Below, piece after piece: positions 1-64,000 of a DNA stretch of 64,000 nucleotides. The DNA is from Blastopirellula sediminis. GTDB lineage: Bacteria; Planctomycetota; Planctomycetia; Pirellulales; Pirellulaceae. The stretch covers positions 1,054,001 to 1,118,000 of the forward strand of contig NZ_JAJKFT010000010.1 in NCBI RefSeq assembly GCF_020966755.1. Reading direction: 5' to 3'. Below the pieces are notes generated by a model. That model was not told the origin of the DNA. It saw nothing but the letters and a program-made list of their open reading frames with translations, and did no database searches. Made by a program: the position numbers and the translations under genes. Numbering within the stretch: position 1 is the first letter of the stretch; every line of letters begins with the position of its first letter.

Positions 1-3000
1 CGTACCGATTGGAAGCGGCTGCAGCTGCCGTTTTCGATCGCGTTTCTTGCAGGCCTGATTCTGGTCATCCTGTGGACCAGCAGTTGGCTTCGTCCTCCGC
101 GGCCGACGCGATTCCTGTTGGCGGGCGCCGGTTACGAGACGAATCTCTCGGTTCCGCACAACGCTCTCGGCTGGAACGTGCTGGTCGACTTGCAAGAAGT
201 TTCTAATGACGCCCAGACGCAGCGCTATTGGGGCCATCGCTTGCTGCGCAGCGGCGACGGTCCGCAGCGGATGCAAATCGGCTGGCGTCCGAATCTGGAA
301 AACATCGACGAAAACAACGTCGTTTTGATGCTGACCGGGCATGGCTTCATCGGCGAAAAAGGTCCGGCGCTGCTGCCCGAAAACGTCGACCTTTCGAAAC
401 GTCCTGAAGCGATCAACATCTCCGACGTCATCGCCGAACTGCAAAAGCTGCCGGAACAGACCAACAAGCTGCTGATCATCGACAGCTGCCGCACAATCGT
501 CGCACCCCGCTTGGGACTACTTACGAACAACTTCTCCGACTCGATGCGCGAGCTCGACGCTGAGATTCGCAAAGCGCCGAATCTGACCGTCGTCATCGCG
601 GCCGACGTCGATCAGCGAGCCTTTAGCTACTACCAGCAACATCGCACCGCGATGGGGCACTACGTGATCGAAGGGTTGCGCGGCGCCATCACCGACAGCG
701 ACGACGACGGCCGCATCGACGCCGGCGAGCTGTTCCGCTACGTCGACAGCGAGTTAATGCAATTTGCCGCCGCCAACCACAACCGTCGCCAAAACGTGAT
801 GTTGCTGCCGCTCGGCGACGAAGGTACGACGCGCGCCGACGCCTTCGACCTGGGCGTGCTCCGCCCCGGCTACGAACCAGAGAAAGCCCCCACGCCGATT
901 CCGGTGACCGAATGGGAATGGATGACCGAGTTCTGGCAGCAGCAAACGTCCCTGGCGCAAGCCAAGCCGTCGGTGTTGCGTTTCGCGCCTCACATCTGGC
1001 GGCGTTATCAAGAGACGCTGCTGCGGATGGAATCGCTGCTGATCGCCGGCGACGTCGCCAACGCGTCCCGTCTGCGCAGCTCCGCTTCGGAACTGGCCAA
1101 CGCCCTGGAAAACGGACGACAATTGCCGCTGCAATCGCAGGACTTGTCCCTCTCGTGGCGAGCCGCCGCCGGTTGGTTGCAACCGTCGCCGGAAGCGGTT
1201 TCGTCGGCGGCGACCTTGTTGACCTCGACCGCGCCGCAAGATGTCCGAGCCACCTACGATCAATCGGCCCAGCAACAAATCGCCTTGGGAGTGCCGGAAG
1301 CGGCCTTCGCCGACGCGCTTCGCCGTGAGCTGCTGCTCCGTGCGGCGGAAGACCCGATTCGTCAACTCAATAAGAACTGGCGCGTGATCGGCTCGATCGG
1401 CCAATCGCACGAGACCGGCCCGACCGAACTGGTGTTCGTCGATCTCCTCTGCCAGCAGATCGACATGTCGAAGTTGTCGCCAGCCGACGCCGAAGCGATC
1501 GGCCGTGCGATCAAAACCAACCTGCTGGCCGAACAGGCCGCCGCTTCGACGGCCCTCTGGAGCACCGCTTTCTCGTCCCGCGTTGATGCTGCCGACTTGG
1601 AGCGTCGCTTGGGACAGGACCTCCTCTTTATCGATTCGTCGACTCGGTTGAAATCGATCGGACATTTCGAAACAGCCGCCAAGGCGTACGCGTCGATCAC
1701 CAACGACGTCGCCATCCTGATCCGTGCGATGGAAGCTCGCAACAACGCGCTGGCCGAACTGCCGTTCTATAACAACTGGACGATGGCCACGCCGCCGGAA
1801 TCAGGCGGACAAGGGCTGGAGATCCAGGTAATGAATCTGTGGGAGTCGGCCCATGATCTGGACGATCAAATGAACGGCGCCGTCTCGGCGACTGCGGTCA
1901 CGCCTGACATGCTTTCAACGCTGATCGGCCTGACGACAAAGGTCGAACAGCAACGTTTGGACCTGCAAAAGCAGAACGAACAAGAACAAACGTCGGCCTT
2001 CGTCGCCGACCCGAGCGAATCGCTCCGCCGCTTGAGCCGCGCGATGTTGCTGCCGGCCGCGGACGCCGAATCGCGCCGCAAGTTGCTGATCGCTTGCATC
2101 GACGCCACCGGCGCCGAAGTGGTCCGCGGCAACCAACCGGCGCCGTCGATTGAACAACAAGAGAAGTTCGCCAAGATCGACGCCGCTCGCGCCGGTCATC
2201 TTGTCCTGTCGCAGTTCGGCCAAACTTGGTTTGACCAGCTCAGCGGTTCGCGCGACGACGCCTACATGGTGACCAACCATCGCTTGGAAGTCTTTGGCGT
2301 CGAACAAATCTGGCGTCAGACGCTCGCCGACCTTGGGGCTGACTATGCTCAAAAGTGGCGCGAACTGATTCAGCTGAACACCCGCATTGACCGGGACGAT
2401 ATGGACCTGGCGATGATCGATCGGGTCGGCTCGCAATCGCGGATCATTCCGGCTGACGTTACCGCGGTCGACAACGACGCTCGCGACGCTCGCCGTGCGA
2501 CTCTAGCTGAAGCGGCGCTGCTGTTCGCGGGTCGCGCCTGGAACGAACATTGGGACGACCATGGGCAAACGCCTTACTATTTGCGTGCCGCTCGTCTCCT
2601 CTCGTCCGACGCGATTCGTTTCGGGCTGCATCCGCAGAAGATGACGCAGGAAGCGGCCCCGTGGCAACAAGCGGGGGACTTCGCTCTCACGTCGCTGGCG
2701 ATGCGCAACTGGACGACCGAAGCGACCGAGCAATATCACTTCGACCTGAAGATCGTCGGCGCCAATCCGCCGAGCGGCATTCCACGTTTTGGTTTTACGA
2801 CCAACGGCCTGCTCCGTCTGGCGGTTGATGACGACGCGATGCGCGGCATCGAATGGACCGGCGGCACGCCCAACGGCATCGACGTGCTGGTGGAAGCCGA
2901 CTTGAGCGGCGAGAAGGTCGCCAGCAATCCGGCGGAACTGAACGCGTTGATCGAAGGGACCGTCTTCTTCCGCGGACATCTCTCGACGGCCGACACCAAA

Positions 3001-4785
3001 GTGGTGATTCATCGTCGTCCTTCGAATCACCTGGTCAGCAATCCGGCTCCCGACGCCGCCAACCTGGCGATCGTCGCTTCGCCGGAACTGCATCAGCAAT
3101 ACGGATCCGGCGACGCCGCAATCACGATCGTGCTCGACGCTTCCGGCAGTATGGGCGCGCCGGCCGGACAACCGTTCGGCCCGCAAGCCAAGTACGCCGA
3201 GGCGGTTCGCGCCCTCGATCGCTTGCTCGAAACGATTCCCAACGGCACGCAGGTCAGCGTCTGGACCTTCGGCCAGGCGATGGGCTCGCAAAAGACGGTG
3301 GTCGAAGCGGAGCGAACGATTCAGCGTCTTGTCCCGCCGATCATCTGGAACAGCAAAGACAAGTCGCAGTACCAACAACTGACGCGGGCGATCACGTACC
3401 CACAGGTGGAGCCTTGGAACGAATCGCCGATCATGCGGACGATGATCGAAGCCAAGGGAGACCTGGCCGGCGTGAACGGACCGAAGACGATGTTGGTGAT
3501 TACCGACGGCGCCGACAACCGCTTTGCGAACGATTCGACCGTCAATCCGACCGGTAAGAGCGTCGCGGAAGCGTTGTTCGACATCTTCGACGGCAGCGGC
3601 ATTTCGATTCAGGTCGTCGGCTTTAAGGTCGTCAGCGCCGAAGCCGCGCTGGCCCAAAAGCAATTTGAACTAGTCGAACAGCTTTATCCGCCGGGCGGCT
3701 TTTACATGATCGATCGCGTCGAAGCGCTCGAAGCGCATTTGGCCAACGTGCTCAGCCGCCGGTTGACTTTCGTCACCGCTACTCCGCAGCAGCGGCAACC
3801 AGGTCCCGAACATCCGATCGGCGACATCGGCGGCGGGCAGATCTGGCTGACGCCGAATCTGAAACCAGGACGCCTGGCGGTCGAAACGCCGGTCGATCCG
3901 GCCTTGGCGCCGACGATCAACTTGCAGCGGGGAGACTTGATGCTGCTGCAACTTGTTTCGCAAAAGGACCAGCTCTCGCTGGTGACGGCCGACTACCTGG
4001 CTCAGCGTTTTCCGACACGCCCGACCATGACGACGTCTGGCTGGAAGTCGGCGCTGCTGCAAAACCGGATCGACGGCGACAAGCTGGAAATGACGCTCGG
4101 CATCCAGCAGCAGGCGTTGCAATTGGGAGACCTTTCGGTCATCAAGCCGTCGCGGATCTGGATCAGCGTCGGACGTCCTGACGGCCAATACGCCGCTTCG
4201 CATATCGTTCGGCAGAATGGATTCCCGATGGCGACCTACAGCATCGCCGCTTCCGACTGGCCAATCACCGGCGGGGTCGCTACTCCGACGGTCAGCCTGT
4301 GGTGGACCGTCGAAGACGACAACGTCGGCGTCGTGCTCCGTCAGACCAACGACTACGCCGCCCTCGAAGCGATTCAAGGTCAGACGGTCGAAACGAGCGC
4401 CGGGCAAGTTCAAATCCTCAGCGCCAACGTCGAGCAAACCCAATGCCTGGGCGCCGACGGCAAGCTGGCGACCGTTCGCCGCCTGGCGATTCGGACGCAA
4501 GCGGCGCCCGACGAAATCGTCTGGTGCGAACCAATCGGCTACCAAGCTGAAGGGATCGAAATCAAGGCGTTCCGCGACATCGGCGCGGCGACCTCTTACT
4601 TCTGGCCGCTGCCGGAAGGAAACGTCGACAGTATTGTCGCCGGTCTGCGAGTCGTGACGCTGAAAGATTTTCAGCGGCACGCCGAGCTGCGGGGGCAATA
4701 CCTGCAATTCAACGAACTGGCGCCTCCGGCGACGCGCGACTTCGCGCCTCGTCCGGCGCTGCGACTTAACGGCGACGCCAACTAG
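1..4785 (+). CDS. Membrane-anchored caspase-like (C14) protein with vWA domain, 5' truncated
   Basis: The reading frame is open from the first base, so the start lies upstream of the window; a TTG at 118 is only internal. The visible N-terminus is a membrane segment (about bases 28-90), so the rest is probably extracytoplasmic. A caspase-like fold follows. The His of a TGHG motif is at 340-342 and the Cys of an IIDSCR motif at 487-489, both as in active clan CD peptidases. A perfect EF-hand-type loop (DxDxDGxIxxxE) lies at 694-729, where bacterial C14 proteins often carry one. A long helical region follows, then a vWA domain with the MIDAS DASGS at 3136-3150 and a distal ITDGAD at about 3499-3516. 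The C-terminal third looks beta-rich. It is in an operon with the next gene, 17 bases away. Peptidase activity and a calcium requirement are inferred. The substrate is unknown. Confidence 0.85.
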   Translation, partial: RTDWKRLQLPFSIAFLAGLILVILWTSSWLRPPRPTRFLLAGAGYETNLSVPHNALGWNVLVDLQEVSNDAQTQRYWGHRLLRSGDGPQRMQIGWRPNLENIDENNVVLMLTGHGFIGEKGPALLPENVDLSKRPEAINISDVIAELQKLPEQTNKLLIIDSCRTIVAPRLGLLTNNFSDSMRELDAEIRKAPNLTVVIAADVDQRAFSYYQQHRTAMGHYVIEGLRGAITDSDDDGRIDAGELFRYVDSELMQFAAANHNRRQNVMLLPLGDEGTTRADAFDLGVLRPGYEPEKAPTPIPVTEWEWMTEFWQQQTSLAQAKPSVLRFAPHIWRRYQETLLRMESLLIAGDVANASRLRSSASELANALENGRQLPLQSQDLSLSWRAAAGWLQPSPEAVSSAATLLTSTAPQDVRATYDQSAQQQIALGVPEAAFADALRRELLLRAAEDPIRQLNKNWRVIGSIGQSHETGPTELVFVDLLCQQIDMSKLSPADAEAIGRAIKTNLLAEQAAASTALWSTAFSSRVDAADLERRLGQDLLFIDSSTRLKSIGHFETAAKAYASITNDVAILIRAMEARNNALAELPFYNNWTMATPPESGGQGLEIQVMNLWESAHDLDDQMNGAVSATAVTPDMLSTLIGLTTKVEQQRLDLQKQNEQEQTSAFVADPSESLRRLSRAMLLPAADAESRRKLLIACIDATGAEVVRGNQPAPSIEQQEKFAKIDAARAGHLVLSQFGQTWFDQLSGSRDDAYMVTNHRLEVFGVEQIWRQTLADLGADYAQKWRELIQLNTRIDRDDMDLAMIDRVGSQSRIIPADVTAVDNDARDARRATLAEAALLFAGRAWNEHWDDHGQTPYYLRAARLLSSDAIRFGLHPQKMTQEAAPWQQAGDFALTSLAMRNWTTEATEQYHFDLKIVGANPPSGIPRFGFTTNGLLRLAVDDDAMRGIEWTGGTPNGIDVLVEADLSGEKVASNPAELNALIEGTVFFRGHLSTADTKVVIHRRPSNHLVSNPAPDAANLAIVASPELHQQYGSGDAAITIVLDASGSMGAPAGQPFGPQAKYAEAVRALDRLLETIPNGTQVSVWTFGQAMGSQKTVVEAERTIQRLVPPIIWNSKDKSQYQQLTRAITYPQVEPWNESPIMRTMIEAKGDLAGVNGPKTMLVITDGADNRFANDSTVNPTGKSVAEALFDIFDGSGISIQVVGFKVVSAEAALAQKQFELVEQLYPPGGFYMIDRVEALEAHLANVLSRRLTFVTATPQQRQPGPEHPIGDIGGGQIWLTPNLKPGRLAVETPVDPALAPTINLQRGDLMLLQLVSQKDQLSLVTADYLAQRFPTRPTMTTSGWKSALLQNRIDGDKLEMTLGIQQQALQLGDLSVIKPSRIWISVGRPDGQYAASHIVRQNGFPMATYSIAASDWPITGGVATPTVSLWWTVEDDNVGVVLRQTNDYAALEAIQGQTVETSAGQVQILSANVEQTQCLGADGKLATVRRLAIRTQAAPDEIVWCEPIGYQAEGIEIKAFRDIGAATSYFWPLPEGNVDSIVAGLRVVTLKDFQRHAELRGQYLQFNELAPPATRDFAPRPALRLNGDAN

Positions 4786-4802
4786 CCTTGGGAGCATGAC
4801 GC

Positions 4803-7800
4803 GTGGATCCATCGGCTGAAACTCCGCTGTGGCGACAATTCGAACTACGTTCTCGCAGTGAAGCGACGACGTCCGGCGCGAAGTTTTCGCACCGGACGTT
4901 GATTGCGTTGGTCATTGCGCTGGGATTGATCGGCGCGATGGCGGGCGCCCTTGCGTGGTTCCGCGCGCAACCGCGAACCCAATTCGTCGGCTGCATCGTC
5001 ACTCGGTTCGGTCAGCTGGACGTCCAAGATCGGGTGGCCCATGACGCCGACCTGAAGGGAATGATCGCCGCGGGATACATTCCCGACACCGGCAAAGCCT
5101 CGCGTGGGATGCTGCATCGCGGCGAACTGATTGAGAAGTTCCTCAACCTCCGCAAGGCGTCCCAAAAGGAAACGGTCGTCATCTACCTTTCGAGCTACGC
5201 CACGCTGCAGGAAGATGCCGACGTCGATCTGATTCCCAGCGACTGGGATCTTTCCGACGGCGGCGCTTCGCTCGCGCAGCTGATGTCGGCGCTGCGGGAT
5301 TGTCCCGCCGAACGCAAATTGCTCCTCCTCGACATTACTCCCTTCACGTTGACGAACAATGAAGCGACCGGCGTCCAAGCGGCCGCCCTCAACATCGTCG
5401 AACAACTAAACGATCCCAACCTGGCGGTCCTCTTCAGCTGCTCGCCGGGACAATTGCCGCAATTGAACGAAGCGCTCGGACGTTCGCTGTTCGGCTATTA
5501 CGTCGAAACCGGTTTGCAGGGGGACGCGGATGGTTGGGGGAGCTACGCTGATGGTCGCGTGATCGCCAAAGAGCTGGCCGAATACGTCCGAGCTCGCACC
5601 ATCGAAACCAGCCTGGCGACGACCGGCGTCGTGCAAGCGCCCTATATGGTTGGCGAAACGAGTCGCGAGTGGGAGTTGTCGAGCGTAGGCGTGAAACCGA
5701 ACGCGACCCTCGTCGATACCGAACGAAAGTATCCCGAGTGGCTTACCAACGCCTGGAACACTCGCAACACGCTGCTGCAAGCAGGGAAAGATCGTTTCGC
5801 GCCGGGCGCCTTCGATCAACTCGATCGCGTGCTGCTGCAATCCGAGCGAGAATGGCGACTGGGGTCCGACTCCGATCGCTTGCAGCGTGACTTTGAACTC
5901 GCCAATCACTTTCTGAGCAAGCAACTGGCCGACTTCACGGCAGTTCGCCAATCGTTCCCGAACGTTTCTCTTTCGGACTATCGCGAAGAGGGGATTGCCG
6001 TTACGCCGGACGTCGCCAGCGCGATCACCTCCTACTTCGTGTCGCTCAACGATCTGGCCTCGCTTCCCAACGACCAGCGGATCGCCGCGGTGAAGAAGCT
6101 GCAAACCGAACTCCAAGCGAAACTCAAGACGGCGACGCGTATGGAGATCGCCCTGGCGCTCGACGATCAATTGCAACAGCTGGAGCAATTTGAGCCGAGC
6201 AAGTTCTCGGCCGCTTCCGACTTGTTGCAACTATGGGAACCGCATCCCCGCCAGATTGAAGAAGCGTATTGGCTTTGGTTGGCCCGCATGAAGCCGGGCG
6301 ATCCAAGCGCCCTCCGCTTCTACAATTGCATCTCGCAGCAGCAGGAGATTTCGTCCCGACTCGAGCCGCTGCCGTGGGTGCTGGGTTCGCTGACCGGCGC
6401 CGACCAATCGCTGCATGCGGCGAAAGTTGGCCTCACGTTTCCTGGCTATTTGCCGTCGACTTGGAACGCCCAAGAGCTGAGCGTCGCCCAGCCGCAACTT
6501 GACCGCATGGATCAGCTGTCGTCACGTCTGGCGACCGCGTACGACGTGACCCGCCGCGGGTATCGTCTCCGCTGGCTGATGGCCGAGACGGCGGTGGTTG
6601 AGCCTGATTCGTCGGTCAAAATCCGTACGGCGCTGCAACAGATCGATTACCTGATGACGCGGTTCTCGCATACCGGCGCGACCGTCACGCCTGCCGAAAT
6701 CCAGAGCGAAATGGCCCTGGTCGATCAGGGGATCGAAATCTCGGTACAGCTCGGCAAGGCCCTCAGCGAGTTCTCGCAACTTCCCGCTGACGCACAAATC
6801 ACGCAATGGATCGCCGACCTGACCAGTTCGCAGCCGACCGTCGCCGCCTATCGCCAGGCCGACATGTTGCTGCGAGCGCCGTGGGTCCCGGTCGACGAGC
6901 GAGCCCAGCTGTGCGCCGCGCTCCGCAAAGCGTCGTTCACATTGACCTCCGGCGTCTTGAATGCGCCGTCCCCTTCGTATCGCGAAGTCGATCTGGAAGC
7001 GCACTCTCGCGTCGACGTTCGATTGGCTTGTTACCTGCATGGCTTTTACTATCCGCAAATGTCAGGGGACGAATCGTCGCCGCGCAGTTCCGATGCGCCG
7101 ACGCCGGAGCAATCGCCGGCCGGTCCGCGGTGGGAACGTCTCTTTCAGTTGCAGGCCGACTACCGGCTGTTGCAAATGAAACGGATGCACACTTCCCAGG
7201 ACGACGGGATCTTCGATAGCGTCGAGCGCCGCTTGGCGCTGGTCGCTTCGTGCCCCACCTATCAACTTTCCAATAGCATCGGCCAGGTAACGTCGCGCAA
7301 CGGTCGGACGTCGATCGAAGTCGACTACCGCGTGATGACCTCCGATTCGCATGAGAAGACGCCGCAAATCGACGTCATCTCGCCGACCAGCTATCTGAAG
7401 GCGAGCGTCGTTTCATCGACGCCTGATCGTTCGGCGACGATTCGAGTGCAAGCGACGCCGGAAGCGACTCCCTCTCAACTGGCGGTCGTGCAGGGGGTGA
7501 TGATGACGTTCCAGACCTCATGGGGAACGATCTACCGCCCGATTCCGTTGCCGCCGATGTTCGATCACGAACTGGAACTGTTGGTCGCCGATACGCCGGA
7601 TGGTCCGCAGACCGCGCTGACCGAAATCGATCTTCGTCCGATCGCCGGGCGACAAACGCAATACTGGTTCCTCCGCAACGTCACCGACAAGTCGCTCAGC
7701 GTCAATCTGCAGATCGGCGCCGGCGAAATCTATCAGCAAAAGCTTGATATCCCTCCGCGCGGCGTCGCGCCGGTCATCATCGCCGGCAAACCGATCGCTG

Positions 7801-9194
7801 CGCCGGCGCCGCTGCCGACCGTTTCCGGCTCGATCAACATCAACGCGACCGAAGCGACCAGCGGCGACTCGCTGCTGCAGCAAGTGTTGCCGGTTCGCGT
7901 CTTGACCCCGCGCAGCTACGTACAGGTCACCGATACGCTATGCGAATATCGTCCCGGCGGGGCTCGCATTACGGCGACCCTCGCAGCGACGAACTTCCCA
8001 AGCGGGCCTCCCTCGACGGCGACGATCGAAATCACGCAAGAAGAGTTTCCGGCCTTGGTCAACATCGTCGGCGGCGTCCTGAGCAGCACGCTCGCCAGCG
8101 GTGATGAGCAAGTCCAACTCTCCGCCGATCTCTTGCTTTCGCCGACCGCCAGCCAAAGCGGCCAATGGCGGATCGCGATCGACGGCTACTCGCAGGCCTT
8201 CCGCTTTGACGGCATTGTGCCGAGCAGCTCCGGCCTTTCCAGCCCCAGCGCCAACAACAATCCGGCGATTCGTCTGCAAGCGCCGCAAATGCTGCGAACC
8301 GGTCAGCCGCTCAGCGCTCTGTTGATCGCCGAGAGCGCACCAGATGGAGCGTCGCTCGTCGCCCAGCTTGGCATCCCGAACAGCGACGGCTTTCTGGCCG
8401 AACGGACCGTCGCTTGTCCAACGCCGCAACAGTCAACCGTCGGCTTTTCGCCGATCGATCCGAAGGGCGCCATCCAGTGGACCGCCCAGCTGAACGACTG
8501 GAACGTCGAGCTCGACACCACCGGGATCGTCGGTCGCCGCCGCATTCAACTACAGATGCTTGACGCCGACGGCAACGTGATCGATCAAACGTGGCAAACG
8601 ATTGTGATCGACGACACGCCGCCGCGGAGCGTGCGTTTTACGACTTCACCGACCCTCGCCCAGGCCAAAAAGCCGGCGACCTTTGTCGCGACCGCCTTTG
8701 ACGGCGAAACCGGCATCGCCCAGATGCAAATGTTCATCGGCGAGCCGTTCGACAACGCTGTGCCGAAGGACGCTAAGCTCGTGCCGATGGTATTGGGCAA
8801 CGACGGCAACTTCTCCGCGCAGTTGACGCTCAACGATCTGGGTCGCAACTTTGTGACCGTCGTCGCGACCAACGGCGTTGGCATCCAAGCCTTCAAAACG
8901 ACGTCGGTCCATGTCCTCGACGAACTGCCGCCTCCGATGGCGACTATTCGCGGCGTGGTTCTGGAAGCGGGTCGTCCGCAACCTGGTTTGACCGTCACCC
9001 TGGCGGGCGCCGACGGCAAACCGATCAAGACGAGCGAAACGAGCCCCAGCGGCGAGTACGTCTTCGGCCAATTGACGCCTGGCGCCTACAAGCTGTCAGT
9101 CGTCAAAGCGGCGGCGGCCAGAAACGCGACCGCGGCAGCGGTCGGCAAGCCGGATCAGACGACGACCGTCGATTTGAATCTGACGCTGCAGTAG
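4803..9194 (+). CDS. Giant membrane-anchored pseudocaspase with C-terminal Ig/CarboxypepD_reg-like region
   Basis: The start is GTG at 4803, with a GGAG 8 bases upstream; the ATG at 4796 is out of frame. The 1463-residue protein has a basic N-terminus, a membrane segment at about residues 33-53, then a caspase-like fold. In that fold the strand that should carry SGHG reads LSSYA, putting Tyr132 at the His position. The strand that should carry DxC reads LLLLDITPF, putting Thr179 at the Cys position. The downstream SCSPGQ, FGYYV and EL-x-EYV landmarks of bacterial C14 domains remain. The EF-hand-like loop is present but interrupted by inserted residues. The helical region after it aligns by eye with that of the upstream protein. 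The last 250 or so residues look like an Ig-like fold followed by a carboxypeptidase-regulatory-like domain (IRGVVLEAGR...GEYVF). It is probably a catalytically dead partner or scaffold for the upstream caspase; this role is inferred. Confidence 0.85.
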   Translation: MDPSAETPLWRQFELRSRSEATTSGAKFSHRTLIALVIALGLIGAMAGALAWFRAQPRTQFVGCIVTRFGQLDVQDRVAHDADLKGMIAAGYIPDTGKASRGMLHRGELIEKFLNLRKASQKETVVIYLSSYATLQEDADVDLIPSDWDLSDGGASLAQLMSALRDCPAERKLLLLDITPFTLTNNEATGVQAAALNIVEQLNDPNLAVLFSCSPGQLPQLNEALGRSLFGYYVETGLQGDADGWGSYADGRVIAKELAEYVRARTIETSLATTGVVQAPYMVGETSREWELSSVGVKPNATLVDTERKYPEWLTNAWNTRNTLLQAGKDRFAPGAFDQLDRVLLQSEREWRLGSDSDRLQRDFELANHFLSKQLADFTAVRQSFPNVSLSDYREEGIAVTPDVASAITSYFVSLNDLASLPNDQRIAAVKKLQTELQAKLKTATRMEIALALDDQLQQLEQFEPSKFSAASDLLQLWEPHPRQIEEAYWLWLARMKPGDPSALRFYNCISQQQEISSRLEPLPWVLGSLTGADQSLHAAKVGLTFPGYLPSTWNAQELSVAQPQLDRMDQLSSRLATAYDVTRRGYRLRWLMAETAVVEPDSSVKIRTALQQIDYLMTRFSHTGATVTPAEIQSEMALVDQGIEISVQLGKALSEFSQLPADAQITQWIADLTSSQPTVAAYRQADMLLRAPWVPVDERAQLCAALRKASFTLTSGVLNAPSPSYREVDLEAHSRVDVRLACYLHGFYYPQMSGDESSPRSSDAPTPEQSPAGPRWERLFQLQADYRLLQMKRMHTSQDDGIFDSVERRLALVASCPTYQLSNSIGQVTSRNGRTSIEVDYRVMTSDSHEKTPQIDVISPTSYLKASVVSSTPDRSATIRVQATPEATPSQLAVVQGVMMTFQTSWGTIYRPIPLPPMFDHELELLVADTPDGPQTALTEIDLRPIAGRQTQYWFLRNVTDKSLSVNLQIGAGEIYQQKLDIPPRGVAPVIIAGKPIAAPAPLPTVSGSININATEATSGDSLLQQVLPVRVLTPRSYVQVTDTLCEYRPGGARITATLAATNFPSGPPSTATIEITQEEFPALVNIVGGVLSSTLASGDEQVQLSADLLLSPTASQSGQWRIAIDGYSQAFRFDGIVPSSSGLSSPSANNNPAIRLQAPQMLRTGQPLSALLIAESAPDGASLVAQLGIPNSDGFLAERTVACPTPQQSTVGFSPIDPKGAIQWTAQLNDWNVELDTTGIVGRRRIQLQMLDADGNVIDQTWQTIVIDDTPPRSVRFTTSPTLAQAKKPATFVATAFDGETGIAQMQMFIGEPFDNAVPKDAKLVPMVLGNDGNFSAQLTLNDLGRNFVTVVATNGVGIQAFKTTSVHVLDELPPPMATIRGVVLEAGRPQPGLTVTLAGADGKPIKTSETSPSGEYVFGQLTPGAYKLSVVKAAAARNATAAAVGKPDQTTTVDLNLTLQ

Positions 9195-9205
9195 TACTTT
9201 TCTTT

Positions 9206-9236
9206 ACTAGCCCGCAGCGCAAGCAAGGAAATGCGG
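9206..9236 (+). repeat. Dispersed repeat, copy 1
   Basis: About 30 bases beginning ACTAGCCCGCAGCGCAAGC just after the pseudocaspase stop codon. Near-identical copies, in both orientations, occur at 11704, 51855, 51911 and 52449, with a partial copy at 10457. All lie between genes. It resembles REP-type or miniature non-autonomous elements. It has no coding capacity. Confidence 0.75.
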
Positions 9237-9449
9237 TCAACCAAATATCTATTGCTCTTTCCAATCAAAGCGCCTTCGATCACGAATCGATACGCTTCGT
9301 CACGAGACAATCTCTCTTCGCACAACGACGCAATGCACTTCTGCGAATGAGGACTTGCGCGAACGCGAAAACGCGGATTCGAGATCGCCGACATGAACAA
9401 TTTTCGCTCTCGATGATCACTTGGCTCTTTGCAAGAAAACCCTTAATTT

Positions 9450-9481
9450 TTGCCGTGAATCGACGGCCAGAGCTATATAAT
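9450..9481 (+). promoter_or_regulatory. Candidate promoter for the Cys/Trp-rich secreted protein
   Basis: A perfect TATAAT lies at 9476-9481 inside a locally AT-rich stretch. A TTGCCG at 9450-9455 is the best -35 candidate, but its spacer is long (20 bases). It would give a leader of roughly 175 bases before the ATG at 9664. The rest of the 469-base gap (9195-9663) shows only the dispersed repeat at its left end and no convincing gene. Confidence 0.3.
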
Positions 9482-9663
9482 GCGCCCCTATAGGCGGACA
9501 CTCTTTGGCTGCATGTGACGCAGCCGCTTGTTATCAAAATCCGGTCGACCCAGGCAAAACGTCGAACGGTGCACCTCTTGATTCGCTCGCTCTGATTTCT
9601 CACTTTCTTTGCGTAAAGCCAGCTTCATTTCGAAGTCTGTTCACTATTAAGAAAGGGGTTGAA

Positions 9664-10404
9664 ATGAGATTCGTACGCGTTGGATTCGTTCTACTCTTTG
9701 TCGCGATCTACGGGTCGCCGTCGGCAGCAAATCAGCCGAACAAGATTGAGAGGACGACCTACAGCTGTTGGAAGTACAAGTTCACCAGCATCTCCAATAA
9801 CCAATTCCAAGGAGAGTGCTTCTGGTCGGACGAGAAAGGAGGATACCAGGCCGGCAATCTCGACGGAAAATTCAGCAACATCTCGTATCACGAGAACAAC
9901 GACGGAACGGTCGACATGGAGGGAAAATGGTCGGCTAACAACGTATCCGGCACGTTCCAGTTCAAAGTTGCGAAAGACAAAGAGTCGTTCGACGGGACCT
10001 ATAAGGTCGATGGCTCCAGCGTCGCACGCCCTTGGTCGGGGGAACAAACGTACGGTTATTCCAAGTACTCGTTCGATCAAAACGGCAATCGCTACTACTG
10101 CAAATGCTTCTTCCGCAAACCGAACGGCGGCTACGACCATTGCTGGTGCATGTGGTATCCGGATCACAGCAATCGCTGCTATTGGTGTTTGCGTGATTTT
10201 TCGTACTGGGGCTGCTGCCGCAAAAATGGAACCTGGTGGAAACGCAACAACTCTTGGGTCACTTGGAACAACCCCAAGTGCACCGGTTGCGACTTTCGCT
10301 GCTGGTGCTTCCCGCCTCCGCCGTCAGACAATGACGACATTCCCGTATCGGACACCAACATTCCAGCGCCTCCTGAACCAAACGCTCCGATCTTGAATAG
10401 CTGA
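9664..10404 (+). CDS. Secreted Cys/Trp-rich protein of unknown function
   Basis: I chose the ATG at 9664 because GAAAGGGG lies just upstream and the first 22 residues then form a clean signal peptide ending SAA. The frame stays open upstream to 9505, but that part lacks such features. The mature protein is about 225 residues. Its first half is a beta-rich region with two KYxFxS / KYSFDQNGN-type segments (near residues 37 and 138). The second half is very rich in Cys and aromatic residues, with pairs such as CKC, CWC, CYWC and CC and many Trp and Tyr. The tail is Pro-rich and acidic. I do not recognise the family. The Cys pairs suggest disulfide bonding or metal binding outside the cytoplasm. 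The gene sits in an accessory patch bounded by copies of the dispersed repeat. Confidence 0.7.
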   Translation: MRFVRVGFVLLFVAIYGSPSAANQPNKIERTTYSCWKYKFTSISNNQFQGECFWSDEKGGYQAGNLDGKFSNISYHENNDGTVDMEGKWSANNVSGTFQFKVAKDKESFDGTYKVDGSSVARPWSGEQTYGYSKYSFDQNGNRYYCKCFFRKPNGGYDHCWCMWYPDHSNRCYWCLRDFSYWGCCRKNGTWWKRNNSWVTWNNPKCTGCDFRCWCFPPPPSDNDDIPVSDTNIPAPPEPNAPILNS

Positions 10405-10456
10405 GCCGCCAGCCGCGCTTCGTCCGGCGGCCGCTGTCGCTGGGCGAGGCGATTTT

Positions 10457-10476
10457 TAGCAAGCAAGGAAATGCGG
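10457..10476 (+). repeat. Dispersed repeat, partial copy
   Basis: Only the 3' part of the 30-base repeat (AGCAAGCAAGGAAATGCGG) is kept, sharing the AAGCAAGGAAATGCGG variant with the copy at 9206. It lies between the end of the secreted-protein gene and the end of the convergent hypothetical gene. The shared variant suggests these two copies have a common origin. Confidence 0.5.
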
Positions 10477-10501
10477 TTTCCAGCGAATCCCCGACGTCTG
10501 G

Positions 10502-11161
10502 CTAGCGATAGTAGTAGAACCAACTGCTTTGGAATTTCTTGTCAAAGTTTTCCTTGGAATCGAAGTTTATTCGATAGTCATCCAGAGATAGATAACCGAA
10601 CTCGTCATAAGGCTTCACTAGATAGTAGTATCGATGAGCGTATTCCTCTTCCAGTCCAACCACTTTGTATCGGGCGACTTGTTCTTCGGTATAGAAAAAA
10701 AAGGTCGCATGCCCGCTGAATCGATTTATGGTCCACAAGTCGGGATTGCCGATTCGGACAAGAAGGTTGGCGATGTCCGACTTGGTTAGGTGATTGTCGG
10801 CTTCTTCTCGCGCTATCGGCGCAAAGGCCGAGAAAATGACGAACAGCCGATCAACCTCAAACGTGCCGTCAGGCACGTCGGCTATCAACTTCAAGAACTT
10901 TGTCGCGATGGCATTCTGTTTTCGCGTATCGTACTGCAGAGGTCCCACGCAGAACCTCTCAACGTCGGCGTGATCCTCCAAGACGACTTCCAACCTTGGA
11001 ATTGCGGTAGGGCCTACGCGTTCGTAGACGACGTTAAGAACGCGACTATTCCATATCTTGCTGATCCATGCGGCCATCCGATCACAAGGATATGCGAGTT
11101 CAGAATTCCCCTGCAAAAGAAGTTTGGTCGCTTTGTACGCTTCGTCGGCGGGAGTGATCAT
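10502..11161 (-). CDS. Hypothetical protein, AT-rich accessory gene
   Basis: A 219-residue soluble protein without signal peptide or membrane segment; I do not recognise the family. It reads MITPADEAYK at the start and has a conserved-looking core (VLNVVYER, IPRLEVVLEDH, LFVIFSAF) and an aromatic-rich C-terminus ending WFYYYR. Base composition is visibly more AT-rich than the surrounding genes, which suggests recent acquisition. A start-less reading frame lies 41 bases upstream on the same strand, and dispersed repeats lie on both sides. Small soluble genes in such patches are often toxin, immunity or phage-defence accessories, but nothing in the sequence proves that here. Confidence 0.6.
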   Translation of the reverse strand: MITPADEAYKATKLLLQGNSELAYPCDRMAAWISKIWNSRVLNVVYERVGPTAIPRLEVVLEDHADVERFCVGPLQYDTRKQNAIATKFLKLIADVPDGTFEVDRLFVIFSAFAPIAREEADNHLTKSDIANLLVRIGNPDLWTINRFSGHATFFFYTEEQVARYKVVGLEEEYAHRYYYLVKPYDEFGYLSLDDYRINFDSKENFDKKFQSSWFYYYR

Positions 11162-11202
11162 GACGAGTCCTCATGAATCAAGGGAAGAACGTAACTCCAT
11201 CG

Positions 11203-11673
11203 CTATCGCCCAGTCACGATCTCGACGAGGACGCTCATCCAAAACGCGCTGGCTTGCCACGAAGGTTTACGCACGCACGGTTTTCCACGGTGATCCCGCG
11301 CGCCGATCCGCAAAATCGTCTTCGCGAAATGGGTTACGTCCAGGGCAAGTTCCAACTCCAGCTCAAACGGAGCGATCCCCAAACTGCCAATCCATGTTAC
11401 CCCGAGCAGATGGTAATGAGCTGCGCCAGCGGCGGCGAACTCAAGCTCGATAACTCCATCCGACCACCAACCGCCGAGTTCGTTGGGGCCATATGCAAGG
11501 CACTCGCAGAGGAACCACTCAACGAGCAGGGTGATTTCCTCGGTAATCGAACGTCCAGATTCTAGAGTTGTGACCGGACTTTTCGACCATTGGCGAAGCG
11601 CGGCGGCGAGACGCGATTCAATCTTGGAATAGGAATTGGGAGCGGAGTTGTTGCAGGCGAGATCCTTTGCGAT
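11203..11673 (-). pseudogene. Start-less coding remnant, possibly a degraded small protein gene
   Basis: On the minus strand a frame of 157 codons runs from just after a TGA (complement of 11674-11676) to a TAG at 11203-11205, with no ATG, GTG or TTG in a useful position. The translation looks protein-like, for example ITEEITLLVEWFLCECLAYG, then GGWWSDGVIELEF and LLGVTWIGSLGIAPFELELE. These contain plausible amphipathic helices and strands, and the codon choice looks natural. The last 40 or so residues look less natural and may follow a frameshift. I read it as a truncated or frameshifted relative of an accessory protein, perhaps once in a pair with the gene at 10502-11161. An ATT start is possible but unlikely. 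Confidence 0.4.
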
Positions 11674-11703
11674 TCAAGCTTGGACGCTAACTGGCGACCG
11701 CTT

Positions 11704-11730
11704 TTCCCTCGCTTGCGCTTCGGGCTACTA
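11704..11730 (-). repeat. Dispersed repeat, inverted copy
   Basis: Reads TTCCCTCGCTTGCGCTTCGG onward to GGGCTACTA on the plus strand, the reverse complement of the repeat at 9206 with a few changes. It lies between the start-less remnant and the small membrane gene, so this accessory patch has repeat copies at 9206, 10457 and 11704. Confidence 0.6.
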
Positions 11731-11747
11731 TTGTGATCCTACTGCCG

Positions 11748-11969
11748 TTAGAACCACCAGGTGACCGCCATCAGCACGACGAAGACGACCGCCATGAAGC
11801 CGATAATCCAGAGAGCGGTGTCCCACGCATGTTCCAGGATCGGCGCCCAGCGTTCGTGGCGCGTTGCGGCGTAGACCAGGCTGACCACCACGATCAACGG
11901 GATGGCGTACAACAAGCGAGCGGCCGGGATCGCAGCCAAGATCGGTAGGAATGTCAAAAACGAGAGCAT
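11748..11969 (-). CDS. Small two-helix membrane protein
   Basis: A 73-residue protein with two hydrophobic segments: LTFLPILAAIPAARLLYAI plus IVVVSLVYAA near the N-terminus, and WIIGFMAVVFVVLMAVTWW at the C-terminus. A short polar loop (TRHERWAPILEHAW) lies between them. It starts 13 bases downstream of the stop codon of the DUF6677-like gene on the same strand, so the two are probably co-transcribed. No catalytic motif is visible. The function is unknown; it may be an accessory membrane subunit of its neighbour. Confidence 0.65.
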   Translation of the reverse strand: MLSFLTFLPILAAIPAARLLYAIPLIVVVSLVYAATRHERWAPILEHAWDTALWIIGFMAVVFVVLMAVTWWF

Positions 11970-11982
11970 GGTCCGGAATCCC

Positions 11983-12606
11983 TTAGTTGTCTGCCGTAGC
12001 GGTCGCGTCGGTCTTTTCGTCGGTCTTTTCGTCGGCCGTATCGCCGTCCGCTGGAGGCGGGTTTTCCTTGCTCTCGCGCAGTCGCCGCTTTTTCTCTTTC
12101 TCAGGCACCACGAAGACCGGTCCGGCGTACGCGTCGAAGATCACCAGCACGTTCAGTAGGCCGGCGACCATCGTGTAGAGCGTTCCCATCTCGAATCGGA
12201 AGCCGTAATCGCGATGGAGTTGGCCCAGTTCGTGATCGTTGATCGGCGGCGCCATCAGCGGCACGCCGAAGATCTCGACCGGCGGCTTTCGCTCTTTGAC
12301 CAGGTAAGCCTGGTAAAGGGCCGGAGCGGCCGGCAAACCGACCCCGATCTGGCAGAGATACGGCAAGCGCTTTTCGCTCATGTCCCAGCGAGCGTAAACG
12401 ACTCGCCCACCTCCCATCGACAAGCCGACGAAGAAGGTGAACAAGATGCAGACCATGAACAGAATCCCTTTGCCCGTCCGCCCTTGGTACAGATGACCAG
12501 CCCCTGGCAAGAGCCACGCTAGCAGCAAGGCGAGCTCCGGATTCTTCAAATCGACTTGGACCGGTGCGAAGCGGTCTTCGCTGGAAGTCGACGGTTCGTC
12601 AGCCAT
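11983..12606 (-). CDS. DUF6677/TM2-like planctomycete membrane protein
   Basis: A 207-residue protein. Near residue 24 it has a TM2-like hairpin signature (PELALLLAWLLPGAGHLYQG, then GKGILFMVCILFTFFVGL). Such segments form two helices with a Gly/Pro/Asp turn. A further hydrophobic segment (MVAGLLNVLVIFDAYAGPVFVV) lies near residues 143-165. The cytoplasmic tail is strongly charged: KEKKRRLRESK, then acidic repeats of DEKT. I recall this arrangement as a conserved planctomycete family annotated DUF6677. Its role is unknown. It is followed closely by a two-helix membrane gene. Confidence 0.65.
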   Translation of the reverse strand: MADEPSTSSEDRFAPVQVDLKNPELALLLAWLLPGAGHLYQGRTGKGILFMVCILFTFFVGLSMGGGRVVYARWDMSEKRLPYLCQIGVGLPAAPALYQAYLVKERKPPVEIFGVPLMAPPINDHELGQLHRDYGFRFEMGTLYTMVAGLLNVLVIFDAYAGPVFVVPEKEKKRRLRESKENPPPADGDTADEKTDEKTDATATADN

Positions 12607-12770
12607 TTCGTATCCAATGGGGGGAAGACAACGGGGGACAATCCCACAATCTTAGCCAAATTGACGTCTGAAGATAGGGCAAACGCCCCCATCTGGGCTT
12701 CGCTGCGGGGATCCCAAAATTGTCCCTTTTCGCCGATTTCCCCAATATTCGCGGAATCGTGACCGATCGG

Positions 12771-12782
12771 TCCAATTTCTGG
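12771..12782. promoter_or_regulatory. Perfect 12-base palindrome between divergent genes
   Basis: GACCGATCGGTC lies in the 252-base gap between the minus-strand DUF6677-like gene and the plus-strand sigma factor gene, 77 bases before the sigma ATG. Its position fits an operator, but short perfect palindromes also occur by chance in GC-rich DNA. The rest of this gap shows no gene. Confidence 0.2.
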
Positions 12783-12858
12783 TTTGTTTTCCGGGGGCTA
12801 GACTCATTAAGAGATAGACGCGCCTTGTTCCGTTTCGCCGCCGTTTTCCTAAATCGTT

Positions 12859-13413
12859 ATGAGTCAACAACCAACGAACTCGAAGTCGCCTGCTGGTCCC
12901 CTCCAGCCGGACGAATTCGTCCGTTTGGTGATGGAAAACGAAGGGCGAATTTTCGCCTACGTCGCGTCAATCATGCCGGGCTCACCGGAAGTCGAGGATG
13001 TCGTGCAGGACGTCATCACGCTGATGTGGGAGAAAATCGACGACTTCGAGCGGGGGAGTCACTTCGGCGCTTGGGCGTGTCGGATCGCCTATTTCAAAGT
13101 GCTCGAGCTGCGCCGCTCGCAGGGGATTCGCCGCGCGCTCTTCCTTAGTGACGAGCTACGCGAATCGCTCGCGGCCGACGCCGTAGAAATCTGGGACGAC
13201 CTGCAACAACAGTCGACGGCGCTGGAGAAGTGCTTGGATCGCTTGGACGACGCCGATCGGCAGATGGTCTTGAAACGGTATGGGACGAAGGGGAGCTTGA
13301 AAGAGACCGCCGCGTTGATGGGGAAATCGGAAGTGACGGCGCGCAAGTGGATCCGGCGAGTTTTGGCGCGTCTCGAAAAATGCATCTCGCTGCGATTGGG
13401 GCTAGAGCTATGA
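12859..13413 (+). CDS. Small sigma-70 family (ECF-type) RNA polymerase sigma factor
   Basis: The protein is 184 residues, the usual ECF length. Region 2 spans about residues 18-80. It holds the helix PGSPEVEDVVQDVITLMWEK, in which the DVVQD-type motif contacts core polymerase, followed by FGAWACRIAYFKVLELRR for -10 recognition. Region 4 spans about residues 122-180 with an HTH: LKETAALMGKSEVTARKWIRR. The pattern matches the Rhodopirellula/Verrucomicrobium subfamily of sigma factors, which are numerous in planctomycetes. The stop codon overlaps the start of the next gene (ATGA), so the sigma factor and its FecR-like partner are translationally coupled. This implies an anti-sigma or signal-sensing partnership. 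Confidence 0.85.
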   Translation: MSQQPTNSKSPAGPLQPDEFVRLVMENEGRIFAYVASIMPGSPEVEDVVQDVITLMWEKIDDFERGSHFGAWACRIAYFKVLELRRSQGIRRALFLSDELRESLAADAVEIWDDLQQQSTALEKCLDRLDDADRQMVLKRYGTKGSLKETAALMGKSEVTARKWIRRVLARLEKCISLRLGLEL

Positions 13414-14843
13414 GCACGACCGACCCGCGAGTCCAACTGCTGCAACTGCTGACCGAACTCGACGCCGGCGATTTGTCGGACGATCAAACGGCGCAGCTGG
13501 AGCAACTGCTGCTGCAGCATCCCGACTTGCGCAAAACCTATCTGCGGCGAATCGCAACCCGCGCTCAGCTGTCGCTGATCGCGCGGCGTCGCGCCAAGCA
13601 GGTAAAGCTTCCCGAGCAGCAAGAGTGCCCGCTGCCGCCGCCGGATCGTTCGGAAAGATCGCGTCTGACCCCCTGGGCGATCGCCGCCAGTTTACTGCTC
13701 GCGGCGACGCTGATCGGGGTCTATTGGAATTCGCAGCGGAACCAAGCGGATACGACGCCGGTCGCCGCGGTAACGCGTCTGGCCGACAACTGGTGGGGCG
13801 CCAGCGAAATGAGCGCCGACCTAGGGAAACGGCTGATCGCCGGCGAAAGCCTTTGGCTGGAGTCAGGCCTCGTCGAAATCACACTCGAATCAGGCGCCGT
13901 AATCACGATGGACGGCGCTTGCCTGGTGCAGATCGCCGACGCCAACAGCATTGTTCTGTCGCGCGGCGTTATTCACGCGCTCGTTCCACCGAGTGCGCGT
14001 GGCTTTACGGTAAAGACCGAACAGGTCGACATCGTCGATATTGGCGCCAAGTTCACCGCCGCCGTCGACGAGCTGCAAGCGGTGGAAGTGCATGTGCACG
14101 AAGGGAAGGTCGAACTGCGACCCAATCGCGATGCGGCCGATCCACAGCCAGGCGAGGTGATCGCTGCGGGGATGTCGGTCCGGTTTGATCCGGATACCGG
14201 CGAAACGAAGCCGACCGAAGAGTTTAAACCGTATCAGCAGATTTCGCCTCCTGACGGCAAGCATATCGCCTATACCACCCGCGCCGGTACTCGCGGCAAT
14301 CATGTTTACGCCGGGAAAGTTGGACAGGACTTCATCGTGAACGAAACGATCGAAGTGACGCGGCTCGGCGTGTTCGACAGCAAGTCGGACGGTCTGCGTC
14401 ACCCTCTCTATTGCGAGATCTGGAGCCGAGACGATCGCGGCACTCCCAATGACACGCGGGGAGACTTTGGAATCGCCATGGCGGCGCGACTGGAGTTCAC
14501 GCCGGACGATCCAGGCGAACTGGTCGAATCGAATCGCTTCAAGCCGCTCGAAGCGCCGCTGACCCTTCCGCCAGGCTCTTACTCGATCGTCGCGTTTGGG
14601 TTCAGCGAAGAGGACCCGATGGGGAACGATCATCACGAGGTCGGCGTTCAGCGCAATCGCAAGACGCGCGACGACGCCGGCGGAGCAATCTCGTTTGTCG
14701 GCACCAGTCGGTACGACATCAACACCGAAGGACCGCACGCGTTTCCTGGTCACGTCGACAAACACTGGGCCGATCGTTACTCGGCCGGGACGTTTGAGTA
14801 TAGGTTGTTGGAACCGTTTTCGGCAAAGGGGCAGGGGGAGTAG
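13410..14843 (+). CDS. FecR-domain membrane protein, putative partner of the sigma factor
   Basis: The start is the ATG at 13410, overlapping the sigma-factor stop by 4 bases; the frame is open further upstream, but only inside the sigma gene. The product is 477 residues. Residues 1-70 form a cytoplasmic zone resembling anti-sigma N-termini (LLTELDAGDLSDDQTAQLEQ). A single membrane helix lies at about 88-106. A FecR-like beta domain follows (LIAGESLWLESGLVEITLESGA...GFTVKTEQVDIVDIGAKF...VHVHEGKVEL). The C-terminal 200 residues are unlike ordinary FecR proteins: they resemble a DUF4082-like extracellular beta domain (IEVTRLGVFDSKSDG...LPPGSYSIVAFGF). It probably senses an envelope ligand and controls the sigma factor. 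The ligand is unknown. Confidence 0.8.
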   Translation: MSTTDPRVQLLQLLTELDAGDLSDDQTAQLEQLLLQHPDLRKTYLRRIATRAQLSLIARRRAKQVKLPEQQECPLPPPDRSERSRLTPWAIAASLLLAATLIGVYWNSQRNQADTTPVAAVTRLADNWWGASEMSADLGKRLIAGESLWLESGLVEITLESGAVITMDGACLVQIADANSIVLSRGVIHALVPPSARGFTVKTEQVDIVDIGAKFTAAVDELQAVEVHVHEGKVELRPNRDAADPQPGEVIAAGMSVRFDPDTGETKPTEEFKPYQQISPPDGKHIAYTTRAGTRGNHVYAGKVGQDFIVNETIEVTRLGVFDSKSDGLRHPLYCEIWSRDDRGTPNDTRGDFGIAMAARLEFTPDDPGELVESNRFKPLEAPLTLPPGSYSIVAFGFSEEDPMGNDHHEVGVQRNRKTRDDAGGAISFVGTSRYDINTEGPHAFPGHVDKHWADRYSAGTFEYRLLEPFSAKGQGE

Positions 14844-14851
14844 GAACTCAT

Positions 14852-14901
14852 GGTGCCATGCTCTTGCGGCGTCTTCGCCGGATGAGCATGTCTTTGGCAC
14901 C
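14852..14901. terminator. Long hairpin between convergent genes, candidate bidirectional terminator
   Basis: Nested inverted arms are visible: GGTGCCA (14852-14858) with TGGCACC (14895-14901), CATGCTC (14857-14863) with GAGCATG (14884-14890), and GGCG (14868-14871) with CGCC (14876-14879). The element lies in the short gap between the convergent FecR-like and hemW genes. There is no good T-run, so it may be a REP-like element rather than an intrinsic terminator. Confidence 0.5.
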
Positions 14902-14915
14902 GTCGGAAGTCCGTC

Positions 14916-16076
14916 TTAGAGCAACTCCGGCCAGATTGAATCGCTGACCAACAAACCCGCGCGAGTTAGGCGAATCCGCTCCGGCGATCGCTCGATCAAG
15001 CCGTGGCTTTCCAAGTCGTTCAGCTGCTGACCAGCAAGCTGATCGACCTCAAATCCCGTCGCCGCAGCGAAGTCGGCCGGATCGATTCCTTCCAAGCGGC
15101 GCATCCCAAAGATCAGCCGCTCGCGGGCGATCTCTTCTGGCGTCAGTTCTTCCCACTCGGCGACCGGCGATTCGCCGGCGAGCATCTTTTGAATGTAGCG
15201 AGTCGTGCTGCGATGATTCGTTTCGCGGCGACCGCCGACGTAACGCGCGGCGCCCGGTCCGAAGGCGTAATAGCCGCCGCCGAGCCAGTAGTTTTCGTTG
15301 TGAGCGCAGCGACAATCAGGCCGCGCGAAGTTCGAAACTTCGTAATGTTCGAAGCCGGCCGCGGTCGCCATTTCGATCCCGGCCAGATACTGTTCGCGCT
15401 GCGTCACTTCGTCCACTTCTTCCAGGTCGTCATGCAACAGACGATTCCAGAAGGTGGTTCCCTTTTCAAAGGTGAGCCCGTAGGTAGAAAGATGATCGGC
15501 GCCCAAGTCGATCGCCTGACGAACGTCGTCGCGCCACATGTCGACCGTTTCGCCGGGGGCGGCGAAGATCAAGTCGATCGCGAGCCGCGCGAACGTGGCC
15601 CGCACGCGCTGCGCCGCGTCAATCGCGTCGGCGGCGCGATGATCCCGTTCGAGCAACTCCAGCTTCGCATCCCGAAACGACTGCACGCCGAGGCTGATCC
15701 GATTGACGCCGTAGTGGGAGAGCAAATCGAGCTTCTCATCGCTGAGGTCGGCAGGGTTCGCTTCGACGCTCCACTCGTAGCCTGGCGCAGGCGGGAAACG
15801 CTCGATCGTCAGCTTGAGCAGTTGTTCGAGCTGCGGCGTCGGCAGGTGGGTCGGCGTGCCGCCGCCGTAGAAGATCGTGTCGACCTCATGCGGCGCATCG
15901 AGGGTGCGCATTTCCCGCTCGATCGCTTGCAGATAGTCGTCGATCAGATCGTCGCGCCCGGCAACCAGCGTGAAGTTGCAATAGCCGCAGCGCCGCAAAC
16001 AAAACGGCACATGAACGTAAACGCTGCGCGGCGTTTGCGCTTCGGCCGGAGAGATCAGTTTGCGGGTTATAGCCAC
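14916..16076 (-). CDS. hemW: Radical SAM heme chaperone HemW (oxygen-independent coproporphyrinogen oxidase-like)
   Basis: The 386-residue protein has the radical SAM motif CLRRCGYC at residues 26-33 (Cys26, Cys30, Cys33), preceded by the HemW-type VYVHVPF. A GGGTPT motif near residue 71 and GVQSF near residue 128 follow, both standard in this family. The C-terminal HemW domain contains [20 protein letters not shown]. HemW binds heme and a 4Fe-4S cluster and delivers heme; it lacks the extra Cys set of true HemN enzymes. The start overlaps the end of the MBL hydrolase gene by 10 bases on the same strand, so the two are one transcription unit. Confidence 0.9.
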
Positions 16077-16906
16077 AGATGCAGTCGCCCGTCGAGCATG
16101 TCGTCGAGCTTCTCTTCCACATAGGTTTTGATCTGGCGATCGTTATACCGGACGCTGAAGTGCCCGGCGATGATCGCCTTGTTCTTGAACTGGTCGCGCC
16201 GCTGGACGATATCGTCCAGATGCGTATGTCCCATTTTATGAATCTTTTCGCGGCGGTGATCGGGCGCCAGGAAGGTCATCTCCAGGATCAACGTCTCCGC
16301 TTCATAAAAAGCAGGGCAAGCGTCGAGCGCTTCAGGGCGACTGTCTCCTAGGTAGGCGAGCTTCGGCACGCGGTATTCGTCGGTTACTTCGACGCCGGAG
16401 AGTCGGATGTCGCGGATCTTATCGCCCGGCAGATCCTGGTATTCCGGCTTCAGCTTCCGTCGCCGCTGCCAAATGATGTAGCCGACCGAGGTTACCGTAT
16501 GTTTGGTGGCGACCGGCGTGACGATCAGCTCGCGCGACAGTTCGATTTCGTCGCCGGGATTGACGCCGATCAGCTCGCACGGCATCCGGCCCCGATCGAG
16601 TCGCTGGAACGAATTGAGCATCTGCTGCACGCCGCTGATCGCCGATTCGGGCAGATAAATCGTCGGCGGGTCCATCTTCATCATTCGCCGCCGTGAGACG
16701 TAAACCGGCAAAGCCGCGACATGATCCAAGTGGGTGTGCGTCACGAAGGCGGTCGGCGTTCCCATGAAGTCCCACGGCTGCAGGCCGAGATCAAGCAGCA
16801 GCTTCATCTCCGGCACGCGCCAATAGGTTTGCACCGCCGCCCTCGAGAATCCCTCGATGGTCAGGTCGCCGGTGGTCAGTTTGCGGAAGGGAGCGTTCTC
16901 GAACAT
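16067..16906 (-). CDS. MBL-fold metallo-hydrolase, RNase Z-like
   Basis: The 279-residue protein has the metallo-beta-lactamase zinc motif HTHLDH at residues 57-62, then further metal-ligand candidates: His in VATKHT near residue 135, Asp in YLGDSRPE and His in AGHFSVRY. The overall pattern, including the late His before the C-terminus, resembles tRNase Z-type hydrolases and plant TRZ-like proteins. However, the flexible exosite arm of classic RNase Z is not obvious, so the substrate is uncertain. It has no signal peptide. The gene is directly upstream of hemW and overlaps it by 10 bases. Confidence 0.8.
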
Positions 16907-17020
16907 GCGCCAGCGCCGGGCTGCGGAAAGATGGAAAACTCTTCAGTTTAACGCCTTACGGCGACGATCAACAGAACCCACCACCCGGCGAAAGGTTCGC
17001 TAGGGGTGGGTGAAATCGAG

Positions 17021-17482
17021 TTATTCCGCCGGAACGATCGCCTGCTTCCCCTTTTGGGCCTCGGCGATTTTCTCGGCGACGTGCCCTAGCTCCAGCTCAC
17101 GCAGGAAGTCTTCCATGGTGGCGTAGATCTCGTCGCTGAGAAATTTGACCGCCCAGTTGTGCTTCAGCGGGCTGATCATCAGCACCACCTTGCCGGCGCG
17201 GTACGCTTCCCAAATCTCAATCGCGGTCCCCATCGACGCCTCGGGGATGTAGGCGATCACCACGTCGACTTCTCCGCACATCGCGTTGTGCCGCAAGAAG
17301 ACGGAGCGCCCCATCTCTTCGGTGTAGTCAAGCGAACCGCTGTGGTCGGCCCAGGGATCGTAGATGTCGGCGCTGGGGAAGTGACGCGGCAAGATCTCTT
17401 TCAGCACAGAGCGGTAGTCCTGGCGATGGACCAGACTGCCGACGTGCGAACCTTGCATAATACCCGCGAGAAAAAATCGCAT
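17021..17482 (-). CDS. Nucleoside 2-deoxyribosyltransferase-like protein
   Basis: I place the start at the ATG at 17482, giving a 153-residue protein beginning MRFFLAGIMQGS. A longer frame to 17707 would run into the divergent peptidase gene. The N-terminal strand followed by a small-residue loop, the internal DPWADHSGSLDY segment and the EVDVVIAYIPEASMGTAIEIWEAY segment match the deoxyribosyltransferase/YtoQ-like fold. In that fold such an acidic GTAIE helix carries the catalytic Glu. The exact substrate is not predictable. Downstream (16977-17010), a weak CCCACC/GGTGGG hairpin may end the transcript. Confidence 0.65.
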   Translation of the reverse strand: MRFFLAGIMQGSHVGSLVHRQDYRSVLKEILPRHFPSADIYDPWADHSGSLDYTEEMGRSVFLRHNAMCGEVDVVIAYIPEASMGTAIEIWEAYRAGKVVLMISPLKHNWAVKFLSDEIYATMEDFLRELELGHVAEKIAEAQKGKQAIVPAE

Positions 17483-17603
17483 CGCGCTTCCCAGAATCGA
17501 AATCATCGACCAGCGACCAGGCCGCCCCGATCTCTCTCTTCTTAAAGTACAATACCGGGCGGAATCTTGTCGACCGCCGCATCCTTGAATCGGAACCCAC
17601 CTT

Positions 17604-18788
17604 ATGGCCTCTGTCGCCGCGAACCGCCCGAAAGCTTTGAAACTGGTGAAAGAATTGCTCGCCATCCCCGGCGGCAGCGGACGCGAAAAGAAGGTGGCCG
17701 AGTTCATCGAGGCCGAGCTGCTAGCCGCCGGCGCCGATAAAAGCTGGTTCCGCTACGACAAGGCGAACAAACTGGGCCCGATCGCCGACGCCGAAGTCGG
17801 CAACCTGGTGGTGACGATCCCCGGCACGATCGCCGGACCCCGCCGCTTGCTGATGGCCCACATGGATACGGTGCCCCTTTGCGTCGGCTGTACGCCGGTT
17901 CGCAAGGGGGACGTGATGGAATCGCGTGAGAAGGACCGCGGCCTCGGCGCCGACAATCGTGCTGGCGTCGGCGTGGTCTTGAACGCCGCGTGCGAAATCT
18001 TGCGCAAGAAGCTGCCGCATCCGCCCCTGACGCTCCTCTTTACGATCGAAGAAGAGATCGGTCTGCATGGGGCGAAGAACTTGCAGACGTCCCTTTTGAA
18101 GAAGCCGGCGCTCGCCTTTAACTGGGACGGGGGATCGCCGACCAAGTTGACGATCGGCGCGATCGGCGGCTATCGCTTCTTCATTGATATTCACGGCATT
18201 GCGAGTCACGCCGGCGTCGCGCCGGAGCGGGGCGTCAGCGCCATCGCGATCGCAGCGCTCGCGATCGCCAAGCTGCAAAAAGGGGGCTGGCTCGGCAAGA
18301 TCACCAAGAAGAAAAACAGCGGCACGGCCAACGTCGGCGTCGTGACCGGCGGCGCGGCGACCAACGTCGTGTGCGACCTGGTGCAGATCAAAGCCGAAGC
18401 TCGCAGCCATGACCTGACGTTCCTGAAGGAAATCGTCACGCAGATCGAAACGGCGTTTCATGACGCGGTGAAGGAAGTGAAGAACGTCGACGGAGAAACC
18501 GGTTCGGTCGAGATCGTCGGACGTCTCGACTACGAACCGTTTTTGCTCTCCCAGGACGAACCTTCGGTGCAGGTCGCACAGCAGACGATCGCGGCGCTCG
18601 GCTACGAGTCGGAACTGGCAATCGCCAACGGCGGACTCGACGCCAATTGGCTCTTCCGCCATGGTATTCCAACCGTCTCGTTTGGCTGCGGCCAACGGAA
18701 CCCGCACATGTCGACGGAACAACTCAATATCGAGTGGTTCCATCAGGCCTGCGATATCGGCCTGAACATTGCGGTCGGGGCCGTTTAA
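17604..18788 (+). CDS. M20 family metallopeptidase, PepT-like
   Basis: The 394-residue protein shows the full M20 motif set. AHMDTVP supplies His86 and Asp88. GADNRAG supplies the bridging Asp117. TIEEEIG supplies the catalytic Glu near residues 149-151. The late CGQRNPHMSTEQL supplies the last zinc-ligand His. The lid dimerisation domain lies between (GIASHAGVAPERGVSA). No signal peptide is present, so it is a cytosolic aminopeptidase of the tripeptidase T or related di-/tripeptidase group. It is divergent from the deoxyribosyltransferase-like gene and convergent with the esterase gene, with only 6 bases between their stops. Confidence 0.85.
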   Translation: MASVAANRPKALKLVKELLAIPGGSGREKKVAEFIEAELLAAGADKSWFRYDKANKLGPIADAEVGNLVVTIPGTIAGPRRLLMAHMDTVPLCVGCTPVRKGDVMESREKDRGLGADNRAGVGVVLNAACEILRKKLPHPPLTLLFTIEEEIGLHGAKNLQTSLLKKPALAFNWDGGSPTKLTIGAIGGYRFFIDIHGIASHAGVAPERGVSAIAIAALAIAKLQKGGWLGKITKKKNSGTANVGVVTGGAATNVVCDLVQIKAEARSHDLTFLKEIVTQIETAFHDAVKEVKNVDGETGSVEIVGRLDYEPFLLSQDEPSVQVAQQTIAALGYESELAIANGGLDANWLFRHGIPTVSFGCGQRNPHMSTEQLNIEWFHQACDIGLNIAVGAV

Positions 18789-18794
18789 CGCGGC

Positions 18795-20801
18795 CTACTT
18801 TTTCACGCTGACCTGATCGGCCGGCCACTTCAGCTGCTTGCCGACCGCCTGGGCGTAAGCGACCGCAGCGGCGCTTTCCGCGTCAACCTCGATGGCGGCG
18901 TTTTCGGCCGCCAGGGCGACCGCTTCGGGCATGTTCATGAAGCGACGGACGTTCAACAGGATCGGACCGTCGCGCTCGTCGGCCGGCAAGTGGGTCGCGT
19001 CAATCTTGGCGACGCTCGGCTCGAAGATCGTCGCATAGACGGCGACGCCGGCGTTGACTCCAGCGGCCGAGATCGTCAACTTCGGATCTCCAATGGCCTG
19101 AATCGCACGGCGAGCATCCCAGACGCGCATCCCGTCGACCGTTTGCCCCAGTTGCAGGAAGCGACGGCGAATGTGCGTTTCAAGCTTCTTGTCCTGGCTC
19201 CACTCGGTCGGACCGACGCCCCGCTGCACCAACAGGTACGTGCGACCAGGAAGGCTCAGCAACGCTTTCGCGGCGTCGCTCTTCGGCGGCGCACCGACCA
19301 CAGCATTCAGTTCTTCAATCGCCGTCCAATCGGCTTGATCGGCCAACGAGAGAGTCACGCCGGCGCCGCCGTTGTCGATCAGGAGCAGCGGCAAAGTGAC
19401 GCCGGGCTGGGTTTCCAGATCGAAAGTGGTGACCTTCGTCTCGCCAATCTGGATGACGGCGACCTGCTTCAGTTGCGGCGCCGATTCCAACTTCGGCCAG
19501 CCGGCGAACGACTTGGTCAGCAGCTTCTCGCGAAGTTCGGCGGCTTGCGATTTCCACGCCGTTTCCGAAGCCGGGACTTCCGCCGGCGGAGCGACCGGGA
19601 CGAACGTTTCCTGGATCTTGGTGTTGATCTCGTCGGCCGGGAGTTCGGCGAAGACTTTCAAGTCTTTCTTTGCGAAGAGCGGCGTCGCCGGGACGTCGAT
19701 CAGCGGCGTTTCGCCCTTCAAGTGTCGGCTGAGCCAATAGAAGGCGGGAACGCGGAGCGGCTGCGTGTCGGCATGTCCGCCGTCGACGATGCAAAGACCG
19801 AGGTTCTGCTTCGCGTCGTAAAGACTGTAAATGTCTCGAGCTTCAAAAAAGGTTCGCGTGACGCCGTCGAGCGGAAAGATCGGATCGCTGTCGGTGTTGG
19901 CGATCATCAGCGGTCGCGGCGCGACCAGGGCAGGGAGGAAGCTAAAGTCATAACGCGGCGTGTTGACCCAGAACATGCAGTCGCAATGTCCGTTGATGCA
20001 ACCGTCGACGATATGGTTTTGCATGTCGGTGATGCCGGCGACCGGAACCGCCGCTTTGATCCGATCGTCGAGCGCGGCGATGTACCAGCTGTAGGCGCCG
20101 CCGCCGCTACGTCCAGTGACGCCGATCTTCTCGGGATCGACGTCGTCGCGAGCTTGCAGCAGATCGATCGCGCGAACGCAGTTCCACGCTTCCACTCCGG
20201 CCGGCGTGTAGCCCCGGTTGATCCACCACCACATGCCAAGATTATGCGTGCCGTGATGCAGACCCTCGATCTCGCCCAGTTGCAAAGTGTCGATCGTCAA
20301 GCAAATGAAACCATGCCGAGCGAACCACGCGCCATGATGTTGGTAGTGCGTTTTGTTCCCCAGGCTCACTCCGTTCTCGACCACCTTGCCGTGACCGCAA
20401 ACGTACAGGATCGCCGGCAGACGACCTTCCGACTTCGCCGGACGATAAAGATTGCCGGTGACGTACAAACCGGGGCGCGATTGGAAGTGAATCTTCTCGA
20501 CGACCACGCCGTCCGCTTCAAGCGTGCCGGTCACAGTCGTTTTCAGATCGGTCTTCTCCGGCCACGGCTCCAGGCCGAGCATTTCCTTTAATTGATCGTG
20601 ATATCTCTCTCGCTTGGATTTCCACTCGTCGAGCGAGGTAACGCCGGCGATCGGCTGATTGGTCAGCGCGGCAGTCTCCGCTTCAAAGTATTTTTGCACT
20701 GCCGCATCGCCCGGTTCGGCATTAGCCGACGACGTGAGTTGGAAATAGATCGCAGCGGAGAGCGCAAGCGCAACGGAGAGGACCAGTCGATGACGACTCA
20801 T
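18795..20801 (-). CDS. Secreted acetyl-xylan-esterase-like protein with a second, degenerate hydrolase domain
   Basis: The 668-residue protein has a signal peptide ending SANA near residue 28. The first alpha/beta hydrolase domain (about 60-370) is intact. The nucleophile Ser232 sits in GRSGGG. An Asp follows in ANTDSDPIFPLDGV and a His in VDGGHADTQP. The sequence resembles AXE1/dienelactone hydrolase-like esterases that planctomycetes secrete for polysaccharide breakdown. The second half (about 400-660) has a weaker alpha/beta hydrolase look (MRVWDARRAIQAI, then the elbow-like GVNAGVA). There Asn583 occupies the expected nucleophile position, so this half is probably inactive. It may bind substrate or shape the active site. 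Confidence 0.75.
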   Translation of the reverse strand: MSRHRLVLSVALALSAAIYFQLTSSANAEPGDAAVQKYFEAETAALTNQPIAGVTSLDEWKSKRERYHDQLKEMLGLEPWPEKTDLKTTVTGTLEADGVVVEKIHFQSRPGLYVTGNLYRPAKSEGRLPAILYVCGHGKVVENGVSLGNKTHYQHHGAWFARHGFICLTIDTLQLGEIEGLHHGTHNLGMWWWINRGYTPAGVEAWNCVRAIDLLQARDDVDPEKIGVTGRSGGGAYSWYIAALDDRIKAAVPVAGITDMQNHIVDGCINGHCDCMFWVNTPRYDFSFLPALVAPRPLMIANTDSDPIFPLDGVTRTFFEARDIYSLYDAKQNLGLCIVDGGHADTQPLRVPAFYWLSRHLKGETPLIDVPATPLFAKKDLKVFAELPADEINTKIQETFVPVAPPAEVPASETAWKSQAAELREKLLTKSFAGWPKLESAPQLKQVAVIQIGETKVTTFDLETQPGVTLPLLLIDNGGAGVTLSLADQADWTAIEELNAVVGAPPKSDAAKALLSLPGRTYLLVQRGVGPTEWSQDKKLETHIRRRFLQLGQTVDGMRVWDARRAIQAIGDPKLTISAAGVNAGVAVYATIFEPSVAKIDATHLPADERDGPILLNVRRFMNMPEAVALAAENAAIEVDAESAAAVAYAQAVGKQLKWPADQVSVKK

Positions 20802-20929
20802 GGCATGTTTCCAGCGAGGCGAATGGAAGAAAGGCGGGAAGGTGGGATAGGGCGTGAGCTTCTATCCTCATCTCTTTTTCGCCGCGAGTCAACTCTGCGC
20901 TGGCAAGGCCCGCTTTTCCGCCCGAATTC

Positions 20930-21952
20930 CTAGACCGGCGGCTTGTTCGGACCAGGAAGTTCGCCGTTCCCTTGAGCGTGCAAGCTGCCGTTACGGAAAG
21001 CCTGGGCCATCGACTTGGGTACTTCCGCTTCCGCCAGGACCAGCTTCGCGCGATTGAGCACGACCTTCGCTTTGTTCTCTTGCTCGGTCGCAACCGCTTC
21101 GGCGCGGCGCTGTTCGGCTTTGGCGCGAGCGACGCGGGTGTCGGCTTCGGCCTGATCGTTTTGCAATCGAGCGCCGATATTTTCGCCGACGTCGATATCG
21201 GCGATGTCGATCGAAATAATCGCGTAAGCGGTTTGCGCGTCAAGATTACGATCGAGCACCGCGCGGGTAATCAGATCAGGATTTTCGAGCACGCGGGTGT
21301 GCGTGTCGCTGGAACCGATCGCCGAAATGATGCATTCGCCGACGCGGGCGATAACGGTTTCTTCCGTGGCGCCGCCGATCAATTGCTCGAGCGACGTGCG
21401 GACCGTCACTTTCGCGCGAACGCGAAGTTCGATGCCGTTCTTGGCGATGGCGCTCAAAGTCGCTTTGCCGCTGCGACGCGGATCGGGACAGTCGATCACC
21501 TTCGGCGAAACGCTGGTCCGTACCGCTTCGACCACGTCGCGTCCGGCGAGATCGATCGCCGCGGCGCGGTCAAAGTCGAGCGCAATCTGCGCGCGATGGG
21601 CGGCGATGATCGCGTGGATCACCGCCATGACGTTCCCGCCGGCCAGATAGTGCGCTTCGAGCCGCTTGGTGCTGATGCCGTCGCGTTTGTCGATGCTGAG
21701 CCCCGATTGCGAGGCCATGATCTTCGCTTTGACGATCACGCGGCTGTTGACCTGGCGGAAGCTCATCCCGATCAGCTCGAACAGCGATACGCCGGCCTGC
21801 GACATATAGGCCTGAAACCAGAGGGGCCCATACGCCAGCAAGATGATCAAGAATACGAAGCCGAAGAGGGCCAACAGCCCTCCGAGCACGATGTAAAGCA
21901 GATATCCGCCGCTTTCCTGGGCCAGCATCATCCACGGTGCAACGTTCGGCAT
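20930..21952 (-). CDS. floA: Flotillin-like protein FloA
   Basis: The 340-residue protein has an N-terminal membrane hairpin ([18 protein letters not shown] then [11 protein letters not shown]). It continues with the typical FloA body: [35 protein letters not shown], and a coiled, Ala/Glu/Lys-rich stretch near residues 265-320 ([22 protein letters not shown]). FloA forms lipid-raft-like membrane microdomains and affects membrane fluidity and secretion. In Firmicutes it is usually encoded next to an NfeD protein; none is evident here. GAGG-type ribosome-binding bases precede the ATG. It is transcribed away from the DUF4013 gene direction only in the sense of operon order: both are on the minus strand, 83 bases apart. 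Confidence 0.9.
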
Positions 21953-22035
21953 AAAATCTCGACCTCGGCGAACAGTATGTAGGGCAATTCCTTAGCCGGC
22001 ATGATACCGGATGGGGAACCGCCCTTCCACTAGAT

Positions 22036-22809
22036 TTACTCGGCGATCTGAAGCACTTCGCCGCCGCGATAAACGTAAACTTGGTACAGCTGCATGTATA
22101 GCATCGTCGTCACGAACATGATGAAAACGGCCGCCGGCAAGATGCCGACGCAGCATGCGAGCATACCGAGCGAACCGACCACCATGGCAACAACCATCGT
22201 GAACAGCATAACTAGGATCTCTTCGAGCCACATTCTCTTGAAGAAGTCGATCATGAAGCCAAAGTTAAACCCGTCTCCAAATTGCTTGGTGAAGCCGACC
22301 CGAATAAGCGCCGGCATGATCAACAGATTAGCCAGGAACATCAGGAAGTAGGGAACGAAAATAGCGCCAATCCCGACAATCGCGCCGCCAGCGTCTCCCA
22401 GTTGGGCGGCGACGAGGCTCATACCGAAAATGAAAACATACATAATCACCTGCATCATCAAGCTGATGAGGAAGGAGACCAGGAAGACCCACAAGCCGCG
22501 CATCAGGTAATCGCCGAAGCGATCAAACGTAAAACCGTGATAAGGACGTTCGCCGCGACCGGTCAGCAACATCGCCGCCACCTCGAAGCAGTACCCCCAG
22601 ACGACGATCGCCCCCAGGATCGGTATCAGCAGAATCAGCGAGGGCAACAGTAGGTTGTTAACCCACTGCGGGTGCTCCGAAAACTGCGATAGGGGACCGA
22701 GATAGTCGATCGAATCGCGCGGCGACAGCGGCGACCCGGCCGCATCCGACGGCGATTGGAAAGACTCTCCACTGGGCGACTGAAATGGATTCGACGAATC
22801 GTTGGACAT
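22036..22809 (-). CDS. DUF4013-like multi-pass membrane protein
   Basis: I chose the ATG at 22809 because GGGGGAG lies 6 bases upstream; an in-frame ATG at 22827 lacks this. The product is 257 residues. A Ser/Pro/Gln-rich soluble N-terminus of about 55 residues contains repeats of FQSPS. At least five long hydrophobic segments follow, and the protein ends GEVLQIAE. The LLLPSLILLIPILGAIVVWGY and GYCFEVA parts match the DUF4013 family pattern. The function is unknown; such proteins are common in planctomycetes and archaea. Confidence 0.75.
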   Translation of the reverse strand: MSNDSSNPFQSPSGESFQSPSDAAGSPLSPRDSIDYLGPLSQFSEHPQWVNNLLLPSLILLIPILGAIVVWGYCFEVAAMLLTGRGERPYHGFTFDRFGDYLMRGLWVFLVSFLISLMMQVIMYVFIFGMSLVAAQLGDAGGAIVGIGAIFVPYFLMFLANLLIMPALIRVGFTKQFGDGFNFGFMIDFFKRMWLEEILVMLFTMVVAMVVGSLGMLACCVGILPAAVFIMFVTTMLYMQLYQVYVYRGGEVLQIAE

Positions 22810-22879
22810 CCTAAGCTCCCCCGTCAAATGATGCGATGATCGTGAATTGGTCCGCCACGTAAGGCGGCATTGTCGCCGT

Positions 22880-23644
22880 TTACTCCGCCTTTTTCAACTG
22901 ATGCGACAGCAGCCAGGTATAGACTTCTGGATTGTTGTAGGTCTCGGTCCAGCTGTCGTGGCCAACTCCGGGATAAATCGTCAGTTTGACGTCGCCGCCG
23001 GCCGCTTTGACCGCTTCGACCATTTCTTCGCTCCGCTTCAGCGGCACGGCGCCATCTTTGTCGCCATGGAACGCCCAGAGGGGCGTCGATTTCAGAGCGT
23101 CCGCTTGGGTCGGATCGCCGCCCCCGCAAACCGGAATCGCCGCGGCGAACTTGTGCGGGTGCTTCGCGACCAGCGACCAGGTACCGAAGCCGCCCATGCT
23201 GAGCCCGGTGCAGTAGAAGCGAGTCGGATCGACGTTGTACTTCTTTTCGATCGCGTCGAGCAGCTGCGTCAGGGCTTCCTGCTTTTCGCTGGCGTTCCAC
23301 CAAACTCCCTCAGAGCACTGGGGCGAGACGATGATAAACGGCATTTCCTTTTCCGGAACCAGTTTCGGCGGGCCATGCTTTTTGACCACGTTCAGATCGG
23401 TTCCGCGTTCGCCGGCGCCGTGCAAAAAGAGCATCAGCGGCTTCTTTTCGCCGTCGGCCTTATAGTCGGTGGGAAGATAGAGCCAATATCCCAATTTCTC
23501 TGGGTCGTGCCCTTCGACCTTCACTTCGAGTTCTTGCGCGACTTGCTTGCCGGGCGCCGGCTGGTCGGCAGAGGGTTGATCGGCGGCCATCAGGGCGAAA
23601 CTCCCGAGAAACAAAAGACCAAGCGAGGCGAGCGATTTAAACAC
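22880..23644 (-). CDS. Secreted alpha/beta hydrolase (prolyl-oligopeptidase/esterase type)
   Basis: The 254-residue protein has a signal peptide ending near MAADQ (residue 21). The hydrolase pattern is complete: the oxyanion-region LFLHGAGERG at residues 73-81, nucleophile Ser149 in GLSMGG, Asp197 in HGDKDGAVP, and His229 in GVGHDSW. The size and motif spacing match LpqC-like and feruloyl/acetyl esterases that remove ester groups from plant or algal polysaccharides. Its export fits an envelope or extracellular role. The neighbouring minus-strand genes are unrelated in function, so it is probably monocistronic. Confidence 0.8.
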   Translation of the reverse strand: MFKSLASLGLLFLGSFALMAADQPSADQPAPGKQVAQELEVKVEGHDPEKLGYWLYLPTDYKADGEKKPLMLFLHGAGERGTDLNVVKKHGPPKLVPEKEMPFIIVSPQCSEGVWWNASEKQEALTQLLDAIEKKYNVDPTRFYCTGLSMGGFGTWSLVAKHPHKFAAAIPVCGGGDPTQADALKSTPLWAFHGDKDGAVPLKRSEEMVEAVKAAGGDVKLTIYPGVGHDSWTETYNNPEVYTWLLSHQLKKAE

Positions 23645-23718
23645 GGCGATACTCCAGGAAAACGACTGAAATCGCTTACAGCCTAATAGGGGGCGAACCC
23701 AAATGCAATTAGCGCACT

Positions 23719-24876
23719 TTAGCGCAACTGCTGCTTGAGCCAGTCAATTTCGGTCGCGATTCCGGCCGCCAGCTCCTCTTGGCGGAGCTCGGGGGGCAAT
23801 ACCGTCCAGGCATAGGTCTCGACCTCAAAGTGCTTGATCGGGGCCAGCAGCTCGCGTTGGCGGAGGAGGTCGAGGATTCGCCCTTGGGTCGTGCGGAGCG
23901 GGCCGAACGCGTCGATGTAAATCGGCATGTGAAAGTGAATCCGCCAGATCCCTTCGGGCGGACCTTCCAGCGCGTTCAGCACCGCCGGCAGATCTTCGTG
24001 CAGGGTTCGCTCGCCGCTGGGCGTTTCGGCCATCGTCTGGTGGAGATAGCGATCTTCGGCGAATTGCATGAGACGCTGAATCGCCGCGTTGCTCTCTTCT
24101 TCGCTCAGCGACTCAAAATCGACTTCGATCGCCGACGAAATCTGCACTTTGCCGACGCTGATGCCGGCCGCCGCGTATTGCGACAAGACCGACGATTGGT
24201 CTTCGCACATCACCGCCGCGTGGCAAACGTCATGGCAGACGCGGATGTAGCGCGCGATTTGCGCCGGATCGCCGGCCGGGAACAAGCGATTCTGGAAGAA
24301 GGCGATCATGTCGGCGGTCGTGTCGATCGCGCAGCCTGGTTCCGGTTCGATGCAAACGTAGATCAACCGCCCGGTCGATTGCTCGATCCGTGCAAGTTCG
24401 TTGGCGAGCGTGAGAAAGTTGGCGACCACCGCGGCATAAGCTTCTTCACTCAGCGGTGGATCGCCCCACGCGATCGGCAGCGTCGAGATGCTTCCTTCTT
24501 CGCCAGGGGGCAGCAGCTCGTCGAGAATGTGCGCCAAGTCGAGCGTGTACTGCAAACGTAGCGGGTCGATCCAGGTCGGTTCGTAAACCGCATGCTTCAC
24601 GACCGCTTGATGAAAGTTGCCGTAGGGAAAACCGTTCAGCGTGTAAGGGATCAGCTGGTTATCGTTCAGGAAACCGCGAAAGCGAGCCAGGCGATCCGGG
24701 TCTCGCAGCTCTTTGGCGGTCACGGCCGAAAGCCAGAGGCCGACTCCCATCGGTTTGCGCGGAGAGATCAACTGACGCACGCGGACGGCGTGCTTCTGGA
24801 GATTGGCTTCCGTTTCGGCAAGATTTGCACCAGCGTGAACGTTGGTGCAATATCCAATCCAGTCAGGCAGCGACAT
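23719..24876 (-). CDS. eboE: Metabolite traffic protein EboE-like TIM-barrel protein
   Basis: The 385-residue protein begins MSLPDWIGYCTNVHAG, a signature I associate with EboE, a sugar-phosphate-isomerase-like TIM barrel. Other conserved-looking patches are YTLNGFPYGNFH near residue 98, IYVCIEPEPGC, RVCHDVCHAAV, GKVQISSAIEV and WRIHFHMPIY; these are rich in His, Cys and Glu that could bind metal. In cyanobacteria and other phyla EboE belongs to the eboABCDEF cluster, which moves secondary-metabolite precursors to the periplasm. No other ebo gene is visible here. The nearest upstream gene is an MFS transporter on the same strand. The biochemical role is not known. Confidence 0.8.
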   Translation of the reverse strand: MSLPDWIGYCTNVHAGANLAETEANLQKHAVRVRQLISPRKPMGVGLWLSAVTAKELRDPDRLARFRGFLNDNQLIPYTLNGFPYGNFHQAVVKHAVYEPTWIDPLRLQYTLDLAHILDELLPPGEEGSISTLPIAWGDPPLSEEAYAAVVANFLTLANELARIEQSTGRLIYVCIEPEPGCAIDTTADMIAFFQNRLFPAGDPAQIARYIRVCHDVCHAAVMCEDQSSVLSQYAAAGISVGKVQISSAIEVDFESLSEEESNAAIQRLMQFAEDRYLHQTMAETPSGERTLHEDLPAVLNALEGPPEGIWRIHFHMPIYIDAFGPLRTTQGRILDLLRQRELLAPIKHFEVETYAWTVLPPELRQEELAAGIATEIDWLKQQLR

Positions 24877-24935
24877 CCGGTTCTCCGCAGGGGCAGTAGC
24901 TGGGGTATCTTCAAACCGCCTGATCCTATCAAGGA

Positions 24936-26222
24936 TCAGAGATTGCTGCGAGTCTCTGCCACGATTGGCGGCTCTAGCAAGAACAATAGTGGGATAGCGG
25001 CCGCCGATCGCAGGAGCCAGGCGACGACAAAATAGGGAAAGTAGGCCTCCGGAGAGCTGCGAATCTCAACTGGAATGAGTTGGTTCGCCACATAGCCGTC
25101 GATCAAAGTCGAAACGGCGTAGACTACCCCGGTAAGTCCAAAATAGACGCTGAAATTCGCCGAGGCCTGTTTGGGGCCGGCGATCCGCATCATCATCGCC
25201 GCCAGCGAGACGTTGGTTCCCACGTAAGCGATTAGCGCCACATAGCTGGCGACATACCCCCAGACGCCTCCCAGATAGAGCAGCGGCGCCAGCGCGACGA
25301 TCAGTTGACAGACGATCATCAAACCGCGACAGCCGAAGCGATCGACGATTCGCCCGCACCAGGTCGAAAGGAGCGGCTGACCAAGCCGCATTAGCGCGAT
25401 GCTCCCCAAGACCAGCGATAGCGAAAGCCCCAGCGCCTTGTTCACGTAGCTCCAGCTGAGCGCATAAGAGACGCCGTTGGCCGCCGAGAAACAAATGCCG
25501 TACAGAAGCAGTCGCCGCAGCGGTTCGCTCTTCAGCAGCGCTTCGCCGGCGGCGAGCAAACGTGAAGCGCCGGCGCGCACCGGAGCATCGATCATCCAAA
25601 TCAGCGGGATCGTCGACGCTCCCATAAAAAGCGCGCCGCCGGTCGCCAAAGCGAGCCGCAACGGCCACAACGGCGCATCGCCGTATTGCTGACGATACCA
25701 GACGTCAAACCCGCTGGTGACGACAAAGCCGACCAGTCGTCCCACGTTCAGCCACAGTTCCCGTCGGCCAGTGAAGCGTCCGTAATAGCGCCGCGGAACG
25801 ATGACCGAGAACCAGCTCCAGAGGCAAATCGTCCCGAGGTATTCGCACAAGTGATAGAGACACCAGCAGACGACCAGCGCGGAACAGCTGATTGATTTGC
25901 TCGGCAGAACTCCGGGCCAAGCGGTCGCCGGCAACAGCAGTAGCATGATCACCGACGCAAAGTAGAAGCTTAAGCAGGGAAGCTTGTGTCCCCGAAAGCG
26001 CGACAGGATCTGAGGTCCGAACCACCGCAAAACGCCAGCAAGTTGCGGCGCGGCGAGGATCCAAGCGACCTGCGCGACGCTAGCGCCAAGCTCGTACGCC
26101 AGAAATGTGACCAGCGCCGTACTGATGATGCCGTTGCCCAGCGCCCATATCGTAGCGTTGGCGCTAGCCGCAGAGATAGCGCGGCGACGGTCGGCGGACG
26201 TGATCGAATCAGCGGCGAGCAT
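24936..26222 (-). CDS. MFS-type transporter
   Basis: The 428-residue protein has about 12 hydrophobic segments. Family-like motifs include the basic loop RFRGHK after the second helix, the RYYGRFTGRRELW loop, and the GRIVDRFGCRG loop between the later helices. The last of these resembles the A-motif that caps MFS gating. It has no signal peptide. The substrate cannot be read from sequence. It lies 59 bases upstream of eboE on the same strand, so a link to metabolite export is possible but not shown. Confidence 0.75.
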   Translation of the reverse strand: MLAADSITSADRRRAISAASANATIWALGNGIISTALVTFLAYELGASVAQVAWILAAPQLAGVLRWFGPQILSRFRGHKLPCLSFYFASVIMLLLLPATAWPGVLPSKSISCSALVVCWCLYHLCEYLGTICLWSWFSVIVPRRYYGRFTGRRELWLNVGRLVGFVVTSGFDVWYRQQYGDAPLWPLRLALATGGALFMGASTIPLIWMIDAPVRAGASRLLAAGEALLKSEPLRRLLLYGICFSAANGVSYALSWSYVNKALGLSLSLVLGSIALMRLGQPLLSTWCGRIVDRFGCRGLMIVCQLIVALAPLLYLGGVWGYVASYVALIAYVGTNVSLAAMMMRIAGPKQASANFSVYFGLTGVVYAVSTLIDGYVANQLIPVEIRSSPEAYFPYFVVAWLLRSAAAIPLLFLLEPPIVAETRSNL

Positions 26223-26288
26223 GCGGCGGTTTCACGGAGACATTTCCCAGCAAGAGACTGCGAAATATACCCGCTCCGGCGGCCCGCG

Positions 26289-26984
26289 TCACTTCGCCGA
26301 TTCGCCTTCCATGCGATAGATCGCCAAATGTTTCCCATCCGGCCCGAGATATTCTTTGATCTCGAAGATCCCTTCGATCGTGACGGGGCGAACGGTGAAG
26401 TCGACTCCGTCCCCTTTCATTTCGACCAGAATGCAGTCGTAGAGCGCCGCGCCGGGACCGAAGCAGCATTCCATGTTGTCGCGAACGAGGACGAACTGCT
26501 TGATGCCTCGCGATTCAAAGCTGGGAAGAATATAGCCGCGAATCCGAATCTTCTGGTTCCCCAGTTCTTCGATCTTCGGCGGCAACATCGACCGTGCAAA
26601 CGGCTCTCCCTTTTCCATGTCAAAGGCGATGTCGTCGAACGTCAGATCTTGCACGCCCGGCTTGCGGGGAAGCGTTTTGTCGATGGCGAGCGCCTTGGAC
26701 GGCTTCAGCGGCGAAGGCGTGCCGACGGTAGGAAGTGCGTTCTCGACGGCTTCCGGTTTCGCCGGCATATTGTCGCCGGCCTGGGTCGACGTCGGTTCGA
26801 CGGCGGCGGACTCTTCGGTCTTCGGCTCTTCGACCGGCGGCTTCTCTTCTTCGATCGGTTTAACCGGCGGCGGATCACCGTCGAGCCCGGTCATGTTGGC
26901 AGAGTAGGGAGTCCCCTCAGGAGTCGTCGGCGCACAAGCGACGCAGAACAAGAGAATCGCAAAAGTCGAATTGCGGAACCACAT
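26289..26984 (-). CDS. DUF3299-domain lipoprotein
   Basis: The 231-residue protein has a hydrophobic leader ending in the lipobox-like LFCVAC, so it is probably lipid-anchored. A Pro/Glu-rich linker of about 60 residues (PPPVKPIEEEKPPVEEPK) leads to a DUF3299 domain. That domain carries the family pattern: IRIRGYILPSFE, KQFVLVRDNMECCFGPGAALYDCILVE, then VTIEGIFEIKEY. The CCFG motif is the hallmark. It is the last gene of a minus-strand set with a second DUF3299 gene and an ABC exporter, suggesting a periplasmic accessory role. I recall DUF3299 genes beside MacB/LolD-like ABC genes in zinc-regulated loci of gamma-proteobacteria, which makes metal handling plausible. Confidence 0.75.
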   Translation of the reverse strand: MWFRNSTFAILLFCVACAPTTPEGTPYSANMTGLDGDPPPVKPIEEEKPPVEEPKTEESAAVEPTSTQAGDNMPAKPEAVENALPTVGTPSPLKPSKALAIDKTLPRKPGVQDLTFDDIAFDMEKGEPFARSMLPPKIEELGNQKIRIRGYILPSFESRGIKQFVLVRDNMECCFGPGAALYDCILVEMKGDGVDFTVRPVTIEGIFEIKEYLGPDGKHLAIYRMEGESAK

Positions 26985-27015
26985 AGGCAGGCTTTGAGGG
27001 GGGAAGGCGCTTACG

Positions 27016-27063
27016 TGACGTAATCGGCGTCGATCTCACTTGACGTAATCGGCGTCGATCTCA
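27016..27063. repeat. 23-base direct repeat with 25-base period across a stop codon
   Basis: TGACGTAATCGGCGTCGATC with its following TCA occurs at 27016-27038 and again at 27041-27063. The right copy encodes the last residues EIDADYVK of the DUF4190/DUF3299 protein, and the left copy lies just past its stop codon. It looks like a recent slippage duplication and has little effect on the product. Confidence 0.8.
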
Positions 27064-27716
27064 TAGTAGACGCCGGTCAGGTCTTTGATTTGATGCAAGC
27101 TTTTGTTGATCGTCAACGTTCCCCCAATCTTGCGTCGATTGTAAGACCAGTCGACGCGAAGCGGCTCACGCAAGCGAACTTCGATCATGTCGGTCAGCTT
27201 CGGTTGGCCGCCGAAGCAGCAAGTGTCGAAGTCGGGAACCAATACGAAGCGGTTCAGACCTTCTTTTTGATCGTGAGGATAGACGTAGCCCGCGACCAAC
27301 ACCCGCTTGCCGTCGTACTTCCACGCCTTGTCCGGAACAACCGCGGTGCTTCCGAGGTCGGGCTGAAGCGAGCCGAAGGCCATCACTTCGTAACCTTCCG
27401 GAATGTTGACGTACTCTTCATAGTAATAGCGGCACGGGCTGACGACGAGCGCGATAGCGCTAAGAATCGTGCCGGCGATCGCGATGTTTTTTCCAGTGAC
27501 TAGATCGCGATTGCGATCGACCGTTCGCGTGGCGAACAACCCGAAGCCGACGCCGATTACCGCCAACGGCAACAGCGAGATCGAGAAGATCGACAACAAG
27601 CTGAGGACGCCGACGATCAGCGCACCGACCGCGATGCCGCTGAGCGATCGGTAACGATCGTAATCAGGTTCGCCTTCGGGAGTTTGAGCTGGGGGGGAAT
27701 CCAAAGTCGCAGTCAT
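27036..27716 (-). CDS. DUF4190-like membrane protein with C-terminal DUF3299 domain
   Basis: The 226-residue protein has two membrane helices near residues 29-47 and 74-92, with the DUF4190-like pattern SGIAVGALIVGVLSLL...TGKNIAIAGTILSAIALVV. An extracytoplasmic DUF3299-like domain follows: KRVLVAGYVYPHDQKEGLNRFVLVPDFDTCCFGGQPKLTDMIEV, then GTLTIN. It shares the CCFG hallmark with the adjacent lipoprotein, so the operon contains two different carriers of this domain. Its 3' end is partly duplicated just after the stop codon. It probably acts at the outer face of the cytoplasmic membrane with the ABC genes. Confidence 0.75.
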   Translation of the reverse strand: MTATLDSPPAQTPEGEPDYDRYRSLSGIAVGALIVGVLSLLSIFSISLLPLAVIGVGFGLFATRTVDRNRDLVTGKNIAIAGTILSAIALVVSPCRYYYEEYVNIPEGYEVMAFGSLQPDLGSTAVVPDKAWKYDGKRVLVAGYVYPHDQKEGLNRFVLVPDFDTCCFGGQPKLTDMIEVRLREPLRVDWSYNRRKIGGTLTINKSLHQIKDLTGVYYEIDADYVK

Positions 27717-27813
27717 GTATCGATCAAATCGGGGTCGAAAAAAAGGGTCGCTTCGTGCGTCCTACGAAGAATCGCCCTCGATGACGATCCGCCGCCTGAA
27801 TAGGGTTGGCCCG

Positions 27814-29358
27814 TTAGGCGCTCGGCGCCTGATAGGGACTTCGCAAGATCAGCCACATGCCGACCGCCAACAACAAACCGACGACCAGGGGAACCGTCAC
27901 CAGGACGAGTCGGTTGGCGGACGGAGCTTCGAGTCCTTGCGGGTTTTGAATTGCATCGGCGAGCAAACGATCGCCGCGGGTCGCGAAACGTTCGGCGGCG
28001 CGGGCCGCCTCGGCTGCCGGAGCGGCCGTCGCTTCTTTCGCTTCGTCGGATGAGATCGCCGGCTTTTCGTTCGCGACTTCCCCTTCTTCCACTTCCATCG
28101 CCGGAGCGTCAGCCACGGCCGGAGAAGCGCCAGTCAGCGCTTCGGTGGTTGTCGCCGAGACGAGCTGCACGCCAACTTTGGCGTTGCTCAGGGCGAGCTG
28201 TTCCGCTTCACGCGACGGGGTGACGCCGGAGTTGCGGAACGGGAAGAAGGTCTGAGCCCGCTTCATCGCATCGGGATCGATCTTCTCGAGTTCGACCAGC
28301 GCTTCTTTCGCTTCCGGTTTGGGGCAAGCCATCAGGTAACGAATGACCGGAACGCGAACCCAGCTCGAATCGTCGTTGGCTTCCTTGAACAGCTTCGTCA
28401 GCTTGTCGATGACCGACCAATCTTCCCAACGAGCCAGGTCGACGATCACCAGGTCGGCCAGCGACGGGCGATCGAGCATCAAATGCAACCCTTGCAGCAG
28501 GCGCTCGCGCGGGATGATGTCGGTTTCGGTGCCGTGGAAGCGAATCGCCATGATCGCCGCGTAGGTGTCGGCGTATTCCGCTTCTTTGTCTTCCAGGAAG
28601 ATCTGCTCGACCAGCGGCATGCCGTCCGCTCCGGCTAACGTCAGGTAGCAGCCGATCAGCGCGTCGAGACCCGCCTTCTTCTTGCGGTCGTCGCTCTTGA
28701 GCAGCGATTCAAGGAACGGCAGATCGTCTTTGCTGCCGCAAACGCCCAACATCGTGAAGTAGAGCCGGCGATGGTTCGCTTGCAGGTCGTCGTTCTTCAG
28801 CCACTCGATCAGCTGGTCATGATTCATGTCCCCCTTCATCGAGTGCAGCCAGTCGTACGGCGCTTTGGCGAATTCGTCGTAAGCGTCGCGGGACGCCATG
28901 TCGTCTTTTCCTTCCAGGTAATTCTGGAAGTAGAGGAGACGATGGTAGTCGTCTTTCGGCTGTTTGATCGAGCCGAGAATGTAGTCGACGGTCGAGTCTT
29001 CCAGCAGCGTCGGCGTCGACCACATCAGGTTGGTCGGGTCCGAGCCGAGAATCAGAAATTTGCGTCCAGCGCGACCTTCGCCGTAGTAGAGCGTTTCGAC
29101 CGACTTGGCGTCGTTCAAATGCTCTTTCCCTTTCAGGACCTGCGTAATGATGAAGTTCGCCTTCACGCCGCCGACGCTCGGATCAGGCGCCGTGGCCGGC
29201 GTCTTTTCGAGCGTGGCGATCAGCGCCACGTCCATCGAATCGATCTCTTCCGAGAAGGTCTGCGAAACCGCAGCGCAAAATGGACACGCGGTCGCCGTCG
29301 ACAGCGGAGCCGTAGCCAACACCGTCAGCATCAACATCCAGATCAAAACAGAGCGCAT
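27814..29358 (-). CDS. Secreted, C-terminally anchored helical-repeat protein
   Basis: The 514-residue protein has a signal peptide ending in STATA, followed at once by a CPFC motif (residues 25-28), a thioredoxin-like CxxC. An N-terminal beta domain (IATLEKTP...IITQVLKG...GRKFLILG) is followed by a long alpha-helical middle that looks like HEAT-type repeats (for example WLKNDDLQANHRRLYFTMLGV and LLKSDDRKKKAGLDALIGCYL). A low-complexity Ala/Glu segment leads to a C-terminal membrane helix (VLVTVPLVVGLLLAVGMWLI). It lies between the permease and the DUF3299 genes on the same strand, so it is probably part of the same envelope system. I do not recognise a precise family. Confidence 0.65.
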   Translation of the reverse strand: MRSVLIWMLMLTVLATAPLSTATACPFCAAVSQTFSEEIDSMDVALIATLEKTPATAPDPSVGGVKANFIITQVLKGKEHLNDAKSVETLYYGEGRAGRKFLILGSDPTNLMWSTPTLLEDSTVDYILGSIKQPKDDYHRLLYFQNYLEGKDDMASRDAYDEFAKAPYDWLHSMKGDMNHDQLIEWLKNDDLQANHRRLYFTMLGVCGSKDDLPFLESLLKSDDRKKKAGLDALIGCYLTLAGADGMPLVEQIFLEDKEAEYADTYAAIMAIRFHGTETDIIPRERLLQGLHLMLDRPSLADLVIVDLARWEDWSVIDKLTKLFKEANDDSSWVRVPVIRYLMACPKPEAKEALVELEKIDPDAMKRAQTFFPFRNSGVTPSREAEQLALSNAKVGVQLVSATTTEALTGASPAVADAPAMEVEEGEVANEKPAISSDEAKEATAAPAAEAARAAERFATRGDRLLADAIQNPQGLEAPSANRLVLVTVPLVVGLLLAVGMWLILRSPYQAPSA

Positions 29359-29387
29359 CGACTACTCGCAGGCAGGGGGGGGAGGGA

Positions 29388-30830
29388 TCAATCGCCGAGC
29401 GATTCGGCCACGTCGGTCTTATAAGCAGTATACGCCGGCAGGAAACCAACCAGCACCGCCAAAAGTATCAGCCCGGGAATGATCAGCAGCTCCAGGCTGA
29501 GCAGGCCCCGCAGGAAGGTGGGCAACGAGTTTATTATTGCGGGTCCAATCCGCGCTTCAAGCGACATCGGCAGGGGGGCCATGTCAAAAAAGCCGATCGA
29601 AACGCCGGTTTTCGCTTCAATCATCGGGCTAGCGAGGGCCATCATCCCGTGCCCAATCGCCCAGCCGATCAAACCGCCCCCAACCGACAGAATGACCGAT
29701 TCGAGCAGCACAACGCTCATTACCGTGCCGCGGCTGGCCCCCAAGGCACGCATCACCGCAATTTCATGCTTGCGGTCGTTCATCGAGTTGTAAATGCTTA
29801 CCAGAATTGAGATTCCGGAAACAATGCAGATCAAAACGGTGATCACCAGCAGCAGGGTCTGAATCGGCGAAACGATCATCTCGAAGAGATTCGTGATTTC
29901 CAGAACCGGCAGCACCACTTGGGCGACATTTCCCTCGTTGACGGCGTTCCTGATGAAAATCGGCGAAAACGGATCGTTGGTCCGGATCAGGACCGCCGTC
30001 ACTTCTCGCTGGTCGATCGGCAGCGGAGAGCGGCGGAGCTTCGCTTCTTTTTTGGTTTCGGGAGAGGATTCGGGCGCGTCGTCGTCGACCGGTTTGGCGT
30101 GCCCCTCCATCAAATAGAAGCCTTCCATATTGATGAAGACCCCCCGATCGTTCGGCGTGCCGGAGGGTTCGAGGATGCCGACCACGATAAACGGCGACTC
30201 TTCGTGAGCGTGCCCTTCGTCCGATCCGTGCGAAGCGGCGATCTTGTCTCCCAACTTCAAACCGGTCTCGCGAGCGACGATCGAGCCGACGACCGCTTCG
30301 TAGTAGCCATGCTCTTCGTCCCAGACCTTGAAGTTGCGACCTTGGGCGAACTTGTAGCGGGGTTCTTCGTCGTCGTACGGATCGCGGAACAGCTCAAAGA
30401 ACTTCGGCAGCGTGCCGATCACGCGGAACCGTTTGTAGTAGTCGCCGAGACAGACCGGAATTGCGAAGTCGGTGCTCTGCGCGTACTTGCCGTCCTTTAG
30501 CTCGCTGAGCACGTCCGGAGACATCAGCGACAATTCTTCCCGCTGCTGATCGGCGGAGAGGAACTGCTGATAGAAGGTGTATGGAATGTTTTCGACCGGC
30601 TCGCTCAGGTAGTAGGTCGTATTGAGGACCAACTGCAGCTTCCCCCCTTTGGCGCCGGCGATCAAACCGTAGCCCAGGTTCGAGTTCCCCATGAACGAGC
30701 GGGAAACCATGCCGTAGGTCAACAAAACCCCGGTCACCAGCGCAACCCCCATCGCCATCGACAGGGCCGTCAAACTGGAAGCGAGCGCCCGCTGGGTGAC
30801 GCTGCGCCATGCAATCGCCCACCGCGTCAT
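29388..30830 (-). CDS. ABC transporter permease, FtsX/MacB type
   Basis: The 480-residue protein has an N-terminal membrane helix (residues 15-42) and a large extracytoplasmic domain. Three C-terminal helices carry the FtsX signature: VSGISILVSIYNSMNDRKHEIAVMRALGASR. The extracytoplasmic domain contains a His-rich loop, SHGSDEGHAHEESPF, followed by VGILEPSGTPNDRGVFIN. I recall the SHG...PF..VGIL.PTGTP pattern from permeases encoded beside DUF3299 genes. The start overlaps the ATPase stop region by 4 bases (ATGA), so the two are translationally coupled and form one MacB/LolCDE-like transporter. Confidence 0.85.
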   Translation of the reverse strand: MTRWAIAWRSVTQRALASSLTALSMAMGVALVTGVLLTYGMVSRSFMGNSNLGYGLIAGAKGGKLQLVLNTTYYLSEPVENIPYTFYQQFLSADQQREELSLMSPDVLSELKDGKYAQSTDFAIPVCLGDYYKRFRVIGTLPKFFELFRDPYDDEEPRYKFAQGRNFKVWDEEHGYYEAVVGSIVARETGLKLGDKIAASHGSDEGHAHEESPFIVVGILEPSGTPNDRGVFINMEGFYLMEGHAKPVDDDAPESSPETKKEAKLRRSPLPIDQREVTAVLIRTNDPFSPIFIRNAVNEGNVAQVVLPVLEITNLFEMIVSPIQTLLLVITVLICIVSGISILVSIYNSMNDRKHEIAVMRALGASRGTVMSVVLLESVILSVGGGLIGWAIGHGMMALASPMIEAKTGVSIGFFDMAPLPMSLEARIGPAIINSLPTFLRGLLSLELLIIPGLILLAVLVGFLPAYTAYKTDVAESLGD

Positions 30831-31501
30831 GTCGTCACCTTGCTCATCTTGTTGATTTCGTCGAGACGTTCGACCCGGTCGAACTGCGCGGCCACTTCCA
30901 TCGAGTGCGTCACCATCATCAAGGCGATCTTCTCTTCGTTACAGGTTTGGCGAATCAGGTCGATGATCGACTGCTGGTTTGCGGGATCGACGTTCGCCGT
31001 CGGTTCATCCGCCAACAGCAAGCGAGGGCGATTCGCCAAGGCGCGGGCCACGGCGACGCGCTGCTGTTCGCCGACCGACATCGTCTTTGGTTTGTGCGTC
31101 ATCCGGTGCGACAGACCGACGCGTTCGAGCAATTGAACCGCGCGATTGCGATCAGCTCCGCGTCCCGAGAACGACATCCCCAACAGGACGTTCTCCAGCG
31201 CCGTAAAGGCAGGCAGCAGATTGAACGTTTGGAAGACGTAACCGATCTTCTCGGCCCGCAACTTGTCGCGTCCTTGTTCCGAAAGCCGGCGGAGATCGAG
31301 ACCGTCGATCATGATCTTGCCGGAGTCGGCGTGGCTGATTCCCGAAATGACGTGCAGCATCGTCGTTTTGCCGCAGCCGCTCCGTCCGACGAGGATCATC
31401 TGCTCGCCGTCAGATAGCTCAAATCGGGGGATAACAAGGATCGGGAGGAGCTGACCATTTGGCTCCACGTACGATTTTTTGACGTTTTCCAGCAGCAGCA
31501 T
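30827..31501 (-). CDS. ABC transporter ATP-binding protein, LolD/MacB type
   Basis: I prefer the ATG at 31501 (MLLLENVKKSY), which gives 224 residues, the usual length for this family. A frame open to 31609 would add 36 residues with no recognised feature. The Walker A GRSGCGKTT is at residues 39-47. The Q-loop is in YVFQTFNLLP. The ABC signature reads SVGEQQR (141-147) in place of the common SGGQQQR. Walker B LLLADEPT is at 160-167, followed by a THS-type H-loop (MMVTHSMEVA). The SVGEQ-type signature is seen in LolD-like exporters. It powers the permease at 29388-30830, which it overlaps by 4 bases. Confidence 0.85.
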   Translation of the reverse strand: MLLLENVKKSYVEPNGQLLPILVIPRFELSDGEQMILVGRSGCGKTTMLHVISGISHADSGKIMIDGLDLRRLSEQGRDKLRAEKIGYVFQTFNLLPAFTALENVLLGMSFSGRGADRNRAVQLLERVGLSHRMTHKPKTMSVGEQQRVAVARALANRPRLLLADEPTANVDPANQQSIIDLIRQTCNEEKIALMMVTHSMEVAAQFDRVERLDEINKMSKVTT

Positions 31502-31764
31502 GTCGCTTGTCTGTCTAACGTTAGAGCCATGAAAAAGAACGGGGAGACGCTCATTTCGAGCGACTTTGGCCGATCCGGGAAACCATTTATTGAAGTTCAC
31601 TCGGCTCATGTCGTCCAGAGCCGGGAGGGGGCTTTTTGCAAATCAATTGTAAAAACTTAACTACGGCGTCGCTAGCAAAAAGGTTCGCAGCGATCTTCCC
31701 AACAGGGTAAACTCGTCTTTCCTCCTCCAATTCTCCCGTACCAACACCAAGCCGAGCCCTGCCC

Positions 31765-32886
31765 ATGACACGCTACGGATTCCCGCTCTTGCTCCTGCTG
31801 GCCGCTTCGATCTCTTTCGCCCACGCCGAGGACGCGGAAACGTCTGACAGGTTAATCGCCCAGCCAGGGGTCGTATCGGTGGAATACCTTACAGAGGGCG
31901 CACCGCACGACAGTTGTCATGCGTCGACGATCGCCCAAACGAAAAATGGTTTGGTCGCCGCCTGGTTCGGCGGAACGCGTGAAGGCGCCAAGGATGTCGG
32001 GATCTTTTTCAATCGCCAGATCGACGGCAAATGGGGCAAACCGGTAGAAGTCGCTAACGGCGTGCAGTATGTGACTCCGGACGGAAAAGAATATCGCCAT
32101 CCCTGCTGGAACCCGGTCCTGCACCAGGTCGCAGACGGCGACTTGATGCTCTTCTATAAGTGCGGACCTTCGCCCAGCACGTGGTGGGGCATGCTGATGA
32201 CTTCCAGTGATGGCGGGAAAGCCTGGAGCGAACCGCACCGACTGCCGGAAGGAATCGACGGTCCGGTGAAAAACAAACCGATCGTGCACGATGGACAGCT
32301 GGTTTGTCCGTCGAGCAGCGAGAACGACGGCTGGCGTCTCCATCTCGAAATGACCTCCGATCTGGGGCGCACTTGGACCCGCGTCGGCCCGCTGAACGAA
32401 GGACACAAGGTTGGCGCGATTCAACCGAGCGTGCTCGTCCATCCGGATGGTCGCTGGCAAATCCTGGCCCGCGATCGCAATGGCGACGGCAACGTCTGGT
32501 CGACCTGGAGCGACGATCAGGGAATCACGTGGAGCCCGCTCCAATCGAGCGGACTCCCCAATCCCAATTCCGGGACGGATGCGGTGATGCTGGCCGACGG
32601 CCGCGCGCTGTTGGTCTACAACCATACGCATCGCACTGGCTCTTTCCCGAGCGGGCGCAACATGCTTAACGTCGCCGTCAGCAAAGATGGCAAAGCGTGG
32701 GAAGCGGCCCTGTTGCTCGAAAAGAGTCCCGGCGAATACTCGTATCCGGCCGTGATTCAAACGCCGGACGGCCTGGTCCACATCACCTACACCTGGCAGC
32801 GTAAAAAAGTCCGCCACGTGACGGTCGATCCGACGAAGTTGCAAACCAAGCCGATCGTCGAGAGCGTTTGGCCTACTTCGAGCTAA
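31765..32886 (+). CDS. Secreted sialidase-like BNR-repeat protein
   Basis: The 373-residue protein has a signal peptide ending in SFAHA (near residue 21). It has the exo-sialidase-like beta-propeller pattern: CHASTIAQTKNGLVAAWFGG near residues 50-70, Asp-box-like SSDGGKAWSEP and SDDQGITWSPL turns, and a late NHTHRTGSFPSGRN segment. Planctomycetes encode many such proteins, some acting on sialic acids or other algal sugars and some of unknown specificity. Its 3' end overlaps the convergent lipoprotein gene by 14 bases. Catalytic Arg triad residues were not all assigned by eye, so activity is not certain. Confidence 0.75.
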   Translation: MTRYGFPLLLLLAASISFAHAEDAETSDRLIAQPGVVSVEYLTEGAPHDSCHASTIAQTKNGLVAAWFGGTREGAKDVGIFFNRQIDGKWGKPVEVANGVQYVTPDGKEYRHPCWNPVLHQVADGDLMLFYKCGPSPSTWWGMLMTSSDGGKAWSEPHRLPEGIDGPVKNKPIVHDGQLVCPSSSENDGWRLHLEMTSDLGRTWTRVGPLNEGHKVGAIQPSVLVHPDGRWQILARDRNGDGNVWSTWSDDQGITWSPLQSSGLPNPNSGTDAVMLADGRALLVYNHTHRTGSFPSGRNMLNVAVSKDGKAWEAALLLEKSPGEYSYPAVIQTPDGLVHITYTWQRKKVRHVTVDPTKLQTKPIVESVWPTSS

Positions 32887-33343
32887 GCTCGAACGGGATG
32901 TCGTTCTTACCTGCGCTTACCGTCGCGGTCAGTCCCGACGTGCGCGGGTTGGAATACTTCTTCGGCACGTGATAAGTCAGCTTCGGCATTTTCGGCGCGA
33001 CGGGTCCATCTTCCGGCGTTTCCTCCGCCGTCGACTTGGCGATGCTGACCATGTACTCGCCCGAAAGCGTTCCGCCGTTGATCGGCGCCGACATGCCCGC
33101 GCCTGGCATCACGACCGTCAGTTCGTAGCGTCCTGCGGCGTTCGTAAAACCATTGGCCGGCGTCCCGACTTCTTTCGTGGTCGGAGAAAACATGACGGTC
33201 GCTCCTTGTACCGGCGCGCCGTCCAGCGTCACAATGCCGGCGACGTATTCCGTCTTCAGCATCCCGGCATCTGATCCGCATCCGCCAATCACGCTGAGAA
33301 GAAGAAAGAGCGATCCGATCCGGATCGTAGATTGGATAGACAT
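32873..33343 (-). CDS. CarboxypepD_reg-like lipoprotein, second pair
   Basis: The 156-residue protein has a lipobox (SVIGGC), so it is lipid-anchored. The mature part is a single beta-sandwich with the planctomycete carboxypeptidase-regulatory-like pattern VAGIVTLDGAPVQGATVMFSP...GRYELTV...GEYMVSIAK. It lies just downstream of the DUF1559 gene at 33434-34507 and mirrors the DUF1559/lipoprotein pair at 34855-36230. Such lipoproteins are abundant next to DUF1559 genes in this phylum; the role is unknown. Its 3' end overlaps the sialidase-like gene by 14 bases. Confidence 0.75.
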   Translation of the reverse strand: MSIQSTIRIGSLFLLLSVIGGCGSDAGMLKTEYVAGIVTLDGAPVQGATVMFSPTTKEVGTPANGFTNAAGRYELTVVMPGAGMSAPINGGTLSGEYMVSIAKSTAEETPEDGPVAPKMPKLTYHVPKKYSNPRTSGLTATVSAGKNDIPFELSSK

Positions 33344-33433
33344 AGCGTTCCCCTAGGTTCGACGTTCTCTGTCCCGATAATGAGCAGCCTGCGCGGCAAT
33401 CGCCAGGCTGCGAAGAACGACTATTGCACTGGG

Positions 33434-34507
33434 CTACGGCAGCTCGACCACTTCGCTGCCGGACGTGCTTCCCAAAGCGCCCCAGACGCCATAGTAAGAA
33501 GGGCCGCTGTAGGTCGTGGAAGAAGGAGCTTGCGTCGGATCGCCGGCGTCGATCGTATCCGGCATGAACTTGACGCTGCCGTCGCCGAACAAGACGTTAA
33601 CTCCGCCGGGATGATAACTGCTGGCGGTCGGAAGCGCGAGGTTTTCGGGATCGAAGTTCGCACAGGTGGGAGAGTTGGGCGCCAGGATCGGGATCCATTG
33701 CGTGTAGATGGTTTGGCCGCATGCCCACCGCGAACCGTTCGTGTAGGCGGTGCCGGAGTTGTAATAGTCGCCGAGCAACATGTTGTTCGCGCCGCGGCGC
33801 GCCGTGCACAAGCTGGGGGGCGAACCTTCCGAAGCGCCGACGTTGGTCGCGATCCCGGTGCTCACCAGGTTGCTTTTCCAAGTCCCGAGACGAATCTCGG
33901 AGACGAACATCGTGTTGCTCGAACCGTCGACCAGATCACGAAAACCCCGACGATTCAGGTATTGCTTGCAAAAGGGGCCGCGGCATTCCGGACGGTTCCA
34001 GCTGATCCACTGATCGCCGCGGTTGCAGCGATAGCTGGTCGGCGTCAGACCGCTTTGCGTTACCGTGTTGGTTTCCGACGGACAAACGATAAAGGGAATC
34101 GGTCGCGTGAGCACGCCGACGTCGGTGCTCCAGGGAGTTTTCCCGGCGTTAACGGCGGTCGTGATGAATTCGTCGTAGAGATTCTGTTGCTCCATGAACG
34201 GCATCAACACCGTCAGATAGCTCCACTGCTTGGCGGCGCCGGGCCAAGAGGCGTCGCTGTTGGCGTCGCCTGCGATGGTGTGATTTTTGAACTGAAACTG
34301 ATACGTTCCGCCGGGGAACGTTTCGTACGTGTCATGGTGATTGTGCAGCGCCAAACCAAGTTGCTTCAGTTGGTTGGTGCATTGCATGCGTCGCGCCGCT
34401 TCGCGGGCTTGTTGAACTGCCGGTAAGAGAAGTGCGATCAAAACTCCAATGATGGCGATTACGACCAACAACTCGACAAGCGTAAAACCTCGATTCCGGA
34501 AAGACAT
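33434..34507 (-). CDS. DUF1559 prepilin-like protein, second pair
   Basis: The 357-residue protein begins [20 protein letters not shown], a type IV pilin-like prepilin cleavage and methylation site (G|FTLVE) with a long hydrophobic helix. [12 protein letters not shown] and a large secreted DUF1559 domain follow. The domain carries [16 protein letters not shown] near the C-terminus, the signature H-x-GG-x-N motif of this planctomycete family. Paralogs run to hundreds per genome; they are thought to be pseudopilin-like surface proteins, but their function is not established. It is the upstream member of a pair with the lipoprotein at 32873-33343. Confidence 0.9.
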   Translation of the reverse strand: MSFRNRGFTLVELLVVIAIIGVLIALLLPAVQQAREAARRMQCTNQLKQLGLALHNHHDTYETFPGGTYQFQFKNHTIAGDANSDASWPGAAKQWSYLTVLMPFMEQQNLYDEFITTAVNAGKTPWSTDVGVLTRPIPFIVCPSETNTVTQSGLTPTSYRCNRGDQWISWNRPECRGPFCKQYLNRRGFRDLVDGSSNTMFVSEIRLGTWKSNLVSTGIATNVGASEGSPPSLCTARRGANNMLLGDYYNSGTAYTNGSRWACGQTIYTQWIPILAPNSPTCANFDPENLALPTASSYHPGGVNVLFGDGSVKFMPDTIDAGDPTQAPSSTTYSGPSYYGVWGALGSTSGSEVVELP

Positions 34508-34781
34508 AGAAGGAAGACTCCGAAAAAAGGTAACGACCAGCTCGATCGCTTTCGACGTTTGTTCATCTTCGCGATCACGTCCACGACAAAAAGATCGAGA
34601 TGAATTTTGGACGCAATGTTAGGGTTACATGGGAATGGTTACCTATCAATACTGTTTTGGGGTTTTTATCCACAAAATACCTGCAGTTTCACCACCCTCC
34701 TCCAGGCCGCTCTCAATTCGACCACGATCTTTGTCGCCGTCCCGCAGCGGGTAGAGTCGCGACGCCGTTAATCGATGGCAA
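34508..34781. other. Intergenic region upstream of the second DUF1559 gene
   Basis: This is most of a 347-base gap (34508-34854). It contains AT-rich patches that could hold the DUF1559 promoter and, at its right end, the terminator of the gene at 34855-35274. I see no gene or repeat in it. Confidence 0.5.
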
Positions 34782-34821
34782 GAAAAAATAACGCCGAGGC
34801 GTGTTACTGCGCCTCGGCGTT
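34782..34821 (-). terminator. Rho-independent terminator of the lipoprotein gene
   Basis: Arms AACGCCGAGGCG (34790-34801) and CGCCTCGGCGTT (34810-34821) form a perfect 12-base stem with an 8-base loop. Read on the minus strand, the stem is followed by ATTTTTTCTT. It lies 33 bases after the stop codon of the gene at 34855-35274. Confidence 0.85.
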
Positions 34822-34854
34822 CCGTAAATCTGCTTTTGCCGCGTATCGCGTGCG

Positions 34855-35274
34855 TTACTTCGACTTCAAGTCGAAATCCTTCTTGTTGATCCCCGGGGCG
34901 ACGTCGAGCGTCAGTTCCGATTTCATGTTGTAGCGAGCCGGGACGATCGACTTGGTGATGTCCATCTGCGGGCTGTCCGCTTCGCCGGCGTAGGCGGCCC
35001 GCTGACCGACGACTTTCGACGCCGAGATTTCGACCCGCTTCGTACCAAGCGGCGCCCGCATTTTGTAGACGCCGTTTTCAATCCGCTCGCCGGCGGTTGG
35101 CGTTTCGCCATCGAGCGGAACCAACGAAATCACGCCGTTTTCTATGGGCTGCCCGTCAAGCGTCACCGTACCTTCTACCATCGCATATCCATCGTCGCCG
35201 CCGCAGCCGGTCAGGCAGACGACGCCGATCAGCAGCGCCGCACAGGCGCAACCGATGTTGATTGTTTTCCACAT
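34855..35274 (-). CDS. CarboxypepD_reg-like lipoprotein, first pair
   Basis: The 139-residue protein has a clear lipoprotein signal (LLIGVVCLTGC). The mature part starts with an Asp/Gly run and the family pattern VEGTVTLDGQPIENGVISLVPLDG...TAGERIENGVYKM. It resembles the lipoprotein at 32873-33343 in size and fold but is clearly diverged. It follows the DUF1559 gene at 35334-36230 by 59 bases and ends at a strong terminator, so the DUF1559/lipoprotein pair is probably one transcript. Confidence 0.75.
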   Translation of the reverse strand: MWKTINIGCACAALLIGVVCLTGCGGDDGYAMVEGTVTLDGQPIENGVISLVPLDGETPTAGERIENGVYKMRAPLGTKRVEISASKVVGQRAAYAGEADSPQMDITKSIVPARYNMKSELTLDVAPGINKKDFDLKSK

Positions 35275-35333
35275 CGTGCTTGTCGCTCCTCAATATTGCT
35301 CAGGCAGGGTAGGTCACGTCGGCGGAAGCGACA

Positions 35334-36230
35334 TTACGGAAGTTGCAACGTTTCGTTGCCGGCGGTGGAACCGACCGCGTGCCATACGTTGGCTGAGATC
35401 GTTTCTCCGACAAACCTCACGGAGCCGTCCGCTAAGAGGACGTTCACGCCGCCTGGATGTTGGCTGCGAGCCGTGATGTAGAGGGGCGAAGAACCAGTGA
35501 CGCACGGCGGATTGGGCGCCGTGTTGGTGCAGAACTGCGGAGCGTCGACGCCGCTGTTGGGCGTATTGTTGGTCATGAACGAACAGCCTGGTCCGTCGTC
35601 ATTAAAGATGTCGCCGCGCGAGTCCCAGTTCGTCTCTTGCGCCATGATGATCTCGGACATCAGCAGCGTGTTCGACAAACCATCGGTAAAGTTGGCGAAA
35701 TCGCGGGGCTTTTGATTGCGGGCAAAAGGCGCCGTTTGACCTTCGGGATTCGTCGCGCCGGTGTTACCGAAGTTCACCACGTAATTGCCGCGCGAGCGCC
35801 AATAGGCGTCCCCTTTCCAGTAGGTCGCCCCTTTTTCGCTGGGGCAGAAGTAGAGGTCGATCTGCTGTGTGCAGAGGCCGGTCGTCGCGTTTTGCGTGAT
35901 GTGGTTATGGGCCGGTGAGGTGCTGTTGGTATAAAACGGCTGGTCCTGCAGATACTTGTCGGCCAGCGCCGATTGCTCGATCTGCGCCCAGATTTCGACG
36001 ACCCAGGTATGTCGCGGCGAGTTGGATGCGCCAACCGGCAAGACCTTGTAGACGTCGTGGCGATTGTGCATCGCCAATCCATACTGCTTGAAGTTGTTCA
36101 TGCATTGTCCGCGTCGCGCCGCTTCCCGCGCTTGCTGCACTGCCGGCAACAATAACGCGATCAGCACGCCGATGATCGCAATGACCACCAACAATTCGAC
36201 GAGGGTGAAGCCAGGTCTGGTCGCTTTCAT
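35334..36230 (-). CDS. DUF1559 prepilin-like protein, first pair
   Basis: I place the start at the ATG at 36230 ([20 protein letters not shown]), preceded by AGAGG about 7 bases upstream; a longer frame to 36335 adds only an unlikely N-terminus. The product is 298 residues. It has the pilin-type cleavage site, the hydrophobic helix, [12 protein letters not shown], and the DUF1559 C-terminal signature [18 protein letters not shown]. It is a paralog of the protein at 33434-34507, and each is followed by a lipoprotein gene. Function is unknown; a pseudopilin-like, surface-exposed role is likely from the leader. Confidence 0.9.
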
Positions 36231-36745
36231 GGCAAAGCCTCTGGGTTCGGGTCGAAGAGAAGAAGAATGAGATAAATCCCGCCCTAACAGAAGGAATATC
36301 GGCTTTCCGAAATTGTGAAGACGATACTTAGCCAATAAATCAGATTAGTTTTATATTTTCAAGAAAAATCGCTTAGCTTAGTCGACTATTTCTCGATTGA
36401 AGAACTCTCGACCTCAGATTTCCGATTTCTCGGGATCGTCTTCGCTGTTCGCTGGTAGGTAGATGGCGACCGACAAAACGCCAATTCCATCGAACAAGCG
36501 GTTCTGCGATCGAGTGAACGCCATCGTCTCCACGACATCGGCATCCCGGTCCCCATTTGCCGACCAACCTCCAAAGCGGCGACGCGGACGGGACGTTGTT
36601 GTCGTTCTCTTTGAAGCGAACAACGTTGGCGGAAACAGAAATGTCGACGCTGACGGTACTTCCGACCCGTTGCCACTATACAGACGTCCCCTAGAATAAA
36701 GAGTTTGCCTAACTTTTTGCCGAACCGACGCATGGATGGGCCCTT
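36231..36745. other. Divergent intergenic region between DUF1559 and uvrA
   Basis: This 515-base gap holds an AT-rich block at about 36290-36370 that may drive the minus-strand DUF1559 gene and, at its right end, the candidate uvrA promoter. Short open frames occur in it but none looks like a protein. I see no RNA gene. Confidence 0.5.
36670..36697 (+). promoter_or_regulatory. Candidate promoter of uvrA
   Basis: TTGCCA (36670-36675) and TAGAAT (36692-36697) are separated by 16 bases and lie 48 bases before the uvrA ATG. The match to the vegetative consensus is moderate. I see no clear LexA-type box. Confidence 0.35.
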
Positions 36746-39700
36746 ATGCCGGTAACCGATATCGAGATCAAAGGCGCACGCGAACACAATCTCCGCGACG
36801 TCTCTCTCGTTCTTCCCCGGAACAAGCTGATCTGCCTGACCGGCGTCAGCGGCAGCGGCAAGAGTTCGCTCGCGTTTGATACCGTCTACGCCGAAGGGCA
36901 GCGGCGGTACGTCGAAAGCCTGTCGAGCTATGCGCGGCAATTCATGGGGCAAATGCCCAAGCCCGAAGTCGACTACATCGGCGGGCTGACCCCGTCGATC
37001 TCCATCTCGCAAAAGACGACCGGCAACAATCCTCGCAGCACCGTCGGCACGATCACCGAGATCAACGACTTTCTCCGCATCCTGTACGCCCGCATCGGCA
37101 AAGGGCATTGCACGCAGTGCGGCAAGGCGCTGACCGCGCAAACGCGGGAACAGATCCTCGAGCATATCCTCGCGATGGAGGAAGACTCGCAGATCGTGAT
37201 CCTGGCGCCGCTGATCCGCGGCCAGAAGGGGGAACACAAGGATCTGTTCATCGACCTGCTAAAGCAGGGGTTCGTCCGCGCGCGGGTCGACGGCCGGATC
37301 ATCAACTTGACTGACGATCTAATGCTCGATCGTCAGCTGCGCCACAACATCGAGCTGGTCGTTGATCGTTTGACGATCAAGCCGAGCGTTCGCGGTCGTC
37401 TGGCCGAAGCGGTCGAGCTGGCGATGAAGATGGGCGAAGGAAGCCTGATCGTCGCGCCGCGCGTCGATGAACAAGAAGACGAAGCCCCTTCCATCGAAGA
37501 AGCGGAAGAAGAAGCGCCGGACGCTCCGCCCAAAAAGAAGTCCCGTGCCCGCAAACAAAAGAAGACCGAAGTCGCCGGCGACATGATGTTCTCGGTCGAC
37601 TACGCCTGCGTCGATTGCGGCGTCTCGTTCGATCCGCCGACTCCGCAGCTCTTCAGCTTTAACAGCCCTCAGGGGATGTGCCCGGTCTGCGACGGTCTCG
37701 GTCAGATCTACACGTTCGATCCCGAACTGCTCGTCCCTGACGTCACGCTGACGTTCAAAAAGGGCGCCGTCGAGATCCTGGGGAAATGGTCCGACCTCGG
37801 TCGCTGGAAGCGTCACATCTACAAAGGGGTCGCCGAGACGATGGAGCGGAAGCTCAATCTCGACGCCGGCGCCTTTCTCGATACGCCGTGGCGCGAAATG
37901 GACGAGCAGGTGCAAAACGTCCTGCTCTATGGCGCCGGTGATCAACACATCACCTTTACCTGGCGAGCCGGCTCGTCGCCGCAAAAGTATGGCGGCACCT
38001 ACGACGGCATCGTCGCCGACCTGCTAGAAAAATACCGGAGCAGCAACTCCAAGCCGCAACTGCGTCAGCTGGAAAAGTACATGTCGACGATCGGCTGCCC
38101 TGACTGCGGCGGCCAGCGACTCAACCCGCAAGCGCGACACGTTAAGCTCGGCACGCAAAGCAAAACGTTCCAAGAGAAGCCGGAACTGTCGCTGCCGGAA
38201 GTCTCCGATCTGTCGATTCAAGACGCAATCGAGTTCTTCGCGCATCTTGATCTCGACGCGATGTCGGAGAAGATCGGCGCCGAAGCGATCAAGGAAGTCC
38301 GTGGGCGACTTGGCTTTCTCGACAACGTCGGTCTCGAGTACCTCACCCTCAGCCGAACCGCGCCAACCCTCTCCGGCGGCGAGTCGCAGCGTATTCGCCT
38401 GGCTGGGCAAATCGGCTGCGGTCTGGTCGGCGTCACCTATATCCTGGACGAACCGTCGATCGGTCTCCATCCGCGCGACAACGATCGCTTGCTGGCGACT
38501 TTGAACGACCTCCGCGATCTGGGGAACACCGTGCTGGTGGTCGAGCACGACGAAGATACGATGCGCGTCGCCGACCATGTGATCGACTTCGGTCCCGGCG
38601 CCGGCGTCCGCGGCGGTTATATCGTCGCCCAAGGTCTGGCCGAAGAAATCGCCGCCAACCCGAACAGCGTCACCGGTCAGTTTTTGGCCGGCACCGAAAA
38701 GATCGACGTCCCGACCACACGACGCCAGATCGGCGAGAAGAAGCTGACGATCGTCGGCGCCGCCGAGAACAACCTGAAGAACGTCAACGTCGAGATCCCG
38801 CTCGGCGGCTTCGTTTGCGTTACCGGCGTCAGCGGCAGCGGCAAGAGCAGCGTCGTCAACGACATCCTGGTCGAAGCGCTGCGCCGCGACCTGAATCATG
38901 GCCTCGGCGAACCGGGCGCCCATGAGCGGATCGACGGGCTCGAGCATCTCGACAAGATGATCGCGATCGACCAGTCGCCGATCGGCCGTACGCCGCGCAG
39001 CAACCCGGCGACCTACATCAAGGTCTTCGACGACATCCGTAACCTGTTCGCGCAGTTGCCCGAAGCGCGTCGTCGTGGTTACAAGCCGGGACGTTTCAGC
39101 TTTAACGTTGACGGCGGGCGCTGTTCGGCTTGCGAAGGGAACGGCGCCAACAAGTTGGAGATGGACTTCCTGGCCGATATTTGGGTCACTTGCCCCGTCT
39201 GCGAAGGACATCGCTTCAACCGCGAAACGCTGGAGGTTCGCTTCAAAGAGAAGTCGATCTCCGACGTCCTCGAAATGGACGTGCAGGAAGGGCTCGCGCT
39301 GTTTGAGAACGTCCCGACCATCGCCCACAAGCTGCAAACGCTGCATGATGTCGGTCTCGACTACATCAAGCTGGGGCAACCGTCGCCGACTCTCTCTGGG
39401 GGCGAAGCGCAGCGTATCAAGCTGGCGAAGGAGCTCGTGAAGCGCAGCACCGGCCGGACCCTCTATCTGCTCGACGAACCGACGACTGGTCTCCACTTCG
39501 CCGACGTGAAGATGCTGCTGAAAGTGCTGCATGCTTTCGCCGAGCAAGGGAACACGGTGCTGGTGGTCGAGCACAACCTGGACGTGATCAAAACGGCCGA
39601 CTGGTTGATCGACATGGGGCCCGAAGGGGGCTCTTCTGGCGGCCGAGTCGTCGCTTGCGGTCCGCCCGAAGCGGTCGCCGAAGTCGCCGAGTCACACACG

Positions 39701-42700
39701 GGACAAGCTTTGAAAGCGGTGCTGGCCGGCAAGCAAAGCCGCGCCGTGACCGAGATCAAGCGAGCCGCCAAAGCGGCTCAGCAAAAGCGCGATCAAAAAG
39801 CGGCCAAGGTGATCGAAGTCCGCGGCGCCAAGATGCACAACCTGAAAGACGTCGACGCCCAGATCGACCGCGAGAAGATGACCGTCTTCTGCGGTCCGAG
39901 CGGCAGCGGCAAGAGCTCTTTGGCGATGGATACCATCTACGCCGAAGGGCAGCGCCGCTACGTCGAAAGCCTCAGCGCCTACGCGCGGCAGTTCGTCGGC
40001 CAGATGCAGAAGCCGAAAGTCGATCATATCGAAGGGCTCTCGCCGGCAATCGCGATCGAACAGAAGAACCTCGGCAACTCGCCCCGTTCGACCGTCGGTA
40101 CGGTGACCGAAATCTACGACTACATCCGCGTCATGATGCCGCGGCTCGGTACGCCCTATTGCCCCGACTGCGAAGTCCCGATCAGCACGCAAACCTCGTC
40201 GATGATCACCGACAAGATCTTGAGCGAGCCGGCCGAGACGAAGCTCTTTCTGATGGCGCCGATCGCGCTTGACGTCGGGCAGCAATACTCGGAGCTGTGG
40301 GAAGATCTGAAGGCGACCGGCTATCAGCGTATTCGCGTCGACGGCGTCGTTCATACGCTCGACAAGCCGCCGAAGATCGATCGTCGCCGCCATCACGACG
40401 TCGAAGTGGTGGTCGACCGTATCTCCGTCAAAGAAGAGTCGCGGAGTCGTATCGCCGACAGCGTCGAGAACGGCCTGAGCCTCGGCGGCGGCTTCTTGCA
40501 TGTCGCCTACGTCGACGACAAACTGCCGGAACACCGCTGGCGGGTGAAGCGGCATAGCCAGAAGTTGTCATGCGGCCAGTGCGATCGCAGCTTCGATCAA
40601 CTCTCGCCTCACAACTTCTCGTTCAACAGTCAACTTGGTTGGTGCCCGGACTGCGAAGGGCTGGGAACGCAAACCGGCGCCGATCCGACAGCGCTGCTCA
40701 GCGATCCGAAGCTCACCTTGCGCGAAGGCGCCCTGAAACTATGGCCAGGCGTTCATCACGACATTTCGGTCAAGATGCTCGAAGCTCTTTCGGCCTCGGC
40801 CGGCGTGCCGCTCGATACGCCGTTTGATCGACTCAGCAGTCGTCATCGTCGCGTCCTGTTGCACGGAACCGGCGATGAATGGTTTGACGTGCGCGACGGC
40901 GATGATCATGCGAAGCGTCCTCTGTTCCGCTTCCAGTTCAAAGGGTTGTACCCGGCGCTCGAAGAAGCGTCGCGTCTCTCCCCGGCGTTCCGCATGCAAT
41001 TGGAAAGCCTGGTCGCCGAAGTCGAATGCACCACTTGCTGCGGCAGCCGACTGCGCGACGATTCGTCCGCCGTCCGGTTCCGCGATCAGACGGTCCTCGA
41101 TATCTGCAGCATGCCGATGGGGCAGTTGCTCGATTTCATCCAAGGGTGGAAGCTGAAGAAGCGAGAAACCAAGATCGCCGGCGAAATCGTTCGCGAGTTG
41201 GAAAGCCGCGTTCAGTTCCTCTGCGACGTCGGTCTCGATTATCTCACGCTCCGCCGCACCGCGCCGACCCTTTCGGCCGGCGAAGCGCAGCGCATTCGTC
41301 TCGCCAGTCAGCTGGGGAGCGGACTTTGCGGGGTGCTGTACGTCCTCGACGAACCGACGATCGGTCTGCACCCCCGCGACAACCGCCGTTTGCTTTCGGC
41401 GCTCCATCGCTTGCGTGACCTGGGCAATACGCTGATCGTCGTTGAACACGACCATGAAGTGATCGAAGGAAGCGACAAGCTGCTCGACTTCGGTCCGCAG
41501 GCAGGCGTTAACGGCGGTACGGTCGTCGCGACCGGCACGCCGAAGCAAGTCGCCAAAGCGAAAGATTCGGTCACCGGCCCCTACATCAGCGGCAAGAAGG
41601 CGATTCCGGTTCCGTCGAATCGCCGCATGCCGTCGATCCGCAAATTGGCGGCGAAGGGAAAACCGTTTGAGCTCAGCTCGCCGACCGGCGAGTGGCTCGA
41701 AGTGGTCGGCGCACGGCACAACAACTTGCGTAACGTCAACGTTCGCTTCCCGCTTGGCAGCATGATCGCGATCGCCGGACCGAGCGGTAGCGGCAAAAGT
41801 AGCTTGATGCAGGAAGTGGTTTACAACTCGCTGGCCCGCACGCTGCATCGCGCTTCGACCACGCCAGGCGCCCATGACGCGATTCGCGGCATCGAAGCGA
41901 TCAACAAGGTGATCCGCGTCGATCAACAGCCGCTCGGCAACTCGCCCAGCTCCAACGCCGCAACCTATACCGGCGTCTTCGACGTTATCCGCGATCTCTT
42001 CTCGCAACTTCCCGAAGCGAAACTGCGCGGTTACACGCCGCGGCGGTTCAGCTTTAACGTCGAAGGGGGACGCTGCGAAACGTGCGAAGGGATGGGGCAA
42101 AAATGTATTGAGATGCACTTCCTGCCGGACGTCTGGGTCACCTGCGAAACGTGCGACGGTCACCGTTACAACGATGAGACCCTTTCGGTCCGTTATCACG
42201 GCAAGTCGATCGCCGACGTGCTGGAGATGCCAATCGGTCAGGCGGTCACCCTGTTCGAGAACATCCCCAAGATCCGCCGCATCTTGCAGACGCTCTGCGA
42301 CGTCGGGCTCGACTACGTCACGCTCGGCCAACCGGCGCCGACGTTGTCCGGCGGTGAAGCGCAGCGCGTAAAACTTGCGTCGGAATTGGCGCGGCCCGAC
42401 ACCGGCAAGACTCTGTACCTGCTCGACGAACCGACGACCGGGCTCCACTTTGAAGACCTGCGCAAGCTGCTCGACGTCTTCCATCGCCTGGTCGATTTGG
42501 GAAACACCGTCGTGGTGATCGAGCACAACCTCGACGTCATGAAGCAAGCGGACTGGATCCTCGAAATTGGTCCGGAAGCAGGCGCCGAAGGGGGTCGACT
42601 GGTCACGGCCGGAACGCCGGAAGATGTGGTCGACTACAGCAAAGCGTACGACAAGGGAGAAGAGCCGTATCGCTCGCACACCGGCGAAGCGCTGGCGCCC

Positions 42701-43756
42701 TTCTTGGCTGCAGGCCCGTACGAAGAACGTCGTCGCTTTGACGCGGCGGCGCTCGACGAAGAGCGGGAAGGGGATATGGAAATCGCCGACGTCGGTCGCG
42801 CTACGAAGATGCCGTGGGAAGTCGACGGCCGCCGTTGGCACACCAAAGATCGGGTCGGCCGCACCGGCGAAGCGTGCAACTGGGACGGCAAGGTTCTCGC
42901 GGCCGTGGTCGACAAGATCGTCGAGCTGGGCGACTTCAGCGACATCAACTGGAACTCGCGGAGCGTCGTCGAGATCTCGGGACTGAAGAAGAGCGACGGC
43001 TGGTTCTTCCACGCCATCACCGGCGAAACGTGGCTGCTGAAGATGAAGTTCCGCGTCGCCAAGGGGACGTTCGACCGGATGGAACTGCCAAGCCGGCTCG
43101 CGCTGCCGACCTTGAACGAACTGGAAGATCTGCCGATCTACAGCAACGAACCGCGCTGCAAAGTGAAGAACCTCCGCGGGCCGTTCCAGGAGATCGAAGT
43201 CCGCGCTCACACGTACGAAGAAATCAACCGCCCCGAGTTCTGGGAGTTCCTCGAACAAGCGGTCGCCGGCTTCCAAAAATACCTCGGCCAGATCAATCAA
43301 AACGTCGAAGACCACATGCCCTGGAAGAAGCTGGGGGAAAAGTGGCATCTGTCGCGGAAAGGTTTCCCGCCGGGCAAGAATCCGCAGTGGGATCCGAACG
43401 TACTTGAAGAGCTGCTCGCGCTGTTGGTCGACACGGCCGACGACGGCGAGATCCTCTGGAACAACCAGATGATCGTCAACGTAATGGCCTCCGGCGTCAG
43501 CGGATCATGGGCGAGCGTCACCAGCAAACGCCCGGAAGACGTTCGCCTGACGATTCGCGTTCCCCGCGGCGCGGTCGCACTGGGACGTATCGCCGGTCTG
43601 GGGCATGAGCCGGATATCGACGCCAAGAGCGATGGGGACGTGGTGAGGATCCACTTCCGCACCAGCGCCGATCTCGAAAAGGGAGACCTGGCCGAGTTCC
43701 TGCAGGAAACGCTGAGCGCTCTCGGCGAAGCGAGCGGACAAAAGAAGCTGTTTTGA
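36746..43756 (+). CDS. uvrA: Tandem-fused double-length UvrA with duplicated C-terminal extension
   Basis: This is one uninterrupted frame of 2336 residues, more than twice normal UvrA (about 940). Copy 1 (about 1-1010) and copy 2 (about 1025-1990) each have two ABC modules. Walker A motifs are at residues 33 (GVSGSGKSS), 694 (GVSGSGKSS), 1050 (GPSGSGKSS) and 1678 (GPSGSGKSS). Each copy has zinc-binding CxxC sets: in copy 1 CVDC...CPVC and CSAC...CPVC, in copy 2 CGQC...CPDC and CETC...CETC. Signatures are LSGGE, LSGGE, LSAGE and LSGGE, so the third departs at one Gly. Residues 2022-2336 add two repeats beginning [11 protein letters not shown] and [11 protein letters not shown]. It is the damage-recognition subunit of nucleotide excision repair. 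A UvrA works as a dimer, so the fusion may be a covalent dimer. Confidence 0.95.
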
Positions 43757-43761
43757 TCGCG

Positions 43762-43840
43762 AATGACTAATGTCTAATGACTAGTGAACAGGAAGAACTG
43801 CTCTCTTTCATTAGACATTAGGGCTTAGTGATTAGTCATT
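43762..43840. repeat. Long inverted repeat downstream of uvrA
   Basis: AATGACTAATGTCTAATGAC (from 43762) pairs with the TCATTAGACATT (from 43808) and TAGTCATT (to 43840) blocks. The AATGACTA and AATGTCTAATGA words are each repeated in inverted form. It lies between uvrA and the next gene and may form a hairpin at the uvrA mRNA end. The run-like short words resemble a dispersed AT-rich repeat. Confidence 0.6.
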
Positions 43841-43959
43841 GGAGCCGCTGCTAGCAACCCGGCAACATCCCTTGCGTTGAATCAGCGGCTCTCTGTATAA
43901 GTCTGCTCCAATTGTTCCGCTGCGGCGGATTTTCTTGTTCCACGGAAGGAGCCGACGAC

Positions 43960-44415
43960 ATGTTACGGACCGCTTTGCTGCTAGGGGCGGCTTCCCTTGT
44001 CGCCGCGACTGGATGTACGACCACGCCGATGATGTTCGGCAAATCGCTCGCCAAAGAGTTGGTCGAAGAGAACGTGAAAATCGTCGAGCGCCGCATCAGC
44101 GAAGAGATCCCCGGCGACACGCCGCAGGAAACCGCCGTCGCGATGCTGAAGAAGATGGGCTACGAGTGCAAAATCGAGCACGCCGAAAAGTTCGTCTATC
44201 ACAAAGCGGTCACGGACGGCTCGTTGGTCCCGGTCGAACTGTACGATCGCGACTTCATCCAGTGCAGCTACACCCGCAAACATTACTTCGCCGAAGAAGA
44301 CACCACCACCTTCGCCGTGCTGCTGAACAACGGCCGCGTCGAACGGGTGCTGGTCAACTGGGAAGCGAATCTGGCGGACGTCGCGAAAGTGGACGTCAAT
44401 CTGACGACGCGATAG
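43960..44415 (+). CDS. Small lipoprotein of unknown function (gene A of the duplicated block)
   Basis: I chose the ATG at 43960 because GGAAGGA lies 9 bases upstream and the product then starts with a clean lipoprotein signal (LLLGAASLVAATGC). The 151-residue protein is mainly a small alpha/beta domain (VEENVKIVERRISEEIPGDTP and GYECKIEHAEKFVYHK) ending NWEANLADVAKVDVNLTTR. No family is recognised. The last dozen codons reappear in the chimeric frame at 46288-46371, which shows that this gene formed the left edge of a tandem duplication. Confidence 0.7.
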   Translation: MLRTALLLGAASLVAATGCTTTPMMFGKSLAKELVEENVKIVERRISEEIPGDTPQETAVAMLKKMGYECKIEHAEKFVYHKAVTDGSLVPVELYDRDFIQCSYTRKHYFAEEDTTTFAVLLNNGRVERVLVNWEANLADVAKVDVNLTTR

Positions 44416-44514
44416 CGCTCAATTTCTTTGTAGCGCGCCAGATCGCCTGATAGAGTGAAGTGAGGATCTGCGTTTTGATCCTCCTTTTCGATTCCAGGCA
44501 TTTCTTGATTCCGA

Positions 44515-46233
44515 ATGACGCGCAAAGCAAAGACCTATCTGTTCGTCGTTGGGGGCGCGATCCTTCTCATAATCGGCGTCCCCATTTGGTTCATTTATGG
44601 ACCGCCGCGTCGGCTCATAGTTTCAAAAGAAACGACCGTCCTGACGGAGCCGCTGACCGCAGATGGGCAGGTCGACTATCGCGAAGCGTACTTGCAGCGA
44701 CAACGCGACGGCGTGACGCCGGAGAACAATGCGGCCGTTCCGCTTGCGCAAGCGACCTGGCAAGGCGTACCGTACGAATCGCCCAACAAGGAATTGACGG
44801 AGTATCTGTTTCGCGAGCTGGGAATCCCGGAGATGAAATTTGATGGGATGGATGTAGAATTTCGGACTTCCCGATTCCGACAACTCTTCCTCTCCTGGGC
44901 GAGTGATAAGTGGGGAGTCGATCTCACCGATGAGTCGATCTACGATTTCGATCCTGGCGAATACTTGGAGGACGTCCGGTACCGACCTTGGCGTCGCGCC
45001 GACTATCCGCCGTTAGCGACATGGATCGATGAGAATGAACAGCGACTTCATTTGTTGCACGACATGGAGCACCGGGACAAGTTTTACTTTCCGCCTCCCC
45101 GATTTGCCCTTCCCGACCGGATGCTGCTCGGCAGTACCAACGACGGTCGACAACAGTTGGACCATGCTGCGCGGGCGCTAAAAATGCGGGCGATGATGCA
45201 CATTGGCGAGGGAAACTCGCGTCTCGCGTGGCGTGACTTGCGGCTCATCTACCTGATGTCGCGAATCCATTCCAAGGATTCGTCCGTGGACGACGTCTCG
45301 AACGCCTATGCGATCGAAAGGGTCGCGTACGATGGCATGAAATACCTGCTCGACAGCGGGAATTACGATCGGCCGCTCCTAGAAGAAATTGCCCGATTCC
45401 TTGCCGATTTGCCTCCGAGACTGGACGTTGGAGCGGCGCTCGACACCGTCGAGCGCTGGATGATTTTAGAGTGCGGGCAGAACGCCCAGACGATGACCGA
45501 CATCACCATCGAAGGAGCGTCGGATGGATATCCAGAGCTGCTGAATCTTCCGTACGACAAGAACGCGATGCTGCGGCGGATCAACCAGCGATTCGATCGA
45601 TGGGGGACGATCCTCAAGATCGACGAACCAGCGAAATACGCGCACGACGCCTATCAGCAATCCGATCAGGACGACCAGGAAACGATCGCCTGGGATGGTC
45701 GTGGCGCCATCGCCGCAGCGACCATCAGTCAATCGGTTCGCGGCGTCTACGCCGCCGACGTGGTTTGCGTTTTGGCCCTTTACAACATCGCCTGGGCCAA
45801 ACAGGACCTCTTTCAAGCGACGATGGAGCAGCAAATGCTGCAAGTCGCGATACGACTGGCCATATTTCATCTCGAACATGGCGAGTATCCCGAGACGCTC
45901 TCTGCACTTGCCGATCAGCCTGACACCGCCGATTTACGCGACATTTACGCACCTGGCGATGAGTTGCACTACGAACGTAACGACGAAGGCGGCTACTTGC
46001 TCTACAGCGTTTTTGAAGACGGCGTCGATGACCATGGTAACGTGCCGCTTGAAGAGAGCGTAGAAGGGGATTCGCGGACAATCATGGGGAATTTCTGTGG
46101 CTGCATTGATCCTGATTATGATCGTGATTTGGCCATCCGCTTTCCGATTCCAGCCCCAACGCCACTGAAGAAACCATTGTCCAAAGCGGAAGATTTGTCG
46201 GACGATCCGTTTTTTTCAAACCCTTTTAACTAG
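44515..46233 (+). CDS. Membrane-anchored hypothetical protein (gene B1)
   Basis: The 572-residue protein begins with a membrane helix (KTYLFVVGGAILLIIGVPIWFIYG, residues 7-30), then PPRRLIVSKETTVLTEPLTADGQVDY. The long remainder is a helical, acidic domain without signal cleavage site, probably extracytoplasmic. The C-terminal part holds the planctomycete pattern QVAIRLAIFHLEHGEYPETLSAL. The paralog at 46470-48221 shares the whole plan, including the N-terminus and the HIGEGNSRLAWRDLRLIYLMSR segment. Function is unknown. It is the first of two tandem copies in a duplicated block. Confidence 0.75.
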   Translation: MTRKAKTYLFVVGGAILLIIGVPIWFIYGPPRRLIVSKETTVLTEPLTADGQVDYREAYLQRQRDGVTPENNAAVPLAQATWQGVPYESPNKELTEYLFRELGIPEMKFDGMDVEFRTSRFRQLFLSWASDKWGVDLTDESIYDFDPGEYLEDVRYRPWRRADYPPLATWIDENEQRLHLLHDMEHRDKFYFPPPRFALPDRMLLGSTNDGRQQLDHAARALKMRAMMHIGEGNSRLAWRDLRLIYLMSRIHSKDSSVDDVSNAYAIERVAYDGMKYLLDSGNYDRPLLEEIARFLADLPPRLDVGAALDTVERWMILECGQNAQTMTDITIEGASDGYPELLNLPYDKNAMLRRINQRFDRWGTILKIDEPAKYAHDAYQQSDQDDQETIAWDGRGAIAAATISQSVRGVYAADVVCVLALYNIAWAKQDLFQATMEQQMLQVAIRLAIFHLEHGEYPETLSALADQPDTADLRDIYAPGDELHYERNDEGGYLLYSVFEDGVDDHGNVPLEESVEGDSRTIMGNFCGCIDPDYDRDLAIRFPIPAPTPLKKPLSKAEDLSDDPFFSNPFN

Positions 46234-46287
46234 TTCGTCCGGAACCTGACGACCTTCGCCATTTCCGCATCATCCGGACGAAATCGC

Positions 46288-46371
46288 ATGACTGACGAAG
46301 AACTCTTCGCCCAAATAGAATCTCGTTTTCCCGACCTTGCCAAGGTCGACGTGAATCTGACGACGTGGTAA
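46288..46371 (+). pseudogene. 27-codon chimeric frame marking the duplication junction
   Basis: The frame reads MTDEELFAQIESRF then PDLAKVDVNLTTW and a stop. The first part matches the start of the gene at 48231 (MNDEELVAQIEHRFA). The second part matches the end of the gene at 43960 (LADVAKVDVNLTTR). It is therefore a fusion of the beginning of gene C to the end of gene A. This is the pattern expected if a block reaching from late A through B to early C was duplicated in tandem by unequal recombination. It probably has no function. Confidence 0.7.
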
Positions 46372-46469
46372 GTCGCGACTCGTTTGTTTCGCGATAGTTC
46401 GCCTGCTAAAGTGAGGCGGGGATCTGCAGGTTGATTCTCATTTCTCCGCCAGGCGACTCTCAACTTCAA

Positions 46470-48221
46470 ATGACGCGTAAGACCAAGACTTATCTCTTCG
46501 TGGTAGGAGGCGCGTTTCTCCTGCTGGTCGGCATACCGTTGTGGTTCATTTTTGGACCGCCGCGGCGGTTGGTGATCTCCCCAGAAACGACCGTCCTGAC
46601 GGAGCCGCTGACCGCCGATGGGCAGGTCGATTACGTCACGGCCGTGATAGAGCAACAGCGCGTCGGCGTTACGCAAGACAACAATGCGGCGATCCCGTTG
46701 CTGCGGGCGACGTGGCCGTGCGAGCTAGAGCCGAACGAACAGCAGATCGTTTGCGAGGAACTGGGGATCGAACCGCCGCAGAAAGATGGCCTGAACAAGC
46801 TAGATTACGACGACGCACGCCTCGAGCGGATCACCGCCTGGGCGAGCGAGAAGTGGGGCGTCGATTTAACGGACGAAGCGGAATTCGACTTCAATCCGTA
46901 TGACCATATCGAAGAGGCGACTTCGCATCCCTGGTCCCGCGCACAGATTCCACCGCTCGCAGAGTGGATCGACGATCACGCCGATTCGTTCGCCTTGCTT
47001 CACCAGATGGAAGACCGGGATCACTTCTTTTGTCCCTCTCCCAGTCTATTCGTCGCCGGCCGTTCGCTCGCCTCGACCGTCGGGCCTGACGTGGTCGTTA
47101 TGCGGACTGCGGCTCGGGCCCTTTCGACTCGCGCGATGATGCACATTGGCGAAGGGAAACCGCAACTCGCCTGGCGCGATCTGCGGCTCCTGTTCGTCAT
47201 GACCCGTTTGCCTTGCGTGGAGCGGCATATGGTCTACACGTTGGTCGCCTGCGCGGTCAACGGAATCGCTTGCCAAGGGTTGGAACAATTGCTGAATAGC
47301 GGTCAGTGCGATCGCGCGCTACTTGAGGAGATCGACCGGTTCTTCACGGCCTTGCCGCCGATTGCCGATCCGGCGATCATCGTGGACCAGTACGAACGGT
47401 GGATGCTGCTGGAAATGGTCGTGAGGGAAAACCACGAGGAATGGTTCTCCTTGCTGTTTGTCGATCCCGATCGGCCGCAAGGTCCCAAGTGGCTGCTTTC
47501 CTTGCCAATCGACAAGAACGCGACGTTGCGCCGAATGAATCAGCGGATCGACGAGATGGCCGCGATCATCGCCATCCAAGATCCGCTGCAAATGAAGCTC
47601 GCTGGCAAGCAGTTTGACGACCAGCTTCAACAAGCCGTTAACGACTGGGGCGATCTGGGGCCAACGGCCGCGGCGACCATCAGCCAATCGGTTCGCGGAA
47701 TCTATGCGGCGGACCTGATGGCTAGCTGGTTGATGACGGCTTACCCTCAGGCCAAGTTGGCGCAATTCCGCTGCAACACGACCGAACGGATGTTACGCGT
47801 GGCCGTCGCGCTCGAAAAGTTTCGACTGGAAGGGGGCGAGTATCCGGACTCGCTCTCGCAGCTTTCCGGCCAGCTTGACGTTCGACTGCTGATTGACCCG
47901 TACGCCGCGGGCCGCCAATTTCGCTACGAACGTCGCGACAAAGGTTACCTTCTGCTCAGCGTCTTTGAGAACGAACTCGACGACGGCGGCGACTCGATCA
48001 GTGGCGAAATACTGAACGGCGAATGGGTCGGAGAAGACGAGGAACGCAGCAATTGGCCAGACGTCGATCTCGTCCTTCGATTCCCCATGCCGCCACTGGT
48101 CCTGACGAAACCGAAAACGCGTGCGGAAGTAGAAGCCGAATTCGACTGGCTCTACGGCGACGAAGGCGGGAATGAGGAAGAGATGCTCGAGGAAATGGAA
48201 GAAGCGTATCCGGTAGAGTAG
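46470..48221 (+). CDS. Membrane-anchored hypothetical protein (gene B2)
   Basis: I place the start at the ATG at 46470 (MTRKTKTYLFVV), which aligns with the start of the paralog at 44515; the frame is open upstream to 46431 but the extra residues have no counterpart. The product is 583 residues with one N-terminal membrane helix, the TTVLTEPLTADGQVDY segment, HIGEGKPQLAWRDLRLLFVMTR and the C-terminal LRVAVALEKFRLEGGEYPDSLSQL pattern. It ends in an acidic tail (EEEMLEEMEEAYPVE). The first third is close to that of B1 and the rest is more diverged. It is probably an ancient copy kept with a new specificity. Confidence 0.75.
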   Translation: MTRKTKTYLFVVGGAFLLLVGIPLWFIFGPPRRLVISPETTVLTEPLTADGQVDYVTAVIEQQRVGVTQDNNAAIPLLRATWPCELEPNEQQIVCEELGIEPPQKDGLNKLDYDDARLERITAWASEKWGVDLTDEAEFDFNPYDHIEEATSHPWSRAQIPPLAEWIDDHADSFALLHQMEDRDHFFCPSPSLFVAGRSLASTVGPDVVVMRTAARALSTRAMMHIGEGKPQLAWRDLRLLFVMTRLPCVERHMVYTLVACAVNGIACQGLEQLLNSGQCDRALLEEIDRFFTALPPIADPAIIVDQYERWMLLEMVVRENHEEWFSLLFVDPDRPQGPKWLLSLPIDKNATLRRMNQRIDEMAAIIAIQDPLQMKLAGKQFDDQLQQAVNDWGDLGPTAAATISQSVRGIYAADLMASWLMTAYPQAKLAQFRCNTTERMLRVAVALEKFRLEGGEYPDSLSQLSGQLDVRLLIDPYAAGRQFRYERRDKGYLLLSVFENELDDGGDSISGEILNGEWVGEDEERSNWPDVDLVLRFPMPPLVLTKPKTRAEVEAEFDWLYGDEGGNEEEMLEEMEEAYPVE

Positions 48222-48230
48222 AACTTTCTC

Positions 48231-48845
48231 GTGAACGACGAAGAACTTGTCGCCCAAATCGAACATCGATTCGCCGTTGACGCAGAGGCGCAGGAATTCA
48301 TCACGCCGCGACGCGATGCTCCGTACGTGCTGTTCGGTCCCGAGTCCGATCTGCTCGGCTTGTTGTACGTAACGAAGCCAGCGACCATCGGCGGTCTGTT
48401 GAGCGTCAGGGAGCACTTCCCTCCGGCCGAGATCGCCGTTCTGGGTCGGTATGGACTTCCGAGTCGCTTCGATCTGGCGTGGATAAACCGCCTTTGCACT
48501 TCGCAGACGATCTATTTCTTAGGTGACGCCGACCCGGTCGATCTGCTCACTTTCGCGTGGTTGCGGTTCCGCCTACCGGAATTCCGTTTTCGCTACCTGG
48601 GCGTTAGCGACGAACTCATCGCAGCCTCAGGGATGTCGCTCACGTCCAACGTAACGATCGAGCTTTCGCCTGACGAATTAGAAGCGCTCGATCTCGTGCG
48701 AGAGGCGCTCGTTGATCTGCCGGACCTGCTCGGTCCGCAATGCGCCGCGCTGTTGGAACAGGGGAGAAAGGTGGAGGTAGAAGCGCTAATCTCGTTCGGC
48801 ACTCGCTTTCTCTCCGCGGCGTATGAGCGCTGCCGGGCCGATTAG
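48231..48845 (+). CDS. Hypothetical protein with TOPRIM-like DxDP segment (gene C)
   Basis: The GTG at 48231 is 9 bases after the stop of B2, so the two are co-transcribed. The 204-residue protein has no signal or membrane segment. A strand-loop-strand reading TIYFLGDADPVDLLTFAWLR resembles the DxD/GDxDP part of TOPRIM-like folds (TopoVI-A/Spo11 type). YVLFGPESDLLGLLYV earlier could supply the acidic first strand. These are visual similarities only. The first 14 codons recur in the chimeric frame at 46288. If the TOPRIM reading is wrong, the protein is simply unknown. Confidence 0.6.
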   Translation: MNDEELVAQIEHRFAVDAEAQEFITPRRDAPYVLFGPESDLLGLLYVTKPATIGGLLSVREHFPPAEIAVLGRYGLPSRFDLAWINRLCTSQTIYFLGDADPVDLLTFAWLRFRLPEFRFRYLGVSDELIAASGMSLTSNVTIELSPDELEALDLVREALVDLPDLLGPQCAALLEQGRKVEVEALISFGTRFLSAAYERCRAD

Positions 48846-49055
48846 CCCCTCTGACGCCCCAATTGTCAGGCTCTTTCCCTATTCACAACTCAAAATCACA
48901 CTGCGCATCATTGCCGCAAGGTTGAACTTGCCGCCGCAGCGCAAAAACAAGACGAGTCGACAATCCTCATTTTTCTGAGCATCGCCGGCTCGTCAGGCTG
49001 GACAAGCGCTAATCCGTCTACGGATGACCCATCCATCAGCGATCAACCGATCGCC

Positions 49056-49550
49056 TTATCGACCCATTTTGGCGGCTTGATTCACCGTCAGCGCAATCTG
49101 CGTCAACTTGTCGTCAGCCGCTTCTTCATCTTCCATATTCTGCTTTAATAATTGCAGTCCGTCGACAAAATTCAAGAGCTCGGCCCAAGTGCAAAGGGTG
49201 CCGTAGGTCGCGATCTCGTAATGTTCGATCTTTTGGGCGGCCGCGATCAGCAGCGCGTCCATCACCTCCTGCTCGGCGTCGAGCCGCATGATGCCGCCCG
49301 CTTCGCGAATCAAGCCGGCCATTGCTTCGCACTTTTTCGCTTTCGGCGGTTGGCCGATCGATTCGAAGACTTCTTCAAGTCGCTCCACGTGCGTTTGCGT
49401 TTCGTAGAGGTGACTTTCAAAGACTTGCTTCAGCGCATGATCGGACGCTTTTTCCACCATTTGCGGTAAAGCCTTCACAAGCTGCGTTTCGGCGCTCAGC
49501 ACGTCTTGCAACTCTTCCAAAAATGCGTCGGCGAGCGAATGCGTGGCCAT
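49056..49550 (-). CDS. DUF892 (YciE/YciF-like) ferritin-like protein
   Basis: I choose the ATG at 49550, preceded by AGGAGG 8 bases upstream; a longer frame to 49796 adds an Arg-rich, unconvincing N-terminus. The 164-residue protein matches the DUF892 four-helix pattern: FLEELQDVLSAETQLVKALPQMVEKASD near the start, HLYETQTHVERLEEVFESIG, DALLIAAAQKIEHYEIATYGTL, and the last AADDKLTQIALTVNQAA. The spaced Glu and His residues fit a di-iron ferritin-like centre. YciE/F family proteins are induced by stress in several bacteria, and their chemistry is not fully known. Confidence 0.85.
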   Translation of the reverse strand: MATHSLADAFLEELQDVLSAETQLVKALPQMVEKASDHALKQVFESHLYETQTHVERLEEVFESIGQPPKAKKCEAMAGLIREAGGIMRLDAEQEVMDALLIAAAQKIEHYEIATYGTLCTWAELLNFVDGLQLLKQNMEDEEAADDKLTQIALTVNQAAKMGR

Positions 49551-49788
49551 CGGAACGACCTCCTTCGAGAATTGAACTGCGTTTTCCTTCACTGGTACAA
49601 GGATGGAAGTTGCAAACGACATGCCGGCCGAATCTGCTCGACTTACGTCATTTCGGGTGGCAATTATGATCGCGCGGGGACCAGGACGGTCGTTTCCGAA
49701 TCGTGGTCGGAGGTTTCGCCGGAATCGCAAGCGAGGGGAAGTGCGCCCGCACGTGAATTTTTTCCCAAGACGAGAACGGAGCTCGACG

Positions 49789-51273
49789 CTATGCAAAGAA
49801 TCGATCGGCCCACGCCTGCGCCGCTTCGGCGATTTGTTGTTCGTTGAATGCGGCGAAGCCGAGGATCATCCCAGGCGTCTTTCCCGCGGAGGCCGAGTAT
49901 TGGTCGACCAGGTGATATTCGACGCCGGCCTCGTCGGCGGCACGTTGTAAGCGACGATTTTGCCGCGAGTCGCTCGCCTTAGCGACGACGTGCAAGCCCG
50001 CTTCATTCCGCTGGAATTCCATCGCCGAGCCGAACGACGTTTCGAGCGCCGTGAACATCGCCGCTTGTCGGGCGGCGTACAACTTCCGCATTCGCCGCAA
50101 GTGCCGCGCGAAATGGCCTTCTTCGATAAAGTCGGTCAGCGTCGCTTGTTCAAAGACCGGCGAATGGCGATCGGCCAGCCAACGTGACGTGGCGAACGCG
50201 CGGACCAGCGGTTCCGGCACAACCAGATATCCGAGCCGCATCCCAGGGAACAGCACTTTGCTGAAGGTCCCCAGGTAAATGACCGAGCCATGCGGATCGA
50301 TCGCCGCAAGCGCCTGCTGCGGACGTGCGGCGAAACGGAACTCGCCGACGTAGTCGTCTTCGATAATCCACGCATCGCTCTGCTCGGCCCATTCGAGCAG
50401 TTGCATCCGCCGCGGCAGGCTCATCGTCACCGCCGCAGGCCACTGGACGCTAGGAGTGACATAGGCGAGCTTCGGCCGCGGGCAAAGTCGCTCACCGGCC
50501 GCGACGTCAATTCCTTGCTCATCGACCGGCACCGGCACGCCGACCGCGCCATGCGCGGTGAACGCATGCCACGCGGGACTGTAGCCTGGCTGTTCGAGCC
50601 AGAACGAATCGCCAGGATCAAGCAACAGCCGCGCGATCAGCTCCAACCCTTGCTGCACGCCGCTAGTAACGATGATTTGCTCGGCCGAACAGGCGACGCC
50701 GCGCGATGCGCCGAGATAGGCGGCGATCGCACTGCGGAGCGGCGGATAACCTGCCGGATCGACTCCCAAATAGGTCAGCCGCGGCAAGCGACGGATCCGC
50801 CTATCGGCCAGACGCTGCCAGATGTCGCGGGGAAACTGATCAATCGCCGGCGTATGGGGACGAAACGGCAGCGGCGTCGTGATCGTCCGCGGCGCCCAAT
50901 CGGCGTACCGGTCTACTTCTTCGGCACGCTTCGCCAAGCCGCGGCGCGACGTCTTTGGGGATGGCTTCTTGGCGACGGAAGAGGGCGCCGTTTGCTCGGG
51001 AAGTTGTTGCGAAACGCGGGTGCCGGAGCCGATCTCCGCTTCCAGATAACCTTCGGCCAGCAGTTGTTCGTAGGCAGCGGCGACCGTGTTGCGGGCAATT
51101 TGCAGTTGATTGCAGAGACCGCGGGTCGACGGCAACTTTTCGCCGGGACGAAGTCGCCCGCTCCGGATCGCCTCGCGGAGCTGCGATTCCAGCTGTCGAT
51201 GAAGCGGCTGTGATGCGTCTCGGTCAATCTCGAGCGTATCAAATTGAAAGCGTTGCGAGCGGCGCTGAACCAT
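49789..51273 (-). CDS. MocR/PdxR-type transcription regulator (GntR HTH plus aminotransferase fold)
   Basis: I start at the ATG at 51273 (MVQRRSQRFQFD), since the frame beyond it is not conserved in the family. The product is 494 residues. A GntR winged HTH lies at about 20-95 (QLREAIRSGRLRPGEKLPSTRGLCNQLQIARNTVAAAYEQLLAEGYL). A fold-type I aminotransferase domain follows, with the PLP lysine Lys339 in LGTFSKVLFPGMRLGYLV. MocR proteins such as PdxR and GabR use PLP or an external aldimine as signal. It is divergent from the AhpD-like gene, with a palindrome in between, which fits local regulation. Confidence 0.9.
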   Translation of the reverse strand: MVQRRSQRFQFDTLEIDRDASQPLHRQLESQLREAIRSGRLRPGEKLPSTRGLCNQLQIARNTVAAAYEQLLAEGYLEAEIGSGTRVSQQLPEQTAPSSVAKKPSPKTSRRGLAKRAEEVDRYADWAPRTITTPLPFRPHTPAIDQFPRDIWQRLADRRIRRLPRLTYLGVDPAGYPPLRSAIAAYLGASRGVACSAEQIIVTSGVQQGLELIARLLLDPGDSFWLEQPGYSPAWHAFTAHGAVGVPVPVDEQGIDVAAGERLCPRPKLAYVTPSVQWPAAVTMSLPRRMQLLEWAEQSDAWIIEDDYVGEFRFAARPQQALAAIDPHGSVIYLGTFSKVLFPGMRLGYLVVPEPLVRAFATSRWLADRHSPVFEQATLTDFIEEGHFARHLRRMRKLYAARQAAMFTALETSFGSAMEFQRNEAGLHVVAKASDSRQNRRLQRAADEAGVEYHLVDQYSASAGKTPGMILGFAAFNEQQIAEAAQAWADRFFA

Positions 51274-51303
51274 CGAAAAGTGGCTCCCTGAATTGGCTGG
51301 CAA

Positions 51304-51324
51304 GTGGACCTTTTTCAGGTCCAC
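51304..51324. promoter_or_regulatory. Palindrome between the MocR regulator and AhpD-like gene
   Basis: GTGGACCT (51304-51311) and AGGTCCAC (51317-51324) form an 8-base inverted repeat with a 5-base spacer, inside the 112-base divergent gap (51274-51385). A TATCAT at 51333-51338 lies downstream and could be the -10 of the AhpD-like gene. The position fits an operator for the neighbouring MocR regulator. Confidence 0.6.
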
Positions 51325-51385
51325 ACCAATCGTATCATGAGGGAAGAACGAACGCAGCAACTTCCTTATTTCAAGGAGTCGAAAA

Positions 51386-51844
51386 ATGTCTCAGCGATTG
51401 GACTACTACAAATTGTCGCCCGAACCGTTCCGTCACCTGATGGCGATCGAAAAGCATCTCCACCAATCGACGCTGGAGCATGTGCTGCTCGAACTGGTCA
51501 AGCTGCGAGTGTCGCAGATCAACGGGTGCGCGTTTTGCTTGAACATGCATTCGACGCTGCTGCGAAAAGCAGGCGAACCGCCGCATCGGATCGATCTGGT
51601 CGCCGCGTGGCGCGAAGCGCCTTGCTATAGCGACCGCGAACGAGCCGCGTTGGCCTGGGCCGAAGCGGTCACCTTGCTGCCGCAGCACCAAGTGACCGAC
51701 GCCCTGTATGACGAGCTAGCGGCGCAGTTCGACGAAACTGAAATCGTCGACCTGACCGCGGCGATCGCGAACATCAACGCGTGGAACCGCTTCGCCGTGC
51801 CGTTCTGCAAAGCGCCGGAGATTGAAGAAACGGCGACGGCGTAA
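51386..51844 (+). CDS. Carboxymuconolactone decarboxylase family protein, AhpD-like
   Basis: The 152-residue protein has the peroxidase-type CxxC: Cys48 and Cys51 in GCAFCLNMH, with His55 following, as in the AhpD/alkylhydroperoxidase group. This group reduces peroxides or repairs thiols through the Cys pair. The helical pattern around it (LLELVKLRVSQINGCAFC...ERAALAWAEAV) is typical. A MocR regulator is divergent and shares a palindrome with it. A dispersed repeat follows the stop codon. Confidence 0.85.
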   Translation: MSQRLDYYKLSPEPFRHLMAIEKHLHQSTLEHVLLELVKLRVSQINGCAFCLNMHSTLLRKAGEPPHRIDLVAAWREAPCYSDRERAALAWAEAVTLLPQHQVTDALYDELAAQFDETEIVDLTAAIANINAWNRFAVPFCKAPEIEETATA

Positions 51845-51854
51845 GAGACAAAAC

Positions 51855-51941
51855 ACTAGCCCGCAGCGCAAGCGAGGGAATGTGTAAGGCAATCAGTTCA
51901 GAGTTGGCAGCCGCATTCCCTTGCTCGCGCTGCGGGCTAGT
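51855..51941. repeat. Head-to-head pair of dispersed repeats forming a hairpin
   Basis: A plus-oriented copy (51855-51884, ACTAGCCCGCAGCGCAAGCG) and a minus-oriented copy (51911-51941, ending GCGCTGCGGGCTAGT) face each other with a 26-base spacer. The arms pair over about 28 positions with few mismatches, so the transcript of this gap would fold into a long hairpin. The layout is like BIME/REP doublets. Confidence 0.75.
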
Positions 51942-51987
51942 AAAGAAGCACAACTACATTTCAACCTTTAGGCGGAGAAATAGATTA

Positions 51988-52416
51988 ATGAAACGATTCC
52001 TGGCACTGACCGTTGTGCTTTTTGTTGGCGCTATGGTTTGGCGGATCTCGGCGCATGAAACGGCGCATGGTCCGAATGTGAAACCGGTGATGTCGCACGA
52101 GATCCAGGAAAAGGTCGACGGTATCGCGACGCGAGCAGTGATGGCCGAAGTCACTTGGCAAGGAGGAGATTTCTCCGAGGCGCATCGCCATCCAGGGCCG
52201 ACGTTCGTCTATGTCCTGGAAGGGGAAATCGAAACGCAGGTCGAAGATGGCCCGATCGTGCGGCTGAAGCCAGGAGACACGCTGTACGAACCGTCGATGG
52301 CGCTGCATCGGTTGACCCGCAACATGAACCCGGACAAACCGGCCAAGATCCTGGCGTTTCATTTGACGCCAACCGACGCCAAAGAGTTGGTGATTCCGGA
52401 ACCGACCGAAAAATAG
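51988..52416 (+). CDS. Secreted cupin-domain protein
   Basis: I start at the ATG at 51988, preceded by GGCGGAG at about 10 bases; an open frame to 51880 covers the repeat and is not credible. The 142-residue protein has a signal-peptide or anchor-like N-terminus (FLALTVVLFVGAMVW). It has a single cupin barrel with the metal-ligand motif HRHPGPTFVYVLEGE (His66, His68) and a late H in PSMALHRLTRN. The usual Glu of motif 1 is displaced, so the metal site may be atypical. It is in the same transcription direction as the AhpD-like gene but is separated by the repeat hairpin, so co-transcription is uncertain. Confidence 0.8.
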   Translation: MKRFLALTVVLFVGAMVWRISAHETAHGPNVKPVMSHEIQEKVDGIATRAVMAEVTWQGGDFSEAHRHPGPTFVYVLEGEIETQVEDGPIVRLKPGDTLYEPSMALHRLTRNMNPDKPAKILAFHLTPTDAKELVIPEPTEK

Positions 52417-52448
52417 CCCGAGCCGCGAGCCTGACTCGATTCGCCGGA

Positions 52449-52479
52449 CGCATTCCCTCGCTTGCGCTGCGGGCTAGTG
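52449..52479 (-). repeat. Dispersed repeat, inverted copy
   Basis: CGCATTCCCTCGCTTGCGCT and GCGGGCTAGTG, the reverse complement of the copy at 51855, lying between the convergent ends of the cupin gene and the spermidine synthase-like gene. Three copies lie within 630 bases. Confidence 0.75.
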
Positions 52480-52492
52480 TTTGAACGCCCGG

Positions 52493-54577
52493 TTACTTCA
52501 GCACATTCAGCAGGTTGCTATAGTCATCGGTCCAGAGACGATCGACCACCAATTGCGATGGTTCGATCGTCACGGCGCGGCGGATGGTTTCGCTCGCGAG
52601 CAGCGCCCGGTTGTTGGTCGCGATCACCCAATGGGCGCCGGTCTTTTGATGGGCGACGTCGGGAGCGGCGACGAAGTAGAGCGTTTGCAGATCGCAATCG
52701 TTGGCCAGACCTTCGACGACCGGTCGCAGGTCGACATGCATGTTGCTGATGTGGACGGCGATCACGCCATTGGGTGCAAGTCGTTGGCGATAAATGTCAA
52801 ACGCCTCGCGCGTCAGCAAGTGGGTCGGAATCGCGTCGCCGCTGAACGCGTCGAGGACGAGCAAGTCGAATTTCTGATTCGTCTCCGCTTCGAGCGAAAG
52901 TCGTCCGTCGCCGAGGACAATCTCCACCTTCGCCGGCGAATCTTTCAGATAGCTGAAATAGTCTTCCGCCAGTTCGACCACTTCCGGGTTGATTTCGTAC
53001 ATGCGGAAGGTGTCGCCGGGCTTGCCGTAGGCGGCGAGCGTTCCGGCGCCAAGTCCAACGACGCCGACGCGCAGCGGACGATCCTCGGCGGACAACTCGC
53101 TCAGGACGATGCCGACGCCGGTTTCCGGCGCGTAGTACGACGTCGGTTCGGTGCGGCGTTTGTCGTCGAGGAATTGGAAACCGTGGACGATATGTCCATG
53201 GAACATCATGCGGCGGCGTTCTCCGTCCGACGCTTGATCGTCAACGTGCAGCACGCCGTAAAAGTTGCGCCGCGAAACGAGATAGTCGCCGCTGAAATTG
53301 CGAAGTTCGCCGTAGACGACGACCAAGAGCAGCGGAATCGCCCAGGCCAAGCGTTTCGGTAGCGGAGCAGGTGTCGGTTGGTCGGCGGGGTTGGCTGCGA
53401 CCGCTTTGCTGGTCGCCGAGAACAGGATTCCGCCGGCGATCAGGAAACTGCCGAGAATGAAAATCGGCGATTCAAAATAATCGGTCAGCGCCATGGGGCA
53501 AATGAGCGAAACAAGGACGCCTCCCAAGGCGCCGCCAGCGGAAATGGTCAGATAGAACTCGGTCAGACGAGCCGGCTCGGGCTTCAAACGAACCAGTTCG
53601 CCGTGACACGCAAAGCAGGCGAAAAAGAGGGAAGCGAAGTAAACGCCGATTGCGGCGACCAGTCCCAACGAACCGCTCGACCAATCGACTAGGGCCACGC
53701 CGGCCAGCGAAGCCATCGTCAGCCAAGCGACCGTCTCGCGGCGATACCAACCTTCGCTATCGAACGCCAGGATGAAGGTGAGCAAGTACAAACTGAGCGG
53801 TGCGACCCAGAGGAGCGGAACGACCGCCATGTCTTGGCAAACATGATTGGTGACCGCCAACAGGCCAAAGCTGGCCCAGGCCGGCAACAGGAGCCACTTG
53901 GCTCGCGTCCGCCATGAAATCGCGGGACTGCTCAACGAAGAGGTAGGGACTTCGCCCGTCGGCGTTTCCGCCGGCGCCGAGCGCAACTGCCAGACGACGA
54001 TCGCCAACAGCGCGGCGAACAAGCCGAACCCAATCGACCACTGCGCGGCTTGCGTCGAAACGGCGAAGTTCGGCTCGATCACAAACGGATAGCTAAGCAG
54101 CGCCAGCAGCGAGCCGACGTTGGATAACGCGTAGAGTCGATAGGGCGATACGCCAGGGAATCGCCGACCGAACCAGGCTTGCAGCAGCGGACCGTTGGCG
54201 GCGAGCAAGAAGTAAGGCAACCCGATCGTCGCGGTGAGCAACAGCAAGATGCGGAGCGCCGGAGCGTCTTCAGGAGATGGTTTCCAACTGATGTCGGCCA
54301 AGACCGGCGACAAGACCGCCGCCGCAATCACCAACAGCAAATGAACCGCTCCTTGCCAGAGGAGCGGCAGATAGCGCGTCGTCAAATGGGCGTAGAGATA
54401 GCCGAGGAACAGCACGACCTGAAAGAAGAGCATCGCCGTCGTCCAGACCGCTGGGCTGCCGCCAAACCAGGGAAGGATCGCTTTGCTGACGATCGGCTGG
54501 ATTTGGAACAACAACAGCGCACTGACGAAAACAGCCGCGGCAAAACAGCAGCGCAGAAGTTCAGGCAGGCGAAACAT
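52493..54577 (-). CDS. Fused membrane transporter-like/spermidine synthase-like protein
   Basis: The 694-residue protein has a large membrane half (about residues 1-420) with 10 or more hydrophobic segments, beginning LLFQIQPIVSKAILPWFGGSPAVW. A soluble spermidine synthase-like domain follows. The methyltransferase-type fold shows VGVVGLGAGTLAAYGKPGD for the nucleotide-binding loop and LLVLDAFSGDAIPTHLLT for the acidic catalytic loop. Such fused MFS/spermidine synthase proteins are common in planctomycetes. The usual aminopropyl-transfer substrate has not been shown for the membrane-bound class, so activity is inferred. It ends at a dispersed repeat. Confidence 0.85.
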   Translation of the reverse strand: MFRLPELLRCCFAAAVFVSALLLFQIQPIVSKAILPWFGGSPAVWTTAMLFFQVVLFLGYLYAHLTTRYLPLLWQGAVHLLLVIAAAVLSPVLADISWKPSPEDAPALRILLLLTATIGLPYFLLAANGPLLQAWFGRRFPGVSPYRLYALSNVGSLLALLSYPFVIEPNFAVSTQAAQWSIGFGLFAALLAIVVWQLRSAPAETPTGEVPTSSLSSPAISWRTRAKWLLLPAWASFGLLAVTNHVCQDMAVVPLLWVAPLSLYLLTFILAFDSEGWYRRETVAWLTMASLAGVALVDWSSGSLGLVAAIGVYFASLFFACFACHGELVRLKPEPARLTEFYLTISAGGALGGVLVSLICPMALTDYFESPIFILGSFLIAGGILFSATSKAVAANPADQPTPAPLPKRLAWAIPLLLVVVYGELRNFSGDYLVSRRNFYGVLHVDDQASDGERRRMMFHGHIVHGFQFLDDKRRTEPTSYYAPETGVGIVLSELSAEDRPLRVGVVGLGAGTLAAYGKPGDTFRMYEINPEVVELAEDYFSYLKDSPAKVEIVLGDGRLSLEAETNQKFDLLVLDAFSGDAIPTHLLTREAFDIYRQRLAPNGVIAVHISNMHVDLRPVVEGLANDCDLQTLYFVAAPDVAHQKTGAHWVIATNNRALLASETIRRAVTIEPSQLVVDRLWTDDYSNLLNVLK

Positions 54578-54905
54578 ATATCGGAACTCGTTTATTCATA
54601 ATAAAATGGCGTCGCGATAAGATAGCTCACGGGTCGGATTGAAACGCCACAAACGGTTGAAATGCGCAATTGAGCGGGGAGCAAATCAACTCTAGATCCA
54701 GGGGAGGGGGTGGAATTATGCGAAATGTTCAGAGTTTTTCGCCAAGAAAAGGTGCAAAATTAATACTGTCGGAGCCAGAATTGTGCTTTTCATGGCGGAA
54801 ACGCCGACATTAGAATCGGGTTTGTTGTCCTCATCCCACCGTCCCTCTGGCTTTTATGCCTGATTGACGGAAAATCCTCTTCTGTTGCTTGGAGACAATT
54901 GATTC
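54578..54905. other. Intergenic region between spermidine synthase-like and NTF2-like genes
   Basis: This 328-base gap between divergent genes is more AT-rich than the flanking genes and probably holds promoters for both. No gene, repeat or hairpin stands out. Confidence 0.5.
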
Positions 54906-55340
54906 GTGTACGCCACTGTTTCTCTTGAAGCGGAGGCGATGGCGGTCCTGCGGGACTTTGCCAGCGCTTACGCCAATCGAGATCTGGAGAAACTGCTGGC
55001 GGTATTTTTGCCTGAACCGGACGTGGTGCTTCTGGGAACGGGCCAAGACGAGAAGCGTCTCGGTCTAGCCGGAATCTGCGAACAGGCGGAGCGTGACTGG
55101 GAACAAGCCGACACGTTACATTTTCGCTTTGGATGGCGAAGCGTATCGTGCTACGGCGACGTTTGCTGGGTCGCGGCCGATTGTTTTGCTCTGGTTCAAG
55201 CGGGTTACCGCCAAGCGGAGATTCCTCTCCGGATTACTGCAGTCCTGGTTCGCACCGTAGAAGATTCGTTGCGGATCGCCCAGCTTCATTACTCTTCGCC
55301 GGTCCTGCCGGAAGATGAGTCCGATACCTGTCTCGAGTAG
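54906..55340 (+). CDS. NTF2/SnoaL-like fold protein
   Basis: The product of 144 residues starts with GTG. It has the SnoaL/NTF2 pattern: VLRDFASAYANRDLEKLLAVFLPEPDVVLLGTG at the start, with an Arg-Asp helix then a strand, followed by a barrel of strands (HFRFGWRSVSCYGDVCWVAADCFALV and LRITAVLVRTVEDSLRIAQLHYSSP). No signal peptide is seen. Such domains include isomerases, ring-cleaving enzymes and ligand-binding scaffolds, so no reaction is proposed. It is followed by a strong terminator. Confidence 0.75.
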   Translation: MYATVSLEAEAMAVLRDFASAYANRDLEKLLAVFLPEPDVVLLGTGQDEKRLGLAGICEQAERDWEQADTLHFRFGWRSVSCYGDVCWVAADCFALVQAGYRQAEIPLRITAVLVRTVEDSLRIAQLHYSSPVLPEDESDTCLE

Positions 55341-55382
55341 AATTTTGGCTATTATTTGATTACAAGGTTATCCTTGACAGGC

Positions 55383-55414
55383 AAAAAGCCCCTCCGACAT
55401 CGGAGGGGCTTTTT
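55383..55414 (+). terminator. Rho-independent terminator
   Basis: A perfect 14-base stem, arms 55383-55396 and 55401-55414, with an ACAT loop and a T-run (TTTTTT) at the end of the right arm. The core is GCCCCTCCG pairing with CGGAGGGGC. It ends the NTF2-like gene. Confidence 0.9.
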
Positions 55415-55440
55415 TCATGCGCGGACTTCCAAGGTATAAT
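55412..55440 (+). promoter_or_regulatory. Candidate panD promoter overlapping the terminator
   Basis: TATAAT at 55435-55440 has the best -35 candidate TTTTCA at 55412-55417, with a 17-base spacer. The -35 would lie in the terminator T-run, and the -10 is 41 bases before the panD ATG. Confidence 0.4.
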
Positions 55441-55481
55441 AAGCCGTTCTCTCTCCGAAGCCGTAATCCAAGTAGTCTGGG

Positions 55482-55847
55482 ATGATCCGAACCTTTCTCA
55501 AATCGAAGATTCACCGCGCCACGTGCACCGAGGCTTGCCTCGACTACGAGGGGAGCGTGACGATTGACAGCCTGCTGATGGATGCGGCCGATTTGCTCGA
55601 CCATGAACAGGTCGACATCTACAACATCACGTCGGGTACTCGCTTAACGACCTACGCCATTCCGGGCCCGCCGGGGAGCGGCGTGATCTGCATCAACGGA
55701 GCGGCCGCACATCTGGTAAATCCGAAAGATCTGATCATCATCGCAAGTTACGCGCAATACAGCGAAGAAGAACTCGCTGATTACGCGCCGATCGTCGTGC
55801 AAGTCGATCAGCACAACCAGATTATGACTCCCGTCTCGAAAAATTAG
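55482..55847 (+). CDS. panD: Aspartate 1-decarboxylase
   Basis: The 121-residue protein matches PanD in length and motifs. Lys9 lies in the [13 protein letters not shown] segment. The self-processing site is Gly24-Ser25 in YEGSVTID, which yields the pyruvoyl group. Arg54 lies in [10 protein letters not shown] and Tyr58 follows. [23 protein letters not shown] is the usual C-terminal half. PanD makes beta-alanine from aspartate for pantothenate and coenzyme A. It is preceded by a terminator and a TATAAT box, so it is probably monocistronic. Confidence 0.95.
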
Positions 55848-56290
55848 AGACCGAACGAATCCCGCTATCTTCCCATCCACTCTGGCTTGCGGCGGGCTAC
55901 GTGTCGTTACCTCTATATGATGGTAAGTCGCGATCGTGAATTTCTGAATTTTTCTCGTGCTATCGGTCTATGCCGGTCGATGGAACTGTCTACTTACGCT
56001 GTTATCCGCGACAACACGCTGAATCTCGGGGCAGCCTCCAGTACGGAGGGAAGACTCAGCAGGGCAGCACGGATAGCAGCGTTTTTTCGTTCTTGACCAA
56101 CTGACTGCAGATCTGGTCGGCAAATCCGCAGCAAGCGGTACATGCGGCAAATTGAGAAATCTACCGCCTCTCATCTTCGCTAACCCGCAATCTGGCCGAA
56201 GTTAACCGACATGCGCCAAGGCGTTCTTGCGGCTTGGCGTGCGCAATTCTCCCCCCGATTTCGCCTGCAGAGACTAACGAGGAAACTGCC
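55848..56290. other. Intergenic region between panD and tssK
   Basis: This 443-base gap contains a short open frame at 55887-56096 without protein-like features. I see no repeat or RNA gene. It presumably contains the tssK promoter. Confidence 0.4.
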
Positions 56291-57718
56291 GTGCTGACCA
56301 GCAACGCCGTCCACTGGTACGAAGGAATGTTTCTTTCGCCTCATCATTTCCAGGCGTCAGAAATGCACCAGGCCTATCAAAATCGACGGGGCGATCTCTG
56401 GATCCAGCGACATCATTGGGGCCTCCGTTCGATCGATCTCGATATCGACGCGTTGACCAACTCGCGACTCGTCGTTCGTTCGCTCGAAGCGCGTCTCCGC
56501 GACGGCGTGACCGTTTCCCTTCCCAGCGACGGTCAACTGCCGGTCATGGATTTGCGCCACGCGATGGCCGATCGTCAGAATCTGACGATCTATCTGGCCG
56601 CGCCGCAATTGGTTTCGGGGCAATCAAACGTCGCCGACAGTTCGGGAGCACACGCGCGTTACCTGGTCGAAAACCTCGACGTCGAAGATCAAAACAGCGG
56701 TTCCAACCAACAAACCATCCAGATCCGCCGGCTCAACTTGCGATTGCTGCACGACGGCGACAATCACGCCGGTTACGAAACGCTGCCGATCGCCCGCATC
56801 CGCCGTTCCGACCGGGGCGAAGCGGTGCCGCAGCTCGACGAAACGTACATTCCGCCGCTGTTGGCTTGCGACGCCTGGCGTCCGCTGCAAGCGAACATCT
56901 TGCAACGCATCTACGATCGCCTGGGGCGCAAGCTTGATCTCCTCTCGTCGCAGATCGTCAGCCGTAAGATCTCGTTCGACAGTCGCGGGCAAGGGGACCA
57001 GCAGCTGCTCGAACAGCTGCGAGCGATCAACGAATGCTACCCGGCGATCCAGATGATCGCGTTCACGCCTGGGACGCACCCGATCAACGCCTTCTACGAA
57101 TTGGCCCGCACGATCGGCAAGCTGGCGGTCTTCGGCTCGATGCGTCGTCCGCCGGAAATGCCGGCCTATGACCATGACGATCTGGCCGGCTGCTTCTGGC
57201 GACAGAAACAGTACATCGACGCGCTGCTCGACGCGGTTGTGGAGCCTGACTATCGCGAACGTCACTTCGAGGGCGCCGGTCTCCGAATGCAGGTCGACCT
57301 TGAACCATCGTGGTTGGAAGGCTCGAACAAACTGTTCGTCGGCGTCGAAAGCTCGCTGCCGCCGCAACAGGTTGATCGCCTGCTCACCCGCGGACTCGAC
57401 ATGAAGATCGGCAGCAGCGACAAAGTGGTCGAACTCTATCGCTTGGGTCAGGCCGGTCTCCGGTTCAACTACGCCAGCCATCCGCCGCGCGCATTACCCG
57501 CGTTGCCGGGGGTCTCGTATTTCGAGATCGATCGCGACAGCCAACCGGCGCAGTGGGATCAGGTGAAACATTCGCTGACGCTGGCGATTCGTCTGAACGA
57601 AAACCTGATCGTCAGCGACATCGAAGGGCAACGCCGCTTGACGATTCGGGTCGACGGACAATCGACCACGCTGCAGTTCACGCTCTACGTTGTGCCAAAC
57701 GAACCGGGCGTCGCCTAA
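56291..57718 (+). CDS. tssK: Type VI secretion baseplate subunit TssK
   Basis: I choose the GTG at 56291, with GAGG about 9 bases upstream; the frame runs back to 56234 but the usual TssK start fits here. The 475-residue protein begins LTSNAVHWYEGMFLSPHHFQ, a family signature of TssK (ImpJ/VasE), followed by the conserved WGLRSIDLDIDAL. Later parts include RRPPEMPAYDHDDLAGCF and GLRFNYASHPPRALPALPGVSYFEID. TssK links the T6SS baseplate to the membrane complex. No other tss gene is in the window, so it is either a gene at some distance from the main cluster or an orphan. The next gene is an unrelated dehydrogenase. Confidence 0.85.
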   Translation: MLTSNAVHWYEGMFLSPHHFQASEMHQAYQNRRGDLWIQRHHWGLRSIDLDIDALTNSRLVVRSLEARLRDGVTVSLPSDGQLPVMDLRHAMADRQNLTIYLAAPQLVSGQSNVADSSGAHARYLVENLDVEDQNSGSNQQTIQIRRLNLRLLHDGDNHAGYETLPIARIRRSDRGEAVPQLDETYIPPLLACDAWRPLQANILQRIYDRLGRKLDLLSSQIVSRKISFDSRGQGDQQLLEQLRAINECYPAIQMIAFTPGTHPINAFYELARTIGKLAVFGSMRRPPEMPAYDHDDLAGCFWRQKQYIDALLDAVVEPDYRERHFEGAGLRMQVDLEPSWLEGSNKLFVGVESSLPPQQVDRLLTRGLDMKIGSSDKVVELYRLGQAGLRFNYASHPPRALPALPGVSYFEIDRDSQPAQWDQVKHSLTLAIRLNENLIVSDIEGQRRLTIRVDGQSTTLQFTLYVVPNEPGVA

Positions 57719-57855
57719 ACGCCTGGCAAAACTGCACGCCGAATTAACTTTGCTCCCTAGCGCTGGACCTGGGCGATCGACATGGTAAAGTCGATCGCGA
57801 CGCTCGAAATTCGATTCGAGCCAATCTGGTCTTTCCCGGGCGCAAAGGAACTGCT

Positions 57856-58851
57856 GTGCAAGTCGCCGTCTTCAGCACCAAGTCGTACGATCGCGAGTTT
57901 TTGTTAAGCGCCTCAACCGAGAGCGAGATCTGTTACGATTTCTTCGAGGAGCGGCTGACGCAGCGGACCGTTGTTCTGGCTCGCGATTTTCCCGCGGTCT
58001 GCTGTTTCGTGAACGACGAACTTTCGGCGAGCGTCATCGAAGCGATCGCCGCCGGCGGGACCAAGATGATCGCGCTTCGCTGCGCTGGGTTCAATAACTG
58101 CAATCTGCATGCGGCGGCCGAACATGGCGTGAAAGTCGCCCGAGTTCCGGCTTATTCTCCCTACGCGGTCGCCGAGCATACGGTTGGCCTGATTCTGACC
58201 CTCAATCGCAAGTTTCACAAAGCGTATAATCGAGTCCGCGAAGGGAACTTCGCTTTGCAGGGAATGCTCGGTTTTGATCTCCATGGCAAGACGATCGGCG
58301 TGGTTGGAACCGGCAAGATCGGCCAGATCGCCGCGTCGATCTTGCAAGGCTTCGGCTGCCGCATTTTGGCCTTTGACGTTCATCAAAATCCGGAATGCGT
58401 CGCCGCAGGGGTTGAGTACGTCGAGCTTGATCAACTCTTCGCCGAAAGCGACGTCGTCACGCTCCATTGCCCGCTGTTGCCGTCAACCAAGTATCTGGTC
58501 AACGAGGCGAGCATCGCCAAGATGAAGCCGGGGGTGATGCTGATCAACACAAGTCGCGGCGGACTGGTTGATGCGAAAGCGGTCATTGAAGGGTTAAAGA
58601 CAGGACAGATCGGTTACGTCGGACTCGACGTCTACGAAGAAGAAGCGGATCTCTTTTTTGAAGATCGCTCGGAACTGGTGATTCAGGACGACGTGTTCTC
58701 GCGTCTGCTCACGTTTCCCAATGTCCTGATCACCGGGCACCAGGCATTTTTTACCCGCAACGCGTTGGAAGCGATCAGCCAAGTGACGACCGAAAACTTG
58801 CGTCAGTTTCTGAAAGGAGAGAAACTGGCGAATGAGGTTGTCGCCAGTTAA
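57856..58851 (+). CDS. D-2-hydroxyacid dehydrogenase, LdhA-like
   Basis: The product of 331 residues starts with GTG. The NAD-binding loop is [13 protein letters not shown] near residue 149. The substrate and catalytic regions include [48 protein letters not shown] and the catalytic His in [12 protein letters not shown] near residue 295. Sequence and length match fermentative D-lactate dehydrogenases such as LdhA, although other D-hydroxyacids cannot be excluded. It is followed by a small membrane-anchored gene on the same strand. Confidence 0.85.
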
Positions 58852-58870
58852 CCTACCGAGAGGGATACCG

Positions 58871-59263
58871 ATGACGCAGCGTCAAATTGTGATCGCGGCG
58901 ACTCTGTGTTCCCTCTTTGTCTTGGTGAAATTCGATCAGTATCAATACGCAGCTCATTGCACTCGCCGCGGCAAGATTGTCGGCGAATTAGGCGGGAGCA
59001 TCGGCTCTCTGATGGACTGGCCCTTTGGCCGCGAAGTCTTCATCTCATTTACGCATCCACTAGCGGATGACCAGTTGCAGCGACTCTCCACGATCAACGC
59101 TCGTGGACGCGATTATGTGACGGTCTATTTCGATTGCCAAGTGACCGACCAACAGTTGCAAACGGCGCGGCAAGTTCTCTCGCGCTGCAGCGTTATTGCG
59201 TCGCGAGAGAAAAATGCCGATGACGCGGCAGAGGCTAGTGACCCGACGCCGCCGCAGCAATGA
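58871..59263 (+). CDS. Small hypothetical protein with N-terminal hydrophobic segment
   Basis: I choose the ATG at 58871, preceded by GAGAGGG; an open frame to 58832 overlaps the LdhA-like gene. The 130-residue protein has a hydrophobic N-terminus (IVIAATLCSLFVLVKF), then a soluble domain, ending in an acidic and Pro-rich tail. A VTVYFDCQVTDQQLQTARQVLSRC segment suggests an alpha/beta fold. No family is recognised. The 3' end overlaps the convergent membrane gene by 29 bases. Confidence 0.55.
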   Translation: MTQRQIVIAATLCSLFVLVKFDQYQYAAHCTRRGKIVGELGGSIGSLMDWPFGREVFISFTHPLADDQLQRLSTINARGRDYVTVYFDCQVTDQQLQTARQVLSRCSVIASREKNADDAAEASDPTPPQQ

Positions 59264-59522
59264 TTCCGACGATCACCAGTCCGTAAAGGACGACGGAGAA
59301 GAGCCCGAACAGGATCGCGATCACCGCGTGAACGCTTCCTTTCACTTCCGGCTGGCGATTTCGTTTGACCAGACCCATGATCCCCAGGATCACCGCGGCG
59401 AGTCCAAACGGAAATCCAATCAATGGAATCAGGCCGACAATCCCAAGGTAATAGCCAATCAGGGCCGGCAGGTTCTTGTAGGGAATAATACCGCCAGTTG
59501 CATCTCCACCGGGGGTCGCCAT
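59235..59522 (-). CDS. Small DUF4190-like membrane protein
   Basis: The 95-residue protein has a Gly/Pro start, then two hydrophobic segments (LIGYYLGIVGLIPLIGFPFGLAAVILGIMGL and AVIAILFGLFSVVLYGLVIVGIIAAA) with a short basic loop (VKRNRQPEVKG). This is the DUF4190-like pattern, also seen in the DUF3299 gene at 27036. Function is unknown. It overlaps the convergent upstream gene by 29 bases at the 3' end. Confidence 0.65.
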   Translation of the reverse strand: MATPGGDATGGIIPYKNLPALIGYYLGIVGLIPLIGFPFGLAAVILGIMGLVKRNRQPEVKGSVHAVIAILFGLFSVVLYGLVIVGIIAAAASGH

Positions 59523-59802
59523 GGTTCGCAGTCCTCAAAAAGAAAACATGAATAAGCGTCTATCAATGTACTGGGTCGCGAGCGGGAAACCAGTGTTTCC
59601 ATTCAAATTGATAAGGCTTTACGGACGAACAATTCCCAGCCTTACAACTTGAGTCGCCACCCAACTAATCGTAAGCCGCCGGCGAAAGTGGACACCGATT
59701 TCTCCAAGATTCGAACCGGCCGCCGTCTCGTGTTACGATAGTTCGATCCCTAATCGCATACCTGCCGTTTCCGCTTCCTTCCCACCATCTCTGGACAGCC
59801 CC

Positions 59803-60981
59803 ATGAAACGACGTCACTTCCTCGCCGCAACTTCCGCCGCCGTAATTCTGCCGCATCTCGCCTTTGGCGACGCTCCCAAGCGCAAGGTCGCCGTGATCGG
59901 GCACACTGGTCGTGGAAATTATGGACATGGGCTCGATACCGTCTGGCAAGAGATTCCGGCCACCGAGATTGTCGCCGTCGCTGACGCTAACTCCGCCGGC
60001 TTGGAGAAGGCGAAAGCGAAGCTGAAGCTAGAGCGGGGCTACGCCGACTATCGCCAGATGCTGAGCGACGTAAGGCCGGAGTTCGTCGCGGTCGCGCCGC
60101 GCTATGTCGACGAGCATCGCGACATGATCCTCGCAGCGATCGACGCCGGCGCCAAAGGAATCTACTGCGAAAAGGCGTTCTGCCGCACGCCGGCCGAAGC
60201 GGACGAGATCATCGCCGCCGCCGACAAGCAGGGGGTCAAAATCGCGGTCGCTCATCGCAATCGCTACCATCCGGCATTGCCGCAGATCAAAGCGCTGATC
60301 GCCTCGGGAGAGCTTGGCAAGCTGATCGAAATGCGTGGACGAGGCGTCGGCGATCGCCGCGGCGGCGGTGAAGACCTGTGGGTCTTGGGGACGCACATTT
60401 TCAACCTGGTCGACTACTTCGCCGGAGCGCCCCGGTCCTGCTCGGCGATCATGCTGCAAGATGGTCGCCCTGTGACGTCGGCCGATGTCCGCGAAGGGGC
60501 GGAGGGACTCGGTCCGCTGGCCGGTAACGAGTTGCACGCGCGATACGAAACGGAGCAGGGGATCGTCGCCTACTATGACACGGTCGCCGACGACGGAACC
60601 GATCGTCAGGCCTATTGTCTGCAACTGATCGGCGGTAAAGGAATGGTGACGATCTTCATTGATCGCAATCCAATCGCCTATTTCTCGCCAGGCAATCCGT
60701 ATCAAACGACCGAGCCGCGGCAATGGCTGCCGATCACTTCGGCCGGAGTCGGCAAGCCGGAACCGAATCCCGAAGCGTGCAAGGAAGTCGCCAATCACGT
60801 CCTGGGGGTCAAAGACCTGATCGACGCGGTCGACAACAATCGCCAACCGCTATGCAGCGCGACTGATGCCCGGACCGCGGTCGAAATGGTCTGCGCCGCT
60901 TTTGCGTCGCATGTGGCGGACGGCAAACGGGTTAACTTCCCGCTGCAAGAGCGGGGGAATGCTCTGGCGAGTTGGAAATAG
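59803..60981 (+). CDS. Gfo/Idh/MocA oxidoreductase with Tat-type leader
   Basis: The 392-residue protein starts with MKRRHFLAATSAAVILPHLA, a twin-arginine-like export leader. A Rossmann-type NAD(P) domain follows with VAVIGHTGRGNYGHGL. The EKAFCRTPAEADEI motif carries the family Lys. The typical RNRYHPALPQIKALIASGELGK then leads into the C-terminal dimerisation domain. Planctomycetes export many such sugar or myo-inositol-type dehydrogenases, with glucose- or uronic-acid-like substrates. The exact substrate is unknown. It is convergent with the secretin-like gene. Confidence 0.8.
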   Translation: MKRRHFLAATSAAVILPHLAFGDAPKRKVAVIGHTGRGNYGHGLDTVWQEIPATEIVAVADANSAGLEKAKAKLKLERGYADYRQMLSDVRPEFVAVAPRYVDEHRDMILAAIDAGAKGIYCEKAFCRTPAEADEIIAAADKQGVKIAVAHRNRYHPALPQIKALIASGELGKLIEMRGRGVGDRRGGGEDLWVLGTHIFNLVDYFAGAPRSCSAIMLQDGRPVTSADVREGAEGLGPLAGNELHARYETEQGIVAYYDTVADDGTDRQAYCLQLIGGKGMVTIFIDRNPIAYFSPGNPYQTTEPRQWLPITSAGVGKPEPNPEACKEVANHVLGVKDLIDAVDNNRQPLCSATDARTAVEMVCAAFASHVADGKRVNFPLQERGNALASWK

Positions 60982-60991
60982 CGAGAGAATT

Positions 60992-62068
60992 CTAAAAGAA
61001 CCCACCCATCTGTCCGCCTCCTCCTTGCCCCGGCTCTTCGCCCGCGTCGAGGATTTCGACTCCGATCAACAGCAAGTGACGTTCGCCGTGGGAATCGCGG
61101 GTCGACAGGATCGTCGCTTGACCGCTTTCAAGCAGGACGGCGGTGTCGATGGTCATGGTCGTCGTCGAAGGAGGTGCGCCGGCGACTTGCGGCGATTCCT
61201 CTTCATCGTCGTCGTCCTCTTCTTCATCGTCATCGTCGTCATCCGGATAGGCGATGTCGGATCGTTCGAAGTTGACTTTAAGCAGCGCCCGATGTCCCAT
61301 GATTTGCGGCGCGACGGTGAGCAGCGTGCCGACGTTTTGCTGCGAATAGCTGTTGGCCCGCGCGGCGGTCGCGCGGCCATCCGGACCGCGCTGTGGGACG
61401 ATTTGCGTGCCGGTGACGACCGGCTCTCGGCGTCCCTGCTGCACTTTCGTTTCGTGTCCCGTGACGGTCGTCAAATCGAAGCTGTCGATTACGTCGAACT
61501 TCTCTCCGTTGTTGATCATCTCCAGCATCTCTTCAACCGGAATCAGCGGCTCATGCGGAGACTTCACCTTTCCTTCGGCTTCCAAGAGCGCTACGCGAAC
61601 GCGCACCATCCGCGGCGGCATCGGGGGCATTGGCGGCGTCACCATACCAGGGAACGGACCGACGCCCGGCATCCCGTTGAATTGCGATTCTAGCGTCCCA
61701 TGCTGCTGCACGGCGCTCGACTGCGGCGGACCATACTGCACGATGCCGAACTGCACCGTGCCGTTTTGGACGTTGACGTCGGGCGTTTTGCTCGGTTGCG
61801 GTTCCGGCATATCGGGTCGCGGAGGAATATATTGCTTGATGCGGCCGGAGGGGGCTGCGTTCTCGTCGCGCGGAACTTCGACGTATCCCTGTTCGTACTG
61901 GCTGGGAATCTGCGATAGGCCGCTACCCTTGCCCGGCGGGTCCGCGAGCGGAGCGGCGGTCTGTTTGCCAGGGGCGGAATCGGGGGAATTCGATTGCGGC
62001 GGATCGTCGCCTGCTTGCAGAGCAGAGGAGATCGCCAGCAACAACAACAGGGCAAGTCGAGACGTCAT
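60992..62068 (-). CDS. Secretin-like exported protein with a polyacidic run
   Basis: I choose the ATG at 62068 (MTSRLALLLLLAIS), preceded by GGAG 7 bases upstream; an upstream ATG at 62089 has no such site. The product is 358 residues. After a signal peptide comes a Pro/Gly-rich region (GTVQFGIVQYGPP) and then a beta domain with VRVRVALLEAEGK...VGTLLTVAPQIMGHRALLKVNFERSDI. This looks like the N-terminal and secretin-like domain seen in type II/III secretion channel proteins, but it is short. A run of about 17 Asp/Glu residues is encoded by GAC/GAT/GAA/GAG triplets near 61180-61240. It ends GGGGQMGGFF. Function is unknown. Confidence 0.6.
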   Translation of the reverse strand: MTSRLALLLLLAISSALQAGDDPPQSNSPDSAPGKQTAAPLADPPGKGSGLSQIPSQYEQGYVEVPRDENAAPSGRIKQYIPPRPDMPEPQPSKTPDVNVQNGTVQFGIVQYGPPQSSAVQQHGTLESQFNGMPGVGPFPGMVTPPMPPMPPRMVRVRVALLEAEGKVKSPHEPLIPVEEMLEMINNGEKFDVIDSFDLTTVTGHETKVQQGRREPVVTGTQIVPQRGPDGRATAARANSYSQQNVGTLLTVAPQIMGHRALLKVNFERSDIAYPDDDDDDEEEDDDDEEESPQVAGAPPSTTTMTIDTAVLLESGQATILSTRDSHGERHLLLIGVEILDAGEEPGQGGGGQMGGFF

Positions 62069-62110
62069 CAAGTTTCTCCAACAAAGCATGCTGAGGGGGC
62101 TTGGGCAGCG

Positions 62111-63733
62111 CTACGGCAGTTCGCGCCGCAGGTCGAGCACCCAGTCTTCGCTGTTGGGCGCTTCGAAGGTTAATGTCGAACCGTCAGCCGTCGGGTTGAC
62201 TGGTTTGCTGAACTCACCGGTTCGTGGATTGAACCAGCGAGCGAACCGTGGGTTTTGCAGTTTTTCCGCTTTCAGGCCGATCTTGCCGCCAACCGGCAAA
62301 TATACAACCTGCCAAGCGCCATCTTCGGTCGACGCCGCGGCGACGTAATGGTTCCGGTTTTTCTCGCCTAACTGCGAAGCGAGCAGGTCTTGATCGGGAC
62401 GAAGCTTTTCGCGCGGGCCGCTGGCGAAGAAGTCATAGAGCACCGTCATCGATTTCGTCCCTGGCGTTTCGAGACCAGCCGTCCAAGGTTCGACGTTTCT
62501 CAGGTTGCCATGGCTTTCGGCGTCCCCTTTTTTCTCGTTCCAAATCCAGATCGAGTTGTGACCAAACGTCACGCCGGCCGGGGGTGAAATCAGGAGCGAC
62601 CAGTAGGCGGCGCGACGCACATGCTGACCGTCGTGCACTTTCTTCGACTCGTAGGCGGGATGGGCTTCGTAGTTCGGCTCTAGATTGACGATCGGCCGCG
62701 CGATCACTGCTTTGTTCCAGGCGTCCTTCACCGGGCCGGCGACATGCCAATTCAATGCACCGGCCGCATCGCCATGTCCCGATTGATAGCCGACGAAGTC
62801 ATACCACGACTGATCGGCGAACTTGTCGACAATCCAGTTTTGTCCCGACGCATGCAGCGTGCAGAGTCGCTGAGAATCGCCAAAGACGTTTTGCCCGATC
62901 CGTTTCCAGCGTTCGACCGAGTCTCCCTTGAATGGGCAATCGCCCGAGAGCATCCAGATCACGTTGTAGGCGCCCCAACGAGCTTTAATGTATTCGGCCA
63001 GCCGCTGAGCGTCTTTCTCCGGCAGGATGTTGCCGGGATCGCTCGGATTGAGCGCCCACAGCACAACCGGGCAAGCGACCATTCCATGTTGATTGATCGC
63101 GACGACCCGCTTATCGAGCCGCTGGAACTCTTTGGCGTTCACGCCGATCGGCTTGGTCGGGTAATAAACGCGGTCGGGAATCGTCTTGTCGCCGCCGCGC
63201 CATTGCGTGCTGACAAATTGGATCACGGTGAATTCTTGCTGCTCGCGCATCGTCAGGTAGCGATCCCACTGTTCGTCGGTCGCTTTCAAGACGCCGTTCC
63301 ACGCGGTGTCGCCGAGAAAGAAGAAAGGCGTTCCGTCTTCGTATTGAAAGAAGAGTCGATTCTCGGTCAGGCGAATCGGTCCATGCTTGTAGACGGGGCT
63401 GTCGCCAAAGTATTCGATGCAGTCGAACGTCCCCGACTTGCCACTGAGCGACGCTTGCTCTTGGCAGCGAGTCGTCCATTTCCAGGGACCCAGTTCATTT
63501 GGGCTTTGGCGAAATCGCCAGGTGCGATCTCCGTCCCAAAACGCTTCGACCGTCGACGTTTTTCCGCTGGGAGAAGTAAAATCGACATAGACCCGCGCGT
63601 CCCAAAGGGGTTTATCGAGTTCTTTGTCGCACTCCAGCGCTTGATCGAAAACGTCATAGCGAGCGACATTGGCGGCCAAAAGGGGCATAGCGGTAAACAG
63701 AATCACCGCTAAGGCGGCGAGCGGGCGGAACAT
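62111..63733 (-). CDS. Secreted apiosidase-like (DUF4038) glycoside hydrolase
   Basis: The 540-residue protein has a signal peptide ending in LLAAN. A DUF5060-like beta domain at the start (YVDFTSPSGKTSTVEAFWDGDRTWRFR) is followed by a DUF4038/apiosidase-like TIM barrel (FFFLGDTAWNGVLKATDEQWDRYLTMREQQEFTVIQF). Glu- and Asp-rich segments follow (LSGDCPFKGDSVERWKRI and NLEPNYEAHPAYESK), and a C-terminal beta domain closes the protein. This family removes apiose or acts on related plant or algal polysaccharides. It fits the other secreted carbohydrate-active genes in the window. Confidence 0.8.
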   Translation of the reverse strand: MFRPLAALAVILFTAMPLLAANVARYDVFDQALECDKELDKPLWDARVYVDFTSPSGKTSTVEAFWDGDRTWRFRQSPNELGPWKWTTRCQEQASLSGKSGTFDCIEYFGDSPVYKHGPIRLTENRLFFQYEDGTPFFFLGDTAWNGVLKATDEQWDRYLTMREQQEFTVIQFVSTQWRGGDKTIPDRVYYPTKPIGVNAKEFQRLDKRVVAINQHGMVACPVVLWALNPSDPGNILPEKDAQRLAEYIKARWGAYNVIWMLSGDCPFKGDSVERWKRIGQNVFGDSQRLCTLHASGQNWIVDKFADQSWYDFVGYQSGHGDAAGALNWHVAGPVKDAWNKAVIARPIVNLEPNYEAHPAYESKKVHDGQHVRRAAYWSLLISPPAGVTFGHNSIWIWNEKKGDAESHGNLRNVEPWTAGLETPGTKSMTVLYDFFASGPREKLRPDQDLLASQLGEKNRNHYVAAASTEDGAWQVVYLPVGGKIGLKAEKLQNPRFARWFNPRTGEFSKPVNPTADGSTLTFEAPNSEDWVLDLRRELP

Positions 63734-63824
63734 CGGAGCGTCTCCGGAGAAGGGATGGGACGATTCCCCGTATTCTAGAACCGGCCGCGCGCTAAACGCT
63801 AGGAAAAATTGTCGGCTTGCGACG

Positions 63825-64000
63825 CTAGAACACCCCGAGCGCCATCAGGCTATAGCGGACGACGAAACCAGCCACGACGACGCTGACCATGCTCATCAGC
63901 TTGATCAAAATGTTCAAACTCGGGCCGCTCGTATCCTTAAACGGATCTCCCACCGTATCGCCGACAACGGCCGCTTTGTGGGCAGGGGAACCCTTGCCGC
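63825..64000 (-). CDS. hppA: Membrane-bound pyrophosphatase, C-terminus (cut by window end)
   Basis: On the minus strand the last 58 codons read [20 protein letters not shown], then [37 protein letters not shown] and a stop at 63825-63827. The [15 protein letters not shown] block is the signature of membrane H+ or Na+ translocating pyrophosphatases, where it is part of the pyrophosphate site and last helices. The enzyme hydrolyses PPi and pumps ions across the membrane. The rest lies beyond the window, so the ion type cannot be judged here. Confidence 0.9.

What the first reader, a model, noticed from the sequence alone, without database searches (positions are those of the whole stretch)
1..9194. 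Operon of an active caspase-like protein and a matched pseudocaspase
Both giant proteins share an N-terminal membrane anchor, a caspase-like fold and a similar helical region. The first keeps His (340-342) and Cys (487-489). The second has Tyr132 and Thr179 at these positions, yet keeps the fold landmarks. The proteins differ after that: one has a vWA domain, the other an Ig/CarboxypepD_reg-like end. Pseudoenzyme partners of caspases regulate activity in eukaryotes (for example cFLIP). An operon-encoded bacterial pair of this type is not something I know to be described. Function as a periplasmic signalling or death-like switch is inferred.
Basis: partly seen in the sequence, partly recalled or inferred. 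Interest (0 to 1): 0.88.

Follow-up and report, generated by a model that had tools for sequence, protein, structure and literature searches.

The report
Dead caspases in a secretion machine
Two giant membrane proteins with a caspase-like fold, mostly without the catalytic residues, were found as a matched pair in the planctomycete genomes examined that have a certain type VI secretion system, where they may stand in for the missing outer half of the machine's membrane channel.

Summary
The pair is real and conserved, but the "active caspase plus pseudocaspase switch" is not what is conserved. A (<1-4785; 1641-aa ORF starting upstream of the window) and B (4803-9194) are paralogues: tail, one TM helix, caspase fold, long helical region, then vWA (A) or Ig/CarboxypepD (B). 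Nearest named genome: Blastopirellula marina. The His-Cys dyad is present in 4 of 35 A-type proteins (one genus) and 0 of 35 B-type; the vWA MIDAS is kept in 30 of 30 aligned A-type. [quoted passage not shown] All 34 have a short TssM (frames 482-689 aa); the 13 examined end at a C-terminal membrane helix. TssJ is detected in 1 of 34. In 28 T6SS-positive genomes of other classes TssM is long and no such giant is found. Best reading: A and B form the periplasmic part of a non-canonical T6SS membrane complex. T6SS membership is well supported; the structural role is inferred.

The parts
1..4785 (+). A: giant membrane-anchored caspase-fold/vWA protein; 5' end outside the window (ORF starts at window -140)
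10..12 (+). Trp of the second of two W-[RKH] motifs in the N-terminal tail of A
   Evidence: motif in 60 of 67 tails, 23.7 expected after shuffling
19..75 (+). A: predicted transmembrane helix (residues 54-72)
   Evidence: hydropathy
106..858 (+). A: caspase-like domain (about residues 83-333)
   Evidence: AlphaFold2; Foldseek MALT1
340..342 (+). A His161 (GHG), catalytic His position
487..489 (+). A Cys210 (DSCR), catalytic Cys position; present in 4 of 35 A-type proteins
904..2667 (+). A: long helical region (about residues 349-936)
   Evidence: first part homologous to B
3118..3684 (+). A: vWA domain (from about residue 1087; modelled to 1275) with MIDAS DASGS at 3136-3150 and the conserved Asp at 3505-3507
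4803..9194 (+). B: giant membrane-anchored pseudocaspase/Ig protein, 1463 aa, GTG start
4830..4832 (+). Trp of the tail motif of B (PLWRQ)
4899..4955 (+). B: predicted transmembrane helix (residues 33-51)
4977..5684 (+). B: caspase-like domain (about residues 59-294), dyad replaced by Tyr132 (5196-5198) and Thr179 (5337-5339)
5736..7187 (+). B: helical region, its first part homologous to that of A (end of the region modelled with low confidence)
7260..9185 (+). B: series of beta-sandwich (Ig-like) domains (modelled to residue 1255), ending in CarboxypepD_reg (8943-9185)
56234..57718 (+). TssK (T6SS baseplate) of the same genome, apart from the main T6SS cluster
   Evidence: PF05936 E 2e-82

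Best explanation
A and B are dedicated components of the T6SS of class Planctomycetia. Each is held in the inner membrane by one helix, with a short tail facing the cytoplasm that carries a W-[RKH] motif and about 1410 (B) to 1570 (A) residues facing the periplasm. In this class TssM stops at its last membrane helix and TssJ is hardly ever detected, so the machine seems to lack the usual trans-envelope part. A and B most likely supply it: their caspase-fold, helical, vWA and Ig-like domains build the periplasmic cage, while TssL and the short TssM remain as the cytoplasmic dock for the TssK baseplate. The caspase fold serves as a structural or binding module. Shown: co-occurrence, gene linkage, short TssM, loss of the dyad, conserved MIDAS. 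Inferred: topology, physical contact, cage role.
For: Both A and B in 34 of 34 T6SS-positive genomes examined in the class. In the 40 relatives, frames of at least 1400 aa with E<=1e-6 in 21 of 21 TssB-positive and 0 of 19 TssB-negative genomes; the 1400-aa limit was set after seeing the data, and the five T6SS-negative near misses that I then read are other architectures. G027 and G038, with two strong TssB each, have two A and two B. A or B within 3 kb of a T6SS gene in 30 of the 34: B-TssM-A in six, TssK-TssL-TssM-A in two, B within about 400 bp of TssK in seven. TssM short in 34 of 34 inside, long in 28 of 28 outside; 13 of 13 short ones examined end at a membrane helix, while 17 of 20 long ones fetched carry 680-1099 aa beyond TM3 and 3 could not be placed. 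TssJ in 1 of 34 inside, 14 of 28 outside. No giant in the 28 outside genomes. G022, the only in-class genome with TssJ and a long TssM, also has a short TssM and the pair. The own genome has TssA, B, C, E, F, G, K, L, Hcp, short TssM and VgrG. Tail motif in 60 of 67. Precedent: the Bacteroidota complex TssNQOPR lacks TssJLM and has a vWA-like domain in TssR and PKD-like domains in TssP (PMC10781749, passages).
Against: No interaction or localisation data. No detectable homology of A or B to the TssM periplasmic part (hhalign) and no TssM among the 50 listed Foldseek hits of each model. TssM truncation and the giants are both class-wide, so their link may reflect one shared ancestry rather than repeated events. 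In Blastopirellula the pair sits with VgrG, not with TssM, and in G021, G022, G038 and G039 no T6SS gene was seen in the fetched stretches. The TssJ model misses 14 of 28 and the IcmF_C model 21 of 28 genomes with a long TssM, so their absence is weak evidence. One outside genome, G136, has a 633-aa PF14331 frame besides its long one. G337, a partial genome of another class with no TssK match, has one A-type gene on a 7.7-kb contig. How the outer membrane is reached is unexplained.
Confidence: 0.62

Rival explanations
1. The pair is a T6SS accessory or regulator, not its scaffold: a periplasmic sensor that holds or releases the machine, the vWA and caspase folds binding a signal or partner.
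For: The vWA MIDAS is conserved in 30 of 30 aligned A-type proteins. In Blastopirellula and others the pair neighbours VgrG rather than the membrane-complex genes.
Against: One set per T6SS of this kind, two sets where there are two (G027, G038); direct B-TssM-A order in six genomes; it would leave a machine with no known trans-envelope part.
Confidence: 0.24
2. One reading: an active caspase-like protease (A) controlled by its pseudocaspase partner (B), a death-like switch.
For: GHG and D[ST]CR in the A protein of all four genomes of the genus; caspase fold in both.
Against: 31 of 35 A-type proteins lack Cys at the aligned position although the pair persists; the four HC proteins nest among dyad-less ones; linkage is to T6SS genes. 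In 10 of the 31 a Cys stands one residue earlier, so a shifted nucleophile is not excluded there.
Confidence: 0.05
3. VgrG-linked effector, chaperone or immunity function of the pair.
For: VgrG lies within 1.4 kb of A or B in Blastopirellula, G009, G027, G030, G126, G233, G305, G360, G366 and G414.
Against: Membrane anchor, size and one set per T6SS do not look like variable cargo; in other lineages the neighbour is TssM or TssK.
Confidence: 0.07

Closest known systems
T6SS membrane complex of Bacteroidota, TssN-Q-O-P-R (PMC10781749, outline and passages seen)
   Same: T6SS without the canonical TssJLM; single-pass inner-membrane proteins with periplasmic parts; a vWA-like domain (TssR) and PKD-like domains (TssP).
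   Different: Here TssL and the cytoplasmic half of TssM are kept; two giant paralogues with a caspase fold. Homology to TssNQOPR was not tested.
Canonical T6SS membrane complex TssJ-TssL-TssM (PMC10433429, passages seen)
   Same: TssL and the N-terminal half of TssM are present.
   Different: TssM ends at its last membrane helix; TssJ not detected in 33 of 34; the periplasmic cage must come from elsewhere.
TagP of Pseudomonas putida K1-T6SS, a TssM derivative with a peptidoglycan-binding domain in place of its periplasmic C-terminus (PMC10433429, passages seen)
   Same: A TssM whose periplasmic part is changed.
   Different: A fused peptidoglycan-binding domain, identified in silico; here the part is absent and two separate giants accompany it.
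Bacterial pseudo-orthocaspases (PMC6426788, passages seen)
   Same: Caspase p20 fold without the His-Cys dyad; Tyr at the His position is common.
   Different: Nine tenths of those are from Alphaproteobacteria or Cyanobacteria; 'planctomycet' does not occur in that text, and the passages shown mention no T6SS.
cFLIP(L), the human pseudo-caspase (PMC7586951, search listing only)
   Same: A caspase-fold pseudoenzyme beside homologous partners.
   Different: It is a paralogue of active caspases (listing; its regulating role is recalled); here the partner is itself dyad-less in most genomes.

Membership tests
Caspase / orthocaspase (peptidase C14) | caspase fold | tested here: met
   AlphaFold2 and Foldseek to MALT1, probability 1.00 for A and B, E 1.0e-3 and 7.7e-5
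Caspase / orthocaspase (peptidase C14) | His-Cys dyad | tested here: not met
   4 of 35 A-type (one genus), 0 of 35 B-type; met only for A of this genus
Caspase / orthocaspase (peptidase C14) | match to PF00656 | tested here: not met
   no PF00656 match; the own-genome search with PF00656 finds four other loci, not A or B
Caspase / orthocaspase (peptidase C14) | proteolytic activity | not testable with these tools
   needs purified protein
Active caspase + regulatory pseudocaspase pair (cFLIP-like) | one partner with an intact dyad wherever the pair occurs | tested here: not met
   A lacks the aligned Cys in 31 of 35
Canonical T6SS membrane complex TssJLM | TssM with a large periplasmic domain | tested here: not met
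   34 of 34 in-class genomes have a short TssM, G022 having a 1045-aa one in addition; 13 of 13 examined end at a membrane helix; PF06744 in 1 of 34, but also in only 7 of 28 outside
Canonical T6SS membrane complex TssJLM | TssJ lipoprotein | tested here: inconclusive
   PF12790 in 1 of 34 inside and 14 of 28 outside; a divergent TssJ is possible
Canonical T6SS membrane complex TssJLM | TssL | tested here: met
   PF09850 in own genome and in L064, L141
T6SS (as a machine) | sheath, tube and baseplate genes in the same genome | tested here: met
   TssB, TssC, Hcp, TssE, TssF, TssG, TssK, VgrG in own genome
Bacteroidota complex TssNQOPR | homology of components | not tested
   only domain make-up compared with PMC10781749
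MoxR-vWA ternary conflict systems (PMC7159879) | MoxR ATPase partner | not tested
   no targeted search made

The most novel reading that the evidence does not exclude
Planctomycetia run a distinct T6SS subtype whose trans-envelope channel is built by two giant caspase-fold pseudoenzymes in place of the TssM periplasmic half and TssJ; and in Blastopirellula one of them has regained a His-Cys dyad within a dyad-less clade, so that the channel there carries a built-in protease.
Probability: 0.15. Interest if true: 0.92.

Novelty: new variant of a known kind. Interest (0 to 1): 0.78.

Why it matters
A T6SS needs a path through the envelope. In the passages I read, two such paths are described, TssJLM and the Bacteroidota TssNQOPR. 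A third solution, made from caspase-fold proteins that mostly lack the catalytic residues, would show that the envelope part of the machine has been replaced more than once, would explain how planctomycetes with a truncated TssM could fire, and would give pseudocaspases a structural job in bacteria. It is directly testable in Blastopirellula or another cultured relative.

Tried and rejected
cFLIP-like switch as the general function: rejected because the aligned Cys is missing in 31 of 35 A-type proteins.

Simple split of TssM into two genes (A or B being its periplasmic half): hhalign of A and B against 17 long-TssM periplasmic parts gave probabilities of 0.1% or less, A/B profiles found nothing in the long or short TssM sets, and no TssM is among the 50 Foldseek hits listed for each model. 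A non-homologous replacement is left; a very remote relation is not excluded.

Defence system: no PADLOC match for either protein. NCBIfam gave for A only a weak match to caspase_w_EACC1, 20.4 bits against a cut-off of 140.

Chance or misread frame: rejected. Both frames are open and conserved at 78-86% identity in three sister genomes.

Near misses in T6SS-negative relatives: I fetched frames of G016, G017, G020, G026 and G033. In G016, G017 and G026 the caspase-like match lies near the C-terminal end of the protein. G033's frame has GHG and a DCCH motif and no match to the helical-region profiles; in G020 neither full-length profile gave a hit. None has the A or B architecture.

A genome-contig scan with the A-type alignment was not possible. 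The phylum search scored only five candidates per genome, so its negatives are weak; I re-ran 28 out-of-class genomes and four others with all or nearly all candidates scored. The greedy ORF picker chose shadow ORFs in GC-rich loci; the L146 giant and four long TssM were corrected. Type A or B was assigned from the C-terminal part, partly by eye, for the first 53 proteins and by full-length profile score for the later ones; the tree of the caspase domain alone does not separate the two types cleanly. Three of the 35 B-type rows (L146, L147, L148) were assigned by position and size; the B profile does not find them. Fragments (L221, L223, one in L210) and L222, which starts inside the domain, were left out of the dyad count. 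In the most divergent rows the aligned positions are uncertain.
Full report
WHAT IS THERE. The window opens inside gene A. Taken from its own genome (L005), A is an ORF of 1641 aa beginning at window -140 and ending at 4785; B (4803-9194, GTG start, 1463 aa) follows after 17 nt. The nearest named genome is Blastopirellula marina DSM 3645, 81% identity in A (class Planctomycetia).

ANATOMY. A and B share one plan: a short tail, one predicted transmembrane helix, a caspase-like domain and a long helical region with one helix of about 50 residues. AlphaFold2 gave mean pLDDT 83.9 and pTM 0.74 for A residues 76-1275, and 76.8 and 0.55 for B residues 56-1255. Foldseek lists MALT1 paracaspase for both with probability 1.00 (A: best E 1.0e-3, 3v4o TM-score 0.60 by target length; B: E 7.7e-5, 8v4x TM-score 0.43) and vWA folds for A; the top-ranked hits are BON1 for A and TEP1 for B. 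The profiles of A-type and B-type proteins align over 620 columns with probability 100 and E 9e-50, so the two are paralogues through the caspase domain and much of the helical region. After that A has a vWA domain and B a series of Ig-like domains ending in CarboxypepD_reg.

THE DYAD IS NOT WHAT IS CONSERVED. I compared 35 A-type and 35 B-type proteins with a readable caspase domain (dropped rows are named under Tried and rejected). His and Cys together occur in 4 of 35 A-type proteins, all from the same genus, and in 0 of 35 B-type. The four nearest A proteins outside the genus have His but Thr or Val in place of Cys. In 10 of the 31 A-type proteins without Cys at this place a Cys stands one residue earlier, so a shifted nucleophile cannot be excluded for those. 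On a tree the four HC proteins nest inside the dyad-less clade (supports 99/99, 94/84, 96/83), and the HC label needs two changes once classical planctomycete caspases are added. That tree's bootstrap had not settled, it warns of long branches, and it does not separate A and B types cleanly. The dyad of this window may be a regain, or a relic with repeated losses elsewhere; activity is untested. By contrast, MIDAS residues of the vWA domain are invariant in the 30 A-type proteins aligned (D1093, S1095, M1098 and D1216 of A; S1097 in at least 90%).

WHAT THE PAIR GOES WITH. In 40 related genomes, TssB (PF05591) is present in 21. With the caspase-domain profile A1, frames of at least 1400 aa with E <= 1e-6 occur in 21 of those 21 and in 0 of the 19 others. 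I set the 1400-aa limit after seeing the data. The nearest misses are G026 (1386 aa, E 2.1e-18) and G017 (1401 aa, E 7.5e-5); read with three further T6SS-negative cases, they have other architectures, with the caspase-like match near the C-terminus (G016, G017, G026) or without a match to the helical region. In a phylum sample of 392 genomes, TssK (PF05936) is found in 82. Sixteen of these belong to the class, and all 16 have a giant; four TssK-negative genomes of the class match the profile only with shorter frames. Over the 34 T6SS-positive genomes of the class that I examined (21 relatives, 13 more from the phylum sample), 34 of 34 have both an A-type and a B-type gene; G022's A and G034's B are fragments at contig ends, and in G160, G220 and G395 the B is assigned by position. 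In 30 of the 34, A or B lies within 3 kb of a T6SS gene: beside TssM (within about 230 bp) in ten genomes, one of these (G012) beside a 202-aa TssM-like frame, with the order B-TssM-A in six (G144, G160, G220, G338, G395, G406); and beside TssK within about 400 bp in seven. In G322, A lies between TssM and TssF inside one run TssK-TssL-TssM-A-TssF. The four without a T6SS gene in the stretches fetched are G021, G022, G038 and G039. G027 and G038 have two strong TssB matches each and two A and two B each; G022 also has two strong TssB matches but one pair, and has an additional long TssM and TssJ.

WHAT IS MISSING FROM THE MACHINE. PF14331 (N-terminal domain of TssM) was found in 62 of 62 T6SS-positive genomes searched: these 34 and 28 from other classes. 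In the class the frame is 482-689 aa in 34 of 34 (G022 has an additional frame of 1045 aa); outside, 28 of 28 have a frame of 1133-1683 aa (G136 has also one of 633 aa). In 13 of 13 short TssM examined, from 13 genomes, a hydrophobic segment ends within 17 residues of the C-terminus, at the place of TM3. Of 20 long ones fetched, 17 have 680-1099 aa after TM3; in 3 my rule did not place it. TssJ (PF12790) is found in 1 of 34 genomes of the class and 14 of 28 outside; IcmF_C (PF06744) in 1 of 34 and 7 of 28. These two models therefore miss many genomes with a long TssM, and their absence is weak evidence. The one in-class exception in both is G022. None of the 28 outside genomes has a giant of this family (longest matching frame 1105 aa). 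One contrary case: G337, a partial genome of another class without a TssK match, has an A-type gene on a 7.7-kb contig.

THE TAIL. Before the membrane helix most giants of both types carry W followed by R, K or H: 60 of 67 proteins with a located helix, against 23.7 expected when each tail is shuffled; four rows without a located helix were left out. The sequences are related, so this is not 60 independent events, but the motif is shared by A and B types whose tails are otherwise unlike. It suggests a common docking site in the cytoplasm.

HOW IT MOST LIKELY WORKS. The own genome has TssA, TssB, TssC, Hcp, TssE, TssF, TssG, TssK, TssL, VgrG and a short TssM, that is, sheath, tube, baseplate and the cytoplasmic half of the membrane complex. 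B. marina has been reported to harbour 12 typical T6SS genes in two genome locations (PMC2702493, passages). In the canonical machine the periplasmic domains of TssM, with TssJ, form the double ring in the periplasm (PMC10433429, passages). Two giant single-pass proteins that accompany the shortened TssM in every genome of the class examined are good candidates to take that place. The Bacteroidota complex TssNQOPR shows that a T6SS can do without TssJLM and that vWA-like and PKD-like domains occur in the replacement (PMC10781749, passages and outline). I put the structural role at 0.62 and plain membership of the T6SS, in any role, at about 0.9. Topology, contacts and the path through the outer membrane are inference.

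AGAINST. No homology between A or B and TssM's periplasmic part was detected. The truncated TssM and the giants are both class-wide traits, so their association rests on few evolutionary events; the contrast between T6SS-positive and T6SS-negative genomes within the class is the stronger test. In Blastopirellula the pair is next to VgrG and far from TssM (TssM at C10:633302, A at C10:1053860).

IN PRINT. Searches for caspase with type VI secretion and planctomycetes, TssM with planctomycetes, T6SS with Planctomycetota and membrane complex, Rhodopirellula, caspase-like with von Willebrand and type VI secretion, Blastopirellula with T6SS and unusual TssM listed no paper whose title or abstract start describes such a complex in planctomycetes; only open-licence PMC papers are held. 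PMC5394234 (passages) says that, of three planctomycetes, only R. baltica had a high number of T6SS-related genes. Bacterial pseudo-orthocaspases are well known (PMC6426788, passages). A paper on conflict systems links vWA and caspase-like domains in MoxR systems (PMC7159879, passages); I did not search for MoxR neighbours here.

I read five near misses, added the shifted Cys, the post-hoc length limit, the G136 frame and the limits of the tree, and moved TssJ to inconclusive.

Noticed in passing
L005:5991-7838 (-), about 2.2-4.0 kb upstream of the window: ORF of 615 aa beside VgrG with a long run of GGAGGAAEG-type repeats; its first 200 residues match a 251-aa protein beside VgrG in G027.
   Followed up: partly
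L005:3490-5864 (-): VgrG-linked set: a 190-aa protein, two DUF6931 proteins and a 170-aa protein; the 190-aa and DUF6931 genes recur beside VgrG in G027.
   Followed up: partly
L061:6492-12190 and L062:5206-13566 (G029): Two clusters of three tandem caspase-like proteins of 450-916 aa with GHG and DACR motifs.
   Followed up: no
G048:C25: Ten weak matches to the caspase profile lie within about 46 kb on one contig, in frames of 627-993 aa.
   Followed up: no
window 56234-57718: TssK stands apart, about 473 kb from the TssA-TssB-TssC-Hcp-TssE-TssF-TssG cluster of the same contig.
   Followed up: yes
G022 contigs C250, C263: A TssJ and a long TssM with IcmF_C in a genome that also has the short TssM and the pair: a second, different T6SS or contamination.
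   Followed up: no
L225:329-4480 (-) (G026, T6SS-negative): 1383-aa protein whose start looks kinase-like to me (not scanned) and which carries a caspase-like domain near its C-terminus.
   Followed up: no
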